64,000 nt of DNA, taken from Halovulum marinum (GTDB taxonomy: Bacteria > Pseudomonadota > Alphaproteobacteria > Rhodobacterales > Rhodobacteraceae). Both the position numbers and the translations under genes were made by a program. The stretch is taken from assembly GCF_009697225.1 (NCBI RefSeq), contig NZ_WIND01000002.1, positions 434,001-498,000 of the forward strand, in the 5' to 3' direction. Positions 1-64,000 of this stretch are shown here, one piece after another. The notes beneath the pieces were generated by a model. That model did not search any database, was not told where the DNA came from, and was given only the letters and a program-made list of their open reading frames with translations. The number at the start of each line of letters is the position of its first letter. The stretch's first letter is position 1.

Positions 1-3000
1 GCCGAGGCGCCGGGTTGCGCGGCCGCCTCGCTGGTGGTCAGCTGGTTCGGCACCGACCTGAGATGCGGATCCTGCGAGATCCTGCCGAAGGTCGAGCAGA
101 CCGACCTGGACGGGGGCGGGATGCCGTGGACCGTGTCCGGCCTGGACCGCTCCGGTGCGCCGCCGGTCAGCCGGATCGACGGGCGGCCCGGGTTCGGCGG
201 AACGCCGGCCGATGCCTCGGTCCTTCAGGCCATCGATGCGCTGAAGGCGGCCGGCCAGTCGGTGATGTTCTATCCCTTCGTGCTGATGGATATCCGGGCC
301 GGCAACGGCCTGACGGACCCGTGGACCGGGGCCGGCGATCAGCCCGAGGTGCCATGGCGCGGCCGGATCACATGTTCCGTCGCTCCCGGCCGGGCCGGCT
401 CGCCCGACACGACCGCGGCGGCAGCAACGGAAGTCGCCGATTTCTTCGGGATGGCGCAGCCGGAGGATTTCTCGCTCGTCGACGGGGCGGTGGTCTATTC
501 CGGCCCTGACGAGTGGTCCTATCGCCGGTTCATCCTGCACTACGCGCACCTCTGCGCGGCATCCGGCGGGGTCGATGCCTTCTGCATCGGGTCCGAGCTG
601 CGGAGCCTGACGCAGCTGCGCGATGCTCCGGACGCTTTTCCGGCGGTGCGTGCCTTGCGCACGCTGGCGGCCGACGTGCGGGCGGTGCTGGGGACCGACG
701 TGAAGATCGGCTATGCCGCCGACTGGTCGGAATACTTCGGTCACCATCCGGCGGATGGCTCGGGGGATGTCTGGTATCACCTGGACCCGCTGTGGTCCGA
801 TCCGCAGATCGACTTCATCGGGATCGACAACTACATGCCGCTGTCGGACTGGCGCGACGGGACCGACCATGCGGACGCCGATGCCGGATCGATCTACGAG
901 CTCGGCTATCTGATGGGCAACATCGAGGGTGGCGAGGGCTATGACTGGTACTATCCCTCTTCGGCGGCGCGCGAGGCCCAGCTTCGTGCGCAGATCGAGG
1001 ACGGCGCCTACGACGAGCCATGGACCTTCCGCTACAAGGACATCCGCAACTGGTGGAGCAGGTTCCACTGGAACCGCGTCGGAGGCGTGAAGCAGGCCGC
1101 CCCGACCGACTGGCAGCCCGAGGGGAAACCGATCTGGTTTACAGAACTGGGCTGTCCGGCGATCGACAAGGGCACCAACCAGCCCAACGTGTTCGTCGAC
1201 CCGCTGTCGTCCGAGAACGCGATCCCGCACTATTCGGACGGCGGCCAGGACCGGTACATCCAGCAGCGTTACCTGCAGGCGATGCATCTGTACTGGAACG
1301 ATGTGTCGATCAATCCCCGCAGCCGCGTCTACGAAGGTCCGATGGTGGACATGTCGCACGCATTCGTGTGGGCGTGGGACGCACGTCCGTGGCCGGATTT
1401 CCCCCAGCGGATGGATGTGTGGTCCGACGGGCGGAATTTCGCGTTGGGCCACTGGATTTCGGGCCGGACCCACCTGGTCGGGCTTGGCGAGACCGTGAAG
1501 GAGATCTGCGAGCGCGGCGGACTGGCGGATGTCGATGTCAGCGGGCTTCACGGCGTGCTGGCGGGATATCACGTCGAGGCGACGGAGACGGCGCGGGAAA
1601 GCCTGCAGCCGCTGATGCTGGCCTATGGCTTCGATGCCTTCGAGCGCGAAGGCAGGTTGGTCTTCCGGAATCGTGGCGGCGCGGCCGTGTGCAGCCTGAA
1701 CCGCGATCAGCTGGCGGTCCCCGGAAATGATGGCCCGCTGGTCGAGGTGACCCGGTCGCCGGAGGCGGAGATGCCGGCGCGGGTGCGGATATCGTTCGTG
1801 CATCCCGAGAAGGACTACCAGACGGTGACGGCGGAGGCGCAGATGCCCGGCGCCGAGGCGCTGTATTCCGCCGGCTCGGACCTGCCGGTGGCGATGAGCC
1901 ACGCAGAAGCCAATGCGGTGGCGGCGCGCTGGCTGGCGGAGACCCAGGTTGCGCGGGATCATGTGACGTTCTCGTTGCCGCGCTCGATGACAGATGTGGG
2001 GGCCGGCGACATTGTCCTGCTTCCGACCGGGGGTGGGACCGGCCGGTTCCGGGTCGATCGGGTAGAGGAGGCGGTTGGCCGTACGGTACAGGCCGTGAGG
2101 GTGGAGGATGGCATCTATCGGCGGATTCCCTTCATTCCGGAATTGATCGTTGGTGGTGGTCCGAATGACCGAGGTGCGCCGCACGTCGAGGTCATGGACC
2201 TGCCACTTCTCACCGGGGAGGAAATCCCCCATGCACCGTGGGTCGCGGCCGCGCAGGTTCCCTGGAGCGGCCCGCTGGCGATGGCGACTGCGGCGCAGGA
2301 TTACGACTATCGGCCGCAACCGTCGCTGGTGCGCAGCAGCGTCGTGGGAACGACTCTTTCGCCATTGCCCGCGGCGCAGCCCGGGCGGTGGGCAGAGCAA
2401 AGCGTCGATATCGCGCTGAGCGAGGGACCGCTGCTTTCCCGTCCGCAGCAGGACGTGCTGAACGGTGCCAATGTCGCGGCACTCAGGGGGGCCGGCCACG
2501 CCGACTGGGAAGTCATCCAGTTCCGGGAGGCGGAGTTGATCGCCGAGCGGACCTATCGGCTGAGCGGTCTGCTGCGTGGACAGGCGGGAACCGACGGCGT
2601 GATGCCGCTCACCACCGCAGCGGGCGCGGATTTCGTGTTGCTCGACGGCAGCGCGGAACAGCTTGAGCTGCCGCTGGATGCGCTCGGACTGGAGCGGCAC
2701 CTGCGGGTGGGTCCGGCCGGCCGTCCATTTGACGACCCGAGCTACCGGCACCTGGTGTTCTCTCCGGCCGGGGCGGGATTGCGGCCTTACACTCCGGTGC
2801 ATGCCACGGCACGGCGTGGCGGGGCCGGAGCGATCGACCTGCGATGGGTGCGAAGAACCAGGACAGGCGGCGACAACTGGGCCATTGCCGACGTCCCGCT
2901 CGGCGAGGTGAGCGAACGCTACCAGGTCCGGGTTCTGAGTGGATCCGCGCTGCTGCGCGAAACGGAAGTTGGCGCCGCTTTCTGGACCTACACCGCGGCA

Positions 3001-3105
3001 ATGCAGGCCGCCGACGGCGCCCCGGCCGACTTGGAATTCCGGATAGCCCAGATATCGGACACATACGGCCCCGGCCTTCAAGCAAGGATCTATTTCAATG
3101 AATGA
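1..3105 (+). CDS. GTA baseplate 'megatron' / TIM-barrel tail protein (5' truncated)
   Basis: The open frame runs in from the left edge, so the N-terminus is missing; 1034 codons remain. The visible part begins inside the GTA TIM-barrel-like (glycoside-hydrolase-like) domain: FCIGSELRSL lies near residue 195 and IWFTELGCP near residue 380, both typical of the family. Phage-tail-3-like and C-terminal baseplate regions follow. In Rhodobacter capsulatus the homologue (orfg15/Rcc01698) is the large tail-tip protein of the gene transfer agent; its role here is inferred from that family. It overlaps the next gene by 8 bp, so the two are probably translationally coupled. No frameshift is visible in the part shown. 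Confidence 0.9.
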   Translation, partial: AEAPGCAAASLVVSWFGTDLRCGSCEILPKVEQTDLDGGGMPWTVSGLDRSGAPPVSRIDGRPGFGGTPADASVLQAIDALKAAGQSVMFYPFVLMDIRAGNGLTDPWTGAGDQPEVPWRGRITCSVAPGRAGSPDTTAAAATEVADFFGMAQPEDFSLVDGAVVYSGPDEWSYRRFILHYAHLCAASGGVDAFCIGSELRSLTQLRDAPDAFPAVRALRTLAADVRAVLGTDVKIGYAADWSEYFGHHPADGSGDVWYHLDPLWSDPQIDFIGIDNYMPLSDWRDGTDHADADAGSIYELGYLMGNIEGGEGYDWYYPSSAAREAQLRAQIEDGAYDEPWTFRYKDIRNWWSRFHWNRVGGVKQAAPTDWQPEGKPIWFTELGCPAIDKGTNQPNVFVDPLSSENAIPHYSDGGQDRYIQQRYLQAMHLYWNDVSINPRSRVYEGPMVDMSHAFVWAWDARPWPDFPQRMDVWSDGRNFALGHWISGRTHLVGLGETVKEICERGGLADVDVSGLHGVLAGYHVEATETARESLQPLMLAYGFDAFEREGRLVFRNRGGAAVCSLNRDQLAVPGNDGPLVEVTRSPEAEMPARVRISFVHPEKDYQTVTAEAQMPGAEALYSAGSDLPVAMSHAEANAVAARWLAETQVARDHVTFSLPRSMTDVGAGDIVLLPTGGGTGRFRVDRVEEAVGRTVQAVRVEDGIYRRIPFIPELIVGGGPNDRGAPHVEVMDLPLLTGEEIPHAPWVAAAQVPWSGPLAMATAAQDYDYRPQPSLVRSSVVGTTLSPLPAAQPGRWAEQSVDIALSEGPLLSRPQQDVLNGANVAALRGAGHADWEVIQFREAELIAERTYRLSGLLRGQAGTDGVMPLTTAAGADFVLLDGSAEQLELPLDALGLERHLRVGPAGRPFDDPSYRHLVFSPAGAGLRPYTPVHATARRGGAGAIDLRWVRRTRTGGDNWAIADVPLGEVSERYQVRVLSGSALLRETEVGAAFWTYTAAMQAADGAPADLEFRIAQISDTYGPGLQARIYFNE

Positions 3106-3811
3106 GACATATCAGCATGGTCTGCCCCTGCTTGCGGGCGGGCAGGCGCAGAAGCACGTGACGGTGAACGAGGCCCTCTCGGTGCTTGATGCTGTCGCCC
3201 AGTTGCGGATCGTCAGCCGAGATCTGACGGTGCCGCCGCAAGCCGCGGTGGACGGCCAGACCTACGTCGTGCCGTCCGGCGCGACAGGTGCGTGGGCGGG
3301 GCAGGAAGGCCGCATCGCGCTTTGGGCGAACGGCGGCTGGAAATACTTCCAGCCGCGGATCGGCTGGGTGGCGTGGTGCGAGGCTTCCGGCGCCTCGATG
3401 ACCTTTGACGGCGTCGACTGGCAGGAAGATGCCGTTGTCACCAGCGGCTCCGGCGCGGGAACGCTGTTCCGCATCGCGGAAGTCGACCACACGGTTTCGC
3501 CCGGACCGATCTCGGTGGCGACGGGGCTGCTGCCGGCGGGCGCCGTCGTCTTCGGCGTCACCGGGCGGGTGATCGAGGCAATCACCGGGGCAGCGAGCGC
3601 CTGGACGCTCGGGGCCGGAACGTCCCCGGACAGGTATGGCACGGGTTACGGTATCGCGCGAAACTCCTGGGCGTCGGGGCTGACGTCGCAGCCGTTGGCG
3701 TACTACAGCGACACGGATCTGGTACTCACCGCCGAAGGGGGTGATTTTTCGGGGGGCATGGTCAGGCTGGCGGTGCATTATATGCAGATGATCGTTCCGA
3801 GGCAGACGTGA
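3098..3811 (+). CDS. DUF2793 domain protein, probable GTA tail-fibre-type protein
   Basis: 237 residues opening with MNETYQHGLPLLAGGQAQKH, the hallmark DUF2793 start, in which a GGQAQKHVTVNEAL-type segment is conserved. DUF2793 proteins occur next to or within GTA and prophage tail loci and are thought to be fibre or host-contact components; that function is inferred here. The N-terminal DUF2793 part (to about residue 110) is followed by a beta-rich tail with many Gly, Ser and Thr. The start ATG lies inside the 3' end of the megatron gene, and the stop TGA overlaps the ATG of a 30-codon ORF. The gene is probably the last or second-last of the GTA transcription unit. Confidence 0.8.
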   Translation: MNETYQHGLPLLAGGQAQKHVTVNEALSVLDAVAQLRIVSRDLTVPPQAAVDGQTYVVPSGATGAWAGQEGRIALWANGGWKYFQPRIGWVAWCEASGASMTFDGVDWQEDAVVTSGSGAGTLFRIAEVDHTVSPGPISVATGLLPAGAVVFGVTGRVIEAITGAASAWTLGAGTSPDRYGTGYGIARNSWASGLTSQPLAYYSDTDLVLTAEGGDFSGGMVRLAVHYMQMIVPRQT

Positions 3812-3903
3812 TGTTGTCGCGATTTGCCAGTGCGCTGCGGCGGTGGTGGTGGACGGATCCCGCTTCGCGAGCGCAGCGGATCTATCGCTTCGTGCCGCGG
3901 TAG
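3811..3903 (+). CDS. Possible 30-aa basic ORF coupled to the DUF2793 gene
   Basis: A 30-codon frame whose ATG overlaps the TGA of the DUF2793 gene (TGATG arrangement), which is the usual geometry of translational coupling. The product is arginine- and tryptophan-rich (SALRRWWW near residues 7-14) with no membrane segment. I do not recognise it. No independent ribosome binding site is evident. It could be a small GTA-linked peptide or a chance frame; the stop-start overlap is the only positive evidence. Confidence 0.35.
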   Translation: MLSRFASALRRWWWTDPASRAQRIYRFVPR

Positions 3904-4057
3904 GCGGCACATCAGGTCTGGTCCCGTAGCCGCGGATCGCAGTCTGACGCGCGCGGGCGGCGCCCGATCAATTCTGAGTTCATCGCAGCATGGGTGCTTG
4001 ATTTCCGGGCGGAGTGATAAGATGTGTTGGGCCAAGCCGTACAAGGAGGCCCCCGGC

Positions 4058-4873
4058 ATGCCTGAACACGCGACGTTGCTTGCGGAAGTCGATCCCATCT
4101 GGTCTCGAATCCGCCTTGAGGCGGAAGAGATCGTGCGTGACGAGCCGCTGATGGCGGCGCTGGTGCACTCGGGGATATTGTACCACAGGTCTCTGGAAAG
4201 CGTCCTCAGCTTCCGCCTCGCCCAGAAACTGTCTTCCGAGGAGATGCCCGAACTGATCCTTCGGGAGATACTGGACGAAGCCTATGCCGAGGACGCTTCG
4301 CTGATCGATGCCGCGCGAGACGATATCTCGGCGGTCTTCGAGCGTGACCCGGCCTGTCACCGGCTGATCCAGCCCTTGTTGTTCTTCAAGGGTTATCAGG
4401 CACTTCAGGCTTACCGCCTGGGCCATTTCCTGTGGGCGCACGGCCGGCGCGACCTTGCCTACTTCGTGCAGATGCGGACGTCGGAGATTTTCGGTGTCGA
4501 TATCCACCCGGCTGCGCGTGTCGGAAAGGGGATCATGATCGATCACGCGCACTCGATCGTGATCGGCGAGACGGCGGTCGTGGGCAACAATGTCTCGATG
4601 CTGCACTCGGTCACATTGGGCGGCACGGGCAAGGAAGACGATGATCGGCATCCAAAAATCGGAGACAATGTTCTGATTGGCGCCGGCGCCGCGATCCTGG
4701 GAAACATTCGCGTCGGGGATTGCTCGCGGATCGCTGCCGGATCCGTGGTGCTTGAGGAAGTGCCGCCGTGCAAGACCGTTGCCGGGGTTCCCGCCCGCAT
4801 CGTCGGAGAGGCGGGCTGTTCGGAACCAGCGAAATCCATGGACCAGTTGCTGCGTGGCGAAGTGACCGAATAG
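4058..4873 (+). CDS. cysE: Serine O-acetyltransferase
   Basis: 271 residues. It transfers acetyl from acetyl-CoA to L-serine, giving the O-acetylserine used for cysteine synthesis in the cytosol. The N-terminal helical domain (about 1-140, with FKGYQALQAYRLGH) and the C-terminal left-handed beta-helix (GKGIMIDHAHSIVIGET, then LGGTGKEDDDRHPKIGDNV) are classic CysE. The start is set by AAGGAGG at 4043-4049, eight bases before ATG 4058; the frame is open further upstream, but without a ribosome binding site. It is a single gene, convergent with pdhC across a bidirectional terminator. Its length matches the family. Confidence 0.95.
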   Translation: MPEHATLLAEVDPIWSRIRLEAEEIVRDEPLMAALVHSGILYHRSLESVLSFRLAQKLSSEEMPELILREILDEAYAEDASLIDAARDDISAVFERDPACHRLIQPLLFFKGYQALQAYRLGHFLWAHGRRDLAYFVQMRTSEIFGVDIHPAARVGKGIMIDHAHSIVIGETAVVGNNVSMLHSVTLGGTGKEDDDRHPKIGDNVLIGAGAAILGNIRVGDCSRIAAGSVVLEEVPPCKTVAGVPARIVGEAGCSEPAKSMDQLLRGEVTE

Positions 4874-4894
4874 GCCGCGCCGTTAGCAAAGTGG

Positions 4895-4921
4895 AAAGGC
4901 CGGGACAGGGTCCCGGCCTTT
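4895..4921. terminator. Bidirectional rho-independent terminator between cysE and pdhC
   Basis: A 12-bp perfect stem (AAAGGCCGGGAC at 4895-4906 with GTCCCGGCCTTT at 4910-4921) and a 3-nt loop. A T-rich tail follows on the plus strand (TTTGTTGTT) and the A-rich flank can serve the minus strand. It lies exactly between two convergent genes. Confidence 0.85.
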
Positions 4922-4938
4922 GTTGTTCTGCCGGCCGC

Positions 4939-6270
4939 TCAGGCCAGCATGTTCATCGGCGCTTCGAGATAGCCTTTGACGGCGGCAAGGAATTCCGCGC
5001 CGAGCGCTCCGTCGATAACGCGGTGATCCACCGACAGGGTTACCGACATGACGGTGGCGACCTGCACCGCGCCGTCGCCATCGACGACCGGTTTCCGGAC
5101 GCCCGCACCGACCGCAAGGATCGAGGCGTGGGGCGGGTTGATCACCGCATCGAAGTTCTCCACCCCCATCATGCCGAGATTCGAGATCGCGAACGACCCG
5201 CCCTGATACTCGTGCGGCGCCAGCTTGCGTTCGCGCGCCCGCTTGGCGAGGTCCTTTATTTCCGTGGAAAGCCTGGACAGCGTCTTGCTGTCCGCGTCGC
5301 GCAGAACCGGCGTGAACAGGCCGCCCTCGATCGCGACGGCGACGGCGACATCCGACGGCTTCAGCTTCAGCACCCGATCAGCAGCCCAAACGGCATTGCA
5401 GTCCGGCACGTCCTGCAGCGCCAGCGCGCAGGCCTTGATGATGAAGTCGTTGACGGAAAGCTTGATACCGCGCCCCTCGAGCGACTTGTTCAGTTGAGAG
5501 CGGAACTTCAGAAGCGTGTCGATCTGGATGTCGCGCCGCAGGTAGAAGTGCGGGATGGTCTGCTTCGCTTCGACCAATCGCGTGGCGATGGTCTTGCGCA
5601 TCCCGTCGAGCTTGACCTCTTCATACTCCCGATCGGCATACATCTTGGCCACCGTCTCGGCGGACATTCCCTGCGGCGTCGGGGGTGCGGCGGCTTGAGG
5701 CTTGCTGTCGGCGGCCTTCTGCTGGGTTGCCGCTGCAGGCTGAGCCTTGGCGTTCTCGACGTCCGCCTTGACGATGCGGCCGCGCGGCCCCGAGCCGGTG
5801 ATCTGGCTTAGATCGAGGCCCTTGTCCTTTGCGATGCGACGGGCGAGCGGGCTGGCAAAGATCCGGCTGCCGTCGCCGGAGGAGGATGCTGCCGGCGCCT
5901 TTGCGGCGGCGGGGGCCTGATCCCGACCGTTGCCTTGCTGAACTTCGGGCTTCGATGCGGGTTCTTCCTTGGAGGCCGCGGCAGCTTCTTCCTTGGCAGG
6001 TGTGTCGCCGATGTCGTCGGCGCTTTCGCCCTCTTCCAGCAGGATGGCGATCGGCTCGTTGACCTTCACGCCCTCGGTTCCCTCGGAGATCAGGATCTTG
6101 CCGACGACGCCTTCCTCGACGGCTTCGAACTCCATCGTGGCCTTGTCGGTCTCGATCTCGGCCATGACGTCGCCGGAGGCGATCGAGTCACCTTCCTTGA
6201 CCAGCCATTTGGCCAGAGTTCCTTCCTCCATCGTCGGGGAAAGCGCGGGCATCAGGATGTTGATGGGCAT
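4939..6270 (-). CDS. pdhC: Pyruvate dehydrogenase E2, dihydrolipoamide acetyltransferase
   Basis: 443 residues, the acetyl-transferring core of the pyruvate dehydrogenase complex. One lipoyl domain (residues 1-80, lipoylated Lys43 in ETDKATMEF), an Ala/Pro-rich linker, a peripheral-subunit-binding domain (about 133-175, [14 protein letters not shown]), a second linker, and the catalytic domain with DHRVIDG at 415-421 (His416 and Asp420 catalytic). It is the last gene of pdhA-pdhB-pdhC, 12 bp after pdhB. Its lipoyl domain is almost the same as that of PdhB, which points to a duplication. No E3 (lpd) gene is in the window next to it. Confidence 0.96.
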
Positions 6271-6282
6271 CTGTTCTTCCCC

Positions 6283-7710
6283 TCAGCGATAAGTCACGGA
6301 CTTGACCGCGTCGATGACGTCCTTGGTGGTCACCAGCGCCAGCTTTTCCAGATTTGCGGCATAGGGCATCGGCACGTCCTTGCCGGTGAGGTTGATCACC
6401 GGGGCGTCGAGATAGTCGAACGCCTGCTGCATCAGCACGGCCGAGATGTGATTGCCGATCGAAGCCACCGGCCAGCCTTCCTCGACGGTGACGCAGCGGT
6501 TGGTCTTTTTCACCGACTCGATCACCGTGACGGTGTCCATCGGACGCAGGCTGCGCAGATCGACCACCTCGGCAGAGATCCCCTGTTCGGCCAGTTCGTC
6601 CGCCGCCTGCAGTGCATAGGTCATGCCGATGCCGAAGCTGACGATGGTCACGTCGCTGCCCTGGCGCCAGATTTTCGCCTTGCCGATGGGAACGGTGAAG
6701 TCGTCCAGGTCGGGCACGTCGAAGCTGCGGCCGTAGAGGATCTCGTTCTCCAGGAAGATCACCGGGTTCGGATCGCGGATCGCGGATTTCAGCAGGCCCT
6801 TGGCGTCGGCCGCCGAGTAGGGCTGGCAGACCTTCAGGCCGGGGATCTGCGCATACCAGGCGGCGTAGTCCTGGCTGTGCTGGGCGCCGACCCGGGCGGC
6901 GGCGCCGTTCGGGCCGCGGAACACGATCGGAGAACCCATCTGCCCGCCTGACATGTACAGCGTCTTGGCCGCCGAGTTGATGATCTGGTCGATCGCCTGC
7001 ATGGCGAAGTTGAAGGTCATGAACTCGACGATGGGGCGCAGCCCGGCGAAGGCGGCCCCGACGCCCACGCCGGCGAAGCCATGCTCGGTGATCGGGGTGT
7101 CGATCACGCGCTTGTCGCCGAACTCGTCCAGCAGGCCCTGGCTGATCTTGTAGGCGCCCTGATACTCGGCGACTTCCTCGCCCATGAGGAACACGTCGCC
7201 GTCGCGGCGCATTTCCTCGGCCATTGCGTCGCGAAGGGCTTCGCGCACGGTCTGGGTCTTGAAGGTGGTGCCCTCGGGGACTTCCGGCTCGGCCGGGATC
7301 GTCACCGCGGCGGCGGGTGCGCTGCCGGGCGCCTTCACCGCAGGCTCGTCGATCGCCGGCTCGTCAGCGTCAGGGGCTGCGGCGTCAGGGGCTGCGGCGC
7401 CGTCACCCTGCTTCGCGCCGCCCGCCGGCGCGGCGGAACCGGCGCTGTCCGCAGCCGAGGCGTCCTCGCCTTCCTCCAGCAGCACGGCGATCGGCTCGTT
7501 GACCTTCACGCCTTCGGTGCCCTCGGAAATCAGGATCTTTCCGATCACGCCTTCGTCGACGGCCTCGAATTCCATCGTCGCCTTGTCGGTCTCGATTTCG
7601 GCCAGGATGTCGCCGGAGGAAACGGTGTCGCCCTCCTTCACCAGCCATTTGGCGAGGGTGCCTTCCTCCATGGTCGGCGACAGCGCCGGCATAAGTATGT
7701 TCGTAGCCAT
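6283..7710 (-). CDS. pdhB: Pyruvate dehydrogenase E1 beta with N-terminal lipoyl domain
   Basis: 475 residues. An N-terminal lipoyl domain (1-80, Lys43) and an acidic/Ala/Pro linker precede the usual E1-beta transketolase-like region starting near residue 148 ([17 protein letters not shown]). E1-beta forms the thiamine-diphosphate decarboxylase with PdhA. The extra lipoyl domain makes the protein about 140 residues longer than plain E1-beta and is a known feature of alphaproteobacterial PDH. The gene sits between pdhA (99-bp gap) and pdhC (12-bp gap) on the minus strand. Confidence 0.96.
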
Positions 7711-7809
7711 ATCAGCAAGCCTCTCGGGCGGCCTGCGCGCGGGCAGACCGGGTCATCTGGGAACAAGCGGTGGCGGCGTCGCCGCCGATGGGGCAGGGGC
7801 GCCGCATCT

Positions 7810-8823
7810 TCAGCCGGCTTCGGCGTAGATGTCGGTCCACAGTTCCTCGACGGCGGGTTCGGGGCTGTCCTGCGCGAACTGCGCCGCGTCGTTGACGACG
7901 CCCTTGATGTCCTTGTCGATCTCTTTCAGCTCGTCCTCGGTCGCGTGCTTGCCCTTCAGCAGAAGGTCGCGAACCTGATTGATCGGATCGCGCTCGTCCC
8001 GCATCTTCTGCACTTCCTCGCGGGTCCGGTACTTGGCCGGATCCGACATCGAGTGCCCGCGATAACGGTAGGTCATCACTTCGAGGATGTAGGGGCCGTT
8101 GCCGTCGCGGCAGTGCTTGACCGCCTTTTCGCCCGCGGCCTTGACCGCCAGGACGTCCATGCCATCGACCTGCTCGCCCTCGATGCCGTAGGCGACGCCG
8201 CGCTCGTAAAGCGTCTTCGACTTGGTCGACCGCTTGACGCTGGTGCCCATGGCGTACTGGTTGTTCTCGATCACGAAGATCACCGGCAGATCCCACAGCT
8301 CGGCCATGTTGTAGGTCTCGTAGACCTGGCCCTGGTTCGCCGCGCCGTCGCCGAAGTAGGTGAAGCAGACATTGTCGTTGCCGCGATACTTGTTCGCGAA
8401 CGCGATGCCCGCACCCAGAGGCACGTTGGCGCCGACGATGCCGTGGCCGCCGTAGAAGTGTTTCTCCTTCGAGAACATGTGCATCGAGCCGCCCTTGCCG
8501 CGGGAATAGCCCCCCTCGCGGCCGGTCAGCTCGGCCATGACCCCCTTGGGATCCATCCCGCAGGCGATCATGTGCCCGTGGTCGCGATAGGTGGTGATGC
8601 GCTGGTCGCCTTCCTTCGCGGTGGCCTCGAGCCCCACGACAACGGCTTCCTGGCCGATGTAGAGGTGGCAGAACCCCCCGATCAGACCCATGCCGTACAG
8701 CTGACCGGCCTTCTCTTCGAAGCGGCGGATCAGCAGCATGTCGCGATAGTATTGCAGCAGCTCGTCCTTCGAGGCCGCCGGTTTCTTCGCGCGGCCCGAG
8801 CTGCGCCTGGTGGTTGTCGCCAT
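7810..8823 (-). CDS. pdhA: Pyruvate dehydrogenase E1 alpha
   Basis: 337 residues, first gene of the PDH operon. It binds thiamine diphosphate through GDGAANQG (158-165) and carries the phosphorylation-loop-like YRYRGHSMSD segment in the C-terminal half. With PdhB it decarboxylates pyruvate and acetylates the lipoyl groups of PdhB and PdhC. The basic, Lys/Ala-rich first 20 residues are typical of alphaproteobacterial forms. The ATG is preceded by a G-rich Shine-Dalgarno (GGGGGGA), and a promoter with a palindromic operator lies about 20-40 bp upstream. Confidence 0.96.
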   Translation of the reverse strand: MATTTRRSSGRAKKPAASKDELLQYYRDMLLIRRFEEKAGQLYGMGLIGGFCHLYIGQEAVVVGLEATAKEGDQRITTYRDHGHMIACGMDPKGVMAELTGREGGYSRGKGGSMHMFSKEKHFYGGHGIVGANVPLGAGIAFANKYRGNDNVCFTYFGDGAANQGQVYETYNMAELWDLPVIFVIENNQYAMGTSVKRSTKSKTLYERGVAYGIEGEQVDGMDVLAVKAAGEKAVKHCRDGNGPYILEVMTYRYRGHSMSDPAKYRTREEVQKMRDERDPINQVRDLLLKGKHATEDELKEIDKDIKGVVNDAAQFAQDSPEPAVEELWTDIYAEAG

Positions 8824-8839
8824 TCCATCCCCCCGGGAT

Positions 8840-8866
8840 AGTTTAACATTAAACTATTCTATTATA
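8840..8866 (-). promoter_or_regulatory. pdhA promoter -10 with palindromic operator over the start site
   Basis: On the minus strand a perfect TATAAT (8866-8861) lies about 40 bp before the pdhA ATG. Immediately downstream is the inverted repeat AGTTTAA-2-TTAAACT (8855-8840), which would cover the predicted transcription start near 8854. An AT-rich dyad in very GC-rich DNA, in this place, looks like a repressor operator. The regulator is unknown; MarR-family or similar winged-helix proteins bind dyads of this type. No good -35 is visible. Confidence 0.6.
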
Positions 8867-8928
8867 CGGGGCATGTTAGCAGAATTCCACAGCCCACGTC
8901 GAAAAAGATCGACAGGGGCCGACGCGCC

Positions 8929-9234
8929 TTATCTGATGATGATTTCGTCGCCCCGGGCCAGCCCCAGCACCTTGCGCGCCTGCTCGTCCAGCAGGTCGAG
9001 GTCCAGGTAGTCGGTGGACATGCGGCGAGTCCGGTTCTCGATCACCTCGCGCTCGGCCTGCAATGCCGCAAGCTCGGCCTCGAGCTTTTGCGCCTGCGCT
9101 TCGACCTGGATCCGCCGGAAGGTGCCGTAGTCGCCCTGCACGGCGGCATAGGTGAAATAGCCGATCGCGGCGATCACGAAGATCGAGAACGCCATTCCGA
9201 AGAACGTTCTGGTGCCGGCGGTCTGCTCGGTCAT
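8929..9234 (-). CDS. FtsB/DivIC-family septum formation initiator
   Basis: 101 residues: a short cytoplasmic N-terminus, one membrane segment (about 11-32), then a coiled coil (about 38-72, heptad-like ELAALQAEREVIENR) and a conserved short tail ending in LARGDEIIIR. This is the FtsB/DivIC bitopic architecture; FtsB links FtsQ and FtsL in the divisome. It lies upstream of the pdh operon on the same strand, with a separate promoter between them. A nearby FtsB-like gene beside glycolytic or pdh genes is common in alphaproteobacteria. Confidence 0.85.
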   Translation of the reverse strand: MTEQTAGTRTFFGMAFSIFVIAAIGYFTYAAVQGDYGTFRRIQVEAQAQKLEAELAALQAEREVIENRTRRMSTDYLDLDLLDEQARKVLGLARGDEIIIR

Positions 9235-9370
9235 GTCACTGCCCCTGCACTCTCTGATGGGTGCCTCGGACCACTATTGCACAGACGAATCGCTTTGGGA
9301 ATCCGCGTTCTCACCGCATCGGCGCGTTTGTGGCCGGGCCGCCCCGCACGGCGACCCGGCCGGACGTCGA

Positions 9371-10300
9371 TCAGGCCTTGCCCTTGTAGATCTCGACCAG
9401 CTTGCCCAGCATCTCCAGAGCGTCGCCGCGCTCGCGCTGGAAGGTGTTGCGACCGATGATCGAGCCGTTGCCGCCGCCGTCGCGGATTGCGCGGGCATCG
9501 TCGTAGACGCTGTCGGTGCCCTTCTTCGAGCCGCCCGAGAACACCACGATGCGCCGGCCGTTGAACGCCGAGCGCATCACGTCCGCGACCCGCGCGGCCT
9601 GGGTCGAGAGGTCGATCTTCTCGGACTCGTAGACCTTCTTGGCCTCGGGCAGGGACAGGTGATCGGTGGACAGCTTCACCTTGATCACGTGCGCGCCCAG
9701 CAGAGCCGCGATCTGCGCGGCGTACGAGGCGATGTCCGCCGCCGTCTCGCCGTCCTTGTCCAGCGCCTCTCCGCGCGGGTAGGACCAGATCACCGTCGCG
9801 AGGCCCTTGGCCTCGGCCTCTTCGCGCATCGCCGCGATGTCCGAAAACATGTCGAGCGCCGCCGACGAGCCGGGATAGACGGTGAAACCGATGGCCGCGC
9901 AGCCCAGCCGCAGCGCGTCGTCGACGCAGGCGGTGATCGCTTGGGTCTTCGGCGCTTCCTTCGGGATCAGCGAGTTCGCCGAGTTCACCTTCAGGATCGT
10001 CGGGATCTGTCCGGCGAAGGTGTCGGCGCCGGCCTCCAGCATGCCCAGCGGGGCCGCATAGGCGTTCAGTCCCGCGTCGATCGCCAGCTGGTAGTGATAG
10101 TGCGGGTCATATGCGGGCGGGTTCGGCGCGAAGCTGCGTGCCGGTCCGTGCTCGAATCCCTGATCGACGGGAAGGATGATGACCTTGCCGGTGCCGCCCA
10201 GCTTGCCCGTCATCAGGATCCGGTTCAGATTGGCTTTCACACCGGGCGTGGTGCCCTCGTAGTTCGCCAGGATCTTCTGAACGGTACGCGTTGATTTCAT
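9371..10300 (-). CDS. Class I fructose-bisphosphate aldolase (DhnA/FbaB type)
   Basis: 309 residues of the DeoC/DhnA-type class I aldolase family, which cleaves fructose 1,6-bisphosphate through a Schiff base and needs no metal. LPVDQGFEHGPARSF (about 43-57) is the family signature; the Schiff-base lysine is expected in HVIKVK (Lys207 or Lys209). SGGSKKG near residue 255 is the phosphate-binding loop. It lies downstream of tkt and pgk on the same strand (76-bp gap after pgk), so it may share their transcript. Confidence 0.93.
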   Translation of the reverse strand: MKSTRTVQKILANYEGTTPGVKANLNRILMTGKLGGTGKVIILPVDQGFEHGPARSFAPNPPAYDPHYHYQLAIDAGLNAYAAPLGMLEAGADTFAGQIPTILKVNSANSLIPKEAPKTQAITACVDDALRLGCAAIGFTVYPGSSAALDMFSDIAAMREEAEAKGLATVIWSYPRGEALDKDGETAADIASYAAQIAALLGAHVIKVKLSTDHLSLPEAKKVYESEKIDLSTQAARVADVMRSAFNGRRIVVFSGGSKKGTDSVYDDARAIRDGGGNGSIIGRNTFQRERGDALEMLGKLVEIYKGKA

Positions 10301-10376
10301 GGTGTTTCCCCAGGGCCAAAGAAGGTGAAATCTGCGTAGCCGGTCGCGGCGGGCCGGTCAACTGAACCGGCGCGCC

Positions 10377-11564
10377 TCAGCCCAGCGCCGCGACGCCGGG
10401 CAGGGTCTTGCCCTCCAGCCATTCCAGGAACGCGCCGCCGGCGGTCGAGACATAGGTGAACCGCTCGGCGGCGCCGGAGCCGTTCAACGCCGCGACGGTG
10501 TCGCCGCCGCCGGCCACCGAAAGCAGTGCGCCGGCCTCGGTCATCCGGGCGGCCTCGGCCGCGGCGGCATCGGTGGCGGCGTTGAACGGCGGGATCTCGA
10601 ACGCGCCGAGCGGGCCGTTCCAGACCAGCGTCTTCGCGGTCTCGAAGGCCGCGACCACGGCGGCGATGCTGTCCGGGCCGGCGTCCAGGATCATCGCGTC
10701 GGGCGGGCAGGCATCCGCGGGCACGGTCTGCGACGCGGCCCCGGCCTTGAACTCCTTCGCCACCACCACGTCGCTGGGCAGCAGCAGGGTACAGCCCTTC
10801 GCCTCGGCTTCGGCCATGATCGCGCGCGCGGTGTCGGCCAGATCGTGTTCGCACAGCGACTTGCCCACGTCGATGCCCTTGGCGGCGAGGAAGGTGTTGG
10901 CCATGCCGCCGCCGATCACGATCGTGTCCACCTTTTCCAGCAGGTTGCCCAGCAGGTCCAGCTTGGTAGACACCTTGGCGCCGCCGACGACGGCGACCAG
11001 CGGCCGCTCGGGCTCGGACAGCGCTGCCTCCAGCGCCTTCAGTTCGGCCTCCATCAGCCGCCCGGCGCAGGACGGCAGGCGGTGCGCCAGCCCCTCGGTC
11101 GAGGCATGGGCGCGGTGCGCGGCCGAGAACGCATCGTTGCAGAAGACATCGCCCAGTCTCGCAAGCTGGTCGGCGAACGCCGGGTCATTGGCCTCCTCGC
11201 CGGGGTGGAAGCGGGTGTTCTCCAGCAGCAGCACGTCGCCCGGCTCGAGGTCCGCGACCGCGGCTTCGGCGGTGTCGCCGACGCAGTCGTCGGCGAACCG
11301 CACGTCGCGGCCCAGCACGTCCGACAGCGCCTGGCGGGTGATTTCCAGGCTCATCTCGGGGACGACCTTGCCCTTCGGGCGGCCGAAATGCGCCAGCAGC
11401 ACCGGCTTTCCGCCGGCCTTGAGGATCGCATCGATCGTGGGCTTGATCCGGTCCATCCGCGTGGTGTCGGTCACGTGCCCGTCCTCGACCGGGACGTTGA
11501 TGTCCACGCGGGTCAGCACGGTCTTGCCGGACAGGTCCATGTCGTCGAGCGTCTTCCAGGTCAC
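10377..11564 (-). CDS. pgk: Phosphoglycerate kinase
   Basis: 395 residues, the normal length for bacterial Pgk. It transfers phosphate between 1,3-bisphosphoglycerate and ADP in glycolysis and gluconeogenesis. [12 protein letters not shown] near the N-terminus, the GGAKVSTK hinge motif, GGGMANTFL and the C-terminal [10 protein letters not shown] nucleotide-binding loop are all present. It is placed between the 47-codon membrane ORF downstream of tkt and the aldolase gene, all on the minus strand. No gap gene is in this cluster. Confidence 0.96.
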
Positions 11565-11583
11565 GGCGTCATCCTTTCGGTTG

Positions 11584-11727
11584 TCAGCGCCAGAATGCGA
11601 TCCAGTTGGTCCAGTCGAACAGCTTGCGGCCGAGCCAGAGCAGCACGGCGCCGTCCAGATAGACCCGGTCGGCCCAGGCCAGGCCCAGCACGACCAGGAT
11701 CACCAGAAGCGCCTGCCAGATCCGCAC
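11584..11727 (-). CDS. Small single-pass membrane protein between tkt and pgk (hypothetical)
   Basis: A 47-codon frame from GTG 11727 to TGA 11584-11586. The product has a hydrophobic stretch over residues 4-20 ([16 protein letters not shown]) and a Trp-rich C-terminus ending [11 protein letters not shown], which looks like an amphipathic membrane-surface helix. It fits the gap between tkt (17 bp upstream) and pgk (19 bp downstream) and uses codons like its neighbours. I do not recognise a family. No strong Shine-Dalgarno is seen, so translation may depend on coupling to tkt. The start codon is uncertain. Confidence 0.5.
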
Positions 11728-11743
11728 CGCGGTCAGCGCCGGA

Positions 11744-13762
11744 TCAGAGCAACGCCTCGGCCCGTTCCACCACCGCGTCGGCGGTGATGCCGAAGTGCTT
11801 GAACAGATCGCCCGCGGGGGCCGAGGCGCCGAAGCTTTCCATGCCGACGAACCCGGCCTTGGCGGCCGAGCCGCGCTCGCCGGTCAGCCAGCGGTCCCAG
11901 CCATAGCGCAGCGCCGCCTCGATGCCGATGCGCACCGGCCCGCGCGGCAGCACGCGGGCGCGGTAGCGATCGTCCTGCTGCTCGAACAGCTCCTCGCACG
12001 GCATCGATACGACGCGGGTGCCGATCCCCTTGGCCTCGAGCTGCGTCTGCGCCTCCATCGCCAGGCTGACCTCCGAGCCGGTGGCGAGCAGGATCACCTG
12101 CCGCTTGGCGGTGCTTTCCGACAGGATGTAGGCGCCCTGCGCCGACAGGTTCTTCGTGCTGTGCCTGGTGCGCACCGTCGGCAGGCCCTGCCGGGTCAGC
12201 GCGATGACGCTGGGCCGGTCGGGGGTTTCCAGCGCGCACTGCCAGGCCTCGGCGGTCTCGACCACGTCGGCCGGACGGTACACGTTCAGGTTCGGCATCG
12301 CGCGCAGCGCGGCCAGATGCTCGACCGGCTGGTGCGTGGGGCCGTCCTCGCCCAGACCGATGCTGTCGTGGGTCATGACATAGATCACCCGCTTGCCCGA
12401 CAGCGCCGAGATCCGCATCGCGCCGCGCGCGTAATCCGAGAACACCAGGAAGGTGCCGCCGTAGGGAATCACCCCGCCGTGCAGCGCCAGGCCGTTCATC
12501 GCCGCCGCCATGCCATGTTCGCGGATGCCGTAGTAGACATAGCGCCCGTTGCGGTTGCCGGGCTCGAACGTGCCCATGTCCTTGGTCAGCGTGTTGTTCG
12601 AGCCGGTCAGGTCGGCCGAGCCGCCAATGGTCTCGGGCAGGGCCTTGTTGATCACCTCCAGCACCATCTCCGACGCCTTGCGGGTGGCGACCTTCGGCGC
12701 GGCGGCGCTCTGCTCGGACTTGAAATTGCGGATCTGGTTGGTCAGCGCCTTGGGCAACTCGCCGGCAACGATACGGTCGAACTGCTCGCGGCGGCGCTTG
12801 CCGAGGCCCTCGAGGCGCTCCTCCCAGGCGGTACGGGCGGCGGCGCCCTGGGCGCCGATGGCGGCCCAGGCGTCGCGCACGTCCTGCGGGATCACGAACG
12901 GCTCGTGGCTCCAGCCGTAGATCTCGCGTACCGCGGCGATCTCGTCCGCGCCCAGCGGCGAGCCGTGGGCGCCGGCGGTGTCCTGCTTGTTCGGCGCGCC
13001 GTAGCCGATATGGGTGCGGCAAGCGATCAGCGACGGCTTGGCGCTGGCCTTGGCTGACAGGATCGCCGCGTCGATCGCGGCCGGGTCATGGCCGTCGCAC
13101 TCGAACACGTCCCAGCCGGCGGCGCGGAACCGCGCCGGTTGGTCGGTGATGTCCGATTTCGACACCTTTCCGTCGATGGAGATGCCGTTGTCGTCCCACA
13201 GAACGACAAGTTTCGACAGCTGCTGCTTGCCGGCCAGGCCGATCGCCTCGTGGCTGATGCCTTCCATCAGGCAGCCGTCGCCGACGAAGACGAAGGTGTG
13301 GTGATCGACGATCCGCGGCGAGAATCGCGCCGACAGCGACGCCTCGGCCATGGCCATGCCCACCGCGGCTCCCAGACCCTGGCCCAGCGGCCCGGTGGTG
13401 GTCTCGATGCCCTTCGCGAAGCCGTATTCCGGATGCCCGGCGGTCTTCGAGCCGAGCTGCCGGAAGTTCTTCAGCTCGTCCAGCGTCATGTCGTCGTAGC
13501 CGGTCAGGTGCAGCAGCGCGTACAGCAGCATCGAGCCGTGGCCGTTGGACAGCACGAAACGGTCGCGGTCCGGCCAGTCCGGCGCTTTCGGGTCGAACTT
13601 CAGGTGCTTTTCGAACAGGACCGTGGCGATGTCGGCCATGCCCATCGGCATGCCGGGGTGACCCGAGTTGGCCGCCTCGACGGCGTCCATGGCCAGCACG
13701 CGCAGCGCGGCGGCCTTGGCGAAATGCTCGGGGTGGCGGGTACGAAGATCCTGTGGGGTCAC
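11744..13762 (-). CDS. tkt: Transketolase
   Basis: 672 residues, the usual size. It moves two-carbon units between ketose and aldose phosphates in the pentose phosphate pathway, using thiamine diphosphate. [10 protein letters not shown] near residue 30 and the TPP motif GDGCLMEG...HEA identify it. The start is GTG 13762, set by AGAGG seven bases upstream; the frame stays open further upstream, but that extension is arginine/proline-rich and not conserved-looking. First gene of a minus-strand run tkt-small ORF-pgk-aldolase, divergent from the zapA module. Confidence 0.95.
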
Positions 13763-13824
13763 TGATCGGCCTCTGTGCAGCGGAAAGCGGAGCGGCTCCG
13801 GCCCCGCAAGGGGACCGCATCGCA

Positions 13825-13852
13825 CCAATACCGATTGACCCCGAAGGGTCAA
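13825..13852 (-). promoter_or_regulatory. Candidate tkt promoter with hairpin-forming -35 region
   Basis: On the minus strand TTGACC (13852-13847) is followed after 16 bp by TATTGG (13830-13825). The -35 lies in a perfect short inverted repeat TTGACCC-4-GGGTCAA (13835-13852). Spacing is acceptable but the -10 match is weak. The dyad might itself be an operator. Confidence 0.3.
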
Positions 13853-13975
13853 GCGCGTCGGAGCGGGATGAGACGCGAGGGGCCGGAATTTCGGGGATGC
13901 AGAGCGGCGCCGGATTGGCATAGACTGCTGCAAGAACGCGGCGCAACATCCGCAGAAACAAGGAGAGGTTCCCAA

Positions 13976-14206
13976 ATGGACGAGCTCAGGGCACTCGAGA
14001 CGCGGCTGGAGAAGGCGCTCAGCGTGCTGGAACAGGCCGATGGCGCGACCGGCGCCGGTAACGCCGGTCGCCTCGCCGAGCTGGAAGCCGAGAACCGCGC
14101 GTTGTCCGAACGCCTCGAGCAGGTCACCGGCGAGCGCGAGAAGGATCTTGCGCAGCTCGACACCCTGATCGCCCGTCTGCGCCCGCTGATCGAGGAGACA
14201 GCATGA
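13976..14206 (+). CDS. Small coiled-coil protein upstream of zapA (hypothetical)
   Basis: 76 residues, almost entirely predicted coiled coil ([17 protein letters not shown] at the start, then [17 protein letters not shown]). The start is set by AAGGAGAGG at 13960-13968 before ATG 13976. Its stop overlaps the zapA start (ATGA), so the two are coupled. The family role is not known to me; placement next to zapA suggests a cell-division accessory role, perhaps a ZapB-like coiled coil, but this is inference. Confidence 0.75.
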
Positions 14207-14628
14207 TGCCCGAGACCGCGCTGAACATCGGCGGCCGCGAATACCGCGTGGCGTGCAACCCCGGCGAGGAAGATCAGCTGCAACAGGCCGCGGCGCTGCT
14301 GGACACCGAGGCGCAGAGCCTGCTGAAGGCGCTGGGCCGCGTTCCCGAGACGCGGATGCTGCTGATGTCGGGGCTGATGCTGGCCGACCGCACGACCGAG
14401 ATCGCGATCCAGGCGCAGGCCCTGCAGAAAGAGGCGCAGTCGCTGAAATCCCGCCTGCGCGAGGCCGAGGACCGGGTGGCCACGCTCAGCTCGCAGGCCT
14501 CGGCCGCCGGCAACGGCGCCGATACCGCCGAGATCGAGGAAGCGCGCCGCACCGCGGAAGCCGCCATTGCCACGCTCGAGGCCGCAACCCTGCGGGTCGA
14601 GCGCATGGCAGCGGAACGGCGGGCCTGA
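14203..14628 (+). CDS. zapA: Cell division protein ZapA
   Basis: 141 residues. The N-terminal ZapA domain ([20 protein letters not shown], then [12 protein letters not shown]) binds and bundles FtsZ filaments at the division ring. A long C-terminal coiled coil (about 68-140) follows. Two adjacent ATG codons (14203 and 14206) are possible starts, and the first overlaps the upstream stop. It is convergent with grxD, whose stop lies about 30 bp away. Confidence 0.88.
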
Positions 14629-14661
14629 CCGGCCCGCCGCGCCAGACGTGAAGAAACCGGC

Positions 14662-15033
14662 TCAGGCGGGTTGATTCGCCTCGCGAATCTTCTCCGCGGC
14701 GGCCTTGTCGAAGGCGACGCCGTTCTTCTCGAACATCTCGTCCAGCTCGCCCGACAGGGTCATCTCGACGATGATGTCGCAGCCGCCGACGAACTCGCCC
14801 TTGATGTAAAGCTGCGGGATCGTCGGCCAGTCCGAGAAGCTCTTGATGCCCTCGCGCACGGCGTCGTCGGCCAGCACGTTCACGTCCTTGAACGGCACGC
14901 CCATGTAGTTCAGCACGCCCGCCACCTTGGACGAGAATCCACATTGCGGCATCTGCGCGGTGCCCTTCATGTAAAGCACCACGTCGTTCGAACCTACCTC
15001 GTCGCGGATGCGGTCGTGTACAGCGTCGCTCAT
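14662..15033 (-). CDS. grxD: Monothiol glutaredoxin, Grx4 family
   Basis: 123 residues with the monothiol active site CGFS at 31-34 and the glutathione-binding lysine in VLYMKGT. Such proteins carry glutathione-ligated [2Fe-2S] clusters and pass them to partners; BolA proteins are their well-known partners. The bolA gene lies just upstream on the same strand, separated by a 58-codon membrane ORF, which supports a joint Fe-S or iron-sensing role. Length is close to the E. coli protein (115). Confidence 0.95.
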   Translation of the reverse strand: MSDAVHDRIRDEVGSNDVVLYMKGTAQMPQCGFSSKVAGVLNYMGVPFKDVNVLADDAVREGIKSFSDWPTIPQLYIKGEFVGGCDIIVEMTLSGELDEMFEKNGVAFDKAAAEKIREANQPA

Positions 15034-15076
15034 GTCCTTGTCCTTTGCCTCTGGCGCCGGCCGGGCCTGCGCCGTT

Positions 15077-15253
15077 TCAGTCCTTCGCGTTCCCGCCGTT
15101 GTCCTGCGGGGCGGCGTCCTTGTCCAGATCCTTGCCGCGGATCGTGATCGGCGGCACCTTCGGCCGGTGGCGACGGCGGATCCGCTTGAGCAGCAGCAGA
15201 TAGACGAAGATCGCGACGACCGCGATCAGGAACGCCTCGGCCGACCAGGGCAT
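15077..15253 (-). CDS. 58-aa single-pass membrane protein between bolA and grxD (hypothetical)
   Basis: A frame from ATG 15253 to TGA 15077-15079, fitted between the bolA stop (15258) and grxD. The product begins MPWSAEAFLIAVVAIFVY, a clear membrane helix over residues 5-22, then a basic stop-transfer segment (KRIRRRHRPK) and a polar tail. The order gives an N-out, C-in single-pass topology. Codon use follows its neighbours and the frame has no internal stop. I do not know its family. It is likely co-transcribed as bolA-ORF58-grxD. Confidence 0.6.
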   Translation of the reverse strand: MPWSAEAFLIAVVAIFVYLLLLKRIRRRHRPKVPPITIRGKDLDKDAAPQDNGGNAKD

Positions 15254-15257
15254 GCGG

Positions 15258-15503
15258 TCAGGCGTCCCGCGGCCGCGTGGTCAACGCCAGCGCGTGCAGC
15301 TCGCCCGCGGTGCCGTCCATCTTGCCCTTCAGCGCCGCATAGACAAGCTGATGCTGCTTGACCCGGCTCAGGCCGCGGAATTCGTCGGCGACCACGGTGG
15401 CGGCGTAATGGTTGCCATCGCCGGCCAGGTCCTTGATCTCGATGTCGGCCGTGGGGAAGGCCTCGCGGATCAGGTTTTCGATTTCGCGGGCTTCCATCGC
15501 CAT
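15258..15503 (-). CDS. bolA: BolA family protein
   Basis: 81 residues with the BolA fold signature: IENLIREAFPTADIEIKDL, then GDGNHYAATVVADEF and a HQLVYAALKGKM helix. The invariant histidine (in KQHQLVYAAL) that helps ligate a shared [2Fe-2S] cluster with Grx4 is present. The start ATG 15503 is set by AAGGAGG about nine bases upstream. It heads a probable bolA-ORF58-grxD unit, 38 bp after purL on the same strand, so readthrough from purL is possible. Confidence 0.93.
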   Translation of the reverse strand: MAMEAREIENLIREAFPTADIEIKDLAGDGNHYAATVVADEFRGLSRVKQHQLVYAALKGKMDGTAGELHALALTTRPRDA

Positions 15504-15541
15504 CTGCGGCTGCCTCCTTCGATCGGGAACATCTGGTGAAT

Positions 15542-17749
<2,208 letters not shown>

Positions 17750-17983
17750 GCCGGGTCCTCTTCAGCTCGGGCGCCCGCGGGGGCGCGGCCATGTCTTAGG
17801 ATCGGGCGCTGTTTAGGGCAGTCGGCGGCAAAGGGGAAGGGGCGTCGCCGCCGCCGCGCCGCGCATCGGCCCGGCCGGCGCGCGAAAGATGTTGGCTTGC
17901 CACCGGATTGCCCCGACAATCGCCGCGCCTCGCTGCGGCCGGCACGGCGCCGGGCAGGCGGGCCGATTGCGAAGAGGAGGATC

Positions 17984-18599
17984 ATGCTTTTCATCGAGCC
18001 GATCGCGGACCGGGACGCCAGCGGGCCGGCCGCCGAATTACGCGGACGAGCGGCAGGGCCTCGGCCGCGTTCTGAACCTGCACCGGGCGCTCGCGCACAT
18101 TCCGTCGCTGGCGCGGCACTTCGAGGCGATGACCGGCGAGCTCAAGGCGCAGATGGGACTGCGCCGATACGAGCTTGTGACCATCGCGGCGGCGCTGGCG
18201 CTGCGCAGTTCCTACTGCGCGCTGGCCCATGCCTCGGTCCTGCTGCGCGACGGCATGGAGCCTGACGAGCTGTTGCGGATCGTCACCGATCCGCCCGGCG
18301 CGGCGCTGACCGGGGCCGAGCGGGAGATGATGGCCTATGCCGGCGAGATCGCCCGCGACGCCGCGGCGATCGACCCGGCCCGGATCGAGCGGCTGCGGGC
18401 GCACGGGTTCGCGGATGCCGAGATCTCCCGGATCGCCGCGACCGCGGCCTTGCGCAGCTTCTTCAGCAAGTACCTCGACGCGGTCGGCACCGCGCCGGAC
18501 GCGGACTACCTGGCGCTCCCGCCCGAGTTGCGCGAGGCGCTGGTCCGCGGGCGGGCCATCGCCGCCGCACCCGGCGACACGGCGGCGCCGCCGGCCTGA
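17984..18599 (+). pseudogene. AhpD/carboxymuconolactone-decarboxylase-like peroxidase, apparent frameshift
   Basis: GAGGAGG directly precedes ATG 17984, which opens MLFIEPIADRDASGPAAE, the normal start of peroxidase-related CMD proteins (FIEPI...A..Y). After codon 18 (GAA 18035-18037) the homologous sequence YADERQGLGRVLNLHRAL continues in another frame from 18039. One base (T18038) takes the place of a codon, as if two bases were lost or one gained. The rest (to 18599) keeps the CMD fold, but the usual CxxC pair appears as SSYCALAHAS with one cysteine. As sequenced it would not give a full protein unless there is frameshifting, a late start or a sequence error. Confidence 0.7.
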
Positions 18600-18657
18600 C
18601 CAGCGAACGCTGCCCGCCGCCTGGGGCTGTCGGCAAAAAAGGCCCGGGGCTTTCGCC

Positions 18658-18686
18658 AAAAAAAAGGCCGAGCACAAGGCTCGGCC
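18658..18686 (-). terminator. Strong rho-independent terminator of the small-RNA candidate
   Basis: On the minus strand an 8-bp perfect GC-rich stem (GGCCGAGC / GCTCGGCC), a 5-nt loop (CTTGT) and a run of eight T (18665-18658). It would also end any transcript coming through the LysR gene. Confidence 0.85.
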
Positions 18687-18725
18687 CAAGTCCAACAGGG
18701 AGGTGAGAACGCTGCCGCGCTCTCG
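18658..18725 (-). ncRNA. Candidate intergenic small RNA with CCUCCC motif, two hairpins
   Basis: A compact minus-strand unit of about 67 nt. Order: promoter (18760-18732), predicted start near 18724, hairpin 1 (18724-18705: 8-bp stem GAGAGCGC/GCGTTCTC with one G-U pair, GGCA loop), a single-stranded linker containing CCUCCC (18703-18698), and an intrinsic terminator (18686-18658). The pyrimidine motif is complementary to Shine-Dalgarno sequences. It recalls the CCUCCUCCC-bearing CcsR/'cuckoo' RNAs of Rhodobacteraceae, but the motif is shorter and sits between the hairpins. No ORF is plausible. It lies 62 bp after the LysR gene; it could alternatively be only that gene's terminator. Confidence 0.6.
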
Positions 18726-18731
18726 ACCCCT

Positions 18732-18760
18732 GATATAGCGGGCACGCCCCCTGCAGACAA
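18732..18760 (-). promoter_or_regulatory. Promoter of the small-RNA candidate (TTGTCT-N17-TATATC)
   Basis: Minus-strand -35 TTGTCT (18760-18755) and -10 TATATC (18737-18732) with the optimal 17-bp spacer. The predicted start (about 18724) falls on the first base of hairpin 1. It lies in the gap downstream of the LysR gene with no protein gene following, so it would drive only the small RNA. Confidence 0.55.
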
Positions 18761-18821
18761 GCTTTAGGGCGTCCCGCACCGTGCATACCCGCCATATTGA
18801 TTCCGCATAGCTGCAGATGCG

Positions 18822-19754
18822 TCACAGGAAGCCGGCCGCGGGCTCGGGCTGAATATCCATGATGTCGGGATGGCGTCTCTTGAAGGTGTTGATCTCTTCG
18901 ATGATGAAGTCCCGGAACGCCGCGACGCGCTTGGACTGCCGCAGTTCCTCGGGATAGGCGAGATAGACCGGGATCGACTTGCTCATTTCGCGCGGCAGCA
19001 CGTTTACCAGCTGCGGGAAATCCGCGGCCACGTAATGCGGCAGCGAGCCGATCCCCAGCCCGTTCAGCACCGTCTGCAGGATGCCGAAATAGTTGTTCAC
19101 CGTCAGCCGGCTTTCGAACTCGGCCAGCAGGAACGGCTGCAGCCAGGTCAGCCCGGCGCTGACCTGCCGGCTCGAGGGGCTCTGGGTGATGATCCGGTGC
19201 TGCGCCAGCTCGTCCCTGGTCTTCGGCACGCCGTGGAACTCGATGTAGTCGGTCGAGGCGTAGAACTTCATCACCACGTCCATCAGCCGCCGCCGGATCA
19301 GATCGGCCTGGCTGGGCTCTTTCATCCGGATCGCGACGTCGGCCTCGCGCATCGGCAGATCGAGGACGCGTTCCTCGAGGATCAGGTCGATCTTCAGGTT
19401 CGGATAGCGCTCGTAGAGCCGGCCCAGCCGCGGCGCCAGCCACATCGTGCCGAAGCCGGTGGTCGTGGTCACCCGCAACTCGCCATAGATCGCGTCGGAA
19501 CTGTCGCGGATGCGCGCGGTCGCCGCGTCCAGCCGCTTGCGCATGGATTTCGTGGCGTCGAACAGTAGCTCTCCCTGCTCGGTCAGGATCAGCCCGCGCG
19601 CATGGCGGTGGAACAGGGTGACGTTGAGACTTTCCTCCAGCGCCCGGATCTGCCGCGACACCGCCGACTGGCTCAGGTGCAGCGCCTCGCCAGCGTGGGT
19701 CAGCGACCCCGCGTCGGCGACGGCATGAAAGATCCTGAGCTTGTCCCAGTCCAT
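18822..19754 (-). CDS. LysR-family transcriptional regulator
   Basis: 310 residues with the LysR winged-helix N-terminus (MDWDKLRIFHAVADAGSLT, then SQSAVSRQIRALE) and a periplasmic-binding-protein-like effector domain from about residue 90. The start ATG 19754 follows GGGAGGGG; the upstream open frame lacks this. It is divergent from the indolepyruvate oxidoreductase gene, with a T-N11-A dyad between them, so it probably controls that gene and itself. The inducer is unknown; an aromatic 2-oxoacid or amino acid is a reasonable guess. Confidence 0.9.
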   Translation of the reverse strand: MDWDKLRIFHAVADAGSLTHAGEALHLSQSAVSRQIRALEESLNVTLFHRHARGLILTEQGELLFDATKSMRKRLDAATARIRDSSDAIYGELRVTTTTGFGTMWLAPRLGRLYERYPNLKIDLILEERVLDLPMREADVAIRMKEPSQADLIRRRLMDVVMKFYASTDYIEFHGVPKTRDELAQHRIITQSPSSRQVSAGLTWLQPFLLAEFESRLTVNNYFGILQTVLNGLGIGSLPHYVAADFPQLVNVLPREMSKSIPVYLAYPEELRQSKRVAAFRDFIIEEINTFKRRHPDIMDIQPEPAAGFL

Positions 19755-19829
19755 CGGCCCCTCCCGATCGTCCTTTGGCGCTCGGGCCGCTTCACGAACA
19801 TGCGTCCGGGGCGCCGAGGAAGTGCGCAT

Positions 19830-19850
19830 ATTGCCAGACAGGGGCGCAAT
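19830..19850. promoter_or_regulatory. LysR-type operator (ATTGC-N11-GCAAT)
   Basis: A perfect 5-bp dyad ATTGC (19830-19834) and GCAAT (19846-19850) separated by 11 bp, matching the T-N11-A rule for LysR proteins. It lies in the 202-bp gap between the divergent LysR and oxidoreductase genes, about 75 bp from the LysR start and 107 bp from the other. Confidence 0.5.
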
Positions 19851-19956
19851 TGAAAGGTTTCTTTCTTTTCGCTGCATGGGGGCGTCCGCGGGCGCGAATT
19901 CGCTTTCCGCGCTCGGCGCCGGACCCCTATTATCCCCTGGAAAAGGGAGGGTGCGC

Positions 19957-22900
19957 ATGAGTTTGCAATCGGTTTCCCTGAAGGACCGCTTCGACCTGAC
20001 GAAACGCCAGATCCTGCTCGGCGGGATCCACGCGCTGGCCAGGCTGCCGCTGATGCAGGCGGCGCGCGACCGGGCTGCCGGCCACGACACCGCCGGCTAC
20101 GTCACCGGGTACCGCGGCTCGCCGCTGGGCGGGGTGGACCTTGCGATGCTGCAGGCCGGCAAGCAGCTGGACGCGGCGGGGGTGGTGTTCAACCCCGGCC
20201 TGAACGAGGATCTCGCCGCCACCGCGCTCTGGGGCACGCAGCAGGCCGAGCTGCGCGGCGAGGGTGCGCACGACGGCGTCTTCGGCATGTGGTACGGCAA
20301 GGGGCCGGGGGTGGACCGCTGCGGCGACGTGTTCCGCCACGCCAACATGGCCGGAACCTCGCCGCTGGGCGGCGTGCTGGTCTGCATGGGCGACGATCAC
20401 ACCGGCGAAAGCTCCACCGTCCTGCACCATTCGGAATTCGCGCTGGTCGATGCGCTGATGCCGATCCTCAGCCCGGCGGGCGTGCAGGAGGTGCTGGACT
20501 ACGGCATCCTCGGCTGGGAACTCAGCCGCTACTCCGGCTGCTGGGTCGGGCTCAAGTGCATCAAGGACACGATCGAGGTCAGCCAGGTCGTCGACGGCGA
20601 TCCGCACCGGCTGCAGATCGTCGCCCCCACCGATTTCGAGATGCCCGAGGGCGGGCTGAGCATCCGCCTCGGCGACACGCCACCGGCGCAGGAGGCGCGG
20701 CTCCACGACTACAAGCGGTTCGCCGCGGAAGCCTTTGGCCGGGCGAACAAAATCGACAAGCGCATGCATGGGCAGGCGGGCGCGCGCATCGGCATCGTCT
20801 CGTCCGGCAAGGCCTGGCTCGACACCATCCACGCGCTCGAACTGCTGGGTATCGACGCGCAGCGCGCCCGCGCGCTGGGCATCACCACCTACAAGGTCGG
20901 CATGGTCTGGCCGCTGGACGAGCGCAGCTTCAAGGAATGGGCCGAGGGGCTGGAGCTGATCATCGTCGTCGAGGAAAAGCGCAAGCTGATCGAGGTGCAG
21001 ATCAAGGAGGCGATCTTCAACGACCGCCGCGGCCGCCGCGTCATCGGCTGGAAGACCGAAGCGGGCGAGGTCGTCTTTACCGTCAAGGGTGCGCTCGATC
21101 CGGTGATGGTGGGGCGCAAGCTGGGCGGCCTGCTGGCCGCCGAGGGCATCGACGATCCGGACATCGCCGCCCGCAAGGCCCGGCTGGACGAGGCCGCCGC
21201 CGCCGACAACGCCCCGGACATCGCCGCGCGGCTGCCCTGGTACTGCGCCGGCTGCCCGCACAACACCTCGACCAAGCTGCCCGACGGCGCCCGCGCCTAT
21301 GCCGGCATCGGCTGCCACTACATGGTGCAGTGGATGGACCGCGAGACGACCGGTTTCACCCACATGGGCGGCGAGGGCGTGAACTGGGTCGGCGAGGCGC
21401 CGTTTTCCAAGCGCAAGCACGTGTTCCAGAACCTTGGCGACGGCACCTACAACCACTCCGGCGTGCAGGCGATCCGGGCGGCCCTGGCGGCGAACACCAA
21501 CATCACCTTCAAGATCCTCTACAACGACGCCGTCGCGATGACCGGCGGCCAGGCCAACGAAGGCGGGCTCTCGCCCCAGCAGATCGCCCGGGAACTTCTG
21601 GCGATGGGTGTGAAGAAGGTCGTCGGAGTCTACGATCCGAAAGAGGAAACAGACCTGCGCAGCTTCCCCTCCGAGGTGCCGATGCGCCCGCGCGAGGAGT
21701 TCATGCAGGTCCAGCGCGAGATGCCCGAGGTCGAGGGCGTTTCGGCCATCATCTACATCCAGACCTGCGCCGCCGAGAAGCGCCGCCGCCGCAAGCGCGG
21801 CACCTTCCCCGATCCCGACACCCGCGTCTTCATCAACCCGGACGTCTGCGAGGGCTGCGGCGATTGCGGCGTGCAGTCGAACTGCGTCGCCATCCTGCCC
21901 GAGGAAACCCCCTTCGGCCGCAAGCGCCGCATCGACCAGTCCGCCTGCAACAAGGACTTCAGCTGCCTCGACGGCTTCTGCCCCAGCTTCGTGACGCTCG
22001 AGGGCGCCGCGGTCCGCAAGGCCGAGCCGAAGGCGCTGTCGATGCCGGATCTGCCGGCGCCGGCGCTGCCGGCGATCGACGGCACCTTCAACATCGTCAT
22101 CACCGGGGTCGGCGGCACCGGCGTCGTCACCGTCGGCGCGCTGCTGGGCATGGCCGCGCACCTCGAGGGAAAGGGCTCCGGCGTGATGGAGATGGCCGGC
22201 CTCGCGCAGAAGGGCGGCGCGGTGCACATCCACTGCCGCATCGCCGGGCGGCCCGGCGACATCAAGGCGATCCGCGTCGCCACCGCCGAGGCCGACGCGC
22301 TTGTCGGCTGCGACATGGTGGTGGCGGCCGGGTCCAAGACGCTGGGCCTGCTGGCGCGCGGGCGCACCCGTGCGGTGCTGAACACGCACGAGACGATGAC
22401 CGGGGCGTTCACCCGCGATCCCGGTTTCCGCCTGCCCACCGACCGGCTGGGCGTCAGCCTGCGCGGGCGGATCGGCGACGACGCGTTGACCGCGCTCGAT
22501 GCGACGGAGCTGGCGACCGAGGTGCTGGGCGACGCGATCTTCGCCAACGTGCTGATGCTGGGCGCTGCCTGGCAGGCGGGCATGGTGCCGCTGTCCGAGG
22601 CGGCGCTGCTGCGTGCGATCGAGATCAACGGCGCGGCGGTCGAGGGCAACCGCACCGCCTTCGCGCTGGGCCGCTGGGCGGTGGTGGATCCGGCGGCGAC
22701 GACGAAGCTGCTGCGCCATGCCCCGGCGCCACAGGCCGAGGGCTTCGAGCAGATCGTCGCCCGCCGCGAGGCGCACCTTGTCCGCTATCAGAACGCGGCG
22801 CTGGCGCGGCGCTACCGCGCGCTGGTGGACCGGGCCGCCGCACGGGACAGCGCGTTCGGCGAAGCGGTGGCAAGAGGCTACCACAAGCTGTTGAGCTACA

Positions 22901-23376
22901 AGGATGAATACGAGGTGGCGCGGCTGCACCGCGAGACCTTGCAGACCGCCATCGAGCAGGAATTCACCGGCGTCCGGCGGGTCCGGTTCCACCTGGCGCC
23001 GCCGATCCTGGCGCGCAAGGGGCCGGACGGCCGCCCGGTCAAGCGCCGCTTCGGCCCCTGGATGATGCGCGCGTTCGGCGTGCTGGCGCCGTTCAAGGTG
23101 CTGCGCGGCACGCCGTTCGATCCGTTCGGATACAGCGCCGAGCGGCGCATGGAACGGGCGCTGATCCGCGACTACGAGGCCGAGATCGCGGCGCTGCTGG
23201 CCGACTGGCCCGCGGACCATGCCGACATCGCCCGCGCCCTGGCCGAACTGCCGCTGCAGATCCGCGGCTTCGGCCCGGTGAAGGAGCAGGCGGCCAACGC
23301 CGCCGCGGCCCGGCGCGACGAATTGCGCGCCGCGCTGCGCCAGCCGCCGCCTGCCGCGCAAAGCGCCGCCGAGTGA
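19957..23376 (+). CDS. Indolepyruvate ferredoxin oxidoreductase, fused alpha-beta form
   Basis: 1139 residues. It oxidatively decarboxylates aryl-pyruvates (from aromatic amino acids) to aryl-acetyl-CoA. Domains: N-terminal pyrimidine-binding and TPP domains (GTQQAELRGEGAHDGVFGMW near the start; GIGCHYMVQWMDRE; MTGGQ near residue 528), a ferredoxin-like cluster motif CEGCGDCGVQSNC near residue 630, then the gamma-type 2-oxoacid oxidoreductase domain (GVGGTGVVTVGALLGMAAH). The fused form occurs in proteobacteria in place of archaeal IorA + IorB. The start ATG 19957 follows AAGGGAGG. Single gene, probably under the divergent LysR protein. Confidence 0.9.
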   Translation: MSLQSVSLKDRFDLTKRQILLGGIHALARLPLMQAARDRAAGHDTAGYVTGYRGSPLGGVDLAMLQAGKQLDAAGVVFNPGLNEDLAATALWGTQQAELRGEGAHDGVFGMWYGKGPGVDRCGDVFRHANMAGTSPLGGVLVCMGDDHTGESSTVLHHSEFALVDALMPILSPAGVQEVLDYGILGWELSRYSGCWVGLKCIKDTIEVSQVVDGDPHRLQIVAPTDFEMPEGGLSIRLGDTPPAQEARLHDYKRFAAEAFGRANKIDKRMHGQAGARIGIVSSGKAWLDTIHALELLGIDAQRARALGITTYKVGMVWPLDERSFKEWAEGLELIIVVEEKRKLIEVQIKEAIFNDRRGRRVIGWKTEAGEVVFTVKGALDPVMVGRKLGGLLAAEGIDDPDIAARKARLDEAAAADNAPDIAARLPWYCAGCPHNTSTKLPDGARAYAGIGCHYMVQWMDRETTGFTHMGGEGVNWVGEAPFSKRKHVFQNLGDGTYNHSGVQAIRAALAANTNITFKILYNDAVAMTGGQANEGGLSPQQIARELLAMGVKKVVGVYDPKEETDLRSFPSEVPMRPREEFMQVQREMPEVEGVSAIIYIQTCAAEKRRRRKRGTFPDPDTRVFINPDVCEGCGDCGVQSNCVAILPEETPFGRKRRIDQSACNKDFSCLDGFCPSFVTLEGAAVRKAEPKALSMPDLPAPALPAIDGTFNIVITGVGGTGVVTVGALLGMAAHLEGKGSGVMEMAGLAQKGGAVHIHCRIAGRPGDIKAIRVATAEADALVGCDMVVAAGSKTLGLLARGRTRAVLNTHETMTGAFTRDPGFRLPTDRLGVSLRGRIGDDALTALDATELATEVLGDAIFANVLMLGAAWQAGMVPLSEAALLRAIEINGAAVEGNRTAFALGRWAVVDPAATTKLLRHAPAPQAEGFEQIVARREAHLVRYQNAALARRYRALVDRAAARDSAFGEAVARGYHKLLSYKDEYEVARLHRETLQTAIEQEFTGVRRVRFHLAPPILARKGPDGRPVKRRFGPWMMRAFGVLAPFKVLRGTPFDPFGYSAERRMERALIRDYEAEIAALLADWPADHADIARALAELPLQIRGFGPVKEQAANAAAARRDELRAALRQPPPAAQSAAE

Positions 23377-23425
23377 GCTTCGCGACAGGTTCCGCGCGCT
23401 CGTGACCGGTCGTTAGCGAATTTCG

Positions 23426-23434
23426 TGCTATCTT
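23426..23434 (+). promoter_or_regulatory. Extended -10 (TGC-TATCTT) upstream of the hemolysin III gene
   Basis: TG at 23426-23427, one base, then TATCTT at 23429-23434, about 30 bp before the start codon. No convincing -35 was found, as is usual for extended -10 promoters. Confidence 0.35.
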
Positions 23435-23462
23435 GTGCGCGGGGTAGCGTTAGGGGTGTGTG

Positions 23463-24158
23463 ATGAAAGCTTTGTTCAAGGAAAGGCCGTTCACCTGTCG
23501 GACCTACAGCCGAGCCGAACGGCTGTCGGACGCCGCGATCCACATCGTCGGCGTGGTATCGGCGATCGTCGCGGCCGGGGTCCTGATCACGCTGGCGTTT
23601 TCCTGGCGGCCGGAGCCGGCGGTGCGCATCGGCGCGGTCATCTACGGGTTGTGCCTGTTGCTGATGCTGGCGGCGTCGGCGGCGTATCACATGACACCCT
23701 GGCAGGAATGGAAGGAAACGCTGCGGCGGCTGGACCAGTCGGCGATCTACGTCAAGATCGCGGGCACCTACACGCCGTTCGCGCTGCTGGCCGGGACCTT
23801 GCCGCTGCTGATCGGGATCTGGGGCGCGGCGGCCGCCGGACTGTCGCTGCGGGTGTTCGCGCCGAACCGGGCGGTGCCGGTGGCGCTGGCGCTCTACCTG
23901 CTGATGGGCTGGGCCGGGGTGCTGGTGGGCGACGCGCTGCTGGACAGCCTGTCGCCCAAGGCGCTGCTGCTGATGCTGTCCTCGGGCGTGATCTACACCG
24001 TGGGCGTGGTGTTCTACCTTTGGGATGCGCTGCCGTTCCACAACACGATCTGGCACGCCTTCGTGCTGGTCGGAACCGCGGTGATGTACGTCGCGATGCT
24101 GCTGCAGTTCGCCGAATTCCCGGCGGCGATCCCGCCCGCCGCGGTCATGCCTTCCTGA
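23463..24158 (+). CDS. Hemolysin III / PAQR-family membrane protein
   Basis: 231 residues, about seven membrane helices. SAAYHM near residue 75 and the C-terminal HNTIWHAFV (paired histidines) are the predicted metal-binding motifs of the HlyIII/PAQR family. Members are thought to be zinc-dependent membrane hydrolases; the physiological role in bacteria is uncertain. AGGGG (23452-23456) supports ATG 23463; an in-frame GTG at 23460 is less well spaced. The 3' end overlaps the convergent tusA-like gene by 14 bp. Confidence 0.88.
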   Translation: MKALFKERPFTCRTYSRAERLSDAAIHIVGVVSAIVAAGVLITLAFSWRPEPAVRIGAVIYGLCLLLMLAASAAYHMTPWQEWKETLRRLDQSAIYVKIAGTYTPFALLAGTLPLLIGIWGAAAAGLSLRVFAPNRAVPVALALYLLMGWAGVLVGDALLDSLSPKALLLMLSSGVIYTVGVVFYLWDALPFHNTIWHAFVLVGTAVMYVAMLLQFAEFPAAIPPAAVMPS

Positions 24159-24375
24159 TCAGCCAGACCTGGCGCGGAAAGCCGTCCTCGCGGCTTTCCA
24201 CCAGTTCGTGCCCCTGCTCGGCGCAGAAATGCGGCACGTCCACCAGCGCCGCGGGATCGTCGGTCAAGACGCGCAGCACCTGGCCCGCGGCCAGCGGCGC
24301 AAGCCGCTTGCGGATCTTCAGCACCGGCAGCGGGCACAGCAGCCCGGCGGCGTCCAGTTCGGCATCCCAGGTCAT
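24145..24375 (-). CDS. TusA/SirA-family sulfur carrier protein
   Basis: 76 residues with the CPxP motif of the family (LDAAGLLCPLPVLKIRKRL; the cysteine is the sulfur-accepting residue). TusA-like proteins relay persulfide sulfur, for tRNA thiolation or other pathways; several paralogues usually exist, so the exact role is not certain. Its 3' end overlaps the convergent HlyIII gene by 14 bp. Possible start ATG 24375; upstream is a 309-bp gap. Confidence 0.9.
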   Translation of the reverse strand: MTWDAELDAAGLLCPLPVLKIRKRLAPLAAGQVLRVLTDDPAALVDVPHFCAEQGHELVESREDGFPRQVWLIRKA

Positions 24376-24684
24376 TGAATCCGCCTAATCCCAGCTGTCG
24401 CGGATGTCCACGGGTTTGTAAGCCATCGACGGATGAGGCGTCGGGGCAGGGCGCGTAACGCCGTGCTCCGGCCTGTCGCCACCCGGGCGGAGATGCGAAA
24501 GACGCCATGTTCGGAGTCGAGTTCATCGACGTCATCGACGTCATCGACGGCTCGCGCGCGCGCCCGCTGTTCTTTCTCGTCCTGGCTGCGGCAAGCCTTT
24601 CCGCGCCTCGGCCAGATCGGCTGATCGGGCCTTCCCCTTCGCCGCGCCCGCGCATAGTCTGCGCGCGATGGCAGGGGCAGGCAG
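24376..24684. other. Divergent intergenic region, no gene recognised
   Basis: 309 bp between the tusA-like gene (minus) and the hydrolase-like gene (plus). It must hold both promoters, but I find no convincing -35/-10 pair. Open frames across it are Arg/Pro-rich on both strands and look non-coding. It contains a triplicated 9-mer (listed separately). Confidence 0.5.
24523..24549 (+). repeat. Three perfect tandem copies of a 9-mer (TCATCGACG)
   Basis: Copies at 24523-24531, 24532-24540 and 24541-24549. The repeat lies in the intergenic region upstream of the hydrolase-like gene. Its unit is a multiple of three, but it is not in a credible gene. Confidence 0.8.
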
Positions 24685-25905
24685 ATGACGGCGGCGGATC
24701 CCGCGCGCACCGTGCGCAAGCGGCATGTGTTCTATGTGCCCGGCCACGACCCGGCCGGCGGGCGGCGCTATCGCGAGATCTATCGCGCCGAGGCGGCGAA
24801 GCAGGCGGCGGTCTCGGGCTACCGGATCGACGTCGAGGGGCTGCCGCCCGAGGACGGCGTCTACCGCTGGCAGGCCGAGGCGACGATCGACGGCGTGACC
24901 ACGCGCACCACCTTCGACTTCCTGCTGTGGAACGACCTGGTCAAGCAAAGCCTGAACAAGTCGATGCTGGCCACCTACTGGCTGACCCTGCGCACCTTCT
25001 GGGCCTATCTGGCCAGCGGCACGCTGGCGGCGATCGCGCGGGTGCGCCCGGTGATGCTGTTCAGCACGCTCTACCCGATCGCCGTCTACCTGCTGACGCC
25101 GGTGGCAGGGCTGCTGGCGGGGCTGCTGGTCGCCTGGCTTGCCGGTCTGGTGCTGCCGGTGCCGGGCTGGGCCACGGCGCTGGCGATGCTGGCCGGCATG
25201 GCCGCCGCGCTGGCGTTGCTGCGGCGCTATGACCAGAGGTTCTTCATCACCTACCTGGTGCTGGCCTACGCCTACATCGCGCAGAACCGCGGCGGCACGC
25301 CGCCGGGGCTGTACGAGCGCGGGCTGAAGTTCAACGAACGGATCGCCGCGGCGCTGGCCTCGGACGTGGACGAGGTGCTGATCGTCGGCCACTCGGCCGG
25401 GGCCGGGATCGGCGTGTCGCTGTGCGCGATGCTGCTGCGCGACGGCAAGGTGCCGCCGGGCAAGCTGGCGCTGCTGGGCATCGGCTCGGTCACGCAGATG
25501 ATCAGCTTCCTGCCGAAGGCGCAGTGGATGCGGGCCGACCTGAACCTGCTGGCGCAGACCGCGCACCTGGCCTGGATCGAGGTCTCGGCGCCGTCGGACG
25601 GGATGTGCTTCGCGCTGTCGGACCCGGCCGCGACCTCCGGCGTGAACCCGCCGCCCGAGAAGAAGCGCTGGCCGGTGGTGTTCTCGGCCGCCTATCACCA
25701 GAGCCTGTCCGAGGCGGTGCGCAATGACCCCGACTTCAACATCTACCGCAAGCATTTCCAGTATATTCACGCTTTCGACCGACCCCGGGACTACGATTAC
25801 TTCCAGATCACCGCGGGGCCGCGGACGCTGATGGCGCGCTATGGCGGCCGCAAGTCCAGCAAGGGCCGCATCGACCGGCCCGCCAGCCGCTACCGGGACT
25901 TCTGA
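24685..25905 (+). CDS. Alpha/beta-hydrolase-like membrane protein coupled to P450
   Basis: 406 residues. The N-terminus (HVFYVPGHDPAGGRRYREIY) and the nucleophile elbow GHSAG near residue 237 suggest an alpha/beta-hydrolase-type lipase or esterase. Two or more hydrophobic segments (about 105-180, with LLAGLLVAWLAGLVLPVPG) split the fold, so it is likely anchored in the inner membrane. I do not know a characterised homologue. Its TGA overlaps the ATG of the P450 gene by one base, so the two are translated together and probably act on the same substrate. Confidence 0.7.
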   Translation: MTAADPARTVRKRHVFYVPGHDPAGGRRYREIYRAEAAKQAAVSGYRIDVEGLPPEDGVYRWQAEATIDGVTTRTTFDFLLWNDLVKQSLNKSMLATYWLTLRTFWAYLASGTLAAIARVRPVMLFSTLYPIAVYLLTPVAGLLAGLLVAWLAGLVLPVPGWATALAMLAGMAAALALLRRYDQRFFITYLVLAYAYIAQNRGGTPPGLYERGLKFNERIAAALASDVDEVLIVGHSAGAGIGVSLCAMLLRDGKVPPGKLALLGIGSVTQMISFLPKAQWMRADLNLLAQTAHLAWIEVSAPSDGMCFALSDPAATSGVNPPPEKKRWPVVFSAAYHQSLSEAVRNDPDFNIYRKHFQYIHAFDRPRDYDYFQITAGPRTLMARYGGRKSSKGRIDRPASRYRDF

Positions 25906-27329
25906 TGGCCGAGCAAGACTACACCCCGCCGATGCCGCGCACGCGGCCCGAGAACGCCTCGATCCTGGCGCGCCTGCGGCTGGCGCGGCGCGACGTGTTC
26001 GCGTCGCAGCCGCGACGGCTCTACAGCGCGTGGATGGCGCAGCAGCGGGCGGTGTTCTTCGACAGCTTCACCATCAACCAGCCCGACATCGTCAAGCTGA
26101 TCCTCGAGGGGCGCCCCGACGATTTCCCCAAGTCGCCGATCATCGGCGACACGCTGAAGCTGCTGCTGGGCGAATCGGTGTTCGTGACCAATGGCGAGCA
26201 GTGGAAGCGCCAGCGCCGGATCATCGACCCGGCGTTCGAGGGCGGCCGGCTGCGCGAGATCTTTCCGGCGATGGTCGAGGCCGGGAACGCCTGCGTCGCG
26301 CGCCTGTCCGGGCACGCGCCCGACCAGCCCGTCGAGATCGAGTTCGAGACCGCGCACGCCGCCGCCGACGTCATCTTCCGCACCCTGTTCACGATCCCGA
26401 TCACCGACGACAAGGCGCGGCAGGTGTTCTACGGCTTCCGCGACTACCAGCGCGCGCAGCCGCTGATGACGTTCCCGGCGCTGCTGAAGATGCCGCCCTG
26501 GATCCCGCGGTTCCGCTCGTCGAAATCGGCGCGGGCGGCGGCGAAGATCCGCGGCGTGCTGACCGACATCATCAAGGTCCGACAGGCCGAGATCGCCGAG
26601 GGCCGGGCGCCGCGGGACCTGGCCACCAAGATCATGACCACCGCCGATCCGCAGACCGGCGAGACCTTCGACGCGCAGGAGATGACCGACCAGGTGGCGA
26701 TCTTCTTCCTCGCCGGGCACGAGACCTCGGCCAGCGCGCTGGCCTGGACGCTCTACCTGCTGGCCTCGCGGCCCGAGGTGCAGGAGCGCGCGGCGGCCGA
26801 GGCGGCGGCGGCCTGGGACGCGGCGCCCGAGTTCGGCGACATGCGCAAGCTCGGCTTCGTGCGCGACGTGTTCCGCGAGGCGCTGCGCCTGTACCCGCCG
26901 GTGCCGATGATGGTCCGCGAGGCGCAGAAGGAGGAACGCTTCCGCAAGCGCAGGGTGAAGACCGGCTCGCTGTGCATCCTGTCGCCGTGGCACCTGCAGC
27001 GGCACGAGCGGATCTGGGACCGCCCGCACGTGTTCGACCCGGACCGCTGGAAGACGCCCGAGACGCGGGCGACGGCGCGCGCGGCGTACATGCCGTTCTC
27101 GACCGGGCCGCGGGTCTGCACCGGTGCCGGTTTCGCGATGATCGAGGGCGTGATCCTGCTGGCGCAGCTGCTGCGCGCGTTCCGCTTCGAACCCGTCGAG
27201 GGCCGCGTGCCGGTGCCGGTGCAGCACCTGACCGTGCGCTCGGAGAAGGGCATCTGGCTGCGGCTGGCGCCGCGTCAGAGCTGCTCGGCCGAGAAGGTGT
27301 CGCAGGCTTCCGGATCGCCGGACGCATAG
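25905..27329 (+). CDS. Cytochrome P450
   Basis: 474 residues with all P450 landmarks: I-helix AGHETSA near residue 268, K-helix EALRLYPP near 326 (ExxR), and the heme loop FSTGPRVCTGAGFAM near 402 with the axial cysteine in RVCTG. It starts in a one-base stop-start overlap with the upstream hydrolase-like gene. Substrate unknown; no ferredoxin or reductase gene is adjacent, so redox partners must come from elsewhere. The 3' 55 bp overlap the end of the convergent metallopeptidase gene, adding an unusual polar tail after the core. Confidence 0.93.
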   Translation: MAEQDYTPPMPRTRPENASILARLRLARRDVFASQPRRLYSAWMAQQRAVFFDSFTINQPDIVKLILEGRPDDFPKSPIIGDTLKLLLGESVFVTNGEQWKRQRRIIDPAFEGGRLREIFPAMVEAGNACVARLSGHAPDQPVEIEFETAHAAADVIFRTLFTIPITDDKARQVFYGFRDYQRAQPLMTFPALLKMPPWIPRFRSSKSARAAAKIRGVLTDIIKVRQAEIAEGRAPRDLATKIMTTADPQTGETFDAQEMTDQVAIFFLAGHETSASALAWTLYLLASRPEVQERAAAEAAAAWDAAPEFGDMRKLGFVRDVFREALRLYPPVPMMVREAQKEERFRKRRVKTGSLCILSPWHLQRHERIWDRPHVFDPDRWKTPETRATARAAYMPFSTGPRVCTGAGFAMIEGVILLAQLLRAFRFEPVEGRVPVPVQHLTVRSEKGIWLRLAPRQSCSAEKVSQASGSPDA

Positions 27330-28114
27330 CCGCGCTCGAACCATCGCTGGCGTTGCTCGCTGGTGCCGTGGGTGAAGCTGTCGGGCACCACCTGGCCCTG
27401 GCCGGCGCGCTGCAGCGCGTCGTCGCCGATCGCGGCGGCGGCGTTCATCGCCTCCTCGATGTCGCCCGGTTCCAGACTGCCGAAGCGGTCCTCGGCATGG
27501 CGCGCCCACAGCCCCGAATAGCAGTCGGCCTGCAACTCGATCCGCACCGACAGCCGGTTCGCCTCGGCCTCGGGCAGGCGGCTGCGGCGGGCGTTCACCT
27601 CGCCCAGCACGCCGGTCTCGTTCTGGACGTGATGGGCGACCTCGTGGGCGATGACATAGGCGAAGGCGAAATCGCCGCCCGCGCCCAGCCGCTGCTCGAG
27701 CGTCGCGAAGAAACTGGTGTCGAGGAAGATGCGCCGGTCGCCGGGGCAGTAGAACGGCCCGACCGCGGCGTTGGCGGTGCCGCAGGCCGAACCGGTGACG
27801 CCGGAATAGAGCACCAGTTCGGGTTCGGCATAGCTGCCGCCCGAGGCGTCGAAGATCGCGCTCCAGACCTCCTCGGTGTCGGCCAGCACGACGCTGACGA
27901 ATTCCTCGGTGCGGTCGTCGATGGTGTTCGGTCCGGTCGGCTCGGACACCGGGCCGCCGCCGCCCTGCAGCAGCGGCGTCAGGTCGACCCCGGCGAAGGC
28001 GCCGATCAGCACCACCACCAGCGCGCCGAGCCCGCCGATCCCGGCGACGCGGCCGCCGCGCATGCCGCGCCGGTCCTGGATGTTGCGGCTGCCGCGCCGG
28101 CCCCGCCATTTCAT
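27275..28114 (-). CDS. Neutral zinc metallopeptidase (YpfJ family)
   Basis: 279 residues. A basic N-terminus, one membrane anchor (about 22-42), then the YpfJ-type zinc metallopeptidase domain with FCDTSFF-like and HEVAHHVQ (HExxH) near residue 157. YPFJ substrates are unknown. Its start overlaps the RHH gene stop by 4 bp (ATGA), so it is co-translated with the RHH/DUF4169 genes. The 3' end overlaps the convergent P450 gene by 55 bp. Confidence 0.88.
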   Translation of the reverse strand: MKWRGRRGSRNIQDRRGMRGGRVAGIGGLGALVVVLIGAFAGVDLTPLLQGGGGPVSEPTGPNTIDDRTEEFVSVVLADTEEVWSAIFDASGGSYAEPELVLYSGVTGSACGTANAAVGPFYCPGDRRIFLDTSFFATLEQRLGAGGDFAFAYVIAHEVAHHVQNETGVLGEVNARRSRLPEAEANRLSVRIELQADCYSGLWARHAEDRFGSLEPGDIEEAMNAAAAIGDDALQRAGQGQVVPDSFTHGTSEQRQRWFERGYASGDPEACDTFSAEQL

Positions 28115-28374
28115 GTCGTCACCTCGTGATTGTCGGGCTGGCCATACATCGCCGCGAACCTGGCCAGCACATACAGCCGGATCGCGCCGGCCAGTCCGCA
28201 GCCGACGCCGCGGGCGGCGTCGATCTCGGCCGCCAGCGCGTTCAGCGGCTTGTTCTCGGCGCGGGCGAGGGCGCGGAACGCGTGCCAGAACGGCTCTTCC
28301 AGCGAGACCGAGGTGCGGTGTCCGCGCAGGGTCAGCGACCGCTTCCGGGGCGGTCCATAGTCAACTTGCGTCAT
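28111..28374 (-). CDS. Ribbon-helix-helix domain protein
   Basis: 87 residues. The central SLTLRGHRTSVSLEEPFWHAF to LAAEI region is the RHH_4 ribbon-helix-helix signature found in alphaproteobacteria. It could bind DNA as a dimer; no target is known. It is sandwiched between the DUF4169 gene (14-bp overlap) and the metallopeptidase gene (4-bp overlap), a three-gene coupled unit. The RHH plus DUF4169 pair is a frequent arrangement in Rhodobacteraceae. Confidence 0.85.
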   Translation of the reverse strand: MTQVDYGPPRKRSLTLRGHRTSVSLEEPFWHAFRALARAENKPLNALAAEIDAARGVGCGLAGAIRLYVLARFAAMYGQPDNHEVTT

Positions 28375-28564
28375 CGTCGGGCGAATCCTCGAGTCGGTGA
28401 CCGTCCAGCTGCCGCGCCTGCTGCGCGCGGCGGGCCCGGTCGAGGCGCGCGGGCTCGCTCGCGGCGGCGGTGCCGGCGCGGGTCTCGGCATCGCTGCGGG
28501 CGCGTTTTTCGGCCCGGGAACGGGCCTTGCGGGCACGACGGAGATTGATGGTCTGACCGGTCAT
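28361..28564 (-). CDS. DUF4169 family protein
   Basis: 67 residues beginning MTGQTINLRRARKARSRAEK, the DUF4169 signature (small, very basic, Arg/Ala-rich). Function unknown. First gene of a coupled run DUF4169-RHH-metallopeptidase on the minus strand. ATG 28564 is chosen because the conserved start lies there; the frame extends 14 codons upstream without a conserved motif. Confidence 0.85.
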   Translation of the reverse strand: MTGQTINLRRARKARSRAEKRARSDAETRAGTAAASEPARLDRARRAQQARQLDGHRLEDSPDDDAS

Positions 28565-28605
28565 GTTCGTCTGTCCAGGCGGCTGTGGCGGCAGGGTCCA
28601 GAACA

Positions 28606-28634
28606 AGTATAGGGCGCCCCCTGGGGGTGGTCGA
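28606..28634 (-). promoter_or_regulatory. Candidate promoter of the DUF4169-RHH-peptidase unit
   Basis: Minus-strand -35 TCGACC (28634-28629) and -10 TATACT (28611-28606) separated by 17 bp, about 40 bp before the DUF4169 start. Confidence 0.45.
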
Positions 28635-28805
28635 GGCGTCGGATACGCCCGTTGCAGGGGGATTTCACCGTGAAAACCCCATCAACCCGTTGTTTTAAAA
28701 GGAAAACCAAATCCTGAAAATAGATGAACGCCGGTCCGGTTTGCCGGGCCGGGCGATCCGGGCGGGGCAGGTACTGCGGCGCCGCCGCGGTGGCGCCGCG
28801 GGACG

Positions 28806-29306
28806 TCAGGGCAGGGTGATCTCGCCGCCGATGGTGTTGGTCTCCTCGCCGGCGTCGTTGTCGGAAAGAGAGCTGAACTGACCGCCGCCCGAGGCGCCGT
28901 CGAACGCGCCGGTGCCGCCGACCAGCTGCCAGTCGCCGGTGATGGCGCCCTGCTCGGACATGCCGGTCGCGGTCCACTCGATCGAGATCATGTCGCCGCC
29001 GCTGGCGGTGAAAACGCAGCGTCCGGCGCCGGTGACCTGCGGCGGCTTCACCTCGGTCGCGCCGAAGCAGGGGCCGGTGGCGCCGTGCAGCGGGTTCGAC
29101 GGATCGGCATCGGCAATCTCGGTATATTCGCTGTGGTTCATGATCACCATGTGGCTGTCGGACAGCTGGTGGACCTTCGACATGTCCGAGGCCTTGCCGA
29201 CGCCGTCGACGGTCCAGGACTGGGCCTGCGCCGGAACCTGCGACAGGCCCAGGCCCAGCACTGCAAGCGCGGCGACCACCGCGTGGCGGGTCGTTTCCGA
29301 TTTCAT
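28806..29306 (-). CDS. Secreted protein, allene-oxide-cyclase-barrel-like
   Basis: 166 residues with a Sec signal peptide (about 1-28, cleavage after AQA) and a mature beta-rich protein. GDWQLVGGTGAFDGASGGG near residue 130 resembles the GGTGxFxGAxG strand-turn of allene-oxide-cyclase-barrel and dirigent-like folds. The two mature cysteines (near residues 82 and 95) may form a disulfide. Function unknown. Start ATG 29306 with GGGAGGA upstream and an extended -10 promoter. Single gene. Confidence 0.6.
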   Translation of the reverse strand: MKSETTRHAVVAALAVLGLGLSQVPAQAQSWTVDGVGKASDMSKVHQLSDSHMVIMNHSEYTEIADADPSNPLHGATGPCFGATEVKPPQVTGAGRCVFTASGGDMISIEWTATGMSEQGAITGDWQLVGGTGAFDGASGGGQFSSLSDNDAGEETNTIGGEITLP

Positions 29307-29363
29307 CTTGTCCTCCCATACCAACAAGGCGCGCACGGCACCGGACCCGCCGCGCGCGCGGCA

Positions 29364-29372
29364 AGTATAGCA
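29364..29372 (-). promoter_or_regulatory. Extended -10 (TGC-TATACT) upstream of the secreted AOC-like gene
   Basis: On the minus strand TG (29372-29371), one base, TATACT (29369-29364), about 58 bp before the ATG. No clear -35. Confidence 0.45.
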
Positions 29373-29392
29373 GAAAGCTGATGTTTTTGCGC

Positions 29393-29728
29393 TCAGGCGT
29401 CCCAGGCGGCGCGCACCTCGTCGTCCCAGCCCAGCGTCATCCGCGCGTCGCTGGCGATCACCGGGCGTTTCATCACCGCCGGCTGCGCCTCGAGCAGGGC
29501 GTCCACCTCGGCGTGTTTCAGATAGTCGTTGAGATTGCGCCAGGTCTGCGACTGGCGGTTTACCAGCCGGTCGCCGAACTCGGTCAGCAGCGGCTGCCAT
29601 TCGTCGGCGCTGAGCGGCTGCGCGCGCACGTCGCGGAACTGCACCTTGTGGCCGGCGGCCTCGAGCGCCTTGCGCGCCTTGCGACAGCTGTCGCAGGTCG
29701 GCAGGCCATAGAGCGTGAGAACGGTCAT
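29393..29728 (-). CDS. ArsC/Spx/YffB-family thioredoxin-fold protein
   Basis: 111 residues: MTVLTLYGLPTCDSCRKARK carries a CxxC in the thioredoxin-fold start, and KRPVIASDARMTLGWDDE matches the family's conserved R-P-V/L segment. Members include glutathione-linked arsenate reductase-like YffB and Spx; without experimental evidence the substrate is unclear, and no other arsenic genes are nearby. Start ATG 29728. Single gene on the minus strand. Confidence 0.85.
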   Translation of the reverse strand: MTVLTLYGLPTCDSCRKARKALEAAGHKVQFRDVRAQPLSADEWQPLLTEFGDRLVNRQSQTWRNLNDYLKHAEVDALLEAQPAVMKRPVIASDARMTLGWDDEVRAAWDA

Positions 29729-29853
29729 CGGGGGACTCCTGTCGCTGGGTCGCCTGCCGGATATGCCACGGCCGCCGCGCCGGGGCCAGAGCTGGCGCCG
29801 GGCCGGGGCCGTGCCGTCCGTGCAACAGTCGTTCCCGCAGCGGCGCAGCGGCG

Positions 29854-29878
29854 GGAACCGCGGCTCCGGCCCCACGTT
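29854..29878 (+). promoter_or_regulatory. Sigma-EcfG promoter (GGAAC-N16-CGTT) before a 47-codon ORF
   Basis: GGAAC at 29854-29858 and CGTT at 29875-29878 with a 16-bp spacer match the alphaproteobacterial EcfG consensus. The predicted start, near 29885, is about 20 bp before the small ORF's ATG. Confidence 0.65.
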
Positions 29879-29905
29879 TCCCCGGGCCGACCGACGAGAG
29901 GACCG

Positions 29906-30049
29906 ATGCGCCGCCTGATCCGCCTGCTTTGCACCTCGCCCGTCGAGGGTATCGCCCTGCTGCTGCTGGCCGGCGTGCTGGTCGCCGGCGTGCTGGACGC
30001 GACCGAGGCGCGCGAACTGCCGCCGCTTGGCCGCGTCGGTGCGCGCTGA
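29906..30049 (+). CDS. 47-aa single-pass membrane protein, probable general-stress gene
   Basis: MRRLIRLLCTSPVEGIALLL opens a short protein with one strong membrane helix (about 13-32) and a short polar tail. GAGAGGA at 29897-29903 is a good Shine-Dalgarno, and an EcfG promoter lies directly upstream, so this small frame is likely a true gene. I do not recognise the family. No gene is coupled to it; the next gene, egtB, begins 283 bp downstream. Confidence 0.55.
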   Translation: MRRLIRLLCTSPVEGIALLLLAGVLVAGVLDATEARELPPLGRVGAR

Positions 30050-30249
30050 ACGCGGGGCCGGGCGGGCGCGGGGCGCCGGTTTCGTTCGATCTGTCCATGC
30101 CGCCTCTCGCTCCTGTTACGCCTGCGTCGAAAATGTTCCCGGCATTCATGCCGGGGCCGGCGGCGGAGAGGCAGCGCGCGGTGCTTTCCCCTTGGAATGC
30201 CGAAGGAATTTCCCCGTGGCGCGGCCGGTCAATATCATGTGACTTAAAA

Positions 30250-30286
30250 CCCGGACATTCTCCTGCATCTTGAGGGCGTGTCCGGG
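30250..30286 (+). promoter_or_regulatory. Inverted repeat upstream of egtB (CCCGGACA-N21-TGTCCGGG)
   Basis: Perfect 8-bp arms (30250-30257 and 30279-30286) separated by 21 nt, ending 45 bp before the egtB start. It could be an operator dyad or an mRNA leader hairpin. No recognised regulator motif. Confidence 0.4.
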
Positions 30287-30331
30287 CGCCTGCGCGCGGA
30301 CGACCCGATACCCACAGCAGGAGCCTGCCCC

Positions 30332-31597
30332 GTGAAGCAGACAGCCGCCGCACCCGCCGCCGCCCGGGACCCGTCGCAGATCGCCGCCCGGTTCGCGCGC
30401 ACCCGCGCGCGCAGCCGCGCGCTGGCCGCGCCGCTGACGCCCGAAGACATGATGCTGCAGTCGATGGAGGACGCCAGCCCGGCCAAGTGGCACCTGGCGC
30501 ACACCACGTGGTTCTTCGAGGAGTTCATCCTCAAGCCGCGGCTGCCCGGCTACCGCTCGCCCGACGATCGTTTCGCGCTGCTGTTCAACAGCTACTATGT
30601 GCAGGCCGGGCCGCGGCACGCGCGCGACAAGCGCGGGCTGATCTCGCGCCCCGGTCTGGACGATGTCTGGGCCTACCGGGCGCAGGTCGACGACGGCATC
30701 GCCGCGCTGATGCAGGCCGGGCGCGACGATCTGGACCAGATCGCCGCGCTGGTCGAGCTGGGCTGCCACCACGAGATGCAGCACCAGGAGCTGCTGGTGA
30801 CCGATCTGCTGCACGGGCTGTCGCACAACCCGCTGCTGCCGGCCTATCGCGACCCGGCGCCGAAGCCGGTCAGCCAGGAACGGCCGCTGAGCTTCACCCG
30901 CCACGACGGCGGCCTGGTCGAGATCGGCCACGACCCCGGCGATCCCGCCTTCGCCTACGACTGCGAGGGGCCGCGGCACCGGGTGTTCCTGGAGCCGTTC
31001 GCGCTGGCTGACCGGCCGGTGACGAACCGCGACTGGATCGCATTCATGGACGACGGCGGCTACCGCACGCCGACGCTGTGGCTGATGGACGGCTTCGCCG
31101 CCTGCGAGGCCGCGAGCTGGGACCGCCCGCTGTACTGGTGGCGCCAGGACGACGAGTGGTGGACCTTCACCCTGCGCGGCGCGCAGCCGGTGAACCTGGA
31201 CGCGCCGGCGGTGCACGTCAGCTACTACGAGGCCGACGCCTTCGCCCGCTGGGCCGGCGCGCGGCTGCCGACCGAGGCGGAATGGGAACACGCCTGCGCC
31301 GGCGTCGCCATCGAAGGCAACTTCCTCGACGCGCGCGAGTTCCGGCCGCTGCCCGGTGGCGGGCTGTGGGGCGACGTCTGGGAATGGACGCAGAGCCCGT
31401 TCACCCCGTACCCCGGCTTCCGCCCGCCCGAGGGCGCGATCGGCGAGTACAACGGCAAGTTCATGGTCAACCAGTTCGTGCTGCGCGGCGGCTCGTGCGC
31501 GACGCCGGTCGAACAGATGCGCGAAAGCTATCGCACCTTCTTCCACCCGCACCAGCGCTGGCAGATGCTGGGGCTGCGCCTGGCCAGGGACGCCTGA
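30332..31597 (+). CDS. egtB: Ergothioneine biosynthesis sulfoxide synthase EgtB
   Basis: 421 residues. EgtB is a non-heme iron enzyme that couples hercynine to a thiol donor. The N-terminal DinB-like domain carries the iron ligands (HLAHTTWF and HHEMQHQE, the HX3HXE site near residue 147), followed by the FGE-sulfatase-like domain (LPTEAEWEHACAG, VWEWTQSPF). GTG 30332 is chosen over the upstream frame because AGGAG at 30319-30323 lies eight bases before it. Two bases separate it from egtD: a two-gene ergothioneine operon. Confidence 0.93.
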   Translation: MKQTAAAPAAARDPSQIAARFARTRARSRALAAPLTPEDMMLQSMEDASPAKWHLAHTTWFFEEFILKPRLPGYRSPDDRFALLFNSYYVQAGPRHARDKRGLISRPGLDDVWAYRAQVDDGIAALMQAGRDDLDQIAALVELGCHHEMQHQELLVTDLLHGLSHNPLLPAYRDPAPKPVSQERPLSFTRHDGGLVEIGHDPGDPAFAYDCEGPRHRVFLEPFALADRPVTNRDWIAFMDDGGYRTPTLWLMDGFAACEAASWDRPLYWWRQDDEWWTFTLRGAQPVNLDAPAVHVSYYEADAFARWAGARLPTEAEWEHACAGVAIEGNFLDAREFRPLPGGGLWGDVWEWTQSPFTPYPGFRPPEGAIGEYNGKFMVNQFVLRGGSCATPVEQMRESYRTFFHPHQRWQMLGLRLARDA

Positions 31598-31599
31598 TC

Positions 31600-32547
31600 A
31601 TGGACGCACCGCTGATCCGGGACCGCGCGCTGTACGCCGCCGCGCTGGACGGGCTGACCGCCCGGCCGAAGCGGATGGAGGCGAAGTGGTTCTATGACGC
31701 GCGCGGCAGCGCCCTGTTCGAGCAGATCACCCGGCTGCCGGAATACTACCCGACGCGGACCGAGATCGCGATCCTGCGCGCCGAGGCCGGGCGCATCGCC
31801 GCGCTGGTGCCCGACGGCGCGGCGCTGGTCGAGCCCGGCGCCGGGGCCAGCGTGAAGACCCGGATCCTGCTGGACCGGCTGGCGGGGCGGCTGGCCGGCT
31901 ATGTGCCGCTGGACATCTCGGGCGGGTTCCTGAACCAGGTCGCCGAGGGGCTGCGGACGGACTATCCGGCGCTGCCGATCCGGCCGGTGGTGGCGGACTT
32001 CATGGCCGAACTGCCGGTGCCGGACGATCTTCGCCCGGCGCCCAAGGTGGTGTTCTTTCCCGGCTCGACCATCGGCAACCTCAGCCAGCAGCAGGCGGTG
32101 GCGCTGCTGCGCCGGGCGCGGGCGCTGCCGCATGTCGCGCGGATGTTCCTCGGCCTCGATCTGGTCAAGGACCCGGACACGCTGGTCGCCGCCTACGACG
32201 ACGCCGCCGGCGTCACCGCCGCGTTCAACCGCAACCTGCTGGCGCGGCTGAACCGCGACGCCGGCGGCGGCTTCGATCCCGACAGCTTCGCGCACCAGGC
32301 GCGCTGGGTGCCCGACAAGGCCCGGATCGAGATGCACCTGGTCTCGGCGCGCGCGCAGGAGGTGCCGCTGGGGCACGAGACGATATGTTTCGCGCGGGGC
32401 GAGAGCATCCATACCGAGAACTGCCACAAGTACACGCCGGAGCGGCTGGAGGCGCTGATCCGGCCCGCCGGCTGGCGGCTGGGCCCGCTGCTGACCGACC
32501 GCGACCGGCAGTTTGCGGTGGCGGTGCTGGAGCCGACCGGCGACTGA
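31600..32547 (+). CDS. egtD: L-histidine N-alpha-methyltransferase EgtD
   Basis: 315 residues. Trimethylates histidine to hercynine using S-adenosylmethionine, the first step of ergothioneine synthesis. LFEQITRLPEYYPTRTE is the signature start; VEPGAGASVKTRILLD is the SAM-binding motif, and FPGSTIGNL follows. It starts two bases after the egtB stop. No egtA, egtC or egtE is adjacent, as in the two-gene alphaproteobacterial type; the final C-S lyase must be elsewhere. Confidence 0.93.
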   Translation: MDAPLIRDRALYAAALDGLTARPKRMEAKWFYDARGSALFEQITRLPEYYPTRTEIAILRAEAGRIAALVPDGAALVEPGAGASVKTRILLDRLAGRLAGYVPLDISGGFLNQVAEGLRTDYPALPIRPVVADFMAELPVPDDLRPAPKVVFFPGSTIGNLSQQQAVALLRRARALPHVARMFLGLDLVKDPDTLVAAYDDAAGVTAAFNRNLLARLNRDAGGGFDPDSFAHQARWVPDKARIEMHLVSARAQEVPLGHETICFARGESIHTENCHKYTPERLEALIRPAGWRLGPLLTDRDRQFAVAVLEPTGD

Positions 32548-32560
32548 CCGCGGGCCGCGG

Positions 32561-32917
32561 TCAGCGGCGCGCGCCGCGGCCGCGGTCGAACCCCTTGCGG
32601 GCGGCAGCGCCGGCGCCGAGACCCCGGAAGAAGGCCTGTACCAGGTCGGGCGACGCGGGCGGGGGCGGCGGGCCGGGCGCCGCCGGTTCCGCGTCCCGGT
32701 CCGGATCGCGCCGGCCGCCGGCGAGCGCGACCAGGATCAGCCCGGTCCCGGTGTAGATCAGCCCGAAGGTCAGCGCGGCGATGCCGTGCCCGGCGGCGCT
32801 TGCCAGTGCGATCCAGCCGGCGACTGTCAGCAGGGCGATGCCGATGCCCAGGCACAGCCCGCCCGCCAGCCCCATCGCGCCGCGCCGCGCCGCGCGCCTG
32901 ATCCTGCTGCGGATCAT
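32561..32917 (-). CDS. Small membrane protein (phage-holin/DUF1469-like)
   Basis: 118 residues with two membrane helices (about 16-42 and 47-67), a basic N-terminus and a Pro/Arg-rich tail. The shape resembles the 'phage holin family'/DUF1469 proteins often found beside DUF883 genes; the match is by architecture, not by a recognised motif. It is 10 bp downstream of the DUF883 gene on the same strand, so it would be driven by the same EcfG promoter. Despite the name, lytic function is not implied. Confidence 0.6.
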   Translation of the reverse strand: MIRSRIRRAARRGAMGLAGGLCLGIGIALLTVAGWIALASAAGHGIAALTFGLIYTGTGLILVALAGGRRDPDRDAEPAAPGPPPPPASPDLVQAFFRGLGAGAAARKGFDRGRGARR

Positions 32918-32927
32918 CGCGGCCGCC

Positions 32928-33257
32928 TCAGCGGCGTCCCGTCACCAGCCCGACCAGAAACCCGAACGCCGCGGCCATGCCGACGGCGGTGGCCGGGTTC
33001 TCGCGCACCTTGACCTCGACCTGCGAATAGGCGTCGGTGGCCTGCCGCTGCGCCTCGGCCAGGCCGGCCTCGCCCATCGCGGCGGCGCGCAGCGCCTGAT
33101 CGCGTGCGTGGGTGGACAGATCCTCGGCCCGGGCCTTGCCGTACTCGCCCAGCGTGCGGGTCAGCGCCGCCATGTCGTCGCGCAGCGTGGCGATCTGCTC
33201 CTGCAGGTCCTCGATCGTCGGTTCGGTCTTGCTCGGGGTGTCGGCCGCGCGCGCCAT
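32928..33257 (-). CDS. DUF883 (ElaB/YqjD-type) membrane-anchored protein
   Basis: 109 residues. An amphipathic helical region (20-85, IEDLQEQIATLRDDMAAL) ends in a C-terminal glycine-rich membrane segment (NPATAVGMAAAFGFLVGLVTGR), the DUF883 hallmark. E. coli ElaB and YqjD are C-tail-anchored, stationary-phase proteins, YqjD being ribosome-binding. ATG 33257 is preceded by AAGGAG. First gene of a pair with the holin-like gene, transcribed from an EcfG promoter about 30 bp upstream. Confidence 0.85.
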   Translation of the reverse strand: MARAADTPSKTEPTIEDLQEQIATLRDDMAALTRTLGEYGKARAEDLSTHARDQALRAAAMGEAGLAEAQRQATDAYSQVEVKVRENPATAVGMAAAFGFLVGLVTGRR

Positions 33258-33292
33258 TGGGTTCTCCTTGGGTCATGCAGGTGCGTAACACG

Positions 33293-33317
33293 AACGCCGC
33301 GGGCGCGGTAAAGTTCC
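33293..33317 (-). promoter_or_regulatory. Sigma-EcfG promoter (GGAAC-N16-CGTT) of the DUF883 unit
   Basis: Minus-strand GGAAC (33317-33313) and CGTT (33296-33293), spacer 16 bp. The predicted start lies about 29 bp before the DUF883 ATG. It is back-to-back with the DUF1328 promoter. Confidence 0.75.
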
Positions 33318-33349
33318 CGTGCCGGCGCGGCGCAGACCCAGGCTGGGCG

Positions 33350-33374
33350 GGAACCAATTCACGGAATGTTCGTT
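33350..33374 (+). promoter_or_regulatory. Sigma-EcfG promoter (GGAAC-N16-CGTT) of the DUF1328 gene
   Basis: GGAAC at 33350-33354 and CGTT at 33371-33374, spacer 16 bp. The predicted start, near 33381, is about 45 bp before the DUF1328 ATG. Confidence 0.75.
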
Positions 33375-33425
33375 GTCCGCCCATGAAGACGCGGCCCGCG
33401 TCACAGTCAGACAAGGAGAAATACC

Positions 33426-33599
33426 ATGCTGGGTTGGGCCCTTACATTTCTCGTGATCGCGCTGATCGCCGGCATCTTCGGCTTCGGCGGCATCGCCAGC
33501 GCGTCGGCCGGGATCGCGCAGATCCTGTTCTTCGTGTTCCTGGTGCTGTTCATCGTCGCCATGGTGGCGCGCGCCGTCCGCGGCCGACCGCCGACCTGA
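33426..33599 (+). CDS. DUF1328 (YtjA family) small membrane protein
   Basis: 57 residues starting [20 protein letters not shown], the DUF1328/YtjA signature, with two short membrane helices (about 4-24 and 31-50) around a glycine-rich turn. The function is unknown; homologues are part of stress regulons in several bacteria. The start follows AAGGAGAAATACC. An EcfG promoter lies 50-75 bp upstream. Dps follows after 180 bp on the same strand and might be read from the same transcript if the hairpin between them is weak. Confidence 0.85.
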
Positions 33600-33700
33600 T
33601 CGCGTCCTGATCGCGTCGCACGACTCGCGCGCCGACGCGACCGGCGCGGGATCTGACGCGGGATGTGACGGCGGGCGCATCGCGAGACACCGAAACCGGG

Positions 33701-33718
33701 GGCGGCCTGAGGGCCGCC
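33701..33718 (+). terminator. Weak hairpin between DUF1328 and dps
   Basis: 7-bp perfect stem GGCGGCC (33701-33707) / GGCCGCC (33712-33718), loop 4 nt, followed by TT only. Could attenuate, or only partly end, the DUF1328 transcript. Confidence 0.35.
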
Positions 33719-33779
33719 TTCGACCGTACCGGGGGCGCGGCGCCGCAGCCGCAGCCCGGTCCCGAAGCAGGAGATCACC

Positions 33780-34274
33780 ATGGCCAATCCGAATTCAGTC
33801 ATCCCCGGCCTGTCGGAGGTCGAGACCGGCGTGCGCAACGCGCCGGCGCTGGCCGACGCACTGTCGAGCGTGCTGTCCGACACCTACCGGCTGATGATCA
33901 AGACCCACAGCTATCACTGGAATGTCGAGGGGCCGCTGTTCCACGCCATCCATACGATGACCGAGGAACAGTACCAGGACCTGTTCGAGGCCACAGACGA
34001 GCTGGCCGAGCGGATCCGCGCGCTGGGACACCTTGCGCCCGGCCGGATCGACGAGATCACCGGCGGCTCGGTGGTCGGCGACACCGTCGACAACGCCACG
34101 GCGGTGCGGATGGCTGCCGACCTTGCGGCGGATCACGAGCGGCTGGCGCAGCGCCTGCACGCGCTGATCCGCATGGCCGAGGCGCAGAACGACCCGGTCA
34201 CCGCCGACATGGCGACCGCGCGTTCGGCGGCACACGAGAAGTCGGCCTGGATGCTGCGCGCCACGGCGAAGTGA
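33780..34274 (+). CDS. dps: Dps-family DNA-binding ferritin-like protein
   Basis: 164 residues. The Dps ferroxidase motif is SYHWNVEGPLFHAIH near residue 43, with the second half EATDELAERIR. Dps forms 12-mer shells, oxidises Fe(II) with peroxide and protects DNA in stationary phase. ATG 33780 follows CAGGAGA. It lies beside the general-stress locus and downstream of the EcfG-controlled DUF1328 gene; I found no EcfG promoter of its own. Convergent with phyR, from which it is separated by a large hairpin. Confidence 0.93.
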   Translation: MANPNSVIPGLSEVETGVRNAPALADALSSVLSDTYRLMIKTHSYHWNVEGPLFHAIHTMTEEQYQDLFEATDELAERIRALGHLAPGRIDEITGGSVVGDTVDNATAVRMAADLAADHERLAQRLHALIRMAEAQNDPVTADMATARSAAHEKSAWMLRATAK

Positions 34275-34387
34275 GTGCCGAAGTGAGCGGCGAAGCGAGC
34301 GGGCCGACGGCGGCGCGAGGCGCCCGAGCCGGCCGCGGCCGGGACCGGAGGAGCGGCTGACGTGCGAGCGGAAGGTGGACCGGCGAT

Positions 34388-34436
34388 CTTGCAGACGATT
34401 GGCCCCGCCGGATGTCCAGCGGGGCCTGTCTGCAAG
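34388..34436. other. Two-tier 49-nt stem-loop between convergent dps and phyR
   Basis: Outer stem CTTGCAGAC (34388-34396) / GTCTGCAAG (34428-34436), inner stem GGCCCCGC (34401-34408) / GCGGGGCC (34419-34426), 10-nt loop. Both stems are perfect. No T-run follows on either strand, so it is not a standard intrinsic terminator. Confidence 0.6.
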
Positions 34437-34457
34437 CCGGATCCTGGGAGCGGAAAC

Positions 34458-35270
34458 TCAGGCCTGCAGCGTCTCGGTGCTGGAGAAGAACATCGCCTGG
34501 CTGACCGCCGACTGCACCTGCGCCTCGGAGTAGGGCTTGGTGATCACGAACGCCGGCTCCGGCCGGTCGCCGGTCAGCAGCCGCTCGGGATAGGCGGTGA
34601 TGAAGATCACCGGGATGTCCGAGGCCGAGGCGAGTATCTCGTTCACCGCCTCGATTCCCGAGGACCCGTCGGCCAGTTGGATGTCGGACAGGATCAGGTC
34701 CGGCTTCTCGCGCAGGGCCTGCTCGACCGCGCCCTTGTGGGTGCGGGCGACGCCGGTGACGGAATGGCCCATGTCGGTGACGATGGTCTGCAGGTCCAGC
34801 GCGATGATCGGCTCGTCCTCGATCACCAGGATGCGGCCGCGCATGGCTTCTTCCATCTCGCGGTGCGCGACGCCGATCAGATGCTCGACCTCGCTGCCCG
34901 AAAGCGACATCACCGCCGCGATCTCGGGATGGGTGAATTCCTCGATCGTCGACAGCAGCAGCGCCTCGCGGGTGTCGGGGGTCAGCTGGGCAAGCCGGCG
35001 CTGCGCGCTTTGCGCGATGCCGATTTCGGATTCCTCGACCGGGGCGCCGGCGCTTTTCCAGATCATGTGGAACGCGCGGAACAGCGCCACCTTCGAAGAC
35101 AGGTCGCGCTGGATGATGCTCGGATCTTCAAGTATCGCCTCGAGTGTCGCGGCGGCGTAGTTGTCTCCGGTCGTCTGGCTGCCGGTCAGCGCGCGCGCGT
35201 AGCGGCGCAGGTACGGCAGCAGCTGCCCCACGGTTTCGGAGAAAACGGCACCTTGTGCGTCGTTGGGCAT
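34458..35270 (-). CDS. phyR: Anti-anti-sigma response regulator PhyR
   Basis: 270 residues. The N-terminal half (about 1-130) is an ECF-sigma-like domain (LLPYLRRYARALTG; TREALLLSTIEEFTHPEIAAVM) and the C-terminal half a receiver domain with GRILVIEDEPIIALDLQ and the phosphoacceptor Asp in DLILSDIQLADG. Phosphorylated PhyR sequesters NepR and frees EcfG. The ATG at 35270 is about 46 bp after the predicted EcfG start site. Divergent from nepR-ecfG, with a shared bidirectional promoter: a typical alphaproteobacterial general stress locus. Confidence 0.96.
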   Translation of the reverse strand: MPNDAQGAVFSETVGQLLPYLRRYARALTGSQTTGDNYAAATLEAILEDPSIIQRDLSSKVALFRAFHMIWKSAGAPVEESEIGIAQSAQRRLAQLTPDTREALLLSTIEEFTHPEIAAVMSLSGSEVEHLIGVAHREMEEAMRGRILVIEDEPIIALDLQTIVTDMGHSVTGVARTHKGAVEQALREKPDLILSDIQLADGSSGIEAVNEILASASDIPVIFITAYPERLLTGDRPEPAFVITKPYSEAQVQSAVSQAMFFSSTETLQA

Positions 35271-35315
35271 GAAGTTCGGTCCCCTCTGCGTTTTTTGGGA
35301 TATGTCGTTTTTCTT

Positions 35316-35348
35316 GGAACCGAACGCGGCCGGTGTGCGTTCGGTTCC
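35316..35348. promoter_or_regulatory. Overlapping divergent sigma-EcfG promoters (nepR and phyR)
   Basis: Plus strand: GGAAC 35316-35320, N17, CGTT 35338-35341. Minus strand: GGAAC 35348-35344, N17, CGTT 35326-35323. The two promoters interlock in one inverted repeat (GGAACCGAACGC ... GCGTTCGGTTCC). Each lies about 45 bp from its gene, so EcfG would autoregulate both sides, but two holoenzymes could hardly bind at once. Confidence 0.8.
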
Positions 35349-35388
35349 CGACGAGAGCAGTTTTTTTGAATCCGGAACAGGACGAAGG

Positions 35389-35556
35389 ATGGGCAACGAT
35401 AACGAAAAGCCGGCGCTGGAACGGCAGATAGAAGAGAATCTGCGGCGCGTGTACCAGCAGAACATGCAAGAGGATGTGCCTGATCGTTTCAAGGAGCTTC
35501 TGGCGAAGCTGAAAGCGCGGGATTCCCAGTTTTCGGAGCAGGACAACGGTAAATGA
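35389..35556 (+). CDS. nepR: Anti-sigma factor NepR
   Basis: 55 residues. IEENLRRVYQQNMQEDVPDRF (residues about 15-35) is the NepR core that clamps EcfG and PhyR. NepR holds EcfG inactive until PhyR-P binds it. The ATG at 35389 is set by GAAGG just upstream; the frame is open further upstream, but only as non-conserved sequence. The 3' end overlaps the ecfG start by 4 bp, so anti-sigma and sigma are made in fixed ratio. Confidence 0.93.
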   Translation: MGNDNEKPALERQIEENLRRVYQQNMQEDVPDRFKELLAKLKARDSQFSEQDNGK

Positions 35557-36137
35557 CCGCGGCGCAAGCGAAAGACATACCCGACCCGCGCGAAGAGCTG
35601 GTCGAGCATCTTCCGGCTATGCGCGCGTTCGCGTTGAGCCTGACGCGCAACCGCGCGGCTGCCGACGACCTGGTCCAGGATTCCATCGTCAAGGCCTGGC
35701 AGAACATCGACAAGTTCCAGCCGGGAACCAACCTTCGGGCATGGTTGTTCACGATTCTGCGCAACCTGTTCTACTCGGCGCGGCGCAAGAGCAAGCGCGA
35801 GGTGCAGGACAGCGACGGCGCGATGATGGCCACGCTGTCCGAGAAGCCCGAGCATGACGGGCGGCTGGCGATGGCGGATTTCGAGACCGCGTTCGCCAAG
35901 CTGAACGTCGAGCAACGAGAGGCACTTATCCTTGTCGGGGCCTCCGGCTTCTCCTACGAAGAGGCGGCGGGCATGTGCGGCGTCGCCATGGGCACGATCA
36001 AGAGCCGGGTCAACCGCGGCCGTGCCCGTCTGGTGGAGTTGCTGGATCTGAAGGAGGATGAGGCATTGGAGTTGACGGACAAGTCAACGATGGCGGTCGT
36101 CACGGCGCGCCTGCTGCCGAACAAGGACTTCGTTTGA
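35553..36137 (+). CDS. ecfG: General stress sigma factor EcfG (ECF15)
   Basis: 194 residues with sigma region 2 (FALSLTRNRAAADDLVQDS, KFQPGTNLRAWLF) and region 4 (LNVEQREALILVGASGFSYE, MGTIKSRVNRGRARL). It is the ECF15-type sigma that recognises GGAAC-N16/17-CGTT; at least seven such sites in this window lie upstream of genes. ATG 35553 overlaps nepR; the stop overlaps the TTG start of the kinase gene, so all three are coupled. Confidence 0.95.
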   Translation: MTAAQAKDIPDPREELVEHLPAMRAFALSLTRNRAAADDLVQDSIVKAWQNIDKFQPGTNLRAWLFTILRNLFYSARRKSKREVQDSDGAMMATLSEKPEHDGRLAMADFETAFAKLNVEQREALILVGASGFSYEEAAGMCGVAMGTIKSRVNRGRARLVELLDLKEDEALELTDKSTMAVVTARLLPNKDFV

Positions 36138-37855
36138 CGGCACGCCTCGGCGAGCTGACCCGGGGCCTCGCGTTCCGGTTCGCGATACTTCTGGCCCTGG
36201 CGCTTCTGCCCGTCGGGGCCATCGCCATCTATCAGACCCTGGAACTGGTCCGGGAGGCGAACGAGCAGGCCGAGGATTCGCTGCTGGCGATCGCCGCGGA
36301 CGCGGCGGCGCGCGAAGCCGGGCTGATCCGCAGCGCGATCGGCGCGGGCGAGGCGATCGGCGCCATCGTTCCGGACCTCGGCGACGACCCGGACGAGTGC
36401 CGGCGGCTGCTGGCGGATTTCGTGCGCGCCTCGGGCCGGTACAGTTTCGCCGCCTTCGTCGATGCCGATGGCAGGCTGTGTTCGTCGAAGGGCAATGTCA
36501 GCGACATACGGACGGCGCGGATCTTCGACGGCATGCAGACCGCCAAGTCGCCGAAGGTGGATCTGGTGATCTCGGATATCCTCGACAGCGTGCCCTCGAT
36601 CGTGGTCTCGGTGCCGATCAGGCCCGGCAGCGAGGAATTTGCCGGGTTCGTCTCGATCGCGCTGCCGCAGACCCGGCTGTTCAGCCGCCTGGACGAGGCG
36701 GGCACCGCGCGGCCGGTCGACATCGTGACCTTCAACTCCGGCGGGCAGGTCTTGTCAGCCGAGGCCGGCCTGCAGGGCGTGGAGAACCGCCTGCCTGCGG
36801 ACCGGCCGCTGTCCTCTTTCATCGGCGAGATGGCCAACGCCTTTACCGGCGACACCGTGGCCGGCGAAAAGCGGGTGTTCGCCTCGGTGCCGCTGGTATC
36901 AGGCACGGTCTATGCGCTGGCGATCTGGGACGACGACACGCTGGCGTTCCAGCCGGGTGCGGGGAACCTGATGGTCCCGGTGCTGTTCCCGCTGCTGATG
37001 TGGCTGGCAAGCCTTTGCGTCGCGTTCCTGGCGGTGCGGCGGCTGGTGATCCGGCCGACCCGGAACCTGCGGGCGCGGATGCTGCAGTTCATGCGTTCGC
37101 GCCACATCAGTCCGCCGCGTGAAGGCCGCCTGGTGTCCGCCGAGCTGCAGGACATCGACGAGACCTGGAACCGGATGGCCGAGAGCGTGCTGCGCGACGA
37201 GGCCGAGATGGAGGACATGCTGCACGACAAGACCGTGCTGCTGCGCGAGGTCCATCACCGGGTGAAGAACAATCTTCAGCTGATCGTGTCGATCCTGAAC
37301 ATGAAGATCCGCCGGACCGCGGCGCCCGAGGCGAAGTCGGTGCTGCAGGACGTGCAGCACCGGGTGATGAGCATGGCGACGGTGCACCGGCATCTGTACG
37401 AAAGCTCCGACCAGGGCCGGGTGCCGATGGACGAGCTGATGCGCGCGATCGTCGCCCACGTCACCGCCGCGCTGCTGCCACCGGATTCCGGCATCTCGAT
37501 CGGCGAGAACTACCAGGCGGTGGTCCTGTACCCCGACCAGGCGGTGCCGCTGACCCTGGCCGCGACCGAGGCGATCACCAACGCGCTGAAGTACCTCGGG
37601 CGGCCCGACGCCGGCACGCCCTGGATCTCCATCGGCCTGAGCCGCGAGGACAAGTCGGCGGTGCTGGAGGTCGCGAACTCGGTCGGGCCGCCGCTGCCGA
37701 CCGCCGGCGGGCCGAACAGCAGCGGCATGGGCGAGCAGCTGCTGCGCGCATTCGCCGCGCAGCTCGACGGCGTGCTCTCCGCCGAGGAGGATGGGGAACG
37801 ATACGTCATCCGGCTGCGTTTTCCGATCGGCAGCTTCGTGCAGGAAGTCGCCTGA
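36134..37855 (+). CDS. HisKA_2 membrane sensor histidine kinase (putative PhyR kinase)
   Basis: 573 residues from TTG 36134, which overlaps the ecfG stop. N-terminal membrane helix (about 12-32), a periplasmic sensor domain (about 35-275), a second helix (about 278-305), a HAMP-like linker, then the HisKA_2 phosphoacceptor REVHHRVKNNLQLIVSI near residue 373 and an HATPase domain whose visible N-box is TEAITNALKY. The HisKA_2/HWE class, and the position right after ecfG, make it the likely kinase of PhyR. The TTG start probably keeps the kinase at a low level. Confidence 0.88.
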   Translation: MTARLGELTRGLAFRFAILLALALLPVGAIAIYQTLELVREANEQAEDSLLAIAADAAAREAGLIRSAIGAGEAIGAIVPDLGDDPDECRRLLADFVRASGRYSFAAFVDADGRLCSSKGNVSDIRTARIFDGMQTAKSPKVDLVISDILDSVPSIVVSVPIRPGSEEFAGFVSIALPQTRLFSRLDEAGTARPVDIVTFNSGGQVLSAEAGLQGVENRLPADRPLSSFIGEMANAFTGDTVAGEKRVFASVPLVSGTVYALAIWDDDTLAFQPGAGNLMVPVLFPLLMWLASLCVAFLAVRRLVIRPTRNLRARMLQFMRSRHISPPREGRLVSAELQDIDETWNRMAESVLRDEAEMEDMLHDKTVLLREVHHRVKNNLQLIVSILNMKIRRTAAPEAKSVLQDVQHRVMSMATVHRHLYESSDQGRVPMDELMRAIVAHVTAALLPPDSGISIGENYQAVVLYPDQAVPLTLAATEAITNALKYLGRPDAGTPWISIGLSREDKSAVLEVANSVGPPLPTAGGPNSSGMGEQLLRAFAAQLDGVLSAEEDGERYVIRLRFPIGSFVQEVA

Positions 37856-37870
37856 GCAAGGAGTGTCACG

Positions 37871-39439
37871 ATGCGCGACACGCAGCCGCCGCAGGGGGGC
37901 AGCCCGGCCGTTGCCAAACGGCGGCTGAAGGTTCTGGTGACCGCGGAGGAAGCCTATCCGGCGTTCGAACGCGCGGTGCTGGACGCGCGGCACGACCTGC
38001 GCATGGGATTCCGGATCTTCGATCCGGCCACCCGGTTGCGGTCTTCCGCCGGAAAGGCGGTCGGAACCGACTGGGCCGACCTGCTTGCCGATGCGCTGGC
38101 GCGCGGCGTGCGGATCGAGCTGCTGCTGGGCGATTTCGACCCGCTGATGGCGACCGAGCTGCACCGCTGCTGCTGGCGCACGATGCGCATGCTGGCCGGG
38201 GTGCGCGAGCTGGCCGGTCCGGACGCCGCACCGCTGGTGGTGCGCCCGCTGCTGCATCCCGCCGCCGTCGCCACGCTGCCGCGGCTGGTGTTCTGGCCGC
38301 TGACCGCGATGATCCTGCGGCGCAGGTTCCGCGAACTGAACAAGCTGCCGCACGCCGAGCAGGCGCTGCGCCGCGCCGAGTCGCCCGGTCTGTGCGCGCT
38401 CGAGTCGCACCCGCCGTTCTGGCCGCTGCCGCTGTTCCCGGTGTCGCACCACCAGAAGATCGCCACGATCGACGACCGGCTGGTCTACATCGGCGGGCTC
38501 GACCTGGACGAGCGCCGCTGGGACAGCCGCGAGCACGACCAGCCGGCGCAGGACACCTGGCATGACGTCCAGCTGCTGCTCGAGGATGCGGCGCTGGCGC
38601 GCTCGGTGCGGGCGCATCTGGACAGCGTGCCGGCGGTCACCGCCGGGCGCGCCGCGCCGCCGCCGGCGCCGGGGCTGCTGCGCACGCTGTCGCGGCGGCG
38701 GCGGCACGGATCGCTGGCGCTGGCGCCGAAGACCGTGGTGCGCGACCTGGCGGTGGAGCATTACCGCCAGGTGCGCCGCGCCGAGCAGCTGATCTACCTC
38801 GAGACGCAGTTCTTCCGCGACCTCCGGCTGGCGCGGCGGCTGGCGGCGCGGGCCCGGTCCCAGCCGGGGCTGAAGCTGATCGTGGTGATCCCCGCCGCGC
38901 CCGAGGTGGTCGCCTTCACCCAGGCGCCGCCGCTGGACGGGCGGTTCGGCGATTTCCTGCAGACGCGCTGCCTGATGCGGCTGCGCCGCGCGTTCGGCGA
39001 CCGGCTGCTGGTCGCCAGCCCGGTGCAGCCGCGCCGGAGCAACGGCGTCGACGCCGGGGCCGAGCGCGCCTCGCTGCGCGGCTCGCCGCTGGTCTACCTG
39101 CATTCCAAGGTGTCGATCTTCGACGACCGCGCGGCGATCGTGTCCTCGGCCAACCTGAACGGCCGCTCGCTGAGCTGGGACACGGAGACCGGCGTCTGCC
39201 TGTCCGACCCGGACGAGGTGGCGCAGGTGCGGGCGCGGGTGATGGGGGCCTGGCTGGACGACGAGCCGCCCCCCGAGGCGCTGGATCCGGCGACGGCGTT
39301 CGGCTACTGGCGCGGGCTGGCGCAGGCGAACGCGCGCTCGGCACCGGCGCGCCGCCGCGGCTTTCTGGTGCCCTATGACATCCGGGCCGCGCGCGCGACC
39401 GCGCTGCCGGTGCCGGGCGCCCCCGAGGAAATGGTCTGA
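37871..39439 (+). CDS. Phospholipase D-like protein
   Basis: 522 residues with two HKD motifs: HQKIATIDD near residue 195 (HxKxxxxD) and HSKVSIFDD near residue 412. PLD-type enzymes hydrolyse or transfer phosphodiester head groups; cardiolipin synthase-like enzymes also share this motif pair. No signal peptide or membrane helix stands out. It is 15 bp downstream of the kinase gene, so it is probably the last gene of nepR-ecfG-kinase-pld. The function in stress is unclear. Confidence 0.85.
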   Translation: MRDTQPPQGGSPAVAKRRLKVLVTAEEAYPAFERAVLDARHDLRMGFRIFDPATRLRSSAGKAVGTDWADLLADALARGVRIELLLGDFDPLMATELHRCCWRTMRMLAGVRELAGPDAAPLVVRPLLHPAAVATLPRLVFWPLTAMILRRRFRELNKLPHAEQALRRAESPGLCALESHPPFWPLPLFPVSHHQKIATIDDRLVYIGGLDLDERRWDSREHDQPAQDTWHDVQLLLEDAALARSVRAHLDSVPAVTAGRAAPPPAPGLLRTLSRRRRHGSLALAPKTVVRDLAVEHYRQVRRAEQLIYLETQFFRDLRLARRLAARARSQPGLKLIVVIPAAPEVVAFTQAPPLDGRFGDFLQTRCLMRLRRAFGDRLLVASPVQPRRSNGVDAGAERASLRGSPLVYLHSKVSIFDDRAAIVSSANLNGRSLSWDTETGVCLSDPDEVAQVRARVMGAWLDDEPPPEALDPATAFGYWRGLAQANARSAPARRRGFLVPYDIRAARATALPVPGAPEEMV

Positions 39440-39540
39440 GGAAATGGTCTGAGCGCGCCGGCGGCTCCGGCCGGTCGCAGCAACGCCTGCCGATGCCGCG
39501 GCGGGCGGATACAAGGCCGGCCGCATCGCTTGCAGACACG

Positions 39541-39570
39541 AAAAAGGGCGGACCCGGATGGGCCCGCCCC
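39541..39570 (-). terminator. Rho-independent terminator of the PRC-barrel gene
   Basis: Minus strand: a GC-rich stem (GGGCGGGCCC-like arm to GGGTCCGCCC, one mismatch) with a 4-nt loop, followed by TTTTT at 39545-39541. The plus strand has only CTTCT, so termination of the PLD gene there is less sure. Confidence 0.65.
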
Positions 39571-39595
39571 TTCTGCCGTCGGTGAAGGGAATGAA

Positions 39596-40306
39596 TTACC
39601 CTTCGTACTCCGGCATGTTCTCCAGTTCCTCTTCGGTCATCGGAACGTAGATCCGGTACTCGATTTCGGCTTCGGCCTCGAGCGCGGCGTCACCGCCGGC
39701 CGCGGTGTCGGTCACCGCCGTCGGCGCTCCCTCGGTGCCGACCGCAGCGCCGGTGTCCATGGCCGTATCGGCTTCGGCTTCGGTCTCGAAGCGCAGGTCC
39801 TCGAACGCGACCGCGACCGGCTTCTCGCCCAGACCCAGGAAGCCGCCGACGTCGATGATGACCTCGGTCACCTGACCGTTGGCATCGAGGATCAGTTCGC
39901 CGATCTCGCCGACGCGTTCGTCATCCGACGAGTACACCGGCTTGCCGGTCAGCTCTTCGGTGTTGATGTCGGCAACATCGAGCATGCCCTCGGTCTCGGC
40001 CTCGAGCTCGGTCTCGGTCTCGGCCTGCATGGTCTCGGTCTCGGTTTCGAGCTCGGTCTCGCCCTCGGCCTGCATGGTCTCGGACTCGGCCTCGACCGCG
40101 GTCTCGGAGTCGCCTTCGGCCTGCAGGGTCTCGCCCTCGGCCGAGCCTTCGGTGGTCAGCGTCGTGCCGCCCTCGGCGGAGGTGTCGCCGGCCTGGACCT
40201 GCGTCTCGGCCTCGACCTCGGTCTCGGTGGTCGTGTCCTGGGCAAAGGCGGTACCCGCCATCAGCGCCATTGCGGTGATGGAGGCGAAAGTCTTGGTCAT
40301 ACGCAT
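39596..40306 (-). CDS. Secreted PRC-barrel protein with Glu/Thr-rich repeats
   Basis: 236 residues: signal peptide (about 1-22, cleavage after AFA), a 90-residue region of acidic low-complexity repeats (ETETETMQAE-type, several copies), then a PRC-barrel domain (about 118-180, LTGKPVYSSDDERVGEIGEL; DVGGFLGLGEKPVAV) and a Thr/Ala-rich tail. PRC-barrel proteins of this kind are frequent in stress regulons of alphaproteobacteria. The ATG follows AAAGGAGAG. An EcfG promoter lies about 50 bp upstream. Confidence 0.85.
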   Translation of the reverse strand: MRMTKTFASITAMALMAGTAFAQDTTTETEVEAETQVQAGDTSAEGGTTLTTEGSAEGETLQAEGDSETAVEAESETMQAEGETELETETETMQAETETELEAETEGMLDVADINTEELTGKPVYSSDDERVGEIGELILDANGQVTEVIIDVGGFLGLGEKPVAVAFEDLRFETEAEADTAMDTGAAVGTEGAPTAVTDTAAGGDAALEAEAEIEYRIYVPMTEEELENMPEYEG

Positions 40307-40355
40307 ATCGTCTCTCCTTTCGAATCCGCCGGTAGCCGGCGTATCGTGACGGAGA

Positions 40356-40381
40356 AACGCAAAGACCGGGGCATCGGTTCC
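40356..40381 (-). promoter_or_regulatory. Sigma-EcfG promoter (GGAAC-N17-CGTT) of the PRC-barrel gene
   Basis: Minus-strand GGAAC (40381-40377), 17 bp, CGTT (40359-40356). Predicted start about 43 bp before the ATG. Confidence 0.75.
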
Positions 40382-40446
40382 GGAACCGCCGCCGGCGTTC
40401 GCGAAAATCCGCCCATGCCGAAATTTTCCTTTGAATTCCGACCGCT

Positions 40447-41379
40447 TCAGCCGGAAATCGGCGGCGGTCGGGTCGGGTCGGGCCGGGACCGCGCGGCGGC
40501 TGCGGGCGCCGCCGGCGACAATGTCACCATCGCCAGCCCCGCCAGCAGCAGCGCCGCGCCCGCCAGCCGGGGCAGGGTCGCCGGCTCGCCCACCACCAGC
40601 GTCGCCAGCACCCAGGCGGTCAGCGGCTCGGCCAGCGCCAGCGTCACTGCGGTCGACGCCGCCAGCCGCCGCAGCCCCCAGGTGTAGAGCGCGTAGGCCA
40701 GCGCCGTCGCGCCGACGCCCAGGAACGCCAGCACCGGCCAGACCTCCGGCGCCGCCAGCCATGCGGTCGGCGCCAGCGCCAGCACCGGCAGCGTCGCCAG
40801 TGCGGCGACGCCGAACGTCGCCGCGGCCAGCGTCGCGGGCGGCGCGCGGTGGCCGATCCGGCTGGTGGCCAGCGAGTAGGCGGCATAGGCGGCGCCGGCC
40901 AGCGCCGCCAGCAGCGCGCCGCCCGCCAGCGCGTCGCCGGTGTCGCCGGTGGCGACCAGCAGCCCGGCGCCGGCGATCGACAGCGCCTGTCCCGCGGCGC
41001 GCCGGCCGCGCGGCAGGCGGCGGGTCGCGGCGACCTCCCAGGCGGTGACCCAGACCGGCGCGCTGCCGATGGCGATGGCGGTGCCGACGCCGACGCCGGC
41101 GCGCAGCACCGCCAGGAAGAACAGCAGGTTGTAGGCGCCGATCGCCAGCCCGGCGAACAGCACGCCGCCCGGCGGCAGGCCGCGGAAGGCGGCGCGGGTG
41201 GCGGGCGCGGACAGCGCCAGCGCCAGCAGCGCGAGCGCGCCGATTGCCAGCCGCAGCGCGCCCACCACCAGCGGCTGCCGGTCCGGCGGCAGCGCCGCCT
41301 GCAGCGTGCCGGTGGTGCCCCACAGCATCGCCGCCGCGATCACCGCGGCAATTCCCGCCAGTCGTGCGCCGTCCCGCAT
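40447..41379 (-). CDS. EamA/DMT-family transporter
   Basis: 310 residues with about ten predicted membrane helices in two EamA halves; the first half opens AAVIAAAMLWGTTGTLQAAL, the second ends with LRRLAASTAVTLALAEPLTAW. Members export amino acids or other small metabolites; the substrate is not predictable. ATG 41379 is chosen because the membrane fold starts immediately after; the upstream open frame is not conserved-looking. Single gene. Confidence 0.88.
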   Translation of the reverse strand: MRDGARLAGIAAVIAAAMLWGTTGTLQAALPPDRQPLVVGALRLAIGALALLALALSAPATRAAFRGLPPGGVLFAGLAIGAYNLLFFLAVLRAGVGVGTAIAIGSAPVWVTAWEVAATRRLPRGRRAAGQALSIAGAGLLVATGDTGDALAGGALLAALAGAAYAAYSLATSRIGHRAPPATLAAATFGVAALATLPVLALAPTAWLAAPEVWPVLAFLGVGATALAYALYTWGLRRLAASTAVTLALAEPLTAWVLATLVVGEPATLPRLAGAALLLAGLAMVTLSPAAPAAAARSRPDPTRPPPISG

Positions 41380-41498
41380 CTGCCCATCCCGCCCCGTGCC
41401 GGGGATGCATAGCGCCGCGCAAGGCCATTGCAAAGCGCTGCGGCCGGGGGTGACTTTGCGCGCCGAAGCCTCTAGGCCGGTGGGCGAGGCAGACAAGC

Positions 41499-42044
41499 AT
41501 GCAAGGGGCGGAAACGGCCATGATCGAGGACGGAACAATCGCGGTGCTGTTCTGGGTGTTCGCGCTGGGCTCGGCGGCGCTGGATCACGCGGACGGGCTG
41601 TTCGAACGCGAGGCGGCGCAGCGCTTCGGCACGGTCAGCGTCGCTGCCGCGCAGATCGACGGCCGCGATGCCGGCACCGAGGGCCGCGTCAGCTGGTATC
41701 CGGGCGTCAGCTACGGCCCGCTGCGCCCGGTGATGGAGATCGGCGCCGGCACCGACGGCGGCGGCTATGCCGGCATCGGCTTCGCCGTGCAGAAGGAACT
41801 CGACCTGGGCCCGGTGCCGCTGTTCCTGGGCATGGAATTCGTGCCGGGGCTGTGGCTGGGCGACGCGGCGGACCGGCTGGGCGGGGCGTTCACCATCCGC
41901 TCGGGCGTCGAGGTCGGCGTGCGGCTGGGCGCGATGGACGGCGCCCGGCTGAGCGTGGTCATGGACCACCGCTCGAACGGAGAGCTGTATTCCGACAACG
42001 CCGGCCTGGAGACCGTGGGCCTGCGCCTGCACATGCCGTTCTAG
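41499..42044 (+). CDS. PagL-like lipid A 3-O-deacylase
   Basis: 181 residues. An N-terminal hydrophobic segment (about 14-27) is followed by a beta-strand-rich protein. The active-site pattern H-x-S-N ... E is present as HRSNGELYSDNAGLE near residues 151-165 (His, Ser two residues later, Glu at +14), which is exactly the spacing of PagL. PagL removes the 3-O-acyl chain of lipid A in the outer membrane. ATG 41520 is an alternative start, giving 174 residues. Single gene, divergent from the EamA gene. Outer membrane location is inferred. Confidence 0.75.
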   Translation: MQGAETAMIEDGTIAVLFWVFALGSAALDHADGLFEREAAQRFGTVSVAAAQIDGRDAGTEGRVSWYPGVSYGPLRPVMEIGAGTDGGGYAGIGFAVQKELDLGPVPLFLGMEFVPGLWLGDAADRLGGAFTIRSGVEVGVRLGAMDGARLSVVMDHRSNGELYSDNAGLETVGLRLHMPF

Positions 42045-42189
42045 CCGGCCGCGCAAGGCCCGCGCGCCGGATCGTGCCGCCAGCCGGAGCGTCCGGCCGG
42101 AACCCGGCCCGGAGTAGGGGGCGCGGCGCTCTGCGGCCCGATGCCGCGCGAGAGATATGGCGAAGCGGCGACGCCGCCGGCCTGCGCCC

Positions 42190-42218
42190 CTTGCAGCCGC
42201 CGGTCGCCGGCACTATTC
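42190..42218 (+). promoter_or_regulatory. Candidate clpP promoter (CTTGCA-N17-CTATTC)
   Basis: CTTGCA at 42190-42195, 17 bp, CTATTC at 42213-42218. The form is like both sigma-70 and alphaproteobacterial RpoH sites. The start would be near 42225, giving a 64-nt leader. Confidence 0.4.
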
Positions 42219-42288
42219 CTTTGGACAAGCAAGCGACGCCACGACATTCCATGACCCGCCCGGGCGGGCCCCTGAGAGGCAGGACGAC

Positions 42289-42912
42289 ATGACCGATCCG
42301 CTTTCCGCTCTGACCAGCTACATCATCCCGACGGTGGACGAGACCACCGCCCGCGGCTCGATCCGCTACGACATCTTCTCGCGGCTGCTGAAGGAGCGCA
42401 TCGTCTTCGTCTCGGGCCCGGTCCACGACGAGATGGCGACGGTGATCGTGGCGCAGCTGCTGTTCCTCGAGGCCGAGAACCCGAAGAAGGACATCGCGAT
42501 GTACATCAACAGCCCGGGGGGGATCGTCACCTCGGGCCTGTCGATCTACGACACGATGCAGTACATCCGTCCGAAGATCTCGACCGTGTGCATCGGCCAG
42601 GCCGCGTCGATGGGCTCGCTGCTGCTGGCGGCGGGCAGCCCCGGCATGCGCTTCGCGCTGCCGAACGCGCGGATCATGATGCATCAGCCCTCGGGCGGGT
42701 ATCAGGGCCAGGCCTCGGACATCATGATCCACGCCCGCGAGACCCAGGCGCTGAAGCGCCGGCTGAACGAGATCTACGTCCAGCACACCGGCCGCAATCT
42801 CGAAGAGGTCGAGGCGGCGCTGGACCGCGACAATTTCATGACCGTCGAACGCGCCAGGGAATGGGGCCTGATCGACGAGGTCGTCACCAACCGCGCCGGC
42901 ACCGAAGGCTGA
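42289..42912 (+). CDS. clpP: ATP-dependent Clp protease proteolytic subunit
   Basis: 207 residues. Ser107 in GQAASMGS, His132 in MMHQPSGG and a downstream Asp form the catalytic triad; the 25-residue Ser-His spacing equals that of E. coli ClpP. It forms the tetradecameric barrel fed by ClpX, encoded just downstream. The ATG at 42289 is preceded by GAGAGGCAGGA. clpX follows after 384 bp, a gap that is longer than usual for this pair. Confidence 0.96.
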
Positions 42913-43296
42913 GCGCACGGGGACTGAGCGCGCCGGGGGCGACGATCGCCGATGGCCCGGCATTCCGCCCAGGCGCGGCCGCAAGGATCGCGCGCTATTC
43001 GAAGCGCGCGGGCCGGCCGGACCGGGGGCCGGATCGGAGGGCGGCTCGGAGGGCGGCTCGGGGGCTGACCGCAGGGCCGGGACTGCAGAGGGACGACCGC
43101 CCGCAACGGGCGCTGACGGAGGGTGTGGCGCAGGACACGGAATCGTGCGATCTGCCGTTGCAGCCAAGGCAATTTTGGCTCCGTCTCTTGTCAATTCCCG
43201 CCGGCCCATGCCTTAATGGCGGGCAGGCGGAACGTTGACTCGGGCTGAGCAGATGCCTCACCGGCCACCGGGCCACAGGGGCAGAGGAGGAAGCGA
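42913..43296 (+). other. clpP-clpX intergenic region, no gene recognised
   Basis: 384 bp of GC-rich DNA, long for an alphaproteobacterial clpP-clpX gap. It holds a 12-bp direct repeat (GGAGGGCGGCTC twice, about 43035-43058). Near the 3' end, TTGTCA followed by CTTAAT (18-bp gap, about 43188-43217) could be a clpX promoter. No conserved small ORF or terminator is evident. Confidence 0.45.
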
Positions 43297-44562
43297 ATGA
43301 GCAAATCAGGCAGCGGCGAGAGCAAGAACACGCTCTACTGTTCGTTCTGTGGCAAGAGCCAGCACGAGGTCCGCAAGCTGATCGCCGGCCCGACCGTGTT
43401 CATCTGCGATGAATGCGTCGAGCTGTGCATGGACATCATCCGCGAGGAAACCAAGTCCAGCCTGGTGAAATCCTCGGAAGGGGTGCCCACCCCGCAGGAG
43501 ATCTGCGCGGTGCTGGACGATTACGTCATCGGCCAGGAAGTCGCCAAGCGCGTCCTGTCGGTGGCCGTGCACAACCATTACAAGCGGCTCAACCACGCCT
43601 CGAAGAACCCCGAGGTCGAGCTGTCGAAGTCGAACATCATGCTGATCGGCCCGACCGGCTGCGGCAAGACGCTGCTGGCGCAGACGCTGGCGCGGATCCT
43701 GGACGTGCCGTTCACCATGGCCGACGCCACCACCCTGACCGAGGCCGGCTATGTCGGCGAGGATGTCGAGAACATCATCCTCAAGCTGCTGCAGTCGGCG
43801 GAATACAATGTCGAGCGGGCGCAGCGCGGCATCGTCTACATCGACGAGGTCGACAAGATCTCCCGCAAGTCGGACAACCCGTCGATCACCCGCGACGTGT
43901 CGGGCGAGGGCGTCCAGCAGGCGCTGCTGAAGATCATGGAAGGCACCGTGGCCAGCGTCCCGCCGCAGGGCGGGCGCAAGCATCCGCAGCAGGAGTTCCT
44001 GCAGGTCGACACCACCAACATCCTGTTCATCTGCGGCGGCGCCTTCGCCGGGCTGGACAAGATCATCAGCCAGCGCAACAAGGGCTCGGCGATGGGCTTC
44101 GGCGCCGACGTCAAGGACGAGGAGCAGCGCCGCGTCGGCGAGGTGTTCCAGGACCTGGAGCCCGAGGACCTGCTGAAATTCGGCCTGATCCCCGAGTTCG
44201 TCGGCCGGCTGCCGGTGATCGCCACGCTGAACGACCTGGACGAGGACGCGCTGGTCACCATCCTGACCAAGCCGAAGAACGCCCTGGTCAAGCAGTACCA
44301 GCGCCTGTTCGAGATGGAGGACGTGCAGCTGTCCTTCACCGAGGAGGCGCTGACCGCGATCGCCCGCCGCGCCATCGAGCGCAAGACCGGTGCGCGCGGC
44401 CTGCGCTCGATCCTCGAGGAGGTCCTGCTCGACACCATGTTCGAGATCCCGGCGATGCAGGGGGTCGAGGAGGTGGTCGTCAACGAGGACGCGATCGAGC
44501 GCGACGGCGAGCCGCTGCTGATCTACGCCGACAAGAAGCAGGAGCCGGCCAGCGCAGGCTGA
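43297..44562 (+). CDS. clpX: ATP-dependent Clp protease ATP-binding subunit ClpX
   Basis: 421 residues, typical length. N-terminal zinc-binding domain ([12 protein letters not shown] ... [13 protein letters not shown]), the Walker A loop GPTGCGKT near residue 118, Walker B VYIDEVDK and the C-terminal small AAA domain. It unfolds tagged substrates and passes them to ClpP. The ATG follows GGAGGAAG at close range. A strong terminator ends the gene. Confidence 0.97.
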
Positions 44563-44582
44563 CCGGACCCGACTCGGCAAGG

Positions 44583-44610
44583 GGCCGCCGGAGGTTCCGG
44601 CGGCCTTTTT
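44583..44610 (+). terminator. Rho-independent terminator after clpX
   Basis: Perfect 10-bp stem GGCCGCCGGA (44583-44592) / TCCGGCGGCC (44596-44605), 3-nt loop, five T (44606-44610). Confidence 0.85.
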
Positions 44611-44629
44611 CGTCCGGAGGCACGCGCCC

Positions 44630-45013
44630 ATGGCCCGCCGCACGATTTCCTCCGGCTCCCGCTTCGAGGCCGAGATCGGCTATTCCCGCGCGGTGGTGTG
44701 CGACGGCTGGGTGTTCGTGTCGGGAACGACCGGGATGGACTACGCCACGATGACCCTTGCCGACGCCCCCGAGGCGCAGGCGCGGCAGGCGCTGCACAAC
44801 ATCACCGCGGCCCTGGCCGAGGCCGGGGCGACGCTCGACGACGTGGTGCGGGTCGCCTATGTGCTGCCGGACCGGGCCGATTTCGCCGCCTGCTGGCCCG
44901 CCCTGCGCGCCGCCTTCGCCGCCGCGCGGCCGGCCGCCACGATGATCCAGGCCGGGCTGATCGACCCGGCGATGAAGATCGAGATCGAGGTTACCGCGCG
45001 GCTTCGCGCCTAG
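44630..45013 (+). CDS. RidA/YjgF-family protein
   Basis: 127 residues with the RidA core (RFEAEIGYSRAVVCDGWVFVSG, then VVRVAYVLPDRADF). RidA-type proteins deaminate reactive enamine/imine intermediates; this form belongs to the more divergent subgroup, so activity is not certain. It starts 20 bp after the clpX terminator, so it needs its own promoter. The next gene encodes NDUFA12. Confidence 0.85.
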   Translation: MARRTISSGSRFEAEIGYSRAVVCDGWVFVSGTTGMDYATMTLADAPEAQARQALHNITAALAEAGATLDDVVRVAYVLPDRADFAACWPALRAAFAAARPAATMIQAGLIDPAMKIEIEVTARLRA

Positions 45014-45073
45014 GCTCTGGACCTCGGCCCCCGGCCTCAATAGAAGGGGTGGGAGTTCAACGAGAGGCACGCG

Positions 45074-45448
45074 ATGAGCCTGCTGGCACAGATATTCACC
45101 TGGTGGAACGGCCAGACCATCGGCACCCGCATCTTCACCTCGCGCCACGGCACGAAGGTGGGCGCGGACGACCAGGGCAACGTGTTTTATCACAGCGCCG
45201 ACGGCAAGCGACGCTGGGTGATCTACAACGGCGAGGCCGAGGCGAGCCGGGTCAGCCCGGAGTGGCACGGCTGGCTGCATCACACCTATCAGGCGCCGCC
45301 GACCGAGGCGCCGCTGCCGCGCAAGTCCTGGGAAAAGCCGCATGTGCCGAACGTGACCGGCACCCCCGCCGCCTACCACCCGCCGGGCAGCCTGTACACC
45401 GCGGGCCGGGCGCCGGGGCCGGACTACGAAGCCTGGACACCGGAGTAG
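45074..45448 (+). CDS. NADH dehydrogenase accessory subunit NDUFA12
   Basis: 124 residues; [15 protein letters not shown], then [22 protein letters not shown] and [20 protein letters not shown] match the B17.2/NDUFA12 subunit of complex I, which occurs in alphaproteobacteria and mitochondria. It is a supernumerary subunit peripheral to the NuoE-G region. Followed after 4 bp by mlaD, in an order (NDUFA12, MlaD, DUF2155, Aat, AccC, AccB) that is common in alphaproteobacteria. Confidence 0.92.
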
Positions 45449-45452
45449 CGGC

Positions 45453-45908
45453 ATGGCGAATTCGGTGACCGAGACGCTGCTGGGCGCGGTGGTCCTGCTG
45501 ACGGCGGCAGGCTTCGCCGTCTACGGCAACCAGACCGTCGGCCTGGGCGCCGGCGGCGACGGCCGCTACCAGCTGCACGCCAGTTTCAATTCGGTCGAGG
45601 GCATCGCCACCGGCACCGACGTGCGCATGGCCGGGGTCAAGATCGGCAGCGTCAGCCGGCTGGGGCTGAACCCGCAGACCTACCAGGCCGAGGTCGGGCT
45701 GGCGATCCGCGACGACATCAAGCTGCCGGAGGATTCCGACGTCAAGATCGCCTCGGAAGGTCTGCTGGGCGGGAATTTCGTCGAGATCACCCCCGGCGGA
45801 TCGGACCTGATGCTGGCCGACGGCGACGAGATCCTGCTGACGCAGAGCGCGATCAGTTTCCTGAACCTGCTGATGAAATTCGTCACCGGCGACAAAGAGG
45901 AAGGGTGA
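45453..45908 (+). CDS. mlaD: MlaD-type phospholipid transport substrate-binding protein
   Basis: 151 residues: an N-terminal membrane segment (about 8-27), then a single MCE domain (HASFNSVEGIATGTDVRMAGVKIGSV; ASEGLLGGNFVEITPG). MlaD is the lipid-binding ring of the Mla retrograde phospholipid transporter. The other mla genes are not here, a common situation in alphaproteobacteria. Its TGA overlaps the start of the DUF2155 gene. Confidence 0.9.
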   Translation: MANSVTETLLGAVVLLTAAGFAVYGNQTVGLGAGGDGRYQLHASFNSVEGIATGTDVRMAGVKIGSVSRLGLNPQTYQAEVGLAIRDDIKLPEDSDVKIASEGLLGGNFVEITPGGSDLMLADGDEILLTQSAISFLNLLMKFVTGDKEEG

Positions 45909-46525
45909 TGGCGGTGCCTTGCCCGATGCGCGCGGCGCTGGCCGCGCTGGCGCTGTGCGGTGCGGCGCTGACCGCCGCCGCGCAGGACGTGGACCTGAAC
46001 GATCCCGGCATCCTGACGCTGCCGCTGGACCAGCTGCCGCGCGGGCCGAACGATCCCGCGCCGCAGCCCGACGCGCAGCCGCAGCCCGCCGAGGAACAGC
46101 CCGACGCGCAGCCGCAGCCCGCCGAGGAACAGCCCGAACCGCGCCCGCTGGACGATCCCTTCGCCGACGAGCCGCGCGCGCGCCTGCCCGATCCCGCGCC
46201 TGCCGGCGCACAGGCGCCGCCGGGCGAGATGCTGGAGGCGCCGAAGGCGCGGCTGCGCGGCCTGGACAAGCTGAGCAACACGGTCAACGACTTCGAGATT
46301 CGCGTCGGCGAGACGCTGGCCTTCAAGCGGCTGGTCGTTACGCTGGCGGCCTGCCGCTACCCCCGCGGCGATATCACCGAGGAGGCCTATGCCTTCCTGA
46401 AGATCCGCGACCGCCGCGAGGAGGAGGACCGGTTTTCGGGATGGATGCTGGCGTCAAGCCCGGCGCTGTCGGCGCTGGACCATCCGCGCTACGACGTCTG
46501 GGTGCTGAGCTGCAACACCGACTGA
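45908..46525 (+). CDS. DUF2155 secreted protein
   Basis: 205 residues. Signal peptide (about 1-26, cleavage after TAAAQ), a Pro/Gln/Ala-rich linker that contains two perfect copies of an 11-residue repeat ([11 protein letters not shown]), and the DUF2155 domain (about 105-205, [42 protein letters not shown]). Function unknown; conserved next to mlaD in alphaproteobacteria. It starts within the mlaD stop codon and its 3' end overlaps the convergent aat gene by 37 bp. Confidence 0.88.
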
Positions 46526-47145
46526 GGCGGCTCTGACAGCGGCAGCCGCCAGAAGTCGGCGGGGCGGCGCAGCGCCTTCTCCAATTCCTGGTGGTAGTGC
46601 GCGCGCGGGATCTCGACCGCGCCCATGCGTTCGAGATGCTCGGTCACGAACTGGGTGTCGAGCAGGCTGAAGCCGCCCGCGCGCAGCCGTGCGACCAGAT
46701 AGACCAGCGCCAGCTTCGACGCGTCGGGGCGCTGCGAGAACATGCTTTCGCCGAAGAACGCCCCGCCCAGCGCCACGCCGTAAAGGCCGCCGGCCAGCGT
46801 CCCGTCCTCCCACAGCTCGACCGAGTGCGCGTAGCCCATGCGGAACAGCTCGTGATAGAGTTCCTCGATCTGCGCGTTGATCCAGGTCTCCTGCCGGCTG
46901 GCGCAGGCGTCGACCACGTCCATGAAGCGGGTGTTGACCCGGACCTCGAAGCCGCCGCGCCGGATCTTGCGGCGCAGCGAGCGCGAGACGTGCAGCCCGT
47001 CGAGCGGCAGCACCCCGCGCAGCTTGGGATCGACCCAGAAGATCTCGTCCGACAGCGCGCCCTCGGCCATCGGAAAGATGCCCGAGGCATAGGCCTCGAG
47101 CAGCAGGCGCGCGCTGATCGGTGGAAAGTGAGGGTCGTCCCGCAC
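46489..47145 (-). CDS. aat: Leucyl/phenylalanyl-tRNA-protein transferase
   Basis: 218 residues. Adds Leu or Phe to the N-terminus of proteins starting with Arg or Lys, for ClpA/ClpS degradation. [37 protein letters not shown], and [30 protein letters not shown], are family signatures. Convergent with the DUF2155 gene (37-bp overlap); its start is 51 bp downstream of accC on the same strand, so it may be the last gene of accB-accC-aat. Confidence 0.95.
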
Positions 47146-47196
47146 GCTGCTTGTCCGCCCCCTCGCGCCGTTTCGGTCCCGGTTCCGGGCCCGGTG

Positions 47197-48540
47197 TCAG
47201 TCCTTCCGCGCCAGGAACTTCTCCAGCCAGTGGATGGTGTAGTCCCCGGTCTGGATGTCGGCCTGGTCCAGCAGATCGTAGAACAGCGGCGTGGTCGTTT
47301 CAATGCCGTCCACGATCAGCTCTCCCAGCGCGCGGCGCAGCCGCGCCAGCGCCTGCGGCCGGTCGTTGGCATGCACGATCAGCTTGCCGATCAGGCTGTC
47401 GTAATAGGGCGGGATCGAGTAGCCCTGATAGAGCGCGCTGTCCATCCGCACCCCCAGGCCCCCGGGCGCGTGATAGGCGGCGATGCGGCCGGGGCTGGGC
47501 CGGAACTCGGGCAGTTTCTCGGCGTTGATCCGCACCTCGATGGCATGGCCGACGGGGGTCAGATCGTCCTGGTGCAGGGTCATCGGCTCGCCGGCGGCGA
47601 CGCGGATCTGCTCCTGCACCAGATCGACGCGATAGACCGCCTCGGTCACCGGGTGCTCGACCTGCAGGCGGGTGTTCATCTCGATGAAGTAGAACTCGCC
47701 GTCCTCGTAGAGGAACTCGATGGTGCCGGCGCCGGAATAGCCCATCTCGCCCACCGCGTCGGCGCAGACCTTGCCGATCCGGGCGCGGGTTTCGGCGTCG
47801 ATGGCGGGCGAGGGCGATTCCTCGAACACCTTCTGGTGGCGGCGCTGAAGCGAACAGTCCCGCTCGCCCAGGTGCACCGCGCGGCCCTTGCCGTCGCCGA
47901 ACACCTGGATCTCGATGTGGCGCGGCTTCTGCAGGTATTTCTCGATGTAGACCTGGTCGTTGCCGAAGGCGGCCTTGGCCTCGGAGCGGGCACCCTGGAA
48001 GGCGTGGTCCAGTTCGGACCTGGAGCGCGCCAGCTTCATGCCGCGCCCGCCGCCGCCCGCGGTGGCCTTGATGATCACCGGATAGCCCATCTCGTCGGCC
48101 AGGCGCCGCGCCTCGGCCAGGTCGGGCACGCCGCCTTCCGAGCCGGGCACGCAGGGCACGCCCAGGGCGCGCATGGTCTCCTTGGCGGTGATCTTGTCGC
48201 CCATCATCCGGATGTGCTCGGACGAGGGGCCGATGAAGGTGATGTTGTGATCCTCGAGCACCTGCACGAAGGCGGCGTTCTCGGACAGAAAGCCGTAGCC
48301 GGGATGGATCGCCTCGGCGCCCGAGACCTCGCAGGCCGAGACGATCGAGGGCACCGAAAGATAGCTGTCTGTGCCCGGCGGCGGGCCGATGCAGACGCTT
48401 TCGTCGGCCATGCGCACGTGCATCGCGTCCGAGTCGGCGGTGGAATGCACCGCGACCGTCGCGATGCCCATTTCCTGGCAGGCGCGGATCACGCGGAGCG
48501 CGATCTCGCCGCGGTTGGCGATCAGGATCTTCTTGAACAC
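47197..48540 (-). CDS. accC: Acetyl-CoA carboxylase biotin carboxylase subunit
   Basis: 447 residues. Carboxylates the biotin on AccB with bicarbonate and ATP, the first step of fatty acid synthesis. The start MFKKILIANRGEIALRVIRA, the ATP-grasp glycine loop (GGGGRGMK), and FIEMNTRLQVEHPVTE are present. It is 10 bp downstream of accB, a classic accB-accC operon. Confidence 0.97.
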   Translation of the reverse strand: MFKKILIANRGEIALRVIRACQEMGIATVAVHSTADSDAMHVRMADESVCIGPPPGTDSYLSVPSIVSACEVSGAEAIHPGYGFLSENAAFVQVLEDHNITFIGPSSEHIRMMGDKITAKETMRALGVPCVPGSEGGVPDLAEARRLADEMGYPVIIKATAGGGGRGMKLARSRSELDHAFQGARSEAKAAFGNDQVYIEKYLQKPRHIEIQVFGDGKGRAVHLGERDCSLQRRHQKVFEESPSPAIDAETRARIGKVCADAVGEMGYSGAGTIEFLYEDGEFYFIEMNTRLQVEHPVTEAVYRVDLVQEQIRVAAGEPMTLHQDDLTPVGHAIEVRINAEKLPEFRPSPGRIAAYHAPGGLGVRMDSALYQGYSIPPYYDSLIGKLIVHANDRPQALARLRRALGELIVDGIETTTPLFYDLLDQADIQTGDYTIHWLEKFLARKD

Positions 48541-48550
48541 GTAACGCCCC

Positions 48551-49042
48551 TCACTCGAGGATCAGGAGCGGCGCGCCGAACTCGACCGGCGAGCCGTCCT
48601 CGATCAGGATGCGCTTCACCGTGCCGGCGCGCGGCGCCGGGATCTGGTTCATCGTCTTCATCGCCTCGATGATCAGCACGGTCTGACCTTCCGAGACCTT
48701 GTCGCCGACGCTGACGAACGCCGGCGCGCCCGGCTCGGGCTGCAGGTAGGCGGTGCCGACCATCGGCGAGGTCACCGCGCCGGGGTGCTGCGCCGGATCC
48801 TCCGGGGCCTCAGCGACGGCGGAGGCGGCCGCCGGGGCAGGGGCCGCGGCGGCGTGATGCACCGGGGCCGGCGCCGGCTGCATCTGCGGCGCCGCCAGGG
48901 TGCCGCGGGCGACCCTGACATCCAGCGTGTCGTCCTCGCCGAAGCTGCGGCGGACCTCGACCTCGCTGAGGTCGTGCTCGCGCAGCAATGCGGCCAGCGC
49001 CGCGATGAATTTCACGTCGGAAGTGTGATCGCTCTTGCTCAT
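48551..49042 (-). CDS. accB: Biotin carboxyl carrier protein of acetyl-CoA carboxylase
   Basis: 163 residues. An N-terminal helical region, a Pro/Ala-rich linker (about 50-85), then the biotinyl domain with EAMKTMN (biotinylated Lys near residue 128). ATG 49042 is chosen because the conserved start MSKSDHTSDVKFIAAL lies there; the upstream frame is arginine-rich and not conserved. First gene of accB-accC. Confidence 0.95.
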   Translation of the reverse strand: MSKSDHTSDVKFIAALAALLREHDLSEVEVRRSFGEDDTLDVRVARGTLAAPQMQPAPAPVHHAAAAPAPAAASAVAEAPEDPAQHPGAVTSPMVGTAYLQPEPGAPAFVSVGDKVSEGQTVLIIEAMKTMNQIPAPRAGTVKRILIEDGSPVEFGAPLLILE

Positions 49043-49152
49043 CCGGTCCCCGGCTCTGCCTCGCATCGGTGCCGCGGCCCGTCCGGGCCACGCGGTGCAT
49101 GCCTTATACGGGGAGAGCGTGCACAGGAAAAGTGCCGATCCCCTTCTGCCGC

Positions 49153-49905
49153 CTACATCTTGTCGCGCTGCGCGTCCACCATATCCTGCATCTGCGCCAG
49201 CGGAGGATAGCCGCGCACCAGCTCGTCGCCGATCGCGAAGGTCGGCGTGCCGCCGATCTGCAGCGCCGCGCCCAGCTCGCGGTTGGCCTGCAGGATGCGG
49301 GTGACCCGGTCGCTCTGCGCCAGCGCCGCCATCGCCTTGACATCGACGCCGGACGTCCGCGCCAGGCCCTCGACCACCTTCGCGTTCAGCGGGCCCTTGT
49401 GCTGCATCAGCCGGTCCGAGAACGCCTTGTAGAGCGCCTGGTCCTGTTCCAGCAGCACCGCCACCGCGGCGCGGGCGGCGATCTCGGAGGCCGGCCCGAG
49501 GATCGGGAATTCCTTCTGGATCAGGCGGATCTCGCCGTCGCGGGCCAGCAGTTCGCCGACCTCGGGATGGGCGCGCTTGCAGAAGCTGCACTGATAGTCG
49601 AGGAACTCGACGATAGTGACGTCGCCGTCGGGGTTGCCGCCGACCCGGGAATGGCCGTCGTCGAGGATCGCGTCGCGGTGCGCCTCCAGCGCCCGCGCCG
49701 CCTGCTGCGCCCGCGCCTCGGCCCGGCGCGATTCGAGCTCGGAGATCACCTCCATCAGCACTTCCGGGTTCTTCAGCAGATAGGTGCGGATCTCGCGGCC
49801 CAGCAGGGCGCGGTCCTCGTCGCTGAGATCGTCGAACGGGCCGGCCGCGACGGCTGAACCCATGCCCATGCCCAGCACCAGCAGCAGCGGAAACAGCAGT
49901 CTCAT
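49153..49905 (-). CDS. DsbA-family thiol-disulfide protein, secreted
   Basis: 250 residues. Signal peptide (about 1-21), a predicted helical N-terminal extension, and a DsbA-type thioredoxin domain with CSFC at 106-109 (in FLDYQCSFCKRAHP). cis-Pro is in GGTPTFAIGD. Such proteins (Com1/DsbA-like) oxidise or shuffle disulfides in the periplasm; the specific clients are unknown. Single gene, divergent from the aminotransferase gene. Confidence 0.9.
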   Translation of the reverse strand: MRLLFPLLLVLGMGMGSAVAAGPFDDLSDEDRALLGREIRTYLLKNPEVLMEVISELESRRAEARAQQAARALEAHRDAILDDGHSRVGGNPDGDVTIVEFLDYQCSFCKRAHPEVGELLARDGEIRLIQKEFPILGPASEIAARAAVAVLLEQDQALYKAFSDRLMQHKGPLNAKVVEGLARTSGVDVKAMAALAQSDRVTRILQANRELGAALQIGGTPTFAIGDELVRGYPPLAQMQDMVDAQRDKM

Positions 49906-50121
49906 GAATTCGGTGTCCTTTCTCGGCTTTCGGTCGCGCCGCGCGGCGAGGGTGTCAATGACGGTCGGGCTCCGGCCGCCGTGGAACCGCCACCTGGCGG
50001 GGCGGCGTTCGGGGCCGCAGCAACCGGCGCGCTGGCCGGAAGCCGGGCCGGGGGCCTTGCCACGGTCTGCTGAAAATGGTGAGCCTCCGCTGGTGGACCG
50101 CAACAGCCAGAGGCGAAACCG

Positions 50122-51273
50122 ATGCGAACTTCAAGCCGCGGCGAGGTCGATCCCTTCATCGTGATGGATGTCGCCGAGCGGGCGCGGATCGCCGAAGCGG
50201 CGGGGCGGCGCATCGTCCACATGGAAATCGGCCAGCCCGGCACCGCCGCGCCGGCGGCCGCGCGCGCCGCCGTGGCCCGCGCGCTGGACGCCGAGACGCT
50301 GGGCTACACCGTCGCCCTGGGCCTGCCGGCGCTGCGCGCGCGGATCGCGCGGCTGTACGGCGAATGGTACGGCATCGACCTGGATCCGGGCCGGGTGGTG
50401 GTCACCGCCGGCTCCTCGGCCGGGTTCCAGCTGGCGTTCCTGTCGCTGTTCGACGCCGGCCAGCGGGTCGGGATCGGCGATCCGGGCTATCCCAGCTACC
50501 GCAACATCCTCAAGGCGCTGTCGCTGCAGCCGGTGCGGATCGAAACCGGCGCCGACACCCGCTATCAGGTCGCGCCGGCGCATCTGCACGGCCTGGGGCT
50601 GGACGGGCTGCTGGTGGCCAGCCCGGCGAACCCGACCGGCACGGTGCTGGACCGGCCGCACCTGGCGGCGCTGATGGCCGCCTGCGCCGAGGCCGGGACC
50701 GCCTTCGTCTCGGACGAGATCTACCACGGGCTGACCTATGGCGGGCGCGCGACCACGGCGCTGGAGGTGGGCGACGACGTCTACGTGATCAACTCGTTCT
50801 CGAAGTTTTTCTCGATGACCGGCTGGCGGGTCGGCTGGATGGTGGTGCCCGCGGACCATGTGCGCCGGGTCGAGCGGCTGGCGCAGAACCTGTTCATCTG
50901 CGCGCCGCACGTGGCGCAGGTCGCCGCGCTGGCGGCGCTGGACGCGCAGGACGAGATGCGGGCGAACGTCGCCACCTACGCACGCAACCGGGCGCTGCTG
51001 CTCGATGCGCTGCCGCGCGCCGGGTTCGCGCGGATCGCGCCGCCCGACGGCGCGTTCTACCTGTACGCGGACGTGGCGCACCTGACCGACGACAGCCGCG
51101 CGCTGGCGGCCGAACTGCTGGAGCGGGCCGGGGTGGCGGTGACGCCGGGGCTGGATTTCGATCCGGTGCGCGGCCACCGCTGGCTGCGGTTCTCCTACGC
51201 CGGCGCGCATGCCGAGATGATCGAGGGGGCAGAGCGGCTGAAGGCCTGGTACCAGGCGCGCGGCGCGTCCTGA
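50122..51273 (+). CDS. Class I/II pyridoxal-phosphate aminotransferase
   Basis: 383 residues of the aspartate aminotransferase fold. The PLP lysine is Lys228 in INSFSKFFSMTGWRVGW; SPANPTGT and VSDEIYHGLTY are also present, and the arginine for the substrate carboxylate is expected in the C-terminal RHWLRFSYAG-like segment (GHRWLRFSYAG). The substrate is not predictable from sequence alone. Single gene, convergent with rne. Confidence 0.9.
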   Translation: MRTSSRGEVDPFIVMDVAERARIAEAAGRRIVHMEIGQPGTAAPAAARAAVARALDAETLGYTVALGLPALRARIARLYGEWYGIDLDPGRVVVTAGSSAGFQLAFLSLFDAGQRVGIGDPGYPSYRNILKALSLQPVRIETGADTRYQVAPAHLHGLGLDGLLVASPANPTGTVLDRPHLAALMAACAEAGTAFVSDEIYHGLTYGGRATTALEVGDDVYVINSFSKFFSMTGWRVGWMVVPADHVRRVERLAQNLFICAPHVAQVAALAALDAQDEMRANVATYARNRALLLDALPRAGFARIAPPDGAFYLYADVAHLTDDSRALAAELLERAGVAVTPGLDFDPVRGHRWLRFSYAGAHAEMIEGAERLKAWYQARGAS

Positions 51274-51279
51274 GGGGCG

Positions 51280-51308
51280 GGCGGCGCGATCCCCGGGACC
51301 GCGCCGCC
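51280..51308. terminator. GC-rich hairpin between the aminotransferase and rne (weak evidence)
   Basis: 9-bp perfect stem GGCGGCGCG (51280-51288) / CGCGCCGCC (51300-51308), 11-nt loop, between convergent gene ends. No clear T-run on either side, so its termination strength is uncertain. Confidence 0.4.
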
Positions 51309-51315
51309 GCCGGCC

Positions 51316-54252
51316 TTATTCGGAGCTGCTGAGCGCGCGCGACCACCAGCCGCGCTTGCGCCCGGCGGTCTCGTCCTCGCCGCCGTCCTCGGCCTCGGTC
51401 GCGGGCTGCGGCGCAGCGGGCTCGGCACGGTCCGTTTCGGTACGGTCCGTCTCGACCCGGTCCGCCTCCGCCGCCGGGGCCGTGCCGGTCATTACCGCCG
51501 ACGCGGCGCCGACGACGGCTTCGATGGTTTCCTTCGCCGAGGCGCGCACCCGCGGCTTGCGCTGCCGCGCGGCTGCACCGGCGGGCGGCGTCTCGGCGGG
51601 TGGTGTCCCGGCGGGATGTGTCTCGGCGGGCTGTGCGTCGACGGGCGCGGGCGCTTCGGACGGCCACGCCTCGGGCGCGGTGTCGGCCCCGGCGGCGCTG
51701 TCCGCAGTGGCGGCGGCGTCGGCAAGGGCCGGCTCGGGTTCCGGCGTTTCGGCCGGCTCGATCGACTCCTCGGCGGCCTGTCCGACCGGGATGTCGCCGT
51801 TGCCGTTGTTGTCGTCATCGTCGTCTTCGGTCACCGTCTCGCTGGCGCTCTCGACGATCTCGGACGCGGCGGATTTCCGCTTGCGGCTGCGCGCGCGCGG
51901 CTTGCGCGGCGCCGGCTCGCCATTGTCGTCCGCGGCCTCGGCCGGGCTGTGCACCGCGGCGTCACCGGCGTCCACCAGCACGTCGCCGGACGCGTTATCG
52001 CTGGCCGGCGTCGCGGCCGGCGCTTCGGCGGGCACGGCTGTGTCCCGCGGGGCGCCGTCGGTCGCGCTGTCGGCACCATGCTGCGCCTCGTCGCGGTTCT
52101 TGCCGCCGCGCCGCCGGCGACGGCGCTTCTTCTTCTTCTGCTGACCGTCGTCGCCGGCGGCCTCGGCCGCAGGCCGCTCGGCCGGGATCTCCTCCGGCTC
52201 CTCGACGGTCTCGTCCTCGAGGTCGGCGATCGGCGCGATGCGGATGGTCTCGAGCTCCTGCGCCTGCGGCACGGCGCGGCTGGCGGTGCTGAAACGCTGG
52301 ATCTCGTAATCCGGGCTGATCATCGCCGGGCGACCCTCGACGCGCACCGACAGGCCGAACCGGCCCTCGATCATCGCGATGTGGTCGCGCTTGGCGTTCA
52401 GCAGGTAGTTGGCGATCTCGACCGGGCAGGCGACCAGCACCTCCTTGGCGCGCTGGCGCACGCCTTCCTCCTCCAGCTCGCGCAGGATCGCCAGGCCGAG
52501 GCTGTCGGACGAGCGCACCCGGCCGGTGCCGTGGCAGTGCGAGCAGGGCGCGGTGGTGGCCTCGAGCATGCCCGGGCGCAGCCGCTGGCGGCTCATCTCG
52601 AGCAGCCCGAAGCTGGAGATCCGGCCGACCTGGATGCGGGCGCGGTCGGTCTTCAGCTTGTCCTTCAGCCGCTTCTCGACCGAGGCGTTGTTCCGGCGGT
52701 CGTCCATGTCGATGAAGTCGATCACGATCAGCCCGGCGAGGTCGCGCAGACGCGCCTGGCGGGCGACTTCCTCGGCGGCCTCGAGGTTGGTCTTGAGCGC
52801 GGTCTCCTCGATCGAGCCTTCCTTGGTCGAGCGGCCGGAGTTCACGTCGACCGCGACCAGCGCCTCGGTCACGTCGATCACGATGTAGCCGCCGGACCGC
52901 AGCTGCACGGTCGGGTTGAACATCGCCGTCAGGTAGTTCTCGACCTGGAAGCGCGCGAACAGCGGCAGCGGATCGGTGTACAGCTTCACGTTGCGGGCGT
53001 GGGACGGCATGAGCATCTTCATGTAGTCCTTGGCCTCGCGGTAGCCGGACTCGCCCTCGACCAGCACCTCGTCGATGTCGCGGCTGTAGAGGTCGCGGAT
53101 CGAGCGCTTGATCAGGCTGCCTTCCTCGTAGATGTGCGCCGGCGCGATCGAGCGCAGCGTCAGATCGCGAATCTGCTCCCACTGGCGCAGCAGGTATTCG
53201 TAGTCGCGCTTGATCTCGGTCTTGGTGCGCTTGGCGCCGGCGGTGCGGATGATCAGCCCCGCGCCCTGCGGCACGGTGATCTCGGAGGCGATCTCCTTCA
53301 GCTTCTTGCGGTCGGGGGCGTTGGTGATCTTGCGGCTGATGCCGCCGCCGCGGGCGGTGTTGGGCATCAGCACGCAATACCGGCCGGCCAGCGACAGGTA
53401 GGTGGTCAGCGCCGCGCCCTTGTTGCCGCGCTCTTCCTTGACGACCTGCACCAGCAGGATCTGGCGGACCTTGATGACCTCCTGGATCTTGTAGCGGCGC
53501 GGGCGGGGGCGGCGCGGGGCGATGTCCTCTTTCGGATCGTCCGCACCGACGGTGTCGACCTCGTCGACCTTGGCATCGGCCGCCTCGGCGTCGGTCTCGG
53601 CGTGGGCATCGTCGTGGGCATCGTCAGCGGCGTCGGTATCGTCACCGCCACGCGATGCATCTGCCGCATCATCGGCCTGCGCCGGCTCCGGCTGCGAGGC
53701 CGACGGCGTTTCCGACGCCTCCGGGTCGCTGGCGCCGTCGGCAGCCTCGGCCCTGGGGCGCGCGCCCGCGGTTTCGGGCAGATCCTCGACCAGCGTCGAC
53801 TCGTCGGTCTCGGCCGGCAGGTCCTCGGCCAGCACGGCATCGCCGGCGCTGGCGGCGCCGTCACGGCTGGGCTGCGACTTCGAGCGGCCGCGCGAGCGCG
53901 AGCGGGAACGGCCGCGCGACGGCTTTTTCCGATCTTCCTCGTCTTCCTCGCTTTCGGCGCGGTCCAGCGCCTGTTCCTCGGCCAGCAGCGCCTCGCGGTC
54001 GGCGACCGGGATCTGGTAGTAGTCCGGATGGATTTCCGAGAACGCGAGGAAGCCGTGGCGGTTGCCGCCGTAGTCGATGAACGCGGCCTGGAGCGACGGC
54101 TCCACCCGGGTGACCTTGGCGAGATAGATGTTCCCCGCCAGCTGGCGCTTGTTCAGCGATTCGAAATCGAATTCGTCGACCTTGTTTCCTTCGACCACGA
54201 CCACGCGGGTCTCTTCCGCGTGGGTGGCGTCGATAAGCATTTTCTTGGGCAT
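51316..54252 (-). CDS. rne: Ribonuclease E/G family endoribonuclease
   Basis: 978 residues, the RNase E size. Start MPKKMLIDATHAEETRVVVVEGNKVDEF, then an S1 domain that is split by a long acidic, Ser/Arg-rich insertion (about residues 90-265), as in alphaproteobacterial RNase E. The catalytic core has EALVAVDVNSGRSTK and VIDFIDMDDRRN (metal Asp residues), and the zinc link is CSHCHGTG. The C-terminal third is low-complexity and Pro/Glu/Ala-rich, expected to scaffold the degradosome. ATG 54252 is used; the frame extends upstream without conserved sequence. Confidence 0.95.
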   Translation of the reverse strand: MPKKMLIDATHAEETRVVVVEGNKVDEFDFESLNKRQLAGNIYLAKVTRVEPSLQAAFIDYGGNRHGFLAFSEIHPDYYQIPVADREALLAEEQALDRAESEEDEEDRKKPSRGRSRSRSRGRSKSQPSRDGAASAGDAVLAEDLPAETDESTLVEDLPETAGARPRAEAADGASDPEASETPSASQPEPAQADDAADASRGGDDTDAADDAHDDAHAETDAEAADAKVDEVDTVGADDPKEDIAPRRPRPRRYKIQEVIKVRQILLVQVVKEERGNKGAALTTYLSLAGRYCVLMPNTARGGGISRKITNAPDRKKLKEIASEITVPQGAGLIIRTAGAKRTKTEIKRDYEYLLRQWEQIRDLTLRSIAPAHIYEEGSLIKRSIRDLYSRDIDEVLVEGESGYREAKDYMKMLMPSHARNVKLYTDPLPLFARFQVENYLTAMFNPTVQLRSGGYIVIDVTEALVAVDVNSGRSTKEGSIEETALKTNLEAAEEVARQARLRDLAGLIVIDFIDMDDRRNNASVEKRLKDKLKTDRARIQVGRISSFGLLEMSRQRLRPGMLEATTAPCSHCHGTGRVRSSDSLGLAILRELEEEGVRQRAKEVLVACPVEIANYLLNAKRDHIAMIEGRFGLSVRVEGRPAMISPDYEIQRFSTASRAVPQAQELETIRIAPIADLEDETVEEPEEIPAERPAAEAAGDDGQQKKKKRRRRRRGGKNRDEAQHGADSATDGAPRDTAVPAEAPAATPASDNASGDVLVDAGDAAVHSPAEAADDNGEPAPRKPRARSRKRKSAASEIVESASETVTEDDDDDNNGNGDIPVGQAAEESIEPAETPEPEPALADAAATADSAAGADTAPEAWPSEAPAPVDAQPAETHPAGTPPAETPPAGAAARQRKPRVRASAKETIEAVVGAASAVMTGTAPAAEADRVETDRTETDRAEPAAPQPATEAEDGGEDETAGRKRGWWSRALSSSE

Positions 54253-54708
54253 GTTGTCTTTCTGGAGATCCCGTTCCGCCGCTGCCGCGCGGGGCGCGGG
54301 GGGCACGGGACGTCACCTGTTCGGGCGAGGGCGCGCACGACCGGACCCCTCCGACGGGCGGCGGAAGCCATCCCTCGGGTCGGTTCTGCAAGGCCGGCGC
54401 GGTTCATCGCGGTTCGTCTCCTGGTCCCGGGCGGGCCCGGGGCACATTTTCGTTTCCCGGCAAACGGCCGGGGCGGGTGGCGCAAAGGCCGGTCGCTTTT
54501 CAACGGAGCTCAGGGGCAGGGTCTGCCGGTGCAGCCCCGGAGTGAGCGACAAATACAGTTCGCCGACGGATTTTTCGCAGCGATGCGGCGAAGATAACCG
54601 CGCAAGACAGACGAGTACAATCGAATTCTGGTGCAAGATGGTGTAGTCTGCGGGCAATGTGACACCACCGCCGCGAAGGCGGGATCGGAAATCGAGCGGA
54701 GGCAGGTC
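54253..54708. other. rne leader and divergent promoter region
   Basis: 456 bp between the divergent rne and amidase genes with no credible gene. Most of it would be the rne 5' leader: the promoter listed at 54592-54620 implies about 330 nt. In other bacteria the rne leader is the target of RNase E self-cleavage; here this is inferred from length only. Confidence 0.5.
54592..54620 (-). promoter_or_regulatory. Candidate rne promoter (TTGTAC-N17-TTATCT)
   Basis: Minus-strand TTGTAC (54620-54615), 17 bp, TTATCT (54597-54592). Predicted start near 54585, leaving a leader of about 330 nt. Confidence 0.5.
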
Positions 54709-55926
54709 TTGTTCGCAACCCGTGTGCGCCGTCTTTGGGGCGGTCTTGTTCTGGTGCCGGTTCTGGTGCCGGTTCTGGTGCCGGTTCTGGTGCTGGCGGC
54801 GGCGCTGTCCGGCGGCGGGGCTTCGGCGGCCGGTCCGGCCCGTCTGGCGCTGGTCGAGGCGTCGGCCTGGGGCGCGCACTGGATCGAGCTGGAACTGCCG
54901 CGGCCGATGCCGTGGCGCGCCTTCGTCGCCGACGGCCCGCCGCGGCTGATCGTCGATCTCGGCACCGAGTCGCTGGCGGCGCCGGACGTGCCGGCGGCGG
55001 GCGCGGTGCGGCCCCTGCGGGCGGGCCGGCTCGCCGCGGGCTGGTCGCGGCTGGTGCTGGCGCTCGACCGGCCGCTGACGGTGGCGCACGCGGCGCTGTC
55101 CGAGGGGCGGCTGGCGATCGAGCTGGCGCCGGCGGGGCGGGGCGGCTTCGCGGACGCGGCGCGGCTGGCGCCGGGCCATGCGGCGCCGGCCCGCGCGGCG
55201 CCGCCGGACGCGGCGGCCAGGGGGCGTGCGCGAATCGTGCTCGACCCCGGCCACGGCGGCGTCGATCCGGGCGCGACCCGCGGCGACGTGCGCGAAAAGG
55301 ACATCGCGCTGGCCCTTGGGCTCGAGTTCGCCGCGCTGCTGGAGGCGACGGGGCGCTACGAGGTGCTGCTGACCCGGCGCGACGACCGCTTCCTGCTGCT
55401 CGACGACCGGGTGGCCTTCGCCCGCGCCACCGACGCGGCACTGTTCCTGTCGCTGCACACGAACACGGTGACCGAGGGCAAGGCCAGCGGCGCGGCGATC
55501 TACGCGCCCTCGCAAATCGCCTCGGACCCGGCCAGCGCGCGGGTGGCGCTGCTGGAGAACCGCTCGGACCAGCGCGCGGGGCTGCCGGGGCGGCCCGAGC
55601 AGGACGACGTGACGCTGACCCTGTTCGACATGGAGCGCCCCGCCACCGAGGCCCGCGCCCGCATCGCCGCCCAGCGGATTGTCGCGGCTCTGGTCGCCTC
55701 GAGCAGGGCGATCCGCTCACGGCCCTTGCGGGCTGCGGATTTTCGCGTATTGAGAGCGCCGGACATGCCGTCCCTGTTGCTCGAGCTCGGTTTCCTGTCG
55801 GATCCGGGCGATCTGGCAAGGATGCAGTCGCCCGAATGGCGGGCCGAGGTGGGGCGGGCCCTGATCCGCGCGCTGGACGAGTGGCGCGAAGCGGACGAGG
55901 ACTTCCTGGCGTTGATGCGCCGGTAG
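54709..55926 (+). CDS. N-acetylmuramoyl-L-alanine amidase (AmiC type)
   Basis: 405 residues from TTG 54709, preceded by GGAGG six bases upstream. Signal peptide with a repeated Leu-Val-Pro core, an AMIN-like N-terminal domain (about 45-155), then the zinc amidase_3 domain: VLDPGHGGVDPG, SLHTNTV and the C-terminal SLLLELGFLSDPGD with the catalytic Glu. It cleaves peptidoglycan stem peptides at septation. mrcA (PBP1A) begins 15 bp downstream, so the two are an operon for wall splitting and synthesis. Confidence 0.92.
   Translation: MFATRVRRLWGGLVLVPVLVPVLVPVLVLAAALSGGGASAAGPARLALVEASAWGAHWIELELPRPMPWRAFVADGPPRLIVDLGTESLAAPDVPAAGAVRPLRAGRLAAGWSRLVLALDRPLTVAHAALSEGRLAIELAPAGRGGFADAARLAPGHAAPARAAPPDAAARGRARIVLDPGHGGVDPGATRGDVREKDIALALGLEFAALLEATGRYEVLLTRRDDRFLLLDDRVAFARATDAALFLSLHTNTVTEGKASGAAIYAPSQIASDPASARVALLENRSDQRAGLPGRPEQDDVTLTLFDMERPATEARARIAAQRIVAALVASSRAIRSRPLRAADFRVLRAPDMPSLLLELGFLSDPGDLARMQSPEWRAEVGRALIRALDEWREADEDFLALMRR
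54748..54795 (+). repeat. Four tandem 12-mers in the amidase signal peptide
   Basis: Four copies of GTTCTGGTGCCG (54748-54795; the last has one change). They encode VLVP repeats in the signal peptide core. Length change by slippage would alter the hydrophobic core in 4-residue steps without a frameshift. Confidence 0.8.
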
Positions 55927-55941
55927 GCGGGAGCTAGATAG

Positions 55942-58542
55942 ATGGCGATGACACATTTACTCCGCCGTGCGGGCAATCGCGCGCAATCGGGCGCGCGGGG
56001 AACGCTCAACTTCATCGGCTTCCTGTTCAGCTGGCTGAGCCTGGGCCTGATCATGGGCGTGCTGGTGCTTGGCGGCATCTTCTACCTCTATGCGCGCGAT
56101 CTGCCGGACCATCAGCAGCTGGCGCAGTACGAGCCGGCGACGCTGAGCCGGATCTACTCCGCCCGCGGCCTGATCATGGACGAGTTCGCCCGCGAGCGGC
56201 GGATCTTCACGCCGATCGACGAGATCCCCGATCTGGTGAAGGGCGCGTTCCTGTCGGCCGAGGACAAGAATTTCTACGAGCATCCCGGCTTCGATCTGCG
56301 CGGCATGGTCGCGGCGATGGTGCAGGCGGCCAGGGGCGAGACGCTGCGCGGCGCCTCGACCATCACCCAGCAGGTGATGAAGAACTTCCTGCTGGACGGC
56401 GAGCGCTCGGCGACGCGCAAGATCAAGGAGCTGATCCTGTCGGTGCGCGCGGAATCGACCCTGAGCAAGGACGACATCCTCGAGCTGTACATGAACGAGA
56501 TCTTCCTCGGGCAGAATTCCTACGGCGTCACCGCGGCGGCGCAGACCTATTTCGCCAAGACCCTGGAAGAGCTGACCCCGGCCGAGGCCGCCTATCTGGC
56601 GGCGATGCCGAAGGCGCCGTCGAACTACCACCCCGTGCGCGAGAAAGAGGCCGCGGTGTCGCGGCGGGACTTCGTGCTGCGCGAGATGTTCGAGAACGGC
56701 TACATCACCGCCGAGGAGTTCGAGGACGCCATCGCCTCGGATCTGCTGACGGTGCAGTCCGGCGACGTGCTGTCGTCGCGCGACGCGCTGCCGTCGCGCG
56801 ACTACTTCACCGACGAGATCCGCCGCCAGCTGGGCGAGAAGCTGGAGGGCGGCGAGGACGAACTGTTCACCGGCGGCCTGACCGTGCGCGCCACGGTCGA
56901 TCCGGAACTGCAGGCCGCCGCCGCCAAGGCGCTGCGCGCCCGGCTCGAGGAATACGACCGCAGCCGCGGCGTCTACCTGGGCCCGGTCGCCACCATCGGG
57001 GCCGACACGCTGACGGACGAAAGCGGCTGGCGCACGGCGCTGGCCGCCAGCCGCGCGCCGCGCGACGTCGTCGGCTGGATTCCGGCGGTGGTGCTGGAGG
57101 TGGGCGAGAGCTCGGCGCGGATCGGCATCGAGGGCGTCGAGGACGACGAGGACGGCCACTTCCTGACCCTGGGCGACGCGGACTGGATCGGCCGCATCCG
57201 CGACGGCGACCGCAGCGGCGGCAAGCCGACAACGGCGGGCGCTCTCTACCGCGTCGGTGACGTGGTGATGGTCAAGGCGATCACCGAGGGCGGCGAGTTC
57301 CAGCGCTGGTCGCTGCGCCAGATCCCCGAGATCGAGGGCGCGTTCATGGCGATGGACGTGACCACCGGCCGGGTGCTGGCGATGCAGGGCGGCTTCAGCT
57401 ACCAGCATTCGGTGTTCAACCGCGCCACCCAGGCGACGCGGCAGCCCGGCTCCAGCTTCAAGCCGTTCGTCTACGCCGCGGCGCTGGACAGCGGCTACAC
57501 CCCGGCATCGATCGTCGTCGACGCCCCGGTCGAGGTGGAATCGGGCGGCGAGATCTGGCGGCCGACGAACTCGTCGAACCGGTTCTACGGCCCGGCGCCG
57601 CTGCGCACCGGCATCGAGCAGTCGCGCAACCTGATGACGGTGCGGGTGGCGCAGGACATCGGCATGGACCGGGTCAGCGCCTATGCCGAACGCCTGGGCG
57701 TCTACGACGACATGCCGGAATACCTCAGCTACGCGCTGGGGGCGGGCGAGACGACGCTGTTCAAGATGGTCGCCGCCTACGCGATGTTCGGCAACGGCGG
57801 CAAGCGGGTCGAGCCGACGCTGGTCGACCGGGTGCAGGACCGCTACGGCCGCACCATCTACCGCCACGACCAGCGCGGCTGCCGCGGCTGCGAGGCCGAG
57901 GAGTTCGCCGGCGAGCTGCCCTGGATCTGGGATCCGGCGCGGCAGGTGATGGACCCGGTGACCGCCTACCAGCTGAGCTCGATGATGCAGGGCGTGGTGT
58001 CGCGCGGCACCGCCGCCAGCACCGTCGGCGCCCGGCTCGGCGTGCCGATCTCGGGCAAGACCGGCACCACCAACGACGCCAAGGATGCGTGGTTCCTGGG
58101 CTTCACCCCGCGGATCGCGGCGGGCTGCTACATCGGCTTCGACACGCCGCGGAACATGGGCTCGGGCGCCTACGGCGGCACGCTGTGCGGCCCCGTGTTC
58201 GCCGATTTCATGGAGGTGGCGCTGAAGGACCACGGCAGCTTCGAGCGGCCGCAGCCGCCGAACACGGTGTTCGTCAAGATCGACCGCTTCACCGGCCAGC
58301 GCCTGCCGGACAACGCCTCGGGCGAGCAGGTGGTGACCGAGCTGTTCCGCCGCGGCGAGGAGCCGTCGGTCGGCGGCTACGGCACCTTCGTCGACGGCGG
58401 CTTCGCCATGGGCGCGGACCTGCCGCTGTTCAGCCGCGAGGAGGGCGGGCAGTCGGCGCAGAGCGTCACCCGCGACGGCCAGCGCAAGGTGATCCGCACC
58501 AGCCCGTCGTTCGGCACCCTGTCCTCCGGCGGGCTGTACTGA
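55942..58542 (+). CDS. mrcA: Penicillin-binding protein 1A
   Basis: 866 residues. A short cytoplasmic N-terminus, one membrane helix (about 25-50), the GT51 glycosyltransferase domain (LSAEDKNFYEHPGFDLRGM; GASTITQQVMKNFLL), a long insertion with an OB-fold-like part (about 320-440), then the transpeptidase domain: SSFKPF (SxxK), SRN and KTGTTNDAKD. It polymerises and crosslinks peptidoglycan. It follows the amidase gene on the same strand; a stem-loop separates it from prfB. Confidence 0.95.
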   Translation: MAMTHLLRRAGNRAQSGARGTLNFIGFLFSWLSLGLIMGVLVLGGIFYLYARDLPDHQQLAQYEPATLSRIYSARGLIMDEFARERRIFTPIDEIPDLVKGAFLSAEDKNFYEHPGFDLRGMVAAMVQAARGETLRGASTITQQVMKNFLLDGERSATRKIKELILSVRAESTLSKDDILELYMNEIFLGQNSYGVTAAAQTYFAKTLEELTPAEAAYLAAMPKAPSNYHPVREKEAAVSRRDFVLREMFENGYITAEEFEDAIASDLLTVQSGDVLSSRDALPSRDYFTDEIRRQLGEKLEGGEDELFTGGLTVRATVDPELQAAAAKALRARLEEYDRSRGVYLGPVATIGADTLTDESGWRTALAASRAPRDVVGWIPAVVLEVGESSARIGIEGVEDDEDGHFLTLGDADWIGRIRDGDRSGGKPTTAGALYRVGDVVMVKAITEGGEFQRWSLRQIPEIEGAFMAMDVTTGRVLAMQGGFSYQHSVFNRATQATRQPGSSFKPFVYAAALDSGYTPASIVVDAPVEVESGGEIWRPTNSSNRFYGPAPLRTGIEQSRNLMTVRVAQDIGMDRVSAYAERLGVYDDMPEYLSYALGAGETTLFKMVAAYAMFGNGGKRVEPTLVDRVQDRYGRTIYRHDQRGCRGCEAEEFAGELPWIWDPARQVMDPVTAYQLSSMMQGVVSRGTAASTVGARLGVPISGKTGTTNDAKDAWFLGFTPRIAAGCYIGFDTPRNMGSGAYGGTLCGPVFADFMEVALKDHGSFERPQPPNTVFVKIDRFTGQRLPDNASGEQVVTELFRRGEEPSVGGYGTFVDGGFAMGADLPLFSREEGGQSAQSVTRDGQRKVIRTSPSFGTLSSGGLY

Positions 58543-58585
58543 GCCGGAGCGCGGCCTTGTAGCTTCCGGCGGCATTTCCTAGAAC

Positions 58586-58619
58586 GTCCGGGCCGCCGTC
58601 GACCGACGCCGGCCCGGAC
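58586..58619 (+). terminator. GC-rich stem-loop between mrcA and prfB
   Basis: Perfect 9-bp stem GTCCGGGCC (58586-58594) / GGCCCGGAC (58611-58619), 16-nt loop, ending 19 bp before the prfB ATG. No T-run, so it may be a leader structure rather than a terminator. Confidence 0.4.
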
Positions 58620-58638
58620 ATGGAAGAAGACGGCACCG

Positions 58639-59760
58639 ATGCGCGCAGAGACCGAGAACAACATCGCGGACATCCGGAAGTCGCTGGACCTGCTGCGGCA
58701 GCGGCTGGGCGAGACCGCCGAGCATCGGCTGGAAGAGCTGAACGCGATGTCCGAGGATCCGGACCTGTGGAGCGACCCGGCCCGCGCCCAGAAGCTGATG
58801 CGCGAGCGCCAGCAGCTGTCCGACGCGCTGGACCGGTTCGCCGGTTTCCGCACCGAGCTGCAGGACAACCGCGACCTGATCGAACTGGGCGAGGCCGAGG
58901 ACGATACCGAGGTCGTCGCCGAGGCCGAGGCCGCGATCGCCGATCTGAAGCTGCGCACCGCGCAGGCCGAGCTGGAGGCGCTGCTGGACGGCGAGGCCGA
59001 CGGCAACGACACCTTCCTCGAGATCAACGCCGGCGCCGGCGGCACCGAGGCCTGCGACTGGGCGCAGATGCTGCAGCGCATGTACGTCCGCTGGGCCGAG
59101 GCGCACGGCTACAGGGTCGAGCTGCAGTCCGAGGAAGCGGGCGCCGAGGCGGGGATCAAGTCGGTCGCCTACAAGATTTCGGGCGCCAACGCCTACGGCT
59201 GGCTGAAGTCCGAGTCGGGCGTACACCGGCTGGTGCGGATCTCGCCCTTCGGCAAGGGCACGCGCGAGACCTCGTTCGCCAGCGTGTGGGTGTACCCCGT
59301 GGTCGACGACAACATCGAGATCGAGGTCAACCCGGCCGACATCCGCATCGACACCTACCGGTCCTCGGGCGCGGGCGGCCAGCACGTCAACACCACCGAT
59401 TCGGCGGTGCGGATCACCCACGCGCCCACGGGCATCGTGGTGACCAGTTCCGAGAAGTCGCAGCACCAGAACCGCGACATCGCGATGAAGGCGCTGAAAT
59501 CGCGGCTCTACCAGATGGAGCTGGACAAGCGGAACGCCGAGATCAACGCCCAGCACGAGGCCAAGGGCAGCGCCGGCTGGGGCAACCAGATCCGGTCCTA
59601 TGTGCTGCAGCCCTACCAGATGGTGAAGGACCTGCGCACCAACGTCGAGACCTCGGACACGCAGGGCGTGCTGGACGGCGACCTGGACGCGTTCATGGCC
59701 GCCGCGCTGGCGCAGGAAGTTTCCGGCAAGAGCCGCGCCGAGGCCAACGCCGAGGATTGA
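58639..59760 (+). CDS. prfB: Peptide chain release factor 2
   Basis: 373 residues. Contains the catalytic GGQ ([18 protein letters not shown]) and the SPF anticodon-like tripeptide (ISPFGKG), which reads UGA and UAA. The whole gene is in one frame; there is no internal UGA near codon 26 and thus no programmed +1 frameshift of the E. coli kind, which normally makes RF2 autoregulate. Confidence 0.96.
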
Positions 59761-59769
59761 GCGGGCGGC

Positions 59770-59795
59770 GGAACCGCACACCCGCGAGCGGCGTT
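59770..59795 (+). promoter_or_regulatory. Sigma-EcfG promoter (GGAAC-N17-CGTT) of the Pmp3 gene
   Basis: GGAAC at 59770-59774, 17 bp, CGTT at 59792-59795. Predicted start near 59802, about 21 bp before the ATG. It begins 10 bp after the prfB stop codon. Confidence 0.75.
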
Positions 59796-59822
59796 CGTTC
59801 TCCGTACCAAGGGGGAATGAAC

Positions 59823-60002
59823 ATGAAGGACATCTTCCGGATCATCATCGCGATCATCCTGCCGCCGCTCGGGGTCCTGCTGGAAGTGGGCCTGGGCAAG
59901 CACTTCTGGATCAACATCCTGCTGACGATCCTGGGTTATGTCCCCGGCATCGTGCACGCGGTCTACATCATCGCCCGCGATGAACGCCCGCACACCATCT
60001 GA
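59823..60002 (+). CDS. Pmp3/YqaE-family small membrane protein
   Basis: 59 residues, two membrane helices: IIIAIILPPLGVLLEVGLG (the Pmp3 signature) and LLTILGYVPGIVHAVYII. Pmp3 proteins affect membrane potential and salt tolerance in yeast and plants; in bacteria they are stress-induced. ATG 59823 is better spaced from AAGGGGG than the in-frame ATG at 59817. Its end overlaps the DUF4112 gene by 23 bp, suggesting coupling. Confidence 0.9.
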   Translation: MKDIFRIIIAIILPPLGVLLEVGLGKHFWINILLTILGYVPGIVHAVYIIARDERPHTI

Positions 60003-60462
60003 TCGGGTGGCCGATCCGGTCTCGGGCGCCTCGACCGAATCGATGGCCGAGGTCGTCGCCGCCGACGATCCGCACATGGCCGAGCTCGACCAGTTGGCGC
60101 GTCTGCTCGACAGCCGGTTCCGGGTGCTGGGCATCCGCTTCGGCTGGGACGGCCTGCTGGGCCTGATTCCGGGCGTGGGCGACGCGGCGACGCTGGCGCC
60201 GGCCGCCTGGCTGATCTGGCGCGGTCACCGCATGGGCGCCCGTCGCCGCACGCTGGTGCGCATGGGGATGAACACCGCGATCGATACCGTGATCGGCGGC
60301 ATCCCGGTGGTCGGCGATCTGTTCGACATCGGCTTCAAGAGCAACCTGCGCAACGTCGATCTGCTGCGGCGCGAGCTGTCGCGCAAGGCGCGGACGCGCA
60401 GCGGCCCGGCGGCGCGGCGCCGGCAGGATCGCCCGGCCCAGACCGGCGCGCGCCGCCGCTGA
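59980..60462 (+). CDS. DUF4112 membrane protein
   Basis: 160 residues. The middle contains the DUF4112 core: LDSRFRVLGIRFGWDGLLGL, IPGVGDAATLAPAAWLIW, then DTVIGGIPVVGDLFDIGFKSNLRN, with two short membrane segments. Function unknown. The start is uncertain: ATG 59980 overlaps the Pmp3 gene; ATG 60041 is an alternative. It is probably transcribed from the EcfG promoter upstream of the Pmp3 gene. Confidence 0.8.
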   Translation: MNARTPSDRVADPVSGASTESMAEVVAADDPHMAELDQLARLLDSRFRVLGIRFGWDGLLGLIPGVGDAATLAPAAWLIWRGHRMGARRRTLVRMGMNTAIDTVIGGIPVVGDLFDIGFKSNLRNVDLLRRELSRKARTRSGPAARRRQDRPAQTGARRR

Positions 60463-60647
60463 CGCCATCTTCGGTCTGCCGGTTCTTCGGGCAGGCACGC
60501 CGCTGTCTGACGCATAAATCATCACTTCCGGCATTCCGCCCCCTGCCGCGCCCCCCCGAGCTTGCCTTGCCGCCGCCGCCCCGCGACGACTTCCCGCCAA
60601 TGCAGAAGCGGCCGCACAAAGCGGCCCGGAGCGGGAGATGAAACGGA

Positions 60648-61829
60648 ATGAATGGCGCGGATACCGCCTGGCTGATCGTGGCCACGGCGCTGGTACTTTT
60701 CATGACCCTGCCGGGGCTTGCCCTGTTCTACGGCGGGCTGGTGCGCTCGCGCAATGTGCTCAGCGTGCTGATGCAGACGATGTCGATCGCCTGCCTGATG
60801 TCGGTGCTGTGGCTGGTCGCCGGCTACTCGATCGCCTTCGGCCCGGCCGAAAGCGGGCTGTTCGGCGGATTCGGCAAGATGTTCCTGGCCGGCGTCGACG
60901 CCGAGACCCTGTCGGGTACGATCCCCGAGGTGCTGTTCTTCGCCTTCCAGATGACCTTCGCGATCATCACCCCGGCGCTGATCGTCGGCGCCTATGTCGA
61001 GCGCATCTCCTACGGGTTCGTGATGCTGTTCTCGGCGCTGTGGATGCTGCTGTGCTACGCGCCGGTGGCGCACTGGGTCTGGGGCGGCGGGATGCTGGCC
61101 GACGGCGGCATCCTGGGCGCGACGGGAGCGAGGGATTTCGCCGGCGGCATCGTCGTGCACGAGACCGCCGGGATCGCGGCGCTGGTGGTGGCGCTGGTGC
61201 TGGGCGCACGCGGCGACAGGTCCAAGCCGCCGCACAACCCCGGTTACGTCATGATCGGCGCGTCGATGCTGTGGGTCGGCTGGTTCGGCTTCAACGCCGG
61301 CTCGCAGCTGGCGGCGGACGGCGGCGCGGCGATGGCGCTGGTGGTCACGCACATCTCGGCCGCCACCGCCTCGCTGTCGTGGGCGCTGTGGGAGCGGATC
61401 AAGTACGGCAAGGCGTCGATGGTCGGCCTGGTCACCGGCACGATCGCCGGCCTGGCCTCGATCACCCCGGCGTCGGGCTTCGTCGGACCGGTCGAGGCGC
61501 TGGTGATCGGCGCGGTCGCCGGCGTGCTGTGCCAGGAGGCCTGCCGCGTGGTGAAGGAGATGCTGAAGATCGACGACACGCTCGACGTGTTCGCGGTGCA
61601 TGGCGTCGGCGGCATCTTCGGCACGATCATGATCGCCGTGTTCGGCGCCGGCAGCCTGGGCGCACAGCTGGGCGCGCTGGCGGTGGTCGGCCTCTACACG
61701 CTGGTGGTGACCTTCGTGCTGGTGAAGATCGTCGCGCTGGTGTTCCCGATCCGCGTCACCGAAGAGGACGAACTGGTCGGCCTCGACCTGGCCTCGCACG
61801 GCGAGCGCGCCTACGACGTGGTGTCGTGA
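60648..61829 (+). CDS. amtB: Ammonium transporter
   Basis: 393 residues, eleven membrane helices expected, of the AmtB family. Twin-histidine residues lie in AHWVWGGGM and HGVGGIFG; the Phe gate and ammonium-recruiting site are in the first third (LALFYGGLVRSRN start). No glnK (P-II) gene precedes or follows it, although the two are usually paired; the 185-bp upstream region shows no clear sigma-54 promoter. Its own start ATG 60648 lacks a strong Shine-Dalgarno (GGGAGATGAAACGG upstream). Confidence 0.95.
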   Translation: MNGADTAWLIVATALVLFMTLPGLALFYGGLVRSRNVLSVLMQTMSIACLMSVLWLVAGYSIAFGPAESGLFGGFGKMFLAGVDAETLSGTIPEVLFFAFQMTFAIITPALIVGAYVERISYGFVMLFSALWMLLCYAPVAHWVWGGGMLADGGILGATGARDFAGGIVVHETAGIAALVVALVLGARGDRSKPPHNPGYVMIGASMLWVGWFGFNAGSQLAADGGAAMALVVTHISAATASLSWALWERIKYGKASMVGLVTGTIAGLASITPASGFVGPVEALVIGAVAGVLCQEACRVVKEMLKIDDTLDVFAVHGVGGIFGTIMIAVFGAGSLGAQLGALAVVGLYTLVVTFVLVKIVALVFPIRVTEEDELVGLDLASHGERAYDVVS

Positions 61830-61899
61830 TCCGGACCGCCGCGGACCGGGCGAGCGGGCACCCCGCCCGGCCGGTCCATGGCCCGGCCTATTCGGCCAT

Positions 61900-62328
61900 C
61901 TATTCGGCCATGACCTCGCCCGATCCGCCAAGCTCGGCGGGGAAGTCCCGCAGCTTCGGCAACCCGTCCTTCATCGGCAGCACGGTCTCGGCATAGTTCA
62001 CGTGCACGCCGGGCGTGAATGCGATGCCGGGAAGCACCGCGGCGTAAACGTCGACCAGTTTCAGCCCCGGATGCCGGGCCATGACGTGCCCGCCGCAGTC
62101 CTTGCACCACATCCGGTCGGAGTTCTCGGTCTTGTTGTACTGTCCCAGGCGATCCTGCCCGCGGGTGACGCGCACCTTGTCGGGCGCCCACAGGGTGAAG
62201 GCGTTCACCGGGCCGGCCGACCAGTGACGGCAGCTGGCGCAGTGGCAGTAGCCCATCGCCTCGGGCGCGCCCGTCACCTCGATCTCGACGGTGCCGCAGA
62301 AGCATGTTCCGGTCTGCGTGTCGCTCAT
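61900..62328 (-). CDS. GFA (CENP-V type) family protein
   Basis: 142 residues with zinc-cysteine motifs: CFCGTV near residue 10, CHCASCR near residue 28 and CKDCGG near residue 75. GFA-family proteins include glutathione-dependent formaldehyde-activating enzymes, but most members have no known role. ATG 62328 begins the conserved MSDTQTGTCFCG; upstream open sequence is not conserved. Single gene; a repeat-rich leader precedes it. Confidence 0.88.
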   Translation of the reverse strand: MSDTQTGTCFCGTVEIEVTGAPEAMGYCHCASCRHWSAGPVNAFTLWAPDKVRVTRGQDRLGQYNKTENSDRMWCKDCGGHVMARHPGLKLVDVYAAVLPGIAFTPGVHVNYAETVLPMKDGLPKLRDFPAELGGSGEVMAE

Positions 62329-62337
62329 GACAATTTC

Positions 62338-62397
62338 CCCTGTTTGCCCCGCCGTGTGGCAGGGACTCCCCTGTTTTTCCCTGCCGCACGGCAGGGG
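62338..62397. repeat. Imperfect tandem repeat with palindromes, upstream of the GFA gene
   Basis: Two imperfect copies (62338-62365 and 62369-62397) with a 31-bp period, each starting CCCTGTTT and ending in GGCAGGG. The second holds the near-perfect dyad CCCTGCCG-CA-CGGCAGGG (62379-62396). It lies 10-70 bp upstream of the GFA ATG on the minus strand. Could be a regulatory array. Confidence 0.5.
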
Positions 62398-62504
62398 GCG
62401 GGCCGGAGCATAGCACATGCACCCCTCGCATCGAACGCCTTCGGGGAACCGCTTGGGGCGAGGGCAGCCACGCCCGGTATCTCGCGGATGGCGTGAGCAC
62501 CACC

Positions 62505-62533
62505 AAAAAAAAGGCACCGCGAAGGGCGGTGCC
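62505..62533 (-). terminator. Rho-independent terminator of the bactofilin gene
   Basis: Minus strand: 8-bp perfect stem GGCACCGC / GCGGTGCC (62533-62513), 5-nt loop, and eight T (62512-62505). Confidence 0.9.
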
Positions 62534-62565
62534 GAGCAGACAGATGCCTGATGCGTCGGGGCCTG

Positions 62566-63090
62566 TCAGCCGCCGTTGTTGGCGCTGGGCAGCGGTTTCT
62601 TCTGGCCGTCGTTCTTCAGCGGATCGTCGTTGCGCTGGACCGAGCCCTCGAAATGGGCGCCGCTCTCTATGGCGATGGTCTTGTGGACGATGTCGCCCTC
62701 GACGCGCGCGGTCGCGGTCAGGCGGACCTTCAGCCCGCGCACGCGGCCGACGACGCGGCCGGTGACGACGACGTCATCGGCGACGACCTCGCCCTTGACG
62801 GTGGCGTTCTCGCCGACGGTCAGCAGGTGCGCGTGGATGTCGCCCTCGACCGAGCCCTCGATCTGGATGTCGCCGGCGGTCTTCAGGTGACCGGTCACCA
62901 CCAGGTCCGACGACAGCACCGAGGGCTGCGCCTTGGGCTTGGACTGCGCCGGCGCCGTGCTGGCGCCGGTGCTCGGGCCCGAGCTGGGCGCCGACGCGGG
63001 CGGCGAGCCCGGCGGCGTGGACGGCTTGGCCGTGGTGGTGGTTGCGGTGGGGGCGTCCTGCCCCTCGTGCGGTTTGTTCTTAGAAAACAT
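62566..63090 (-). CDS. Bactofilin
   Basis: 174 residues. A disordered Pro/Ser/Thr-rich N-terminus (about 1-55), then the bactofilin beta-helix (VLSSDLVVTGHLKTAGDIQI; VEGDIHAHLLTVGENATVKG) and a polar tail. Bactofilins polymerise into cytoskeletal scaffolds that often direct cell-wall enzymes. Its start overlaps the upstream M23 peptidase end by 11 bp, and such pairing is widespread: the peptidase is a likely partner. It ends in a strong terminator. Confidence 0.95.
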   Translation of the reverse strand: MFSKNKPHEGQDAPTATTTTAKPSTPPGSPPASAPSSGPSTGASTAPAQSKPKAQPSVLSSDLVVTGHLKTAGDIQIEGSVEGDIHAHLLTVGENATVKGEVVADDVVVTGRVVGRVRGLKVRLTATARVEGDIVHKTIAIESGAHFEGSVQRNDDPLKNDGQKKPLPSANNGG

Positions 63091-64000
63091 CTTGAGCAGC
63101 CTTTATGTATGTCAGCGGGTTTACCGGACTGCCACCAAGCCGCACCTCGTAGTGCAGGTGTACGCCGGTACTGCGACCCGTGTTCCCCATATCGCCGATA
63201 TGATCGCCGCGGGCAATCCGATCACCGACCTTGACACGGATTTTGTCCTGATGGGCGTAGTAGGTTTCAAAGCCGAAGGCGTGCTGGATCTTGACCAGCT
63301 TGCCGAAGCCGCTGGACCAGCCGGCATAGGTCACGACCCCGTCGGCCGTGGCCTCGATCCGGGTGCCGCGCGGCCCGGCCAGGTCGATGCCGTTGTGCGC
63401 GCGGCGGCTGCCGTTCTTGGGATCGTTGCGGGGGCCGAAGCCGCTGGTGAAGCGGTGCGCCTGGCGCACCGGCATCGTGAACGGGATCTTGGTCGCCGCG
63501 ATCCGCATCATGTTCGTGCGGTCCATGCCGGCCATCAGGCTGGCCAGGCGGGCGTTGGCTTCGGGCTCGTCGCCGCCGGCGAGGCTGGCGGGGATCACCA
63601 TGCCGTCGCCGCCGATGCCGCTGTACTCGCTGCTGACCTTCCGCAGCAGGCTGTCGACGTCCAGGCCGGTGCCCTCGAACAACTTCTCGAGCGGCTTGAA
63701 CGACACCTGCACCGCGTCCTCGAGGGTGGCGATCAGCCGCTCCTGCCGGTCGGCGGCGATCTCCATGCGCAGCTTCATCGCGGTGATCTGGGTGCGCAGC
63801 CGGGTCATGTCCTCGCGCTGGGTGTCGCGGTCGCGCACGGCGCTCTGCAGCATGTCGGACATCGCGTCGAGCACGACCTCCATCTCGCCGGCCTGCGCGG
63901 CGTCGTCGCCCAGGTCGGTGCGCAGCGAGGCGAGCCGGCTGTCCAGCCGCGCCGCGCGCTGCTCGGCGGCATCGCGGTTCTGCACCGCCTGGACCAGCTG
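63080..64000 (-). CDS. M23-family metallopeptidase with coiled coil (5' truncated)
   Basis: The frame runs off the right edge: the N-terminus, probably with the signal or membrane segment, is missing. The visible 307 codons give a coiled-coil stretch (about first 100) and a C-terminal M23 LytM domain with HNGIDLAGPRGT (HxxxD) and HLHYEVRLGG (HxH zinc ligands), the complete catalytic set. It probably cleaves peptidoglycan crosslinks and is partnered with the overlapping bactofilin. Confidence 0.93.
   Translation of the reverse strand, partial: QLVQAVQNRDAAEQRAARLDSRLASLRTDLGDDAAQAGEMEVVLDAMSDMLQSAVRDRDTQREDMTRLRTQITAMKLRMEIAADRQERLIATLEDAVQVSFKPLEKLFEGTGLDVDSLLRKVSSEYSGIGGDGMVIPASLAGGDEPEANARLASLMAGMDRTNMMRIAATKIPFTMPVRQAHRFTSGFGPRNDPKNGSRRAHNGIDLAGPRGTRIEATADGVVTYAGWSSGFGKLVKIQHAFGFETYYAHQDKIRVKVGDRIARGDHIGDMGNTGRSTGVHLHYEVRLGGSPVNPLTYIKAAQDVF

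Follow-up and report, generated by a model that had tools for sequence, protein, structure and literature searches.

The minus strand of the window (the whole 64,000-nucleotide stretch of DNA analysed here) carries, between a lysR-type gene and purL, a compact element of about 100 bp, raising the question of whether it encodes a small RNA and, if so, to which family that RNA belongs. A sequence-only reading had described a promoter, an 8-bp hairpin, a CCUCCC motif and an 8-bp terminator with eight T within about 100 bp, all of which proved correct to the base, and had interpreted them as an orphan gene, perhaps of an undescribed family. Rfam matches and synteny with SorY contradict this latter proposal: the small-RNA family is already known, not new. 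Sequence and locus comparisons indicate that the element is very probably an ortholog of the SorY small-RNA gene, encoding a singlet-oxygen stress RNA described first in Rhodobacter sphaeroides, an alphaproteobacterium of the same GTDB family as the host.

Architecture of the element

The element spans positions 18761-18658 of the minus strand, where CTTGTC-N16-GCTATAT is followed by hairpin 1, an open linker, a terminator and eight U. Its parts and neighbouring genes are the following:

18822..19754, minus strand: lysR-type regulator gene, upstream neighbour (Pfam HTH_1, LysR_substrate)
18756..18761, minus strand: CTTGTC, -35 element of a promoter of the RpoH (sigma-32) type, CTTG at 18761-18758
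18733..18739, minus strand: -10 element GCTATAT (from sequence; promoter rules from PMC3441632)
18724..18726, minus strand: predicted transcription start, 18724 from promoter spacing and 18726 from homology
18658..18725, minus strand: very probable SorY ortholog, about 66-68 nt (Rfam matches and synteny with R. sphaeroides SorY)
18705..18724, minus strand: hairpin 1, GAGAGCGC-GGCA-GCGUUCUC, 8 bp (folding; arm-swap test)
18688..18704, minus strand: single-stranded linker ACCUCCCUGUUGGACUU, of anti-Shine-Dalgarno type and probably the region that pairs with targets
18658..18687, minus strand: intrinsic terminator GGCCGAGC-CUUGU-GCUCGGCC, 8-9 bp stem plus U8 tail
15542..17749, minus strand: purL, downstream neighbour (Pfam)

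The predicted start at 18724 fits the promoter spacing and agrees with the start near this position put forward by the earlier reading, while 18726 was obtained by aligning the mapped 5' end of R. sphaeroides SorY (1,632,642; PMC6238624) to the window copy. If transcription starts at 18724, the promoter presents TTG at -36 to -34, C-14, T-13, A-12 and T-9, the positions reported to be important for RpoHI and RpoHII (PMC3441632). A generic sigma-70 scan returned no promoter for the small RNA, as expected for a promoter of the RpoH type.

Folding of the 68-nt RNA yielded -32.8 kcal/mol (z -3.8; none of 200 dinucleotide shuffles folded as well) and left CCUCC unpaired, with a weak 2-bp helix alone farther downstream in the linker. 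The CCUCCC motif (18703-18698) lies within the longer linker CCUCCCUGUUGGACUU; allowing up to 2 mismatches, CCTCCCTGTTGGAC was matched once in the window, by the small RNA itself. In an RNA begun six or seven bases earlier, folding would pair a GGGG stretch with the linker; this stretch lies outside the predicted transcript, because promoter spacing sets the start downstream of it. The U8 tail of the terminator (18665-18658) is a probable Hfq site by prediction.

Assignment to SorY or SorX

The Rfam scan labels this locus SorX. RF02784 (SorX) matched the element with 55.9 bits (gathering score 46.6; E-value 6.7e-11 for the whole window) and was the sole Rfam family above its gathering score in the window, whereas RF02651 (SorY) matched the same stretch, under a relaxed threshold, with 49.8 bits, below its gathering score of 111. 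This latter score was reached in only one of 295 genomes of the family, the relative G051, while the RNA was found at 29 of 30 lysR loci (see below), and the RF02651 cut-off is hence species-specific and not a biological criterion: outside R. sphaeroides, almost every SorY gene falls below it. In G051, SorY maps to 1,632,645 and SorX to 2,598,225, in agreement with the positions given for R. sphaeroides 2.4.1 in PMC6238624 (1,632,642 and 2,598,224).

Gene order supports the assignment to SorY. G051 presents lysR-SorY-purL-bolA-grxD on one strand, and the window shows the same order, with lysR and purL products respectively 71% and 73% identical to those adjoining R. sphaeroides SorY. This gene order was found in most of about 150 loci examined. 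Like SorY, the element lies between lysR and purL, carries at the level of promoter sequence an RpoHI/RpoHII-type promoter of its own, and combines a 5' hairpin, the linker and a GC-rich terminator. A carboxymuconolactone decarboxylase family gene (17991-18599, plus strand), convergent with SorY, was observed between SorY and purL, and was not seen at this gap in the other loci examined. In another genome (G001:C9:60608-60866), two tandem SorX/SorY-type matches (L239/L243) adjoin the lysR ortholog, which suggests that SorY was duplicated locally there.

Taken at face value, the Rfam label would imply that RNase E releases the RNA from the 3' UTR of the upstream mRNA. That RF02784 alone passes its gathering score in the window speaks for this reading, but the window genome contains a separate SorX (L001) with the higher score of 62.5 bits, beginning 3 nt past the stop codon of an OmpR-type response regulator gene, and PMC6238624 and PMC8625941 place SorX in the 3' UTR of ompR-1. 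The gene upstream of the window element is lysR, and the element has the neighbours of SorY and its own promoter. Moreover, cross-matches to the SorX model are to be expected, since a genuine SorY itself scores 43.6 with it. With the true SorX located elsewhere in the genome and synteny contradicting the label, we consider the SorX identity very unlikely and have dropped it; because of the lysR/purL synteny and the separate, better-scoring SorX after ompR, SorY is the better name. This settles the annotation of a locus for which the Rfam label is misleading.

Conservation of promoter, linker and hairpin 1

An exact pattern search listed at least 119 loci, nearly all with lysR immediately upstream. 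Given that the invariance of the linker in this set arises by construction, lysR orthologs were sampled instead, regardless of the presence of the RNA. In this unselected sample, the exact 14-nt CCTCCCTGTTGGAC was detected 118-222 nt downstream of lysR in 29 of 30 orthologs. All 29 loci with the exact linker present a T-run after it, and 28 of them a visible GC-rich stem; in the remaining one the T-run search ended early. Upstream, the RpoH-type pattern CTTG-N16-20-nnTAnnT occurs at a consistent distance in 24 of the 29 syntenic orthologs (mean of 0.4 in shuffled sequence), in line with the earlier proposal of a small-RNA gene with its own promoter. SorY thus occurs family-wide and holds a fixed chromosomal position, and its control of the stress response is therefore probably ancient.

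Hairpin 1 differs strongly in sequence and length among relatives. In an arm-swap test on 118 relatives, taken among the matches listed and with 106 distinct 3' arms, the hairpin's own arms paired with -15.2 kcal/mol, versus -9.9 kcal/mol for arms exchanged between species, a gap of 5.3 kcal/mol that amounts to more than 20 standard deviations (standard deviation of exchanged means, 0.24). In a same-genus relative (G074) the promoter is retained, and the corresponding position holds a hairpin built from different bases. By these sequence comparisons, hairpin 1 is kept by pairing while its sequence changes.

These results bear on the possibility that the element is simply the transcription terminator of lysR, preceded by a hairpin that arose by chance. 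On the minus strand, no second terminator was detected in the interval from lysR to this one, which may therefore also end lysR transcripts. Nonetheless, promoter, linker and base-paired hairpin 1 are conserved across the family, and R. sphaeroides SorY is experimentally transcribed from the same locus. Since hairpin 1 is conserved as a structure, and not the terminator alone, the element is more than a LysR terminator; the terminator-only explanation is accordingly highly improbable, and was dropped on the conservation of promoter and hairpin. The conservation of hairpin 1 in relatives, on which the earlier reading had made its own proposal depend, hence stands.

Predicted mechanism, targets and related RNAs

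In PMC6238624, PMC5036791 and PMC8307010, R. sphaeroides SorY is described as an Hfq-binding primary transcript with its own, RpoHI/RpoHII-dependent promoter, which acts on takP, the gene of a transporter subunit, said to limit malate import. SorY lowers the uptake of certain nutrients under singlet-oxygen stress. The window genome encodes hfq and presents two clear matches to rpoH and a third, weaker one. Based on the biology of R. sphaeroides SorY and on the presence of rpoH and hfq here, the linker of the SorY ortholog would most likely base-pair, under stress, with transporter mRNAs at their ribosome-binding sites. RpoHI/RpoHII would transcribe SorY under singlet-oxygen, heat or stationary stress, and the resulting primary transcript, of roughly 67 nt, would bind Hfq via its U-tail. 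The open CCUCCCUGUUGGAC linker could then pair with the Shine-Dalgarno regions of specific mRNAs, probably from transporter genes, lowering their translation or stability, while hairpin 1 would shield the 5' end and keep the linker unpaired. The trans-acting regulator of translation envisaged by the sequence-only reading is thus retained as likely; nothing was found that points to the sponge it had offered as an alternative.

The predicted duplex between R. sphaeroides takP and SorY (-27.0 kcal/mol) covers AAGGGAGG of takP, but 125 of 500 controls retaining only ACCUCCC reach -25 or better against takP, and the duplex is hence without shown specificity, given that a quarter of these controls perform nearly as well. 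The protein used as R. sphaeroides TakP matches over its first 40 residues the Protein Data Bank entries 2HZK/2HZL, known as TakP. No close takP ortholog was found in the window genome, where the best relative presents 41% identity and no specific pairing, and the three nearest relatives showed no pairing beyond the anti-Shine-Dalgarno control. A potA family search matched many ABC ATPases, with no ortholog singled out. An exact search of the genome for the linker complement returned three sites (the SorY gene, a paralog on contig C66 and a LuxR/NarL-like coding region), and therefore no clear target. Outside the small-RNA genes, the genome contains exact CAACAGGGAGG at the LuxR/NarL-like site alone (L160:1501-1511; G000:C10:77659), which lies within the regulator's coding region, away from the start site. 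The combination of a near-universal SorY, an invariant 14-nt linker and a takP that is missing or diverged here might tentatively be explained by an ancestral, general target as yet undiscovered, takP being a lineage-specific addition. The search for SorY targets should extend beyond takP.

Further RNA genes of similar layout were observed. The C66 paralog (L004:1501-1578; G000:C66:181202-181279), unassigned to a family, combines a hairpin, CCTCCCTGTTGGAC and a terminator, is flanked by genes for a HerA-like ATPase and an IalB-like protein (both named by eye), and scores 30.9 bits with SorX and 34.9 bits with SorY, below both Rfam cut-offs. In relatives, L244, L245 and L248 (around position 1500) present TTCCTCCCTGTYAGACT after a long hairpin, with A/T-rich upstream DNA; all fall under the SorX cut-off, and they may represent a so far undescribed RNA of the SorX/SorY/mmgR-like set.

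Among known systems, the reading as an anti-Shine-Dalgarno RNA of the CcsR/cuckoo type, or as a sponge for other small RNAs, has next to no probability, and the CcsR kinship was dropped as unsupported: CcsR1-4, members of the RpoHI/RpoHII regulon in R. sphaeroides, have the C-rich CCUCCC anti-Shine-Dalgarno motif in common with the element, but form a four-copy cluster behind their host gene ccaF1 (PMC8625941), whereas a single RNA lies here behind lysR, not a ccaF1-type gene, and cmscan matches up to E = 5 contain no CcsR family, which is informative only if Rfam has a CcsR model. The mmgR/suhB RNA (RF00519) shares the hairpin, CCUCCCU linker and terminator, but the window element reaches 28.1 bits against a cut-off of 41, and the genome has its own mmgR (L003:1502-1576; C1:10220), which at 54.5 bits is above the cut-off. 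SorX (RSs2461, RF02784) presents the same architecture and a nearly identical linker, and its model matches the element above cut-off, but it is processed from the ompR-1 3' UTR and constitutes a separate gene in the window genome. Relative to SorY of R. sphaeroides (RSs1543, RF02651), the window copy differs in the sequence of hairpin 1 and in its length (8 bp versus about 14), in the carboxymuconolactone decarboxylase gene preceding purL and in a genome without a close takP ortholog; it shares with SorY the lysR-SorY-purL locus, the two-hairpin plan, the CCUCCCUGUUGGACUUGGGCCGAGC core, the RpoH-type promoter and the U8 tail.

Follow-up and report, generated by a model that had tools for sequence, protein, structure and literature searches.

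Interlocked divergent EcfG-type promoter motifs between phyR and nepR–ecfG, conserved across Rhodobacterales

The partner switch of the alphaproteobacterial general stress response is established (PMC4814048). Its function hinges on the proportions in which PhyR, NepR and EcfG are present, all of which are under EcfG feedback. The genes phyR and ecfG–nepR are mostly divergent and both are expressed from EcfG promoters, and co-regulation probably keeps the required stoichiometry, as stated in the sections of Francez-Charlot et al. 2016 (PMC4814048) that were available. In Halovulum marinum the two predicted promoters were found within the same 33 bp. The locus thus raises the question of whether a single site has to choose between the two sides of the switch; if it does, the ratio is written in the DNA and not in two independently tuned promoters. 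All coordinates given for H. marinum refer to the window, i.e., the whole analysed stretch of 64,000 nucleotides (contig NZ_WIND01000002.1, positions 434,001 to 498,000, forward strand), unless indicated otherwise.

The phyR gene, which encodes the anti-anti-sigma response regulator, lies on the minus strand (34458–35270, ATG at 35270; Pfam PhyR_sigma2, 5.6e-26; Response_reg, 2.7e-14; PhyR_sigma-like, 2.2e-13). On the plus strand, the gene for the anti-sigma factor NepR (35389–35556, ATG at 35389, 55 aa; Pfam NepR, 2.9e-15) is followed by the ECF sigma factor gene ecfG (35553–36137; Pfam Sigma70_r2, 1.1e-18; Sigma70_r4_2, 1.9e-12), the frame of which overlaps nepR by 4 bases, and by a gene for an HWE/HisKA_2 histidine kinase (36134–37855, plus strand; Pfam HisKA_2, 3.7e-24; HWE_HK, 8e-9) that is probably part of the same operon as ecfG. 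A full PhyR match was missing in two sampled genomes of the same genus (G001 and G002); phyR, nepR and ecfG are present in H. marinum (34458–36137), which may reflect a loss in the former or a gain in the latter. EcfG-like motifs also precede DUF883_C, DUF1328 and phospholipase-D-like genes near the switch; a ferritin-like (Dps-type) gene is interspersed with these, and the region 32928–39439 is likely a general-stress island. One adjacent divergent pair of EcfG motifs, located at 33293–33317 (minus strand) and 33350–33374 (plus strand) before a gene with a DUF883_C domain and a DUF1328 gene (Pfam), is separate, with 32 bp between the two motifs; interlocking is therefore no rule for every divergent EcfG pair in this genome.

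The interval 35316–35348 (plus strand GGAACCGAACGCGGCCGGTGTGCGTTCGGTTCC) consists of perfect 12-bp inverted arms, GGAACCGAACGC and GCGTTCGGTTCC, around a largely asymmetric 9-nt centre; 26 of its 33 positions, two of the nine central ones among them, are identical to its own reverse complement. Both strands carry an exact GGAAC-N17-CGTT, in opposite directions. The predicted promoter of nepR–ecfG (35316–35341, plus strand) has GGAAC at 35316–35320 and CGTT at 35338–35341, and that of phyR (35323–35348, minus strand) has GGAAC at 35348–35344 and CGTT at 35326–35323; by the usual spacing, with the start assumed ∼7 nt past CGTT, transcription would begin at ∼35348 and ∼35316, respectively. These sites agree with the EcfG holoenzyme consensus GGAAC-N16,17-C/GGTT (PMC4814048, PMC12148442) in the −35 element, the 16–17 bp spacer and the −10 element, exactly and with N17 on both strands, and the predicted leaders are near-equal (41 nt for nepR, 46 nt for phyR) and short, as is characteristic of EcfG-type promoters before stress-response genes. 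The earlier note on this DNA had described two complete, opposed GGAAC-N17-CGTT promoters in one 33-bp inverted repeat, and this description holds: both motifs are exact and well placed for phyR and nepR–ecfG, the repeat being one of 12+9+12 and not a perfect 33-bp palindrome. A terminator or hairpin reading of the element was discarded, as no terminator-like hairpin was detected at 35150–35560.

The two motifs overlap by 19 of their 26 bp; their −10 elements (35338–35341 and 35323–35326) are separate and do not overlap, and the predicted start sites, judged from motif positions, are ∼32 bp apart. In the interlock, each promoter's −10 element sits 1–3 bp inward of the −35 element of the other. 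With 19 bp in common, two polymerases could not bind together, and the earlier claim that probably only one polymerase can be accommodated at a time is upheld by this geometry to the extent that single occupancy is very likely.

Motifs of this type are over-represented in H. marinum: the window contains 11 copies of GGAAC-N15-19-CGTT (1.63 expected), and GGAAC-N16-18-CGTT occurs 122 times in the whole genome vs 44 times for the reversed pattern. A second both-strand match in the genome (contig C23, 29439–29467) falls within an open frame of 480 aa; it is probably a chance occurrence and was not retained. For the order as a whole, 390 Rhodobacterales genomes from 139 genera were drawn and searched with the genome-wide interlock pattern GGAAC-N1-3-AACG-N9-13-CGTT-N2-GTTCC, which was present in 88 genomes (53 genera), the reversed control being found in two of the 390. 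Loci were built from the pattern matches in 30 of these 88 genomes, and all 30 sit at phyR–nepR. PhyR was detected in 261 of the 390 genomes and in 46 of 289 genomes of the class sample. From the 261, 150 genomes were sampled (the 30 pattern-match loci and 120 more), a sample that is biased to profile-like PhyRs; the best 80 of 560 matches served as one further source of loci. Upstream regions of phyR were taken from 286 loci, 22 of which were excluded because a divergent NepR was not detected, and the remaining 264 collapsed to 231 distinct intergenic sequences from Rhodobacterales and 27 from elsewhere.

Both motifs, scored with a strict CGTT −10 element, were exact and interlocked in 96 of the 231 Rhodobacterales loci, and interlocked with no more than one mismatch per motif in 191, a positive outcome of the test proposed in the earlier note, namely whether the palindrome is kept across Rhodobacteraceae. 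In most of the bacteria examined in this group, the two opposed promoters are thus confined to 32–33 bp. The looser C/GGTT motif gave 109 and 193 loci, respectively. Within 40 bp, the strict motif occurred at offsets of 6 (n=50), 7 (n=136) and 8 (n=9) and at no others; this restriction holds for the strict motif, and the looser one, at one mismatch, added offsets of 2 (71), 3 (9), 5 (16), −3 (7), −4 (1) and −28 (1), which were taken as mostly secondary readings of the same elements. Correspondingly, the class with both motifs at another offset comprised 12 loci with the looser motif vs one with the strict motif. Dinucleotide shuffles of the 231 intergenic regions, scored with the looser motif, yielded no interlocked exact pair in 11,550 shuffles and no interlocked pair at one mismatch in 4,620, and the reversed-sequence control, scored with the strict motif, yielded none in 231 loci. 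A chance origin was ruled out by the shuffles and the reversed controls; the interlock is neither an accident nor a peculiarity of H. marinum.

A conserved inverted repeat might instead serve as operator for a dimeric regulator of phyR and nepR, the likeness to EcfG promoters being secondary, and the perfect 12-bp arms in H. marinum, together with at least 11 of 12 identical arm positions in 76 of the 191 elements, would suit such a site. Mirror symmetry beyond the promoter motifs and a fixed arm spacing would then be expected. In the 191 elements, however, gap and centre lengths are combined in ten different ways; the two promoter spacers are constant at 16–17 bp, and the distance between the arms changes by insertions and deletions, unlike in a rigid dimer site. 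Covariation at positions that EcfG leaves free was slight and inconsistent: mirror identity was 55 of 122 at position 7 (50.6 expected) and 63 at position 12 (68.9 expected), was in deficit at positions 13 and 14, and showed a slight excess only at position 6 (100 vs 95.2 expected, reached in 6 of 500 shuffles) and position 16 (43 vs 32.6, 14 of 500). The strongly conserved columns were all located within, or next to, a −35 or −10 element. Because offset and centre drift and the free positions barely covary, the palindrome is best read as a by-product of two interlocked promoters, and the dimer operator appears very improbable. The partial complementarity of the EcfG −35 (GGAAC) and −10 (CGTT) elements (AAC/GTT) may ease the reaching of such arrangements.

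Among the 40 Rhodobacterales loci that are not interlocked, 33 have the nepR motif only, three the phyR motif only and three neither; the remaining one (L274, genome G212) is, with the strict −10 element, the sole locus of the 231 scored as two separated divergent EcfG promoters. When the looser motif was applied, 36 of 39 loci with a nepR site at no more than one mismatch had at least three mismatches in nine positions at the expected phyR promoter, and the phyR half appears to have decayed in most of the 39; in a few of them (e.g., L066 and L082) the chosen nepR site lies elsewhere and the phyR-side count is little informative. Near-interlocks are found at L080 and L085 (zero and one phyR-side mismatches), and L109 has two.

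A quick tree of 111 PhyR proteins, calculated without bootstrap and with long outgroup branches, placed 79 Rhodobacterales rows on a single branch (SH-aLRT 100), comprising 61 interlocked, one weak and 16 single or empty loci and one other pair. The 14 Paracoccus rows form one clade with no interlocked member; the nepR motif is retained there and the phyR half has decayed. The interlocked label required six changes on the tree vs a mean of 35.7 after shuffling. On the simplest reading, the interlock is ancestral to Rhodobacterales, with a single loss in Paracoccus and a few further losses in other lineages. The absence of the palindrome from relatives that keep functional promoters, which the earlier note had named as evidence against its proposal, was encountered for both promoters at L274 only, and in Paracoccus for the nepR promoter alone. 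Paracoccus without the phyR half and L274 with separated promoters indicate that the interlock is dispensable.

The phyR–nepR gaps of Paracoccus (L112, L116, L124, L133, L135, L137, L140, L143, L144, L161, L165 and similar loci) have a common motif like CTTGTGCGCAC, including the palindrome GTGCGCAC (slightly altered at some loci), which adjoins the nepR −10 element at about the expected nepR start. This motif may be an operator or a piece of a new phyR promoter.

Outside Rhodobacterales, a divergent NepR was detected at 61 of 126 loci, 57 of them distinct: six were interlocked, 11 back-to-back and six superposed, 17 had the nepR motif only, three the phyR motif only and five none, and nine were arranged in other ways. 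The interlocked loci belong to two families (five to f42 and one to f149) and are possibly independent. Eight of the 11 back-to-back pairs have an 8-bp gap (families f5, f93, f107, f121 and f137); this constant distance of 8 bp between the −35 elements of the phyR and nepR motifs was observed at L013, L177, L179, L187, L188 and L192 in the five families. In family f37 (L195 and L196) one GGAACC-N15-GGTTCC provides an EcfG-like promoter on both strands, an even tighter superposition.

The presence of two motifs does not require that both be used, and EcfG-dependent transcription might proceed in one direction alone, the opposite motif being a relic and its gene driven from elsewhere. The nepR motif stands alone in Paracoccus, and among offset-7 elements conservation is somewhat weaker in the phyR −10 than in the nepR −10, both in keeping with such an asymmetry. 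Locus L075 of genome G133, which we take to be Rhodobacter sphaeroides 2.4.1, has an exact interlock with perfect 12-bp arms and a NepR of 68 aa. According to the available portions of a study of R. sphaeroides (PMC5830050), differential RNA-seq assigned a single promoter, located upstream of the nepR-like gene, to this gene and ecfG. In the same study, singlet oxygen, superoxide and diamide raised phyR mRNA 2–3 fold; ecfG mRNA was raised by membrane stress only, in a PhyR-dependent manner and without a rise of phyR. That phyR mRNA did not track ecfG mRNA in membrane stress (PMC5830050) favours the use of one direction; these mRNA data, as far as available, fit a fixed ratio poorly and agree with one direction winning or with extra phyR promoters. 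Exact motifs are, however, present on the phyR side in 149 and on the nepR side in 124 of the 231 Rhodobacterales loci (strict −10 element, sums over classes), and a relic would not remain exact over so old a branch; moreover, no sigma-70-like promoter from which either gene could alternatively be driven was detected at 35150–35560. We regard it as unlikely that only one of the two motifs is in use.

It appears probable, from the arrangement of the motifs and its conservation, that the element is a single-occupancy bidirectional EcfG promoter, i.e., that interlocked phyR and nepR–ecfG promoters are occupied in one holoenzyme orientation at a time. Stress would free EcfG, the holoenzyme would bind the element in one of two orientations, and each new holoenzyme would yield either the PhyR or the NepR–EcfG message, total output being limited by one site. 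If competition were the sole control, the partition would be set by the two relative affinities, independently of the amount of free EcfG, and the ratio of PhyR to NepR–EcfG would stay steady through positive feedback. Occupancy arithmetic with assumed affinities (K1=1, K2=0.3) gave a constant ratio of 3.33 for exclusive sites, whereas for separate sites, which tend to equal occupancy, the ratio fell from 3.31 to 1.02 over a 10,000-fold rise in holoenzyme; these values illustrate the assumptions and are not evidence of function. A role in choice or in the setting of the ratio, including the sharpening or damping of the switch proposed in the earlier note, is plausible. It is a doubtful extension of this role that the interlock has been selected to set the ratio, relative affinity fixing PhyR to NepR–EcfG irrespective of the amount of EcfG and so keeping a positive-feedback switch reversible; other lineages would perhaps attain this through different arrangements (back-to-back pairs 8 bp apart, superposed sites, or the interlocks of f42 and f149).

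The least certain step is that occupancy is high enough for competition to count. The overlap might be functionless, having arisen in the ancestor of Rhodobacterales and been inherited with each promoter kept for its own gene, at occupancies that are always too low. The drift of the geometry, with its ten gap/centre combinations and 16–17 bp spacers, accords with such an economy, as does inheritance across a single branch of the PhyR tree; since either gene requires its promoter, conservation of the overlap may be mere inheritance. Competition would count only at high occupancy; the basal activity of five bidirectional promoters of Escherichia coli did not suffice for it (PMC12825309). In the same source, as far as available, such promoters compete only once activated, and the constraint reduces noise. 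The ∼118 bp between the start codons of phyR and nepR in H. marinum would nevertheless offer space for separate promoters, and yet only one of 231 Rhodobacterales loci (strict −10 element) has them separated; interlocks also occur in families f42 and f149; and the EcfG loop is one of positive feedback, so stress should raise occupancy. Inheritance without function is a serious possibility that falls somewhat short of being probable. The interlocked arrangement is widespread, small and easily split by mutation, and natural variants exist in Paracoccus and at L274; the setting of stoichiometry by single-occupancy promoters in a sigma/anti-sigma switch is for these reasons directly testable.

The arrangement is real, old and locus-specific. 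It is like the divergent EcfG promoters of phyR and nepR–ecfG of other Alphaproteobacteria in genes, sigma factor and consensus (GGAAC-N16,17-C/GGTT); the published accounts, in the portions available (PMC4814048, PMC12148442), make no mention of overlap, and most of the loci examined outside Rhodobacterales are arranged otherwise, e.g., back-to-back with an 8-bp gap. A description of overlapping phyR/nepR EcfG promoters was not found in the literature searched, including the available parts of PMC4814048, PMC5830050, PMC12148442, PMC7083833, PMC6599016 and PMC3892343; an earlier mention, for instance in the older papers on EcfG, SigT and PhyR, is quite possible. Warman et al. 2026 (PMC12825309, as far as available) and work cited therein treat bidirectional promoters of prokaryotes, E. 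coli among them, with which the element has in common a pseudo-symmetric DNA and, as predicted from the 19 shared bp, two polymerase orientations that would exclude each other. Those promoters have a common or overlapping −10 element and starts mostly 10, 18 or 23 bp apart (PMC12825309). The phyR/nepR element, in contrast, has separate −10 elements, interlocked −35 and −10 elements, predicted starts ∼32 bp apart and an ECF sigma factor, and so falls outside that type. At the motif level (19 of 26 bp in common, with this geometry in 191 of 231 loci) it belongs to the general class of overlapping divergent promoters, which is already known. Two opposed promoters over the same DNA are reportedly treated as a class in a review by Beck and Warren. 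The phyR/nepR element differs from this class in that one sigma factor serves both promoters and, through them, feeds both sides of its own partner switch.
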